17,831 bases of DNA, taken from NCBI GenBank assembly GCA_947440735.1, contig CANESA010000005.1:1-17831 (forward strand), read 5' to 3'. The translations under genes were made by a program, and so were the position numbers. Under the pieces are notes generated by a model that made no database searches, had not been told where the DNA came from, and saw nothing but the letters and a program-made list of their open reading frames with translations. The stretch comes from Candidatus Nanopelagicaceae bacterium (GTDB lineage: Bacteria; Actinomycetota; Actinomycetes; Nanopelagicales; Nanopelagicaceae). This document shows positions 1-17,831 of this stretch, piece after piece. The stretch's first letter is position 1; every line of letters starts with the position of its first letter.

Positions 1-534
1 GGAGTCACCGAACCTGGTGGCAAATCAGATATCTACCATCTAGGTGGTGGCCTTGAGATACATGAATACGCCCACATCGCACAGGCAATGCAATTCATCG
101 GTAAACAAAAAGATGATCAGAATTTCAATTACTTACCACGATGGTTTATTGAAGGTCATGCACATATTGCAGGAAATACTGGGTCAGCAAAAACATTTGA
201 GGAGTATTTAAAGAATCGTGGTCAATGGCTTAGCACCTCGCCAAATCAAGAGATTAAAAGCTTTGAACCAATAGATGTGGAACGCTTTTACGCAGCCCTA
301 ATGCCCGGAAAGTACAACGCAGAGATGTTTGGCTATGTCTACACTATTGGATACATCACAATGGAATGTCTAGTTGCGTTAAAGGGCATTGATTCACCAA
401 CTGAGTTAATTGTGCAAGTATCAAACGGTCTAACATTCGAAGAGGCGTTTGCAAAAGTGTATGGAATCAGCTGGAATGAAGCCTCACCAATACTGGCTAA
501 GACCGTTTCCCAAATATTCTTAGCGCGTGGTTAG
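1..534 (+). CDS. Secreted-type HExxH (gluzincin-like) metallopeptidase paralogue, 5' end outside window
   Basis: The reading frame is open from base 1, so this is the C-terminal 177 residues of a longer protein; the first internal ATG at 88 is not the true start, because the zinc motif lies before it. HEYAH is encoded at 61-75. The third-ligand region follows 26 residues later as WFIEGHAH, with the Glu codon at 151-153. This resembles the Peptidase_MA-like gluzincin arrangement, HExxH then W-x-x-E-G-x-A-E, but the usual A-E here is A-H. The C-terminus (TFEEAFAKVYGISWNEASPIL) aligns clearly with that of the protein at 2010-3278 ([21 protein letters not shown]), so they are paralogues. The next gene starts 2 bp after its stop, which suggests an operon. 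I infer a zinc protease; the substrate is unknown. The signal peptide and N-terminal module expected from the relatives lie outside the window. Confidence 0.75.
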   Translation, partial: GVTEPGGKSDIYHLGGGLEIHEYAHIAQAMQFIGKQKDDQNFNYLPRWFIEGHAHIAGNTGSAKTFEEYLKNRGQWLSTSPNQEIKSFEPIDVERFYAALMPGKYNAEMFGYVYTIGYITMECLVALKGIDSPTELIVQVSNGLTFEEAFAKVYGISWNEASPILAKTVSQIFLARG

Positions 535-536
535 AT

Positions 537-1742
537 ATGAAGAATAAATTTCTTTCCAGGATCTTAGTATTTTCGTTCTTTATATTATTCTTATCTTCTC
601 CACCGAGCCATTCTGCAATTAAATCTGGTGACGCGTGTAAAAAATTAGGCATCACCGCGACCGCAAGTGGTAAGAAATATGTATGCGTAAAGAGTGGCAA
701 AAAACTTGTGTGGAATAAAGGCGTGGTGGTTTCTACACCAAATTCAGATCCATCAAGCTCTTTAAACTTTGCCAAAAGATGGAATGCGACTGGCTCTTCA
801 GCGATCAAAATTATGGAAAAAGCATTTCCTGCTAAACCCTCGGCCTTTCCAAAAGTAGAGTTGACTTGGCGATATTCAGATACAGTTAACAACAAGATTA
901 AGGAAGAAATAACTAAGCAATATTTAGAGAATATCGAATTTTGGAGTGCATACACGAAAATTGACGCACCCTTACAAGTAATTGTTGGCACTTTAGATGA
1001 CATAAAATTCATTTGTAAGTGGCGAGATTCCCACTTACAAATGAATGCTGCTAACTGCGAAAGTAATTTTCGCACAGACAAGCAAAGAGTATGGGATGCT
1101 CACACAACACAGGGAAATGGTAAAGCAACCGATTTTTACTTTATGACAGAGCCTTCGATCTTGACAGAAATCGACTTTTTGCCACGAGTTGCCCATGAAT
1201 TTTTTCATAACGTCCAAAATGCCCAAACAGATAAGTACAAATCATCATTTCCATGTTGGGTTGAAGAGGGGGGTGCTGAATACTTTGGCATTCTTGTGAC
1301 AAGTAAAGGAAATCCTGAAACATTCATAAAGATGAGGCAATTTGCAGTCGCACTTAAGTCTAATAAAACAAATCTTTTCAGCTCAAAGGATTACTGGAGG
1401 GATTATCTATTGTCAGCGGATGTGACTTCCGTGAAACCTAACTCTGATAGTTGGGGTTGCGCCGCGTTTCAAAATACAGGTCTTTACGGAAATATCCTCC
1501 TTGCCACTGAGTATTTACATCAGCAGCTTGGAATTGCTGGAGTACTGGCCCTCTACGGTGATACCGGAACCATTGGATGGGATAAGGCGATAGAAAAGGC
1601 ATTCAAAAAATCAAAAGCTGAAATTTATGATGACATTGCTTCGTATATGCTGACAGAGTTTCAAATCGCGGCCAAGCAAGACTGGGCACGACCGAATTGC
1701 TCAATGCAAGGCCGAGTACTTCAATGTGCCAGTGGTCCATGA
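537..1742 (+). CDS. Secreted HExxH (gluzincin-like) metallopeptidase paralogue with N-terminal two-cysteine module
   Basis: A protein of 401 residues. Residues 1-27 form a signal peptide: basic MKNKF, a hydrophobic core, then SHSA, with no lipobox cysteine. Residues 28-62 form a small module with C34 and C50 (C-x15-C) ending in [12 protein letters not shown], shared with the protein at 2010. The core has HEFFH at 220-224 and WVEEGGAEYF at 241-250, with E244 the expected third zinc ligand, as in Peptidase_MA-type gluzincins. Additional cysteines (C160, C174, C240) fit an extracytoplasmic protein. The ATG lies 2 bp after the stop of the upstream paralogue with no good ribosome-binding site, so it is probably translationally coupled. 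Residues 157-170 are encoded by a perfect 16-bp inverted repeat. Base composition is visibly richer in A and T than the core genes downstream. Peptidase activity is inferred from the motif; the substrate is unknown. Confidence 0.8.
   Translation: MKNKFLSRILVFSFFILFLSSPPSHSAIKSGDACKKLGITATASGKKYVCVKSGKKLVWNKGVVVSTPNSDPSSSLNFAKRWNATGSSAIKIMEKAFPAKPSAFPKVELTWRYSDTVNNKIKEEITKQYLENIEFWSAYTKIDAPLQVIVGTLDDIKFICKWRDSHLQMNAANCESNFRTDKQRVWDAHTTQGNGKATDFYFMTEPSILTEIDFLPRVAHEFFHNVQNAQTDKYKSSFPCWVEEGGAEYFGILVTSKGNPETFIKMRQFAVALKSNKTNLFSSKDYWRDYLLSADVTSVKPNSDSWGCAAFQNTGLYGNILLATEYLHQQLGIAGVLALYGDTGTIGWDKAIEKAFKKSKAEIYDDIASYMLTEFQIAAKQDWARPNCSMQGRVLQCASGP
1007..1046. repeat. Perfect 16-bp inverted repeat inside a coding sequence
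   Basis: The left arm ATTCATTTGTAAGTGG (1007-1022) and right arm CCACTTACAAATGAAT (1031-1046) are exact reverse complements separated by 8 bases (cgagattc). The repeat lies wholly within the HExxH gene at 537-1742, where it encodes residues 157-170, and keeps the reading frame. It would form a strong hairpin in the mRNA or a cruciform in DNA. No T-tract follows, so it is not a standard terminator. Confidence 0.9.
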
Positions 1743-1800
1743 ACCCAGAGTTAAACATCTTTGCTCTGTTTAAAAAGTCGGACAATCGCCTATTTTCTAA

Positions 1801-1819
1801 GTGGGTTGTGAGGGACTCG
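1801..1819 (-). repeat. att-like 19-bp duplicate of the tRNA-Lys(CTT) 3' end
   Basis: GTGGGTTGTGAGGGACTCG at 1801-1819 is identical to 3391-3409, which covers bases 56-73 of tRNA-Lys (T-loop to discriminator) plus one flanking base. Identity stops on both sides, and the rest of a tRNA is absent here. This is what a tyrosine recombinase leaves when an element integrates at the 3' end of a tRNA gene. The gene-free stretch around it (1743-2009) otherwise holds only a 12-bp perfect palindrome, CGGATATATCCG at 1858-1869, and nothing else I recognise. Confidence 0.8.
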
Positions 1820-2009
1820 TTATCAAACCTTCAAACCATTGCCTTTGACCCACTATGCGGATATATCCGTTCTTGACTCATCTCCAATATTAGGGATTGC
1901 CAGTGACAAAACAAGGGGATTGGAAGATATGTAAGCCAAATTGGGAGGTAAGAGCAGAAAAGTTTGCTCAAAATCTCAAATGACTTGATCTCCCCACTAC
2001 CCTTTTGGA

Positions 2010-3278
2010 ATGCAGATCAGGGGGAGTCTCGCCAAGGGATTGTTAATTGCCCTTGCCATCTCCCTGATTCCTGTGGCTGCCGTTTCTGCCCAAAAGATTG
2101 TTCCTGGAAGTACCTGCAAAGTTTTGAAACAAAAAGTCGTTTATCTGAAAAAGACATACACCTGTACGAAATCAGGCAAGAAGTTGGTTTGGAATAAAGG
2201 CGTTGCTGTAAAGAAGCCAACACCAACACCAACAACAACACCAACACCAACACCAACACCAACACCAACACCAACACCAACACCAACGCCAACGCCAACG
2301 CCAACGCCAACGCCAACGCCAACGCCAACACCAACACCAACAGTTGTGAATCTGACTTTCGACAATCTTTATGAAAACAGGGCTGATATTTCTTATTCAG
2401 TGTGGAAAAAGACTTCTGATTTGATTAAAGAGAGCAGCAGCAAAGCAGGTCAGATTTCAATTTTCACCGGACCAAATACAAAAACTTATTTTGACGATTA
2501 TTCCTATGCGGTTAGTCAGGTCTCGAAAATGTTTCCAAGTAAGCCAGAAGCGAGAGAGGTACTTGTGATTCGCTATGCTTTCAAAGACTTGGAATGGGCA
2601 GAAAACATTGCGAAAACTAAGTTATCCTCGATTGATTACAATCAAATTTTTCGTTGGGAGAATGGCCCAATTACCAAGAGTAATTGTGATTCAATAACTC
2701 AGAATTGCAGGGGTTCAAAGCAGATCACTCCTTCAAGTGGAATTGCAGTTGTTTTACAAGGATTAGAAGAGAAAATTACCCAAGACAAGACTGGAACAAT
2801 TCGTTTCACTACCGGAATGTTGGAAGCGCACGAGTATTTCCATTCGTTACAACGGATTCCAATTATGGACAGGGGTGTGGAAGTTTGGCCTCATGCTTGG
2901 TGGCGAGAAGGAAGTGCCGAATGGGTCCAAAATATGAGCATAAGTTTTCAGAATTTTCCACAGTATAAAAAGTACTTAGTTGATGATTGCTACTACGCAT
3001 GTAACAACATGACGGCATTGCAGATCGAAGAGTTTCTGAATAATGCTTACGACAATTATCTACCATCTAAGTTTGACTCGTGGTTGAATTATTCTTTGGG
3101 CAGTCATGTAGTTGAACTTTTGGTTGCAATTAAAGGTCCAGATGTATTGATAACCATGTATGAAGAAATGGGTAAGGGTTTAAAGTTTGATGATGCCTTT
3201 AATAAAATATTTGGTCTTGCTTGGAAGGAATCAATTCCTATTCTTGCTAAGACCATCCACGCAAACCTGCAAGGATAA
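2010..3278 (+). CDS. Secreted HExxH (gluzincin-like) metallopeptidase paralogue with Pro-Thr repeat linker
   Basis: A protein of 422 residues. The ATG at 2010 is chosen because it opens a clean signal peptide (about residues 1-27, basic N-terminus, hydrophobic core, VSA cleavage) and an in-frame stop lies upstream at 1986; the ribosome-binding site is weak. Residues 28-65 are the two-cysteine module (C36, C52; C-x15-C) ending in [12 protein letters not shown], as in the gene at 537. Residues 70-111 are an almost pure Pro-Thr linker. The catalytic-type domain has HEYFH at 274-278 and WWREGSAEW around 298-306, with E300 the probable third zinc ligand. The C-terminus matches the truncated protein at 1-534. 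It is the only gene between the tRNA-Lys-derived direct repeats. The architecture (signal, small module, flexible linker, enzyme) suggests an exported protein held at or acting on the cell surface. The substrate is unknown and proteolysis is inferred from motifs only. Confidence 0.8.
2217..2342 (+). repeat. Hexanucleotide microsatellite encoding a 42-residue Pro-Thr linker
   Basis: Twenty-one consecutive six-base units encode Pro-Thr, one of them altered to Thr-Thr near the start. All prolines use CCA. Threonine uses ACA except in one central block (2286-2324), where seven consecutive Thr codons are ACG. The block pattern suggests growth by slippage or unequal exchange of two unit types. Changes of one unit keep the reading frame. 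Confidence 0.95.
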
Positions 3279-3300
3279 ATTGAGTCAAGAGATCAAATAC

Positions 3301-3365
3301 TGGATATAAAGGTTTGGCAGGTATATCCACTATTCAAGGGTTTGATATACATCCAATTTTTGGAT
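3301..3365. other. Intergenic inverted repeats between the HExxH gene and tRNA-Lys
   Basis: Two inverted repeats sit in the 113-bp gap: TGGATATA (3301-3308) with TATATCCA (3322-3329), and ATCCAA (3351-3356) with TTGGAT (3360-3365) around a three-base loop. Neither is followed by a convincing T-tract, so terminator function is doubtful. The core ggatatatcc also appears as a palindrome near the other direct repeat (1858-1869), so these could be recombination accessory sites, but this is speculative. Confidence 0.35.
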
Positions 3366-3391
3366 CTATACCTTAGATATAACTACATATG

Positions 3392-3464
3392 TGGGTTGTG
3401 AGGGACTCGAACCCCCGACCCAGGCATTAAGAGTGCCTTGCTCTACCAACTGAGCTAACAACCC
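3392..3464 (-). tRNA. tRNA-Lys(CTT)
   Basis: On the minus strand a 73-base cloverleaf can be folded. The acceptor stem is GGGTTGT with ACAACCC and discriminator A. The D arm begins GCTCAGTTGG, the anticodon stem AGGCA/TGCCT encloses loop CTCTTAA with anticodon CTT, and the T arm has TTCGAGT. The 3' CCA is not encoded. Its 3' 18 bases plus one flanking base recur at 1801-1819, so the gene has probably served as an integration site and was restored by the incoming copy. Confidence 0.95.
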
Positions 3465-3489
3465 ATTCAAACGTTCGAATGTTTGAATG
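3464..3489. promoter_or_regulatory. Inverted repeat, possible operator between tRNA-Lys and the secreted HNH gene
   Basis: CATTCAAAC (3464-3472) and GTTTGAATG (3481-3489) are exact reverse complements around GTTCGAAT. Read as octamers, three abutting units appear: ATTCAAAC (a reversed GTTTGAAT), GTTCGAAT and GTTTGAAT. The site lies directly upstream of the tRNA-Lys 5' end and 65 bp before the HNH start, so it could affect either. The 8-base spacer does not match the 4-base spacer of actinobacterial LexA boxes. The regulator is unknown. Confidence 0.4.
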
Positions 3490-3553
3490 CAGAGCAGACC
3501 CTATCAGGGCGATTGCCCTTGATTTGCCACCTGCCACGCGTAATCATAGAGAT

Positions 3554-4234
3554 ATGAGTCGGTGGGAAATCAGGCTAGCCATAGGGCTAATGGGGCTCTT
3601 TACTGTCTCGACAATTCCGCACTTAGCCCAGGCAACGACTTTTACTGCAGCAACTGAGGTAACGGCTTCTTCGGCTCTCTCTACATTGGCCGTTAAAGGT
3701 CGAGCGCCGAAGACGGGATACGACCGAGATGCGCTCTTCGGAGGTTGGGCCGATCCTGATGGCAATGGTTGCGATGCTCGTAATGATGTTCTTGCACGAG
3801 ACCTCACCAATAAAGTATTTGGAACAGGCCGCGATAAATGCTTAGTTCTTTCTGGAACCCTCATAGATCCATATTCTGGGAAAAAGTTAGATTTCACACG
3901 AGGCCAGGGAACGAGCACTCTAGTTCCGATAGATCACGTGGTTGCAGTGTCAGATGCGTGGCAGAAGGGCGCATTTAAATGGGATGCAGTCACCCGAGTG
4001 CAGTTTTACAACGATCCACTTAATCTCAAAGCCACTCAACAAAGCCTGAATTCGCAGAAGAGAGATGGTGATGCTGCGACATGGCTACCGCCACTTAAGA
4101 GTTATAGATGTACCTATGTGGCACAGCAGATTGCTGTCAAAGCAAAGTATCTAATCTGGGTTACGAAAGCGGAGAAAGAAGCGATGGCACGAATACTCAG
4201 TGCATGTCCAAAACAGTTATTGCCACAACAATAA
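3554..4234 (+). CDS. Secreted HNH-type nuclease (DUF1524/GmrSD C-terminal-like family)
   Basis: A protein of 226 residues. The ATG at 3554 is preferred over the upstream in-frame ATG at 3479 because it starts a normal signal peptide (about residues 1-27, ending AQA) and because the upstream start falls inside an inverted repeat. The mature part follows the pattern of the actinobacterial secreted HNH family: GYDRDALFGGW (55-65), D-x-D-G-N-G-CD near 68-74, C96, SGTLIDPYSG (100-109), the nuclease motif IDHVV (126-130, D127 and H128), then NDPLN (143-147), N156 and WLPP (167-170) with YRC. DHV with the downstream asparagines is the expected betabeta-alpha metal site. I infer DNA (or RNA) degradation outside the cell, perhaps for nucleotide or phosphate salvage. 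Its stop lies 3 bp from the stop of the convergent ppa gene. Confidence 0.75.
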   Translation: MSRWEIRLAIGLMGLFTVSTIPHLAQATTFTAATEVTASSALSTLAVKGRAPKTGYDRDALFGGWADPDGNGCDARNDVLARDLTNKVFGTGRDKCLVLSGTLIDPYSGKKLDFTRGQGTSTLVPIDHVVAVSDAWQKGAFKWDAVTRVQFYNDPLNLKATQQSLNSQKRDGDAATWLPPLKSYRCTYVAQQIAVKAKYLIWVTKAEKEAMARILSACPKQLLPQQ

Positions 4235-4237
4235 CTA

Positions 4238-4723
4238 TTAGTGGCTTTCCTTGTATCGCTTGTATGAGGCGTTAATTTCTAATTCGGCCTCGTCGTGACC
4301 AACCCATTCCCCGCCTTGTACAGACTTTCCAGGTTCTAGGGTTTTGTAGACTTCAAAGAAGTGTTTGATTTCAGAGAGTTCATAGGCAGGAACATCACTG
4401 AGATCTTGTAGATAAGACTTACGAACATCACCGGCTGCAACACAGAGCAGCTTGTCATCTCCACCCGCCTCATCTGTCATGTTGAGCATTCCGATTACAC
4501 GACATGAAACAACGCAGCCAGGAAATGTTGGTTCGTCCAACATGATGAGGGCATCAAGTGGATCGCCATCTAACGAGAGGGTGTTTTTAACAAAGCCATA
4601 GTCATAGGGATAGCGAGTGGATGTGAAGAGCATGCGATCGAGGCGAACTTCGCCAGTCGTGTGGTTGATTTCGTATTTGTTTCGTGACCCTGCGGGAATT
4701 TCAACGACGACATCGAAGATCAT
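4238..4723 (-). CDS. ppa: Inorganic pyrophosphatase (family I)
   Basis: A 161-residue soluble enzyme that hydrolyses pyrophosphate to two phosphates, pulling biosynthetic reactions forward. The family I signature is clear: EIPAGSRNKYE (8-18) supplies substrate-binding Arg and Lys, YPYDYGF (38-44) follows, and DGDPLD (52-57) holds the metal-binding aspartates D52, D54 and D57. Near the C-terminus, KHFFEVYKTLEPGK contains the conserved Tyr-Lys pair. Length fits bacterial family I enzymes (about 160-180 residues). The gene is monocistronic in appearance, with tRNA-His upstream on the same strand and a convergent nuclease gene 3 bp from its stop. Nothing unusual is seen. Confidence 0.95.
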   Translation of the reverse strand: MIFDVVVEIPAGSRNKYEINHTTGEVRLDRMLFTSTRYPYDYGFVKNTLSLDGDPLDALIMLDEPTFPGCVVSCRVIGMLNMTDEAGGDDKLLCVAAGDVRKSYLQDLSDVPAYELSEIKHFFEVYKTLEPGKSVQGGEWVGHDEAELEINASYKRYKESH

Positions 4724-4769
4724 ATGGATGGCACTTTCTTTAGGGTGGTGCTTGGAGTTGAAAACTTGG

Positions 4770-4843
4770 GGTGAACGACGGGGCTCGAACCCGCGACATC
4801 TCGGACCACAACCGAGTGCTCTACCAGCTGAGCTACGCCCACC
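4770..4843 (-). tRNA. tRNA-His(GTG)
   Basis: The minus strand gives acceptor stem GTGGGCG with CGTTCAC (two G-U pairs), the anticodon stem CTCGG/CCGAG with loop TTGTGGT (anticodon GTG), and T loop TTCGAGC. The extra G at position -1 (4843) faces discriminator C73 (4770), the identity pair of histidine tRNAs. CCA is encoded at 4767-4769. Confidence 0.95.
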
Positions 4844-4858
4844 ATATGCTGTGCGGGC

Positions 4859-5449
4859 TTAGTCTACCTTTTCCGCAGGCGGATTCTGCCCCTGATTTTG
4901 CGCTTCGATGAAGACGTTGCTGCGGTAGTACTTGAGTTCTTCGATCGAATCTTGAATATCGCCAAGGGCTCGATGGTTGCCAGTCTTTGCCGGGGCTGCG
5001 AAGTAGATCTTTGGATACCAGCGGCGGGCTAACTCTTTAATGCTTGAGACATCGACGGTGCGATAGTGCAGGTACTCGTTTAGACGTGACATGTCTCGGG
5101 CGATGAAGTTGCGATCGACTGAGACTGAGTTGCCGGCTAGAGGAGATTTTCCCGCAATCGTGCCAGCGGATTCGAGGTAAGCCAAGATCGCATCTTCCGC
5201 CGCTTCAACCGTGATGCCCTCAGGAATCTCAGTGATCAGCCCTGAGGCGGTATGCATCTGGGTGACAAACTCATTCATCTCGGTTAACTGCTCAGGCGTA
5301 GCCTTGATAACCAGATCGATACCCTCACCAATCACGTTGAGCTCGGAGTCGGTGACAAGGACGGCGATCTCGACAAGCACATCCTTTTCGAGGGAGAGGC
5401 CCGTCATCTCGCAATCGATCCAGATCAGATGGGGAAGTTCGGTAGCCAT
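4859..5449 (-). CDS. orn: Oligoribonuclease (DEDDh 3'-5' exoribonuclease)
   Basis: A 196-residue cytoplasmic enzyme that degrades 2-5-mer RNAs and linear dinucleotides such as pGpG to mononucleotides. The DEDDh catalytic set is visible: D12 and E14 in WIDCEMTGL, D112 in NSVSVDRNFI, and H159 and D164 in NHRALGDIQDSIEELKYY. The length and the C-terminal helix after the last motif match the Orn family rather than longer epsilon-type exonucleases. The ATG begins MATELPHLIWIDCEMTGL, placing the first motif at the usual distance from the N-terminus. It is divergent from the pst operon with about 109 bp between starts, where the first PHO box lies. tRNA-His is downstream on the same strand. Confidence 0.95.
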   Translation of the reverse strand: MATELPHLIWIDCEMTGLSLEKDVLVEIAVLVTDSELNVIGEGIDLVIKATPEQLTEMNEFVTQMHTASGLITEIPEGITVEAAEDAILAYLESAGTIAGKSPLAGNSVSVDRNFIARDMSRLNEYLHYRTVDVSSIKELARRWYPKIYFAAPAKTGNHRALGDIQDSIEELKYYRSNVFIEAQNQGQNPPAEKVD

Positions 5450-5486
5450 AGCGCGCAGTTTAGGGGGTTAGGGCGACCGAGCGTGA

Positions 5487-5519
5487 ATTCAGGATGTGTT
5501 CACCTTCTGTTCACCTTGT
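5487..5519 (+). promoter_or_regulatory. PHO box (PhoP operator) upstream of pstC
   Basis: Two direct repeats with exact 11-bp period, GTTCACCTTCT (5498-5508) and GTTCACCTTGT (5509-5519), match the actinobacterial PhoP box, which is built of 11-bp units of GTTCACC type. A degenerate third unit, ATTCAGGATGT, precedes them (5487-5497). The site lies 40 bp before the pstC start and predicts activation under phosphate limitation. Confidence 0.85.
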
Positions 5520-5558
5520 AGCCTCGCTTACTCTGCGGACAGGCGACAAGATTCCCGC

Positions 5559-6536
5559 GTGAGCAACACTCTTCTTCCAGCCCCACGCGAGCTCGTTACC
5601 AAGCCTCGTCGTTCCGACCAACTTTTCCGTGTGATTGTGACCGCGGGTGGAATGTCATCACTAATTATTCTCGGCTTGATCTTCGCTTTTCTCGCGTTTA
5701 GAGGTTTTGGGGTAATTCGTACAGAAGGTCTTGGATTCATCATCAATTCAAATTGGGATGTAATTGAAGACGAGAACTCTGACATTATTTCGCAAGATTA
5801 CGGTCTAGCTGCGATGCTCGTGGGAACAATTCTTTCTGCAACCATCGCTGTAGTTATCGGTGTACCAATTGCAGTTCTCAGCGCACTCTTTCTCGAGTTT
5901 TATTCAGGAAAGAAAGTTCGCGCATTTCTTGTTGCCCTCATCGATTTAATGGCTGCATTTCCATCTATCCTCTTTGGTTTGTGGGGATTTATGGTCCTTA
6001 TGCCAAGTGCGGAGTATTGGGCAAAGTTACTAAACAAATATTTAGGTTGGATCCCAATCTTTGAAGTTCCATTCCCGTTCTTTACGCGCTCGCCATTTAT
6101 TGCAGGTATGGTCTTGGCGATCATGATTATTCCAATCTGTACTTCGGTTTGTCGAGAAGTTTTCTCACAAACTCCTTTGGATCGAATTCAGGCTGCTTAT
6201 GCTTTGGGTGCAACCAGACTGGCGATGATTCGTGCCGTTGTTATTCCGTTCGGTCGTGGTGGAATTATTGGTGGTGCGATGTTGGGCCTTGGTAGAGCGA
6301 TGGGCGAAACCGTTGCAGTATTTACGGTTCTGAATATCGTCTACCAGGTAAACTGGCAAGTGCTCTTTGGTGCAGGTGGAAATATTGCATCGCTCATTCT
6401 TCTCAAATTCGGTGAGGCCGATCGAGAAGAAGTAAATGCCCTCATGGCAGCAGGTCTAGTGCTCTTTCTTCTCACGCTTCTCGTTAATGCTGTTGCAAAT
6501 ATTTTGGTGAGTCGCCTTGGAAAGACAGGTCGCTAA
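5559..6536 (+). CDS. pstC: Phosphate ABC transporter permease PstC
   Basis: A membrane subunit of the PstSCAB high-affinity phosphate importer. GTG 5559 is preferred as start (325 residues, MSNTLLPAPREL); the frame also opens at GTG 5496, but that start lies next to the PHO box, where transcription should not yet have begun. Hydrophobic segments occur at about residues 29-50, 84-110, 120-145, 180-200, 230-260 and 290-315. The coupling (EAA-type) loop with ALGATRLAMIRAVVIPFGRGGI and the following GRAMGETVAV motif are typical of PstC. No ribosome-binding site is visible before the GTG; a CAAGAT-like -10 about 7 bp upstream would allow a leaderless mRNA, which is speculative. The stop codon abuts the pstA ATG. 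Confidence 0.93.
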   Translation: MSNTLLPAPRELVTKPRRSDQLFRVIVTAGGMSSLIILGLIFAFLAFRGFGVIRTEGLGFIINSNWDVIEDENSDIISQDYGLAAMLVGTILSATIAVVIGVPIAVLSALFLEFYSGKKVRAFLVALIDLMAAFPSILFGLWGFMVLMPSAEYWAKLLNKYLGWIPIFEVPFPFFTRSPFIAGMVLAIMIIPICTSVCREVFSQTPLDRIQAAYALGATRLAMIRAVVIPFGRGGIIGGAMLGLGRAMGETVAVFTVLNIVYQVNWQVLFGAGGNIASLILLKFGEADREEVNALMAAGLVLFLLTLLVNAVANILVSRLGKTGR

Positions 6537-7598
6537 ATGACTATAACTTCTCAATCAACAGAGCTAAAACCTGGACGCCCGTGGGAGCCAACAGCTAAAG
6601 AGCGCGGCCAGAAGCTGCTGAATTTTCTTATTTCACTTGCACTCTCATTTATACTTTTATTTACAACAGGTTTAAATGGAAAGTTAGGCTGGGTTATCGC
6701 CTTCTTCATATCTTTTCTCACTGTCACTTTCGTCGCTGAGTACCGTCGAACAGGTCGACCAGCAGCGCAAGACAGTATTTTGACGAGCGTCTCACGATTT
6801 GCAATCTTCCTAGCCATCATTCCGATCGTGAGCATTCTTCTGACAGTAATCTCAAAGGGCTGGCGAGGATTACATTGGGGACTATTCACCCAAGATATGG
6901 CTGAAGCAACAGTTAATGATCCAATTCAAAATGGCGGAATGTTGGCAGCTATTACCGGCACAACGATCATGGTTGGAATTGCACTCATCATCTCTTTGCC
7001 AATCTCAATATTGACAGCGCTTTATCTCACAGAGATTAAAGGTAAATTTGCTCGACCAGTGCGCTTCTTAGTGCAAGCGATGTCTGGTGTGCCTTCAATT
7101 GTCGCAGGACTATTTATTCTTTCAAGTATCGTCTATCCACTTACGGGGCAACGTAACGGCCTGATGGGTGGTATGGCTCTTGCCATCCTCATGATTCCAA
7201 CTGTGGCGCGCACAGCCGAAGAAGTTCTTTTGCTGATTCCGAACGACCTTCGTGAGGCAGGTTTAGCCCTGGGTGCAACACAGTGGCGAACTGTTGCAAT
7301 GGTGGTGGTTCCTGCCGTAAAGAGCGGATTGATCACAGCGATTATTCTGGGTGTCGCTCGCGTAATCGGTGAGACTGCTCCAATCATTCTTGTCAGTGGT
7401 GGAGGAGAGGCTAATAACCTCAACCCAGTCTCTGGTCCTATGGGCTCTATTCCTTACTATGTGTGGAAATCATTCTTACTCGGCGGAACTGAAGAGTCGA
7501 CACAACGCACTTGGGCGGGCCTTCTAGTGCTCCTCGTGTGGGTTCTCTTACTCTTTACCATCGCCCGTTACATCTCTTCGAGATCCCAGAAAAGGTAA
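6537..7598 (+). CDS. pstA: Phosphate ABC transporter permease PstA with N-terminal extension
   Basis: The second membrane subunit of the phosphate importer, 353 residues. Its ATG immediately follows the pstC stop, so the two are translated together. The C-terminal 270 residues carry the PstA core: a periplasmic-side segment with NDPIQNGGMLAAITGT, a coupling loop with AEEVLLLIPNDLREAGLALG, and RVIGETAPIILVSG followed by the PIYYVW-like region (SIPYYVWKSF). It is about 55 residues longer than the E. coli protein. The extra part (residues 1-80) contains two additional hydrophobic segments (about 29-46 and 50-67) before the first canonical helix at about 87-108. Longer PstA forms occur in actinobacteria. 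pstB follows 9 bp downstream. Confidence 0.93.
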   Translation: MTITSQSTELKPGRPWEPTAKERGQKLLNFLISLALSFILLFTTGLNGKLGWVIAFFISFLTVTFVAEYRRTGRPAAQDSILTSVSRFAIFLAIIPIVSILLTVISKGWRGLHWGLFTQDMAEATVNDPIQNGGMLAAITGTTIMVGIALIISLPISILTALYLTEIKGKFARPVRFLVQAMSGVPSIVAGLFILSSIVYPLTGQRNGLMGGMALAILMIPTVARTAEEVLLLIPNDLREAGLALGATQWRTVAMVVVPAVKSGLITAIILGVARVIGETAPIILVSGGGEANNLNPVSGPMGSIPYYVWKSFLLGGTEESTQRTWAGLLVLLVWVLLLFTIARYISSRSQKR

Positions 7599-7607
7599 GT
7601 AAAGACA

Positions 7608-8486
7608 ATGACTGACAATAACCAAGGAGATAAACCAGAGATGAAGACATCGACTACACCACACTCTTTGGCAGATGTTGCATCTGCACGCGCGCCTAAG
7701 ACACCTGGCACCGCGCCACTTGGTTCTGGACTTGAGGCACGAGCAGTCAATGCTTGGTTTGGTAGCAAGCATGTCCTCAAAGATGTGACCTTAGATTTTG
7801 CCGCAGGAACTGTGACTGCACTCATCGGTCCATCAGGATGCGGAAAGTCAACATTTATTCGAACACTCAACCGTATGCACGAGTTTATTCCAGGTGCCGG
7901 GCTAGCTGGTGAAGTTCTCCTTGGCGGGAAAGATATCTATGCATCAGGTACTGATGTCACAAAGATTCGTCTTCGCGTCGGTATGGTTTTTCAAAAGCCA
8001 AACCCATTTCCTTCAATGACTATCGGTCAGAATGTTTTGTCAGGTTTGAAACTGGCCCAACTCAAAGTCAGTAACACAGATGACCTTCTTGAAGAGTGCC
8101 TCACACGTGCTGGACTTTGGGAAGAATCAAAGGATCGTCTCAATGAGCATGCGAGTGCGCTTTCAGGCGGACAACAGCAGCGTCTCTGTATCGCACGTTC
8201 GCTAGCGGTGCGTCCTGAGGTGCTCTTGATGGATGAGCCATGTTCGGCCCTTGACCCGGGATCAACTTTCCGCATTGAGCAGACAATTGCAGAGCTCTCA
8301 CAATCCATGACGATCGTGATCGTTACCCACAATATGCAGCAGGCAGCCCGCGTCTCTGATTACTCGGCTTTCATGCTCTCAGATGGTGGACCAGGCGAAT
8401 TGATCGAAGTTGCGCCTACCAACGAGCTCTTCTCGCGCCCACGGGATAAGCGCACTGAGGATTACGTCACCGGAAGATTCGGTTAA
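7608..8486 (+). CDS. pstB: Phosphate ABC transporter ATP-binding protein PstB
   Basis: The ATPase of the phosphate importer. From ATG 7608 it has 292 residues: Walker A GPSGCGKST (74-82), Q-loop FQKPNPFP (Q129), signature LSGGQQ (175-180), Walker B VLLMDEP (205-211) and H-loop H231. The run RTLNRMHEFIPGA after Walker A is diagnostic for PstB. Residues 1-42 are a low-complexity N-terminal extension absent from ordinary 250-260-residue PstB proteins. A second ATG at 7641 is preceded by AAGGAGA and may be the real start, which would remove 11 residues. It lies 9 bp after pstA. A second PHO box follows the gene, so pstS can be transcribed separately. Confidence 0.95.
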   Translation: MTDNNQGDKPEMKTSTTPHSLADVASARAPKTPGTAPLGSGLEARAVNAWFGSKHVLKDVTLDFAAGTVTALIGPSGCGKSTFIRTLNRMHEFIPGAGLAGEVLLGGKDIYASGTDVTKIRLRVGMVFQKPNPFPSMTIGQNVLSGLKLAQLKVSNTDDLLEECLTRAGLWEESKDRLNEHASALSGGQQQRLCIARSLAVRPEVLLMDEPCSALDPGSTFRIEQTIAELSQSMTIVIVTHNMQQAARVSDYSAFMLSDGGPGELIEVAPTNELFSRPRDKRTEDYVTGRFG

Positions 8487-8512
8487 CAATCAACCTCAAT
8501 TATTTGAGATAG

Positions 8513-8534
8513 GTTCAACTGTTGTTCACCAAGT
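8513..8534 (+). promoter_or_regulatory. PHO box (PhoP operator) upstream of pstS
   Basis: Two 11-bp direct repeats, GTTCAACTGTT (8513-8523) and GTTCACCAAGT (8524-8534), match the PHO box before pstC in sequence and spacing. GTAGCC follows the repeats at both sites. The box lies 88 bp before the pstS start, in the pstB-pstS gap, and predicts a separate phosphate-starvation promoter for the binding protein. Confidence 0.8.
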
Positions 8535-8621
8535 CGTAGCCATCTAGACCATCACCTTCAGTACTTTCGAGCCCTCACAACATGTGAGTCCCAACCTCGG
8601 GAAGTATCTGAAAGGTAGAGA

Positions 8622-9761
8622 ATGAAACTCTCGAAGAAAATTGGAGTCGTTGCACTAGTCTCAGGACTTTTTGTAAGCGTCGCTCCGTCAGCATTTGCTT
8701 ATAACCTCACTGGAACAGGCGCCTCCTTCCCTGCGCAGATGATCGAAGAGTGCAAGGTTCTACTTGCACAGAAGGGTGAACACTCACTCACTTATGCAGC
8801 TCTTGGTTCAGGAGCTGGCCGCGATGGGTCTGACAAGCAGGTTGGCCATATCTGGTTCTCAGATACAGCTCATACAGGCTCGACAGCACGAGCATCTTTG
8901 GTACACATCCCAGCTGCAGCTGCACCAATTGCAGTGCTGCACAATTTGCCAGCAAAGACTCAGCTTTATTTATCTCCAGTAACAGCTGCAAAGATCTTTT
9001 CGGGAGAAATCTCACGTTGGAATGATCCAGCGATCGCTAAGGATAACAATCGCTCCGTCACTGAAGTTATTTACAAGAAGGATCGTAACGGCGATATCAT
9101 CAAGGATAAGGCTGGAAAGGCTGTTGTACTTCGCACAGCAAACAAGAACATCACATACACACTTCCAAATCAGCCAATCACAGTTGTATACCGCTCTGAT
9201 AAGTCCGGTACATCAGGAAACTTCACAGCATGGTTGCGTGGAGTTGCTCCAACAATATGGACAAAGCCACAGAACGACACATTCGTGACAGCATTCCCAG
9301 GCAATATCAATGCGGGTGGAAATATCGGACGCGTTGTAGGAGCTAGCTCTTCTACTGGTGTTGCCCAGCTTGCTGGAAAGACTAAGTACTCAATTACTTA
9401 TGCTGAAGTTTCATACGGTTCAAAGTACAACTTGAAGGCAGCCGCAATCGGCAATGCATCAGGTAACTTTGCTCTACCAAACGGTGCAAACACTGCAGCA
9501 TTCCTTGCATCATCAAAGGTTGACTCAAAGGGAATCTTCACATTTGACTATGCAACTAAAGAGCCAGGTGCATACACACTTGGAATCATTACCTACATGC
9601 TTGGTGACTCTGACTTCAAAGATAAGGCAGCAGTTCCAGCAATCAAGGCTTGGGCAAACTTGGTTATCTCCAAGGATTGCACAGACCGCGCACCAGACTT
9701 CATTCCAATTGAAGGTGACTTGCGAAAGCTTGCAGAAGCTGCAATCGCAAAGATCGGATAA
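8622..9761 (+). CDS. pstS: Phosphate-binding protein PstS (non-lipoprotein type)
   Basis: The extracytoplasmic solute-binding subunit that delivers phosphate to PstCAB, 379 residues. Residues 1-26 are a signal peptide (KLSKK, hydrophobic core, SAFA cleavage). The mature protein starts YNLTGTGASFPAQM, the PstS N-terminal phosphate loop. SGAGRDGS (about 63-70) and SDKSGTSGNFTAWL (about 192-205) are further phosphate-loop motifs of the family. There is no lipobox cysteine; the only cysteines seen, C44 and one near residue 352, could form a disulfide. The ATG has a good ribosome-binding site (GAAAGG about 8 bp upstream). It is last in the operon, has its own PHO box and ends at a strong terminator, an arrangement that allows much higher expression than the permeases. 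Confidence 0.93.
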   Translation: MKLSKKIGVVALVSGLFVSVAPSAFAYNLTGTGASFPAQMIEECKVLLAQKGEHSLTYAALGSGAGRDGSDKQVGHIWFSDTAHTGSTARASLVHIPAAAAPIAVLHNLPAKTQLYLSPVTAAKIFSGEISRWNDPAIAKDNNRSVTEVIYKKDRNGDIIKDKAGKAVVLRTANKNITYTLPNQPITVVYRSDKSGTSGNFTAWLRGVAPTIWTKPQNDTFVTAFPGNINAGGNIGRVVGASSSTGVAQLAGKTKYSITYAEVSYGSKYNLKAAAIGNASGNFALPNGANTAAFLASSKVDSKGIFTFDYATKEPGAYTLGIITYMLGDSDFKDKAAVPAIKAWANLVISKDCTDRAPDFIPIEGDLRKLAEAAIAKIG

Positions 9762-9781
9762 AACTTCCCAATCTCGAGGGT

Positions 9782-9823
9782 AAAAAAGAACGGCCAGGCC
9801 AACCAGCCTGGTCGTTCTTTTTT
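9782..9823. terminator. Rho-independent terminator after pstS, probably bidirectional
   Basis: An 18-base arm (9782-9799) pairs with 9806-9823 except for one G-U pair, around a six-base loop (caacca). The stem ends in six A residues on one side and six T residues on the other, so it can terminate pstS on the plus strand and tRNA-Arg on the minus strand. It is the only convincing intrinsic terminator in the window. Confidence 0.95.
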
Positions 9824-9850
9824 GTAATGAGGTTCTGTTGAGGTACTGAG

Positions 9851-9924
9851 TGCGCCTGGCAGGAATCGAACCTGCGACAACCCGCTTAGAAGGCGGGTGC
9901 TCTATCCGACTGAGCTACAGGCGC
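9851..9924 (-). tRNA. tRNA-Arg(TCT)
   Basis: The 74-base minus-strand cloverleaf has acceptor stem GCGCCTG/CAGGCGC with discriminator A, anticodon stem CCCGC/GCGGG around loop CTTCTAA (anticodon TCT, reading AGA), and T arm GCAGG-TTCGATT-CCTGC. The 3' CCA is not encoded. It is divergent from ettA and convergent with pstS across the shared terminator. Confidence 0.95.
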
Positions 9925-9977
9925 CTGCAGGTGTCGTCTGATTACTATTCTAACGTCTCAACTATTAAGGTGTGACA

Positions 9978-11645
9978 ATGGCTGAATTCATTTACACAAT
10001 GAAAAAGACGCGTAAAGCGCACGGTGACAAGGTCATTCTCGACGATGTCACCTTGATGTTCCTTCCAGGTGCCAAGATCGGCGTTGTAGGCCCTAACGGT
10101 GCAGGTAAGTCAACGGTCTTGCAGATCATGGCAGGCCTTCAACAACCTTCTAATGGCGAGGCGTACCTAACGCCTGGATTTACAGTCGGAATTTTGCTGC
10201 AGGAGCCAAAGCTTGATGAGAGCCGAAACGTTCTTGAGAATGTTCAAGATGGTGTGCGCGAGACGATGGATATGTTGGCGCGCTTTAATGCAATTTCGGA
10301 TGAGATGTCGAGCCCAGATGCTGATTACGACACCTTGCTGGCTGAGATGGGAACGTTGCAAGAGCAACTCGATCATCGCAACGCGTGGGAGATCGACTCA
10401 CAACTCGAGCAGGCGATGGATGCACTTCGCTGCCCACCAGGGGATGCTGATGTCAGCGTGTTATCGGGTGGAGAAAAGCGCCGTGTAGCTCTCTGCAAAC
10501 TTCTATTGGAAGCTCCAGATCTTCTACTTCTTGATGAGCCAACGAACCACCTCGATGCTGAATCTGTTTTGTGGCTAGAACAACATTTGCAGAAGTATCC
10601 AGGCGCAGTTGTAGCGATCACCCACGATAGATATTTCTTGGATAACGTCGCAGAGTGGATTCTTGAACTCGACCGCGGTCGCGCATTTCCATATGAAGGA
10701 AATTATTCGACCTACCTAGAGACAAAGTCGGCTCGTCTTAAGGTCGAGGGTCAGAAGGATGCCAAGCGCGCAAAGCGTCTGACAGAAGAGCTTGAATGGG
10801 TTCGTCAGAATGCAAAGGGTCGCCAGACAAAGTCAAAGGCGCGTCTTGCACGTTATGAAGAGATGGCCGCTGAAGCTGACAAGATGCGCAAGCTCGACTT
10901 CGAAGAGATTCAAATTCCACCTGGTCCACGCCTTGGAAATGTTGTTGTAGAAGTAGAAAACCTTGTAAAGGGATTCGGTGATCGCGTACTTATTGATGGT
11001 CTCTCGTTTACTCTTCCACGTAACGGAATTGTTGGCGTCATCGGCCCTAACGGTGCCGGTAAGACAACGCTCTTTAAGACAATCCTTGGTCTCGAGCCAG
11101 CTGATTCAGGCGTTGTGAAGATCGGTGAAACGGTAAAGATTTCATATGTTGATCAATCACGTAGCGGCATCGATCCAAAGAAGTCGCTCTGGGAAGTTGT
11201 TTCAGATGGTCTTGATTTCATGAAGGTCGGACAAGTTGAAATGCCATCTCGCGCATACGTTGCTGCATTTGGATTTAAAGGTCCAGATCAGCAGAAGCCT
11301 GCAGGCGTCTTATCTGGTGGAGAACGTAACCGTCTGAATCTTGCAATGACTCTCAAGCAAGGTGGAAACCTCTTGCTTCTTGATGAGCCAACGAACGACC
11401 TTGATGTGGAAACACTTGGTTCACTTGAGAACGCACTTCTTGAATTTCCAGGGTGTGCCGTAGTGATCTCTCACGATCGCTGGTTCCTGGACCGCATCAC
11501 GACACATATCTTGGCTTATGAAGGTGATTCACAGTGGTTCTGGTTTGAAGGTAACTTCGAATCGTATGAGGCAAATAAGATCGAACGTTTGGGACCAGAG
11601 GCAGCTCGTCCTCATCGTGCGACGTATAGAAAGCTGACACGATAA
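9978..11645 (+). CDS. ettA: Energy-dependent translational throttle protein EttA (ABC-F)
   Basis: A soluble ABC-F ATPase that binds the ribosomal E site and gates the start of elongation according to energy status. ATG 9978 is chosen over GTG 9972 because MAEFIYTM matches the EttA N-terminus and AAGG lies 7 bp upstream; this gives 555 residues, the length of E. coli EttA. Two ABC domains are visible: Walker A GPNGAGKST (38-46), signature LSGGEK (162-167) and LLLLDEPTNHLD (182-193); then GPNGAGKTT (356-364), LSGGER (445-450) and LLLLDEPTNDLD. A charged helical linker (about 245-305, with WVRQNAKGRQTKSKARL) is the P-site tRNA interaction motif, and residues 95-140 form the arm. The stop overlaps the next ATG (TAATG), indicating an operon with the thioesterase. 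Confidence 0.93.
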   Translation: MAEFIYTMKKTRKAHGDKVILDDVTLMFLPGAKIGVVGPNGAGKSTVLQIMAGLQQPSNGEAYLTPGFTVGILLQEPKLDESRNVLENVQDGVRETMDMLARFNAISDEMSSPDADYDTLLAEMGTLQEQLDHRNAWEIDSQLEQAMDALRCPPGDADVSVLSGGEKRRVALCKLLLEAPDLLLLDEPTNHLDAESVLWLEQHLQKYPGAVVAITHDRYFLDNVAEWILELDRGRAFPYEGNYSTYLETKSARLKVEGQKDAKRAKRLTEELEWVRQNAKGRQTKSKARLARYEEMAAEADKMRKLDFEEIQIPPGPRLGNVVVEVENLVKGFGDRVLIDGLSFTLPRNGIVGVIGPNGAGKTTLFKTILGLEPADSGVVKIGETVKISYVDQSRSGIDPKKSLWEVVSDGLDFMKVGQVEMPSRAYVAAFGFKGPDQQKPAGVLSGGERNRLNLAMTLKQGGNLLLLDEPTNDLDVETLGSLENALLEFPGCAVVISHDRWFLDRITTHILAYEGDSQWFWFEGNFESYEANKIERLGPEAARPHRATYRKLTR

Positions 11646-12046
11646 TGAAGTATCACAATCAACAATTTGTTCGCTGGGATGACATCGACGCATTTGGCCA
11701 TGTCAATAATGCGAAGTACTTGATTTACGCCCAAGAAGCCCGATTCCAATGGTCGTGGTTTCAATTTGTTGAGCGCAATGAAAAGCCAACAATTGTTGAG
11801 ATGGTTGTGGCTCGCGCCGAAGTTGATTTTGTAGCGCCGATTTATGAAGGTGGCTCATTTGTTGATGTTCATATCTGGGTCGAGGCCATCGGCACATCAT
11901 CATTTACTCTCAATTATGAGATCAGCTCCAAAGGTGTTTTGCATGCACGAATTAAGACGGTGCAGGTAGCCATCTCACTGGAGACCAAGAAATCACGCCC
12001 TCTCTCAGATACAGAACGCGAGTTCTTAAAAGAATATTTACTGTGA
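11645..12046 (+). CDS. Acyl-CoA thioesterase, 4HBT/hotdog fold
   Basis: A 133-residue single-domain hotdog protein. The N-terminal motif WDDIDAFGHVNNAKYL (11-26) holds the expected catalytic Asp (D15) and the H-V-N-N of the FadM/YbgC-like 4-hydroxybenzoyl-CoA thioesterase family; VDFVAPIYEGGSFVDVHIWVEAIG supplies the conserved beta-strands. It probably hydrolyses acyl-CoA in the cytoplasm; the chain length cannot be predicted. Its ATG overlaps the ettA stop by one base. Its TGA overlaps a GTG (GTGA), the former start of a deleted GH13 gene, so it was once followed by a translationally coupled neighbour. Confidence 0.88.
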   Translation: MKYHNQQFVRWDDIDAFGHVNNAKYLIYAQEARFQWSWFQFVERNEKPTIVEMVVARAEVDFVAPIYEGGSFVDVHIWVEAIGTSSFTLNYEISSKGVLHARIKTVQVAISLETKKSRPLSDTEREFLKEYLL

Positions 12047-12166
12047 CACCTAGAGATCAGCGAGAATGCTGGCGCGATGCCGTCACTTACAAGATCTACA
12101 TCTGCTCCTTTGCAGATGGTAATGGTGATTCCAACCGATACAACTGCCTGGCTACGACTTAAGTGA
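12043..12166 (+). pseudogene. Remnant of a GH13 alpha-glucosidase/alpha-amylase gene (internal deletion)
   Basis: From GTG 12043, overlapping the thioesterase stop as GTGA, the frame reads MTPRDQRECWRDAV, then TYKIYICSFADGNGDS, then unrelated residues to a stop at 12160-12162. W-R-D-A-V-x-Y-x-I-Y-x-x-S-F-A-D-G-N-G-D is the start of GH13 alpha-glucosidases and related enzymes (usual form [22 protein letters not shown]). In a second frame, shifted by +1, 12128-12166 reads IPTDTTAWLRLK then stop. This resembles GH13 C-termini and its TGA overlaps the globin GTG at 12163. The simplest reading is that about 500 internal codons were lost, leaving both ends fused out of frame near 12115-12130. The GH13 N-terminal match is strong, while the C-terminal assignment is an inference from a short match. 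The 39-codon frame could still be translated as a peptide or act only as a spacer. Confidence 0.7.
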
Positions 12167-12537
12167 GTACCTTCTTTGATGAAATTGGGGGAGAGGCCTT
12201 CTTTACAGAGCTTGTCTCAGGATTCTATGCACGTGTTGCAACAGATCCAATTTTGCGCCCCATGTATCCGGAAAGTGATATGAAAGGTGCCGCTTGGCGC
12301 TTACAGAAATTTCTTGAACAATATTGGGGTGGACCTTCAACGTATTCGGAAGAGCGCGGACATCCACGGCTTCGTATGCGTCACGTTGGTTTCCATATCG
12401 ACCTTGCAGCACGTGATGCCTGGCTTGCCTGCATGATGGCAGCAATTGGTGATCTAGAGATGGAAGAAATTCTTCGAAATCAGTTAGTGAGCTATGTAGA
12501 GATGGCTGCACATTCGATGGTCAACCAACCGTCATAA
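12163..12537 (+). CDS. glbO: Group II truncated haemoglobin (trHbO)
   Basis: A 124-residue haem protein binding O2, thought to act in oxygen/NO handling or redox chemistry near the membrane. It is strikingly like mycobacterial GlbO: YPESDMKGA (35-43) with the CD1 Tyr at Y35, KFLEQYWGGP (49-58), TYSEERGHPRLRMRH (60-74) with proximal F8 His H74, and G8 Trp W87. The C-terminal YVEMAAHSMVN is also conserved. It begins at GTG 12163, overlapping the last codons of the GH13 remnant, and has no clear ribosome-binding site, so translation may depend on readers arriving from the remnant. Its stop is one base from the stop of the convergent mechanosensitive-channel gene. Confidence 0.93.
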   Translation: MSTFFDEIGGEAFFTELVSGFYARVATDPILRPMYPESDMKGAAWRLQKFLEQYWGGPSTYSEERGHPRLRMRHVGFHIDLAARDAWLACMMAAIGDLEMEEILRNQLVSYVEMAAHSMVNQPS

Positions 12538-12538
12538 C

Positions 12539-13081
12539 TTATTTCTTTGAGGCGTTACCCAAGGTAAGAATTTCACCGTTTCGGATATACCAAAGCGTTC
12601 CATCATCGGCGCGCACCGTTGTGATACGAAGCCCTACGCGTTCGACGACACCCTTAATTGTTAAAACATCTATGCGATCGCCAACTCCGTATTGATCTTC
12701 GATCAACATGAAAATTCCAGAGAGAATGTCGCGCACTAGCGTTTGTGCGCCAAGTCCGACTGCAACGCCAACAATTCCAGCAGATGCGATGACAGGTCCC
12801 AAATTAAATCCGAATTCTCCTAAGACCATTGCGGTGGCAATAATCCAGACCGCTGCGTTGAGAATCGATGTGAGAACAGAGCCGATTGTGCGGGCACGTT
12901 CTGCTTGTCGATGCGCCGTTCCAGGCCCTGGGCGAAGATCGAGAGTTGATAGACGGTTGACGGCTCGCGTGATGGCTCTATGGCCCAGCCATTGGGCGAC
13001 TACGGCCCCTGTCAGGACCGCGATGATGCGAAGTGGGGCCCCGCTTAGCCAATCGATTGCGGTCTGAATTTGCTCGTTCAT
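12539..13081 (-). CDS. Short MscS-type mechanosensitive ion channel
   Basis: A 180-residue membrane protein. The start MNEQIQTAIDWLSG (13081) is preferred to longer in-frame starts, which would extend into the leader of the divergent HNH gene (13212). Hydrophobic segments are at about 16-36 and 75-95. The pore helix and beta domain of MscS follow: ASAGIVGVAVGLGAQTLVRDILSGIF (about 100-125) with Gly/Ala packing, then MLIEDQYGVGDRI and a beta domain ending GTLWYIRNGEILTLGNASKK. It stops right after the beta domain and lacks the C-terminal alpha/beta vestibule of E. coli MscS; actinobacterial homologues are often short, so this may be normal. The likely role is release of solutes on hypo-osmotic shock. 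Confidence 0.85.
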   Translation of the reverse strand: MNEQIQTAIDWLSGAPLRIIAVLTGAVVAQWLGHRAITRAVNRLSTLDLRPGPGTAHRQAERARTIGSVLTSILNAAVWIIATAMVLGEFGFNLGPVIASAGIVGVAVGLGAQTLVRDILSGIFMLIEDQYGVGDRIDVLTIKGVVERVGLRITTVRADDGTLWYIRNGEILTLGNASKK

Positions 13082-13211
13082 AGACCAAAGGTACTTCACG
13101 AGGCAATAAAGGATGCAAGAAATTAACCTTGAAATACGCCGAAGTTGGTCGACCCTGGTGCAAGATAAGCCAATCGGCGCGAGCCACGCGCCTGACACAA
13201 CTGGAGCAGTC

Positions 13212-13727
13212 ATGTCGCGAAGCCTCGTGCTCAACGCAACGTATGAGCCTCTCGGCGTTGTACCTAACCGCCGTGCGCTGATCCTTGTTCTAAATTCGCG
13301 GGCAACAATGGTTGAGTCATCTGGCGAAATATTGCGTTTTGCATCTGGTCAGTTAGAGCTCCCATCAGTTGTGCGACTTAATAAATTTATTCGAATTCCT
13401 TATCGCCATGCAGTTCCACTTTCACGTCGCGCAATCTTTGCTCGCGATGGTGGTCGTTGTGTTTACTGTGGCGCAAATGCAACTTCTATCGATCACGTGA
13501 TTCCGCGTTCTCGCGGAGGCGGACATAGTTGGGAGAATGTTGTCTCTGCATGCCATAAGTGCAATCACCTGAAGGCTGATAAGCCGCTCAAAGAGTTGGG
13601 GTGGAGACTCAGATCACTTCCACGCGAACCAGTTGGTGCAGCATGGAGAATTCTTGGCACTGGTCGCACAGAGCCACAGTGGAATCCATATCTAGAACCA
13701 TTTGGTGTGGCTGCAGCCACTGCCTAA
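13212..13727 (+). CDS. HNH endonuclease family protein, actinobacterial type
   Basis: A 171-residue cytoplasmic protein. ATG 13212 is chosen because GGAG lies 5 bp upstream and MSRSLVLNATYEPLGVV is the conserved N-terminus of this family. The HNH domain spans about residues 75-125: RRAIFARDGGRCVYCG, SIDHVIPRSRGGGHSWENVVSACHKCN. C-V-Y-C and C-H-K-C form the structural zinc knuckle, DH is the catalytic pair, and the later Asn and His complete the site. The family is widespread and usually single-copy in actinobacteria, often with no restriction partner, and its natural role is unclear. It is divergent from the MscS gene and is followed by a small membrane protein in the same orientation. Confidence 0.85.
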   Translation: MSRSLVLNATYEPLGVVPNRRALILVLNSRATMVESSGEILRFASGQLELPSVVRLNKFIRIPYRHAVPLSRRAIFARDGGRCVYCGANATSIDHVIPRSRGGGHSWENVVSACHKCNHLKADKPLKELGWRLRSLPREPVGAAWRILGTGRTEPQWNPYLEPFGVAAATA

Positions 13728-13746
13728 CTTCACTTACACTTACGCC

Positions 13747-13965
13747 ATGATTCATATGATCGCATCTGCACTTAACATGGGCTACAACGACGGTGGCGCA
13801 ATGCCAGGTGATTCACTCACCGCAGTGCAAACTTTCCTTTACTTTGTTGCAACACCGGTTGGACTTTTCCTCTTAATTTCGCTCCTAGTCGTTGTTGGAA
13901 CACGCGAGAAAAAGAAGACAGAGCCCGGCAAGAAGCCAAGCTCTGTCATCGATTCAATCGACTAA
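13747..13965 (+). CDS. Small single-pass membrane protein, function unknown
   Basis: A 72-residue protein starting at ATG 13747; a second in-frame ATG at 13756 is possible. It has a polar N-terminus with YNDGGAMPGDSL, one hydrophobic segment of about 25 residues (roughly 26-50: FLYFVATPVGLFLLISLLVV), then a basic tail TREKKK and a disordered end. The orientation is probably N-terminus outside and tail inside by the positive-inside rule. It starts 19 bp after the HNH gene and is probably co-transcribed with it. Its stop is 3 bp from the stop of convergent pepN. I do not recognise a named family; a function cannot be given. Confidence 0.7.
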   Translation: MIHMIASALNMGYNDGGAMPGDSLTAVQTFLYFVATPVGLFLLISLLVVVGTREKKKTEPGKKPSSVIDSID

Positions 13966-13968
13966 CTT

Positions 13969-16524
13969 TTACTTATCTGCAGTACGCGCCTTAAGTGCGC
14001 GCGACATCGCATCTCGTCCTTCTGTAATTGCACGACGAAGCGCACTTGATGCATCTTTACCAGTGACGCCAAGCCAGTGCTCTGCCTTAGCTAACGTTTC
14101 TGAAGTGATTACCCATGTTGGGAAGAGAAGGTTCGCTGTTGTCTCAGCGATCTCGTATCCCTTGGTCTCCCACACCTTTAACATCGAGTCAAAATATGGA
14201 TCGACAAAGTCAGCCAAAATTTCGTGATGGATATTCTCGTTAAATCCAAGGCAGGTATATGAGTGGATTGTGTTCGAAAGATCATCTGTTGTAATCGAAT
14301 GAAATGCCTTCGACTTCGCATCTTTCGTTGGGATTGATGCGTAGGCTCGAGCGGTGTACTGCTTACCGTGAGCTGTCTGATCTTTAGCAGCCTCTGATTC
14401 GATATCTGCGGGACCGAATACTCCGCGCTTAACTCCGCAGATAAAGATGTACCAGCGGATTTCGGCATCAATCAAGAGTCCAGTGATTGAACCATCAAGA
14501 ATTGCCTTGATGCGATCGTAATTCGCTGGAGTCACTGCAAAGTTTGCAAAGGCACGAGCAAATGCCATCTGGTGGTCACTTCCTGGTGTCGATGCATCTA
14601 GGAGGGCTTCAACTGATTGAGCTAGATGTGCACGAAGTGAATCGCGCTTTGCAGGGTTGGCATACGCCCAGATTGCTGTATCGATCTGCATCAAAGTCGC
14701 AGAGACAATAGAGATATCTGACTCTGTCTTGAGCGCGTTCAGTGCGATCGTGACGTAATCAGTTGTTGAGAGCTCACCATCGCGACATGAATCCCAGAGT
14801 GAGGCCCAGATAAGTCCACGTGCAAGGGAATCATCGAGGTGACCAAGGTGAGTCTTCATCGTCGCAATTGATCGATCATCAAAGCGCAACTTTGCATATG
14901 TCTGATCCTTGTCGTTAATCAGAACAAGGTCAGCAACTTTTTCACCAGCAAGAGCTGAGACCGGAGTTAACTCGCCAGCAATATCAAGCTCGACGCTCGT
15001 GCGGCGAGTGAGCTTGTCACCAGAGATATCAAAGAGACCAACATGCAAACGGTGTGGTCGAAGTTCCTTTGAACCTACAGGCATCGTTGGAGCTTCTTGC
15101 TTAATTGAAATCGACGTGTAGTTCTGGCCATCGATTTCAATGACAGGGCGAAGAGTATTCACACCTGCTGTGCGTAACCATGTTGAAACCCATGGTGTGA
15201 GATCGCGACCTGAAGCTGCCTCGAGTTGATCGATAAGATCTTTCAGAGTGGTGTTACCAAATGCATGCTTTGTGAAGTAGAGGCGAAGACCCTTAATGAA
15301 GTTATCCCGACCCACGTGAGCGACAAGCTGTTGCAAGACGGATGCACCCTTGGCATATGAAATACCGTCGAAGTTGGTTCTTACTGCATCGAGATCTTCC
15401 ATCTCAGTAGCAATTGGGTGAGTGGTTGATAGTTGATCAACGCGATACGCCCAGTTCTTTCGAAGTGAGTTGAACTCTGTCCATGCCTGCTTGTACTTAG
15501 TCGAAGCTGAGACAGCTTCATATGATGCCCACTCTGCAAATGATTCGTTAAGCCATAGGTCATCCCACCACTTCATAGTGACCAAGTCTCCGAACCACAT
15601 ATGTGCCATCTCGTGATGAATTGTGGTTGCACGGCCTACATAGCTACGTTCAGTTACCTTCGAGCGGAAGATAAGAACATCCTCGTGGAAAGTTACGCAG
15701 CCGACATTCTCCATTGCACCCCAGTTGTATTCAGCAACTGCAATCTGGTCGTACTTGCCGAATGGGTATGCCAAGCCGAAAGTCTTCTCAAAGTAGGCAA
15801 AGCCCTGCTTGGTCACTTCGAAGATATTTTCAGCATCAACGTATTTAAAGAAGGACTTACGCGCATAGATTCCAAGAGGGATTGTCTTCTCGCCCTTGTA
15901 CTCATCGTGCACCGATGTATACGGACCAGCCACGATAGCTGTGACGTAAGTAGAGATCATTTGTGATTGCGCAAATTGCAAGAACTTGCGATCTCCGTCT
16001 AGCTCTTTAGTTGATTCGACTGCGTAGTTAGAGATAACTTCCCAATGCTTAGGCGTGATTGTGCTGATCGTAAATGTTGCCTTCTGATCCGGTTGATCAA
16101 AGCAGGCATACATGCGGCGGGCATCGCCAGTTTCAAATTGGGTGTAGAGATAGATCTCGTTATCTACAGGGTCTACGAAGCGGTGGAGGCCTTCACCTGT
16201 GTTGGAGTAAACGCCATCATGTTCGATTTCAAGGATATTTTCTGCAGTAAGAGCAGGTAGATAGATTGTCTCGCCATCAAACTGTGGATCAAAGTCAGCG
16301 CCATTAAGTTTTGCGCTAATTACCTTGCTACCGACACAGTCGATGAAGGTAGTTGCTCCGGGCTTAAGTCCAGTAAATGCAACTGTTGTCTTTACGCGAA
16401 AATTCTCCGCACCCGTTGTTAGATCGAGATCGATTCGATAGCTCTTGACCTTGACGATCTCTGAACGCTCTACCGCTTCAGCCTGCTTTATGTTCGTACC
16501 TGGCACGGGTAACTCCTTTGTCAT
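13969..16524 (-). CDS. pepN: Aminopeptidase N (family M1)
   Basis: An 851-residue cytoplasmic zinc aminopeptidase that removes N-terminal residues from peptides. The M1 signatures are complete: GAMEN at 269-273 recognises the free amino end, HEMAH at 304-308 with NES E327 (HExxH-x18-E) binds zinc, and W-F-G-D-L-V-T-M-K-W-W lies between them. The C-terminal half is the helical ERAP1-like domain with GDxELSTTDYV-type repeats. Length fits actinobacterial PepN (about 850). The ATG at 16524 is supported by AGGA about 6 bp upstream. It is divergent from trmB with a 49-bp gap and convergent with the small membrane protein. It is an ordinary M1 enzyme and is unrelated, apart from the HExxH, to the secreted proteins at the left end. 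Confidence 0.97.
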   Translation of the reverse strand: MTKELPVPGTNIKQAEAVERSEIVKVKSYRIDLDLTTGAENFRVKTTVAFTGLKPGATTFIDCVGSKVISAKLNGADFDPQFDGETIYLPALTAENILEIEHDGVYSNTGEGLHRFVDPVDNEIYLYTQFETGDARRMYACFDQPDQKATFTISTITPKHWEVISNYAVESTKELDGDRKFLQFAQSQMISTYVTAIVAGPYTSVHDEYKGEKTIPLGIYARKSFFKYVDAENIFEVTKQGFAYFEKTFGLAYPFGKYDQIAVAEYNWGAMENVGCVTFHEDVLIFRSKVTERSYVGRATTIHHEMAHMWFGDLVTMKWWDDLWLNESFAEWASYEAVSASTKYKQAWTEFNSLRKNWAYRVDQLSTTHPIATEMEDLDAVRTNFDGISYAKGASVLQQLVAHVGRDNFIKGLRLYFTKHAFGNTTLKDLIDQLEAASGRDLTPWVSTWLRTAGVNTLRPVIEIDGQNYTSISIKQEAPTMPVGSKELRPHRLHVGLFDISGDKLTRRTSVELDIAGELTPVSALAGEKVADLVLINDKDQTYAKLRFDDRSIATMKTHLGHLDDSLARGLIWASLWDSCRDGELSTTDYVTIALNALKTESDISIVSATLMQIDTAIWAYANPAKRDSLRAHLAQSVEALLDASTPGSDHQMAFARAFANFAVTPANYDRIKAILDGSITGLLIDAEIRWYIFICGVKRGVFGPADIESEAAKDQTAHGKQYTARAYASIPTKDAKSKAFHSITTDDLSNTIHSYTCLGFNENIHHEILADFVDPYFDSMLKVWETKGYEIAETTANLLFPTWVITSETLAKAEHWLGVTGKDASSALRRAITEGRDAMSRALKARTADK

Positions 16525-16573
16525 TACTATCCTGTGAAATCAGGGGCTCATCCAATCATGTAAGAATGGGTCA

Positions 16574-17233
16574 ATGGAAACCCGCTCAGTGCGCTCATAT
16601 CGCCTTCGAGGTTCTCGCATCACTCGCTCACAGGCAACCGCCCTCGATCGATTCTGGCCGATCTATGGCGTTGAGATTCCCGAAGGAAAGTTAGATCTAC
16701 CCGCACTCTTTCCTGATTCGAAAGAGATCATCATGGAGATTGGATTTGGAATGGGTGAGGCGACCGCGCTCGTTGGCCGCGACTTTCCTGATGTTGGATT
16801 CCTCGCCGTTGAAGTTCACTTTCCTGGTGTAGGAAAACTCATGGCGAGCATTGAAGATTTAGCTTTGAAAAACATTCGCATCATGGAGACCGATGTGCAC
16901 ATTCTCTTTGAAGAACACTTAGAAGATCAGAGTCTTGACGGCATCCACCTTTTCTTTCCAGATCCATGGCCGAAGAAGAAGCACAATAAACGTCGGATAG
17001 TTAACCCAGAATTTCTCTCACTGATTGCACCGAAAATTAAGCCAGGTGGATTCATCCATATCGCTACCGACTGGGTTCCCTACGCCGTACTGATTGAAGA
17101 AGTTTTTGCCGCCTCTGATCTATTTGCTGGGGGAGTGGTTCCGCGACCTGAGTGGCGTCCACTCACGCGATTTGAAGGACAGGGAATTACAAAGGATCAT
17201 CAAGTTACAGATTTGAGATACGTAAAGAGCTAG
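16574..17233 (+). CDS. trmB: tRNA (guanine-N7-)-methyltransferase TrmB
   Basis: A 219-residue SAM-dependent enzyme that makes m7G46 in tRNA variable loops. Visible motifs are MEIGFGMGEA (54-63, SAM-binding loop), AVEVHFPGV (79-86) in place of the common VEVHxPGV, LFFPDPWPKKKHNKRR (126-141, the TrmB signature with catalytic Asp), and ATDW followed by RPLTRFEGQG near the C-terminus, which binds tRNA. The N-terminus RSYRLRGSRITRSQ is the usual basic lead. The start at 16574 fits family alignments; the upstream ATG at 16566 is in another frame. It is divergent from pepN, and its stop lies 6 bp from the rpiB stop. Confidence 0.95.
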   Translation: METRSVRSYRLRGSRITRSQATALDRFWPIYGVEIPEGKLDLPALFPDSKEIIMEIGFGMGEATALVGRDFPDVGFLAVEVHFPGVGKLMASIEDLALKNIRIMETDVHILFEEHLEDQSLDGIHLFFPDPWPKKKHNKRRIVNPEFLSLIAPKIKPGGFIHIATDWVPYAVLIEEVFAASDLFAGGVVPRPEWRPLTRFEGQGITKDHQVTDLRYVKS

Positions 17234-17239
17234 TTGGTC

Positions 17240-17689
17240 TTAGCCCTTATTTTCGAAGTCAGATATCTTCTTAATTCGTCGGATATGGCGCTCATCATGC
17301 GAGAACGGTTCGCCGATAAAGGTATCGATAATCTCTTTCACAAATGAGATCTCATGCATGCGCCCGCCTACAGCAATGACATTTGCATTGTTATGATCTT
17401 TTGCAAGTTTGGCCGTCTCAATTGACCACGCTAGTGCAGCACGAATTCCCTTAACTTTATTTGCAGCTATCTGCTCACCGTTGCCAGAACCGCCTAAAAC
17501 AATGCCTAGCGATTCTGGGTCTTTTGCAACCGCTTCTGCTGCTGGGATACAGAAATCTGGGTAGTCATCGAGTGCGTCATATTCATGTGGTCCGTGGTCG
17601 GTGACATCGTGACCATTACCGGTGAGGTGTTTTACTAATTCAGCTTTGAGTTCAAGACCAGCATGATCACTACCGATATGAATTCTCAT
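17240..17689 (-). CDS. rpiB: Ribose-5-phosphate isomerase B
   Basis: A 149-residue cytoplasmic enzyme of the pentose phosphate pathway, interconverting ribose 5-phosphate and ribulose 5-phosphate. IGSDHAG (5-11) binds substrate, and VLGGSGNGEQIAANKVKGIRAALAW (64-88) is the active-site loop. The catalytic Cys of E. coli-type RpiB is absent; E72 in GNGEQ corresponds to the glutamate base known for the M. tuberculosis enzyme, so this is the actinobacterial subtype. DHNNANVIAVGGR carries the other conserved residues. The ATG at 17689 gives the family length. It is convergent with trmB. Confidence 0.95.
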   Translation of the reverse strand: MRIHIGSDHAGLELKAELVKHLTGNGHDVTDHGPHEYDALDDYPDFCIPAAEAVAKDPESLGIVLGGSGNGEQIAANKVKGIRAALAWSIETAKLAKDHNNANVIAVGGRMHEISFVKEIIDTFIGEPFSHDERHIRRIKKISDFENKG

Positions 17690-17775
17690 AAGCGCATACT
17701 CTCACGCAGCGCTAAAAATTGATTGCGATTTCACCTCAACCCTCGTAGGGGCGGTGCTGTAGAGAGTTAAAACTA

Positions 17776-17831
17776 TGGAGCGGGTGACCGGGATCGAACC
17801 GGCATGGCCAGCTTGGAAGGCTGGGGCTCTA
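17776..17831 (-). tRNA. tRNA-Gly(TCC), 5' part beyond window end
   Basis: The 3' two thirds of a minus-strand tRNA are present: anticodon stem CCAGC/GCTGG around loop CTTCCAA (anticodon TCC), T arm with TTCGATC, acceptor strand CACCCGC, discriminator T and encoded CCA (17776-17778). The D arm and the 5' acceptor strand lie beyond base 17831. Confidence 0.93.

Follow-up and report, generated by a model that had tools for sequence, protein, structure and literature searches.

In the freshwater bacterium Candidatus Methylopumilus, which has a streamlined genome, the sections of Layoun et al. (2024, PMC10872708) drawn on here describe fGI-2 as an additive island of tRNA-repeat cassettes at tRNA-Lys(CTT), with a content of 330 bp to 42 kb and 1 to 63 genes of mostly unknown function. 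The same sections present tycheposons as large cargo transposons of 4–200 kb, which are located at tRNAs and carry a tyrosine recombinase. For the Candidatus Actinomarinales, a marine order of streamlined aquatic actinobacteria, tRNA-targeted cassettes were reported in fGI1, with five tRNAs within an envelope-polysaccharide island, and intergeneric transfer was described at ca. 75% similarity (excerpts of Lopez-Perez et al., 2020, PMC7771536); the word "integrase" occurs 0 times in the main text of that article. Helper-dependent elements are covered in the part of PMC11389934 considered here, as are integrons and CALINs.

Here, a stretch of 17,831 nucleotides from a Candidatus Nanopelagicaceae bacterium (in the following the window) was analyzed, in which a gene is enclosed between a tRNA-Lys gene and a copy of the tRNA 3′ end. 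The locus shows two hallmarks of tRNA-anchored additive islands, as the 3′ end of the tRNA recurs as a direct repeat where the unit ends on its distal side, and the cargo differs in relatives. It differs from fGI-2 in phylum and in repeat sequence; moreover, the conserved left-end families, the same-site integrases and the near-identical cassettes in divergent genomes found here are without mention for fGI-2 in the sections used of PMC10872708. In contrast to the Actinomarinales island, there is one tRNA-Lys with mostly one-gene units whose ends are conserved, and a single unit reaches 99.7% identity between hosts that are divergent according to binning. The platform is similar to integrons and CALINs, as portrayed in the excerpt of PMC11389934, in having tandem cassettes of about one gene, mostly in one direction, a single anchor site and an enzyme presumably encoded elsewhere. 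Unlike in those systems, the anchor is a tRNA 3′ end, the genes are oriented toward it, the integrases Int1 and Int2 found at the site are not IntI according to NCBIfam, and the left ends fold weakly. With tycheposons, as summarized in the sections used of PMC10872708, it shares the tRNA target, the tyrosine recombinase and the cargo in streamlined plankton, the elements carrying Int1 or Int2 being of that order of size (4.2–6.3 kb). The window unit itself (1,590 bp) lies below the range of 4–200 kb and has no internal tyrosine recombinase; like it, 40 of the 41 other integrase-less units are 0.56–2.2 kb in size and, unlike tycheposons, without recombinase. The cassette system is without mention in the available parts of PMC12381374, PMC11039613, PMC8430335 and PMC10202952, and none of the articles listed by literature searches reports such a system for Nanopelagicales in its title or the abstract shown. 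As far as searched, the Nanopelagicaceae platform is large and undescribed, being a variant of the tRNA-anchored additive islands already known.

The tRNA-Lys locus and its repeated 3′ end

The 19-mer GTGGGTTGTGAGGGACTCG has two copies on the + strand, starting at 1801 and 3391 and giving a core-to-core spacing of 1,590 bp; exact matching over the whole window revealed no third copy on either strand. Because ARAGORN places tRNA-Lys(CTT) at 3391–3464 (−), the repeat corresponds to the last 19 bases of the tRNA gene (Table 1), and the perfect 3′-end copy at this distance, which the initial annotation had pointed out, is confirmed. At the distal copy no Rfam family reached the gathering score. 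The statement that one gene lies between the copies also holds, as the 422-aa ORF with its Pro-Thr linker and HEYFH motif is the single gene there and a shorter opposite-strand ORF (2017–2340) overlaps with it. In agreement with the annotation, no integrase was found in the window, neither by tblastn with Int1 and Int2 (all matches no better than E 0.7) nor by a Pfam scan of four of the listed ORFs. The two further paralogues noted on the far side are present as HExxH-type genes, but both belong to one second unit, which continues beyond the first position of the window. Across the tRNA-Lys from the cassette, a protein with a GmrSD C-terminal domain is encoded at 3554–4234, and the spacing from tRNA-Lys to tRNA-His varies among relatives. 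A further tRNA at 17779–17831 (−), cut by the window end, was seen by Rfam and is absent from the ARAGORN list.

Table 1. Features of the tRNA-Lys locus in the window (positions refer to the 17,831-nucleotide stretch).
Feature	Position	Strand	Evidence
tRNA-Lys(CTT) gene, presumed insertion target	3391..3464	-	ARAGORN; Rfam RF00005 at 3392-3464, 71 bits
tRNA-borne 19-bp core repeat (final 19 bases of the tRNA gene)	3391..3409	-	exact match to 1801-1819
Distal core copy; closes the first cassette and opens the second unit	1801..1819	-	exact 19-bp match; second-unit match to L010 and L034 begins at the core
Type-A left end, conserved block adjoining the core; probably an attachment-site arm	1820..1912	-	alignment of 9 type-A ends
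Right end R1, conserved, beside the tRNA 3′ end	3282..3390	-	88%/109 bp to flank after L131 distal core; 85%/108 bp to L041 flank
Cargo gene, 422 aa, predicted secreted HExxH protein	2010..3278	+	ORF list
Second-unit gene, 401-aa HExxH protein	537..1742	+	ORF list; 750-1818 is 93.7% identical to L010
Third HExxH-type gene, truncated by the window start (listed ORF from 88)	1..534	+	sequence, ORF list

The 422-aa protein is composed of an N-terminal Cys/Lys/Trp module, the Pro-Thr linker, the HExxH domain and a downstream Glu. Among 7,994 candidates scored, 1,701 homologues were found at E ≤0.001, and H274, E275, H278 and E300 are invariant in 48 aligned sequences. No Pfam family was matched above cut-off and no relative with a solved structure was found by sequence at E ≤0.01. 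The high number of homologues and the invariant HExxH with a downstream Glu point to a probable secreted metallopeptidase of the Peptidase_MA type. Its linker is encoded by a near-perfect short DNA repeat (2217–2340), and the homologues vary in length (as an example, P0001 has 390 aa at 90% identity), perhaps through this linker-coding repeat.

Core copies, conserved ends and cargo in related genomes

Related loci were collected with the neighbouring Orn protein, taking the best 80 of 338 stretches encoding a relative. The closest Orn matches among these best 80 of 338 (88–91%) are actinobacterial MAGs, one of them named Candidatus Planktophila, which suggests that the host of the window is a member of this freshwater group. 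MAGs make up the majority of all genomes compared. The tRNA-Lys is present in 58 of the 80 loci, 45 of which have at least 700 bp downstream. When each relative was searched with the final 18 bases of its own tRNA-Lys, allowing up to 2 mismatches, copies of the tRNA 3′ end were found downstream of the tRNA-Lys in 13 of the 45 relatives at 0.25–4 kb, and 32 of the 45 have no copy within the DNA covered. The 248 kb downstream of the tRNA-Lys in the 58 loci contain 18 copies, compared to 0 with reverse-complement, reversed or complemented queries, which supports the earlier judgement that a chance match is negligible. The exact 19-mer is found in 138 of 296 family genomes (backwards 19-mer: 0 of 296). 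At least two exact cores were counted by hand in 49 of the 296, a number that may include duplicates because some of the cores are located at the ends of short MAG contigs. G095 has seven exact cores, five of them consecutive on one contig, and tandem copies in the relatives reach a maximum of five (L115). These arrays, together with the finding that the second unit of the window follows different first units elsewhere, bear out the proposal of repeated accretion at the same hotspot.

Across the loci, 47 core-to-core intervals were obtained, one of which (42 bp) was set aside; the first core of a unit is an intact tRNA in some cases and another core copy in others. A tyrosine integrase is encoded in four units (4.2–6.3 kb) and absent from 42, which span 562–4,181 bp with 41 of the 42 not exceeding 2,156 bp. 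A single ORF of at least 100 aa is found in 33 of the 41 units that have any, and the largest ORF points toward the tRNA side in 37 of the 41 (p = 1e-7), these units not being fully independent because related cassettes are among them. The units share in this way the tandem, co-directed organization with about one gene per cassette of integrons and CALINs. The acceptor-stem allele of both cores is concordant in 45 of 46 units, which is insufficient to locate the crossover from this allele. The sole discordant unit, L092 (G042:C5), has C in the tRNA and A in the distal core, as a transfer between allele classes would leave.

The sequence abutting the distal core is conserved over ~100 bp and falls into three families, A, B and D, with unrelated cargo alongside, while a fourth class, C, has a longer tRNA stretch in place of the left end. 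The window has a type-A left end. In the 296 genomes, with the cuts for strong matches chosen by eye (A ≥123 bits, B ≥130 bits, D ≥93 bits), type A has at least 15 strong matches in at least 14 genomes, 14 of 15 extending to the end of the core; type B has at least 18 in at least 16 genomes, 17 of them reaching the last core base and one stopping one base short; and type D has at least 20 in at least 17 genomes, 20 of 20 reaching the last core base. Seven of the 12 weaker type-A matches listed extend to the core, and the weaker B matches include cross-matches to D, the two types being similar to each other, and several that end before the core, as decayed ends would. Left-end types are mixed inside one array, as in L041 (B-B-A) and L200 (D-B-D). 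Some type-A units also have the right end in common; in most B and D units, the right ends adjoining the core are dissimilar. Regarding 8-mers common to both ends, at most 6 of 200 shuffles equalled the observation in six of nine units and at least 25 in the other three. For the folding energy of up to ten left ends per type and strand, the mean z ranges from −0.05 to −1.58, with single values down to −3.4 and mildly negative values throughout for type D; this measure gives no support for attC-like folded sites.

Concerning cargo, HExxH occurs in 14 of 51 cassette proteins of at least 100 aa (shuffles: mean 0.21, maximum 2), and the pattern of the N-terminal Cys...Trp module is matched by 11 of the 51. 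Pfam scanning of 39 of these 51 proteins and the window's second gene resulted in the identification of trypsin in four proteins, TMEM175 in two, and isochorismatase, beta-lactamase-family, acetyltransferase and other domains in one protein each. Anti-phage functions were discarded as a general type of cargo, since PADLOC matched 1 of 40 proteins scanned, and this weakly (E 8.6e-4).

The exact core was also found in four records of viral contigs (L081–L084), being part of a tRNA-Lys(TTT) in phages with tRNA genes in L081, L083 and L084. The 85-kb contig L081 has cores at 8149–8167 and 8698–8716, one in its own tRNA-Lys(TTT) and the other 549 bp away outside the listed tRNAs. L082 is a phage contig without tRNAs, in which an identical core (A or C form) follows 45 bp after a tyrosine integrase gene (Phage_integrase ORF; L082:9497–10877); judged by this position, it presumably is the phage attP for a tRNA-Lys. 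L082 represents another kind of phage. The end motifs A, B and D gave 0 matches in viral contigs, and a viral carrier of the cassettes was set aside on the basis of the contigs compared; packaging by a helper phage, as in phage satellites, may still be compatible with this absence.

Exchange of units and recombinases at the same site

Outward from the distal core, the window matches L010 with 93.7% identity along 1,073 bp and L034 with 91.9% along 521 bp. Comparing the first units of these loci, the core is the sole shared part, and the matching chromosome on the tRNA side is 66–80% identical. The 94% match between the second unit and L010 breaks off at position 750 of the window. This position lies within the 401-aa gene, shortly before its N-terminal Cys/Trp module is complete or just after, and the module might be an exchange point. 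The 953-bp unit of L010, with DUF5360 and small multidrug resistance family genes as cargo, recurs in L201 with 99.7% identity over 935 bp, where it comes after a C-type copy in place of an intact tRNA. Except for the common left end, there are no other matches of L010 (9.7 kb) in L201 (14 kb) at E ≤1e-10, and the other predicted proteins of at least 90 aa do not match at E ≤1e-5. In the two bins, the Orn proteins are 58.6% identical over 186 residues and the neighbouring stretch 79.6% over 201, a host divergence that rests on the binning. Moreover, beyond its 1,607-bp unit, which starts at a C-type copy, L125 is 98.2% identical over 545 bp to the sequence right behind the tRNA in L028.

A comparison of this locus in relatives had been proposed as a check, and it spoke in favour of the proposal, as other cargo between the same repeats was found, including the unrelated first units of L010 and L034. 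Regarding the empty sites that had also been named as support, the outcome is divided: L130 and L065 align in both flanks (78.7% identity in 3,479 bp and 85.0% in 3,376 bp), but L130 alone has a 4,158-bp Int1 element between them; on the other hand, no locus lacking exactly 1801–3390 and no empty site for the window's own unit with both flanks alike was found among the relatives compared.

Int1 (251 aa, from L126) and Int2 (317 aa, from L131) both have a Phage_integrase domain (PF00589). In L126 and L130, Int1 is located ~97 bp behind the tRNA-Lys, whereas in L132 the tRNA copy preceding it is partial; Int2 directly follows the tRNA-Lys in L131 and, at 66% identity, in L215. In these four loci with an intact tRNA a tyrosine recombinase is encoded beside the tRNA 3′ end, which is not the case for the window unit. 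The Int2 element of L131 terminates in a type-D left end, and fragments of Int2 immediately follow the core in G056, G095, G135 and G202. With other cargo between the same repeats and integrase elements at the same site, the data back the claim of site-specific integration at the tRNA-Lys 3′ end. Against the integron-integrase model TIGR02249, three copies of Int1 as well as Int2 reach 29–32 bits, far from its cut-off of 265. In the loci examined, no unit with a type-A or type-B end contains an intact integrase. Close relatives of Int1 (65–73%; L180, L181, L183, L184) are found behind tRNA-Arg(ACG/TCT) and relatives of the Int2 clade (L216, L217, L169, L170, L174) behind tRNA-Val, suggesting that similar cassette platforms may exist at these tRNAs.

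PF00589 proteins are encoded in 20 of 20 genomes searched, exactly two in 12 of them. G005 (IMCC19121), a complete genome with a type-A unit, has two tyrosine recombinases in total and no Int1 match. One is best recognized as XerC (327 bits, cut-off 335), the other by the general Xer model and XerD (319 bits, cut-off 330). A serine recombinase was rejected as the common enzyme, as it is present in 1 of 12 cassette genomes; this sole PF00239 match lies within a 568-aa open frame (G005:C1:904737–905225).

Origin of the window unit and its meaning for the family

The window unit is a repeat-bounded and very likely mobile cassette. We consider it probable that a tyrosine recombinase, provided in trans, integrated this 1,590-bp unit, which has no integrase of its own, into the tRNA-Lys(CTT) gene at its 3′ end. 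A cassette would consist of cargo, usually one gene, and the ~100-bp left end adjoining the core. Recombination between the tRNA 3′ end and the core of a cassette in circular form would restore the tRNA, put the cassette beside it and displace older cassettes outward, and the array would represent a stack with the newest unit at the tRNA. The Int1 and Int2 elements at the same site would be the likely enzyme source for C- and D-type ends. For type-A ends as in the window no tRNA-specific integrase was found, and G005, the complete genome with a type-A unit, has only XerC- and XerD-like tyrosine recombinases; the enzyme would therefore have to be supplied in trans. Several observations speak against this explanation: neither a circular junction nor an excision was seen, the units with type-A or type-B ends in the loci examined contain no intact integrase, the recombinases of G005 are limited to the two Xer-like proteins and one serine recombinase, the host divergence of L010 and L201 depends on binning, most of the relatives have no copy in the DNA covered, weaker left-end matches often end before the core, and the end motifs do not occur in the viral contigs. 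Moreover, homologous recombination between common ends could account for part of the movement.

Homologous recombination might even account for all of it, if RecA exchanged linear DNA taken up by the cell via the ~100-bp common ends and the neighbour genes and the tRNA repeat were an old scar left by integrase elements. The length of the left ends would suffice for homologous pairing, the second-unit match to L010 stops within a gene, resembling within-gene exchange, and the acceptor-stem alleles of the two cores agree in nearly all units. However, the matches between L010 and L201 and between the window and L010 start at the core, the left-end types are mixed in arrays, the right ends beside the core differ in most B and D units, and L130 has the Int1 element where L065, with matching flanks, has none; we therefore regard this explanation as unlikely. 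That the window unit is the deletion remnant of a larger, integrase-bearing island appears less probable still. The Int2 fragments behind the core in four genomes show that integrase elements decay at this site, but 41 of the 42 integrase-less units have a size of 0.56–2.2 kb, common ends are combined with different cargo, one unit is 99.7% identical in two genomes that binning separates, and the window has no trace of Int1 or Int2. Of the two options given in the initial annotation, a passenger-only cassette fits better and a remnant less well, because of this narrow size range and the common end sequences of many units. It is very improbable that the repeat is a conserved element, for example a regulatory sequence or terminator that derives from a tRNA and precedes the cargo genes, and no att site. 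In 37 of 41 units the largest gene has the left end on its upstream side, which could contain a putative promoter, yet the copies match the allele of the preceding core, mostly the host tRNA, in 45 of 46 units, they end with the tRNA 3′ end and also bound integrase elements, and no Rfam family attains its gathering score at the window copy.

Nanopelagicaceae rank among the most abundant freshwater bacteria, and streamlined freshwater actinobacteria have small genomes and a high microdiversity. Returning to insertion by a recombinase in trans, the family might possess an integron-like system without an integron, a view for which we see about even chances. In such a system, the tRNA-Lys 3′ end would act as the platform, three swappable left ends of ~100 bp as the sites and small tRNA-specific tyrosine recombinases in trans as the enzymes, so that near-unchanged single genes, often encoding secreted HExxH proteins, would circulate among distant members. 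Two candidate enzymes and defined sites, each composed of the core and a left end of type A, B or D, make the movement of integrase-less tRNA cassettes directly testable. The tRNA-repeat cassettes of Methylopumilus and Actinomarinales may likewise be satellites of tRNA-specific integrases. For the streamlined freshwater actinobacteria, the gain and exchange of single genes with hardly any mobile-element burden would be accounted for by a compact platform of cassettes that uses a single tRNA.
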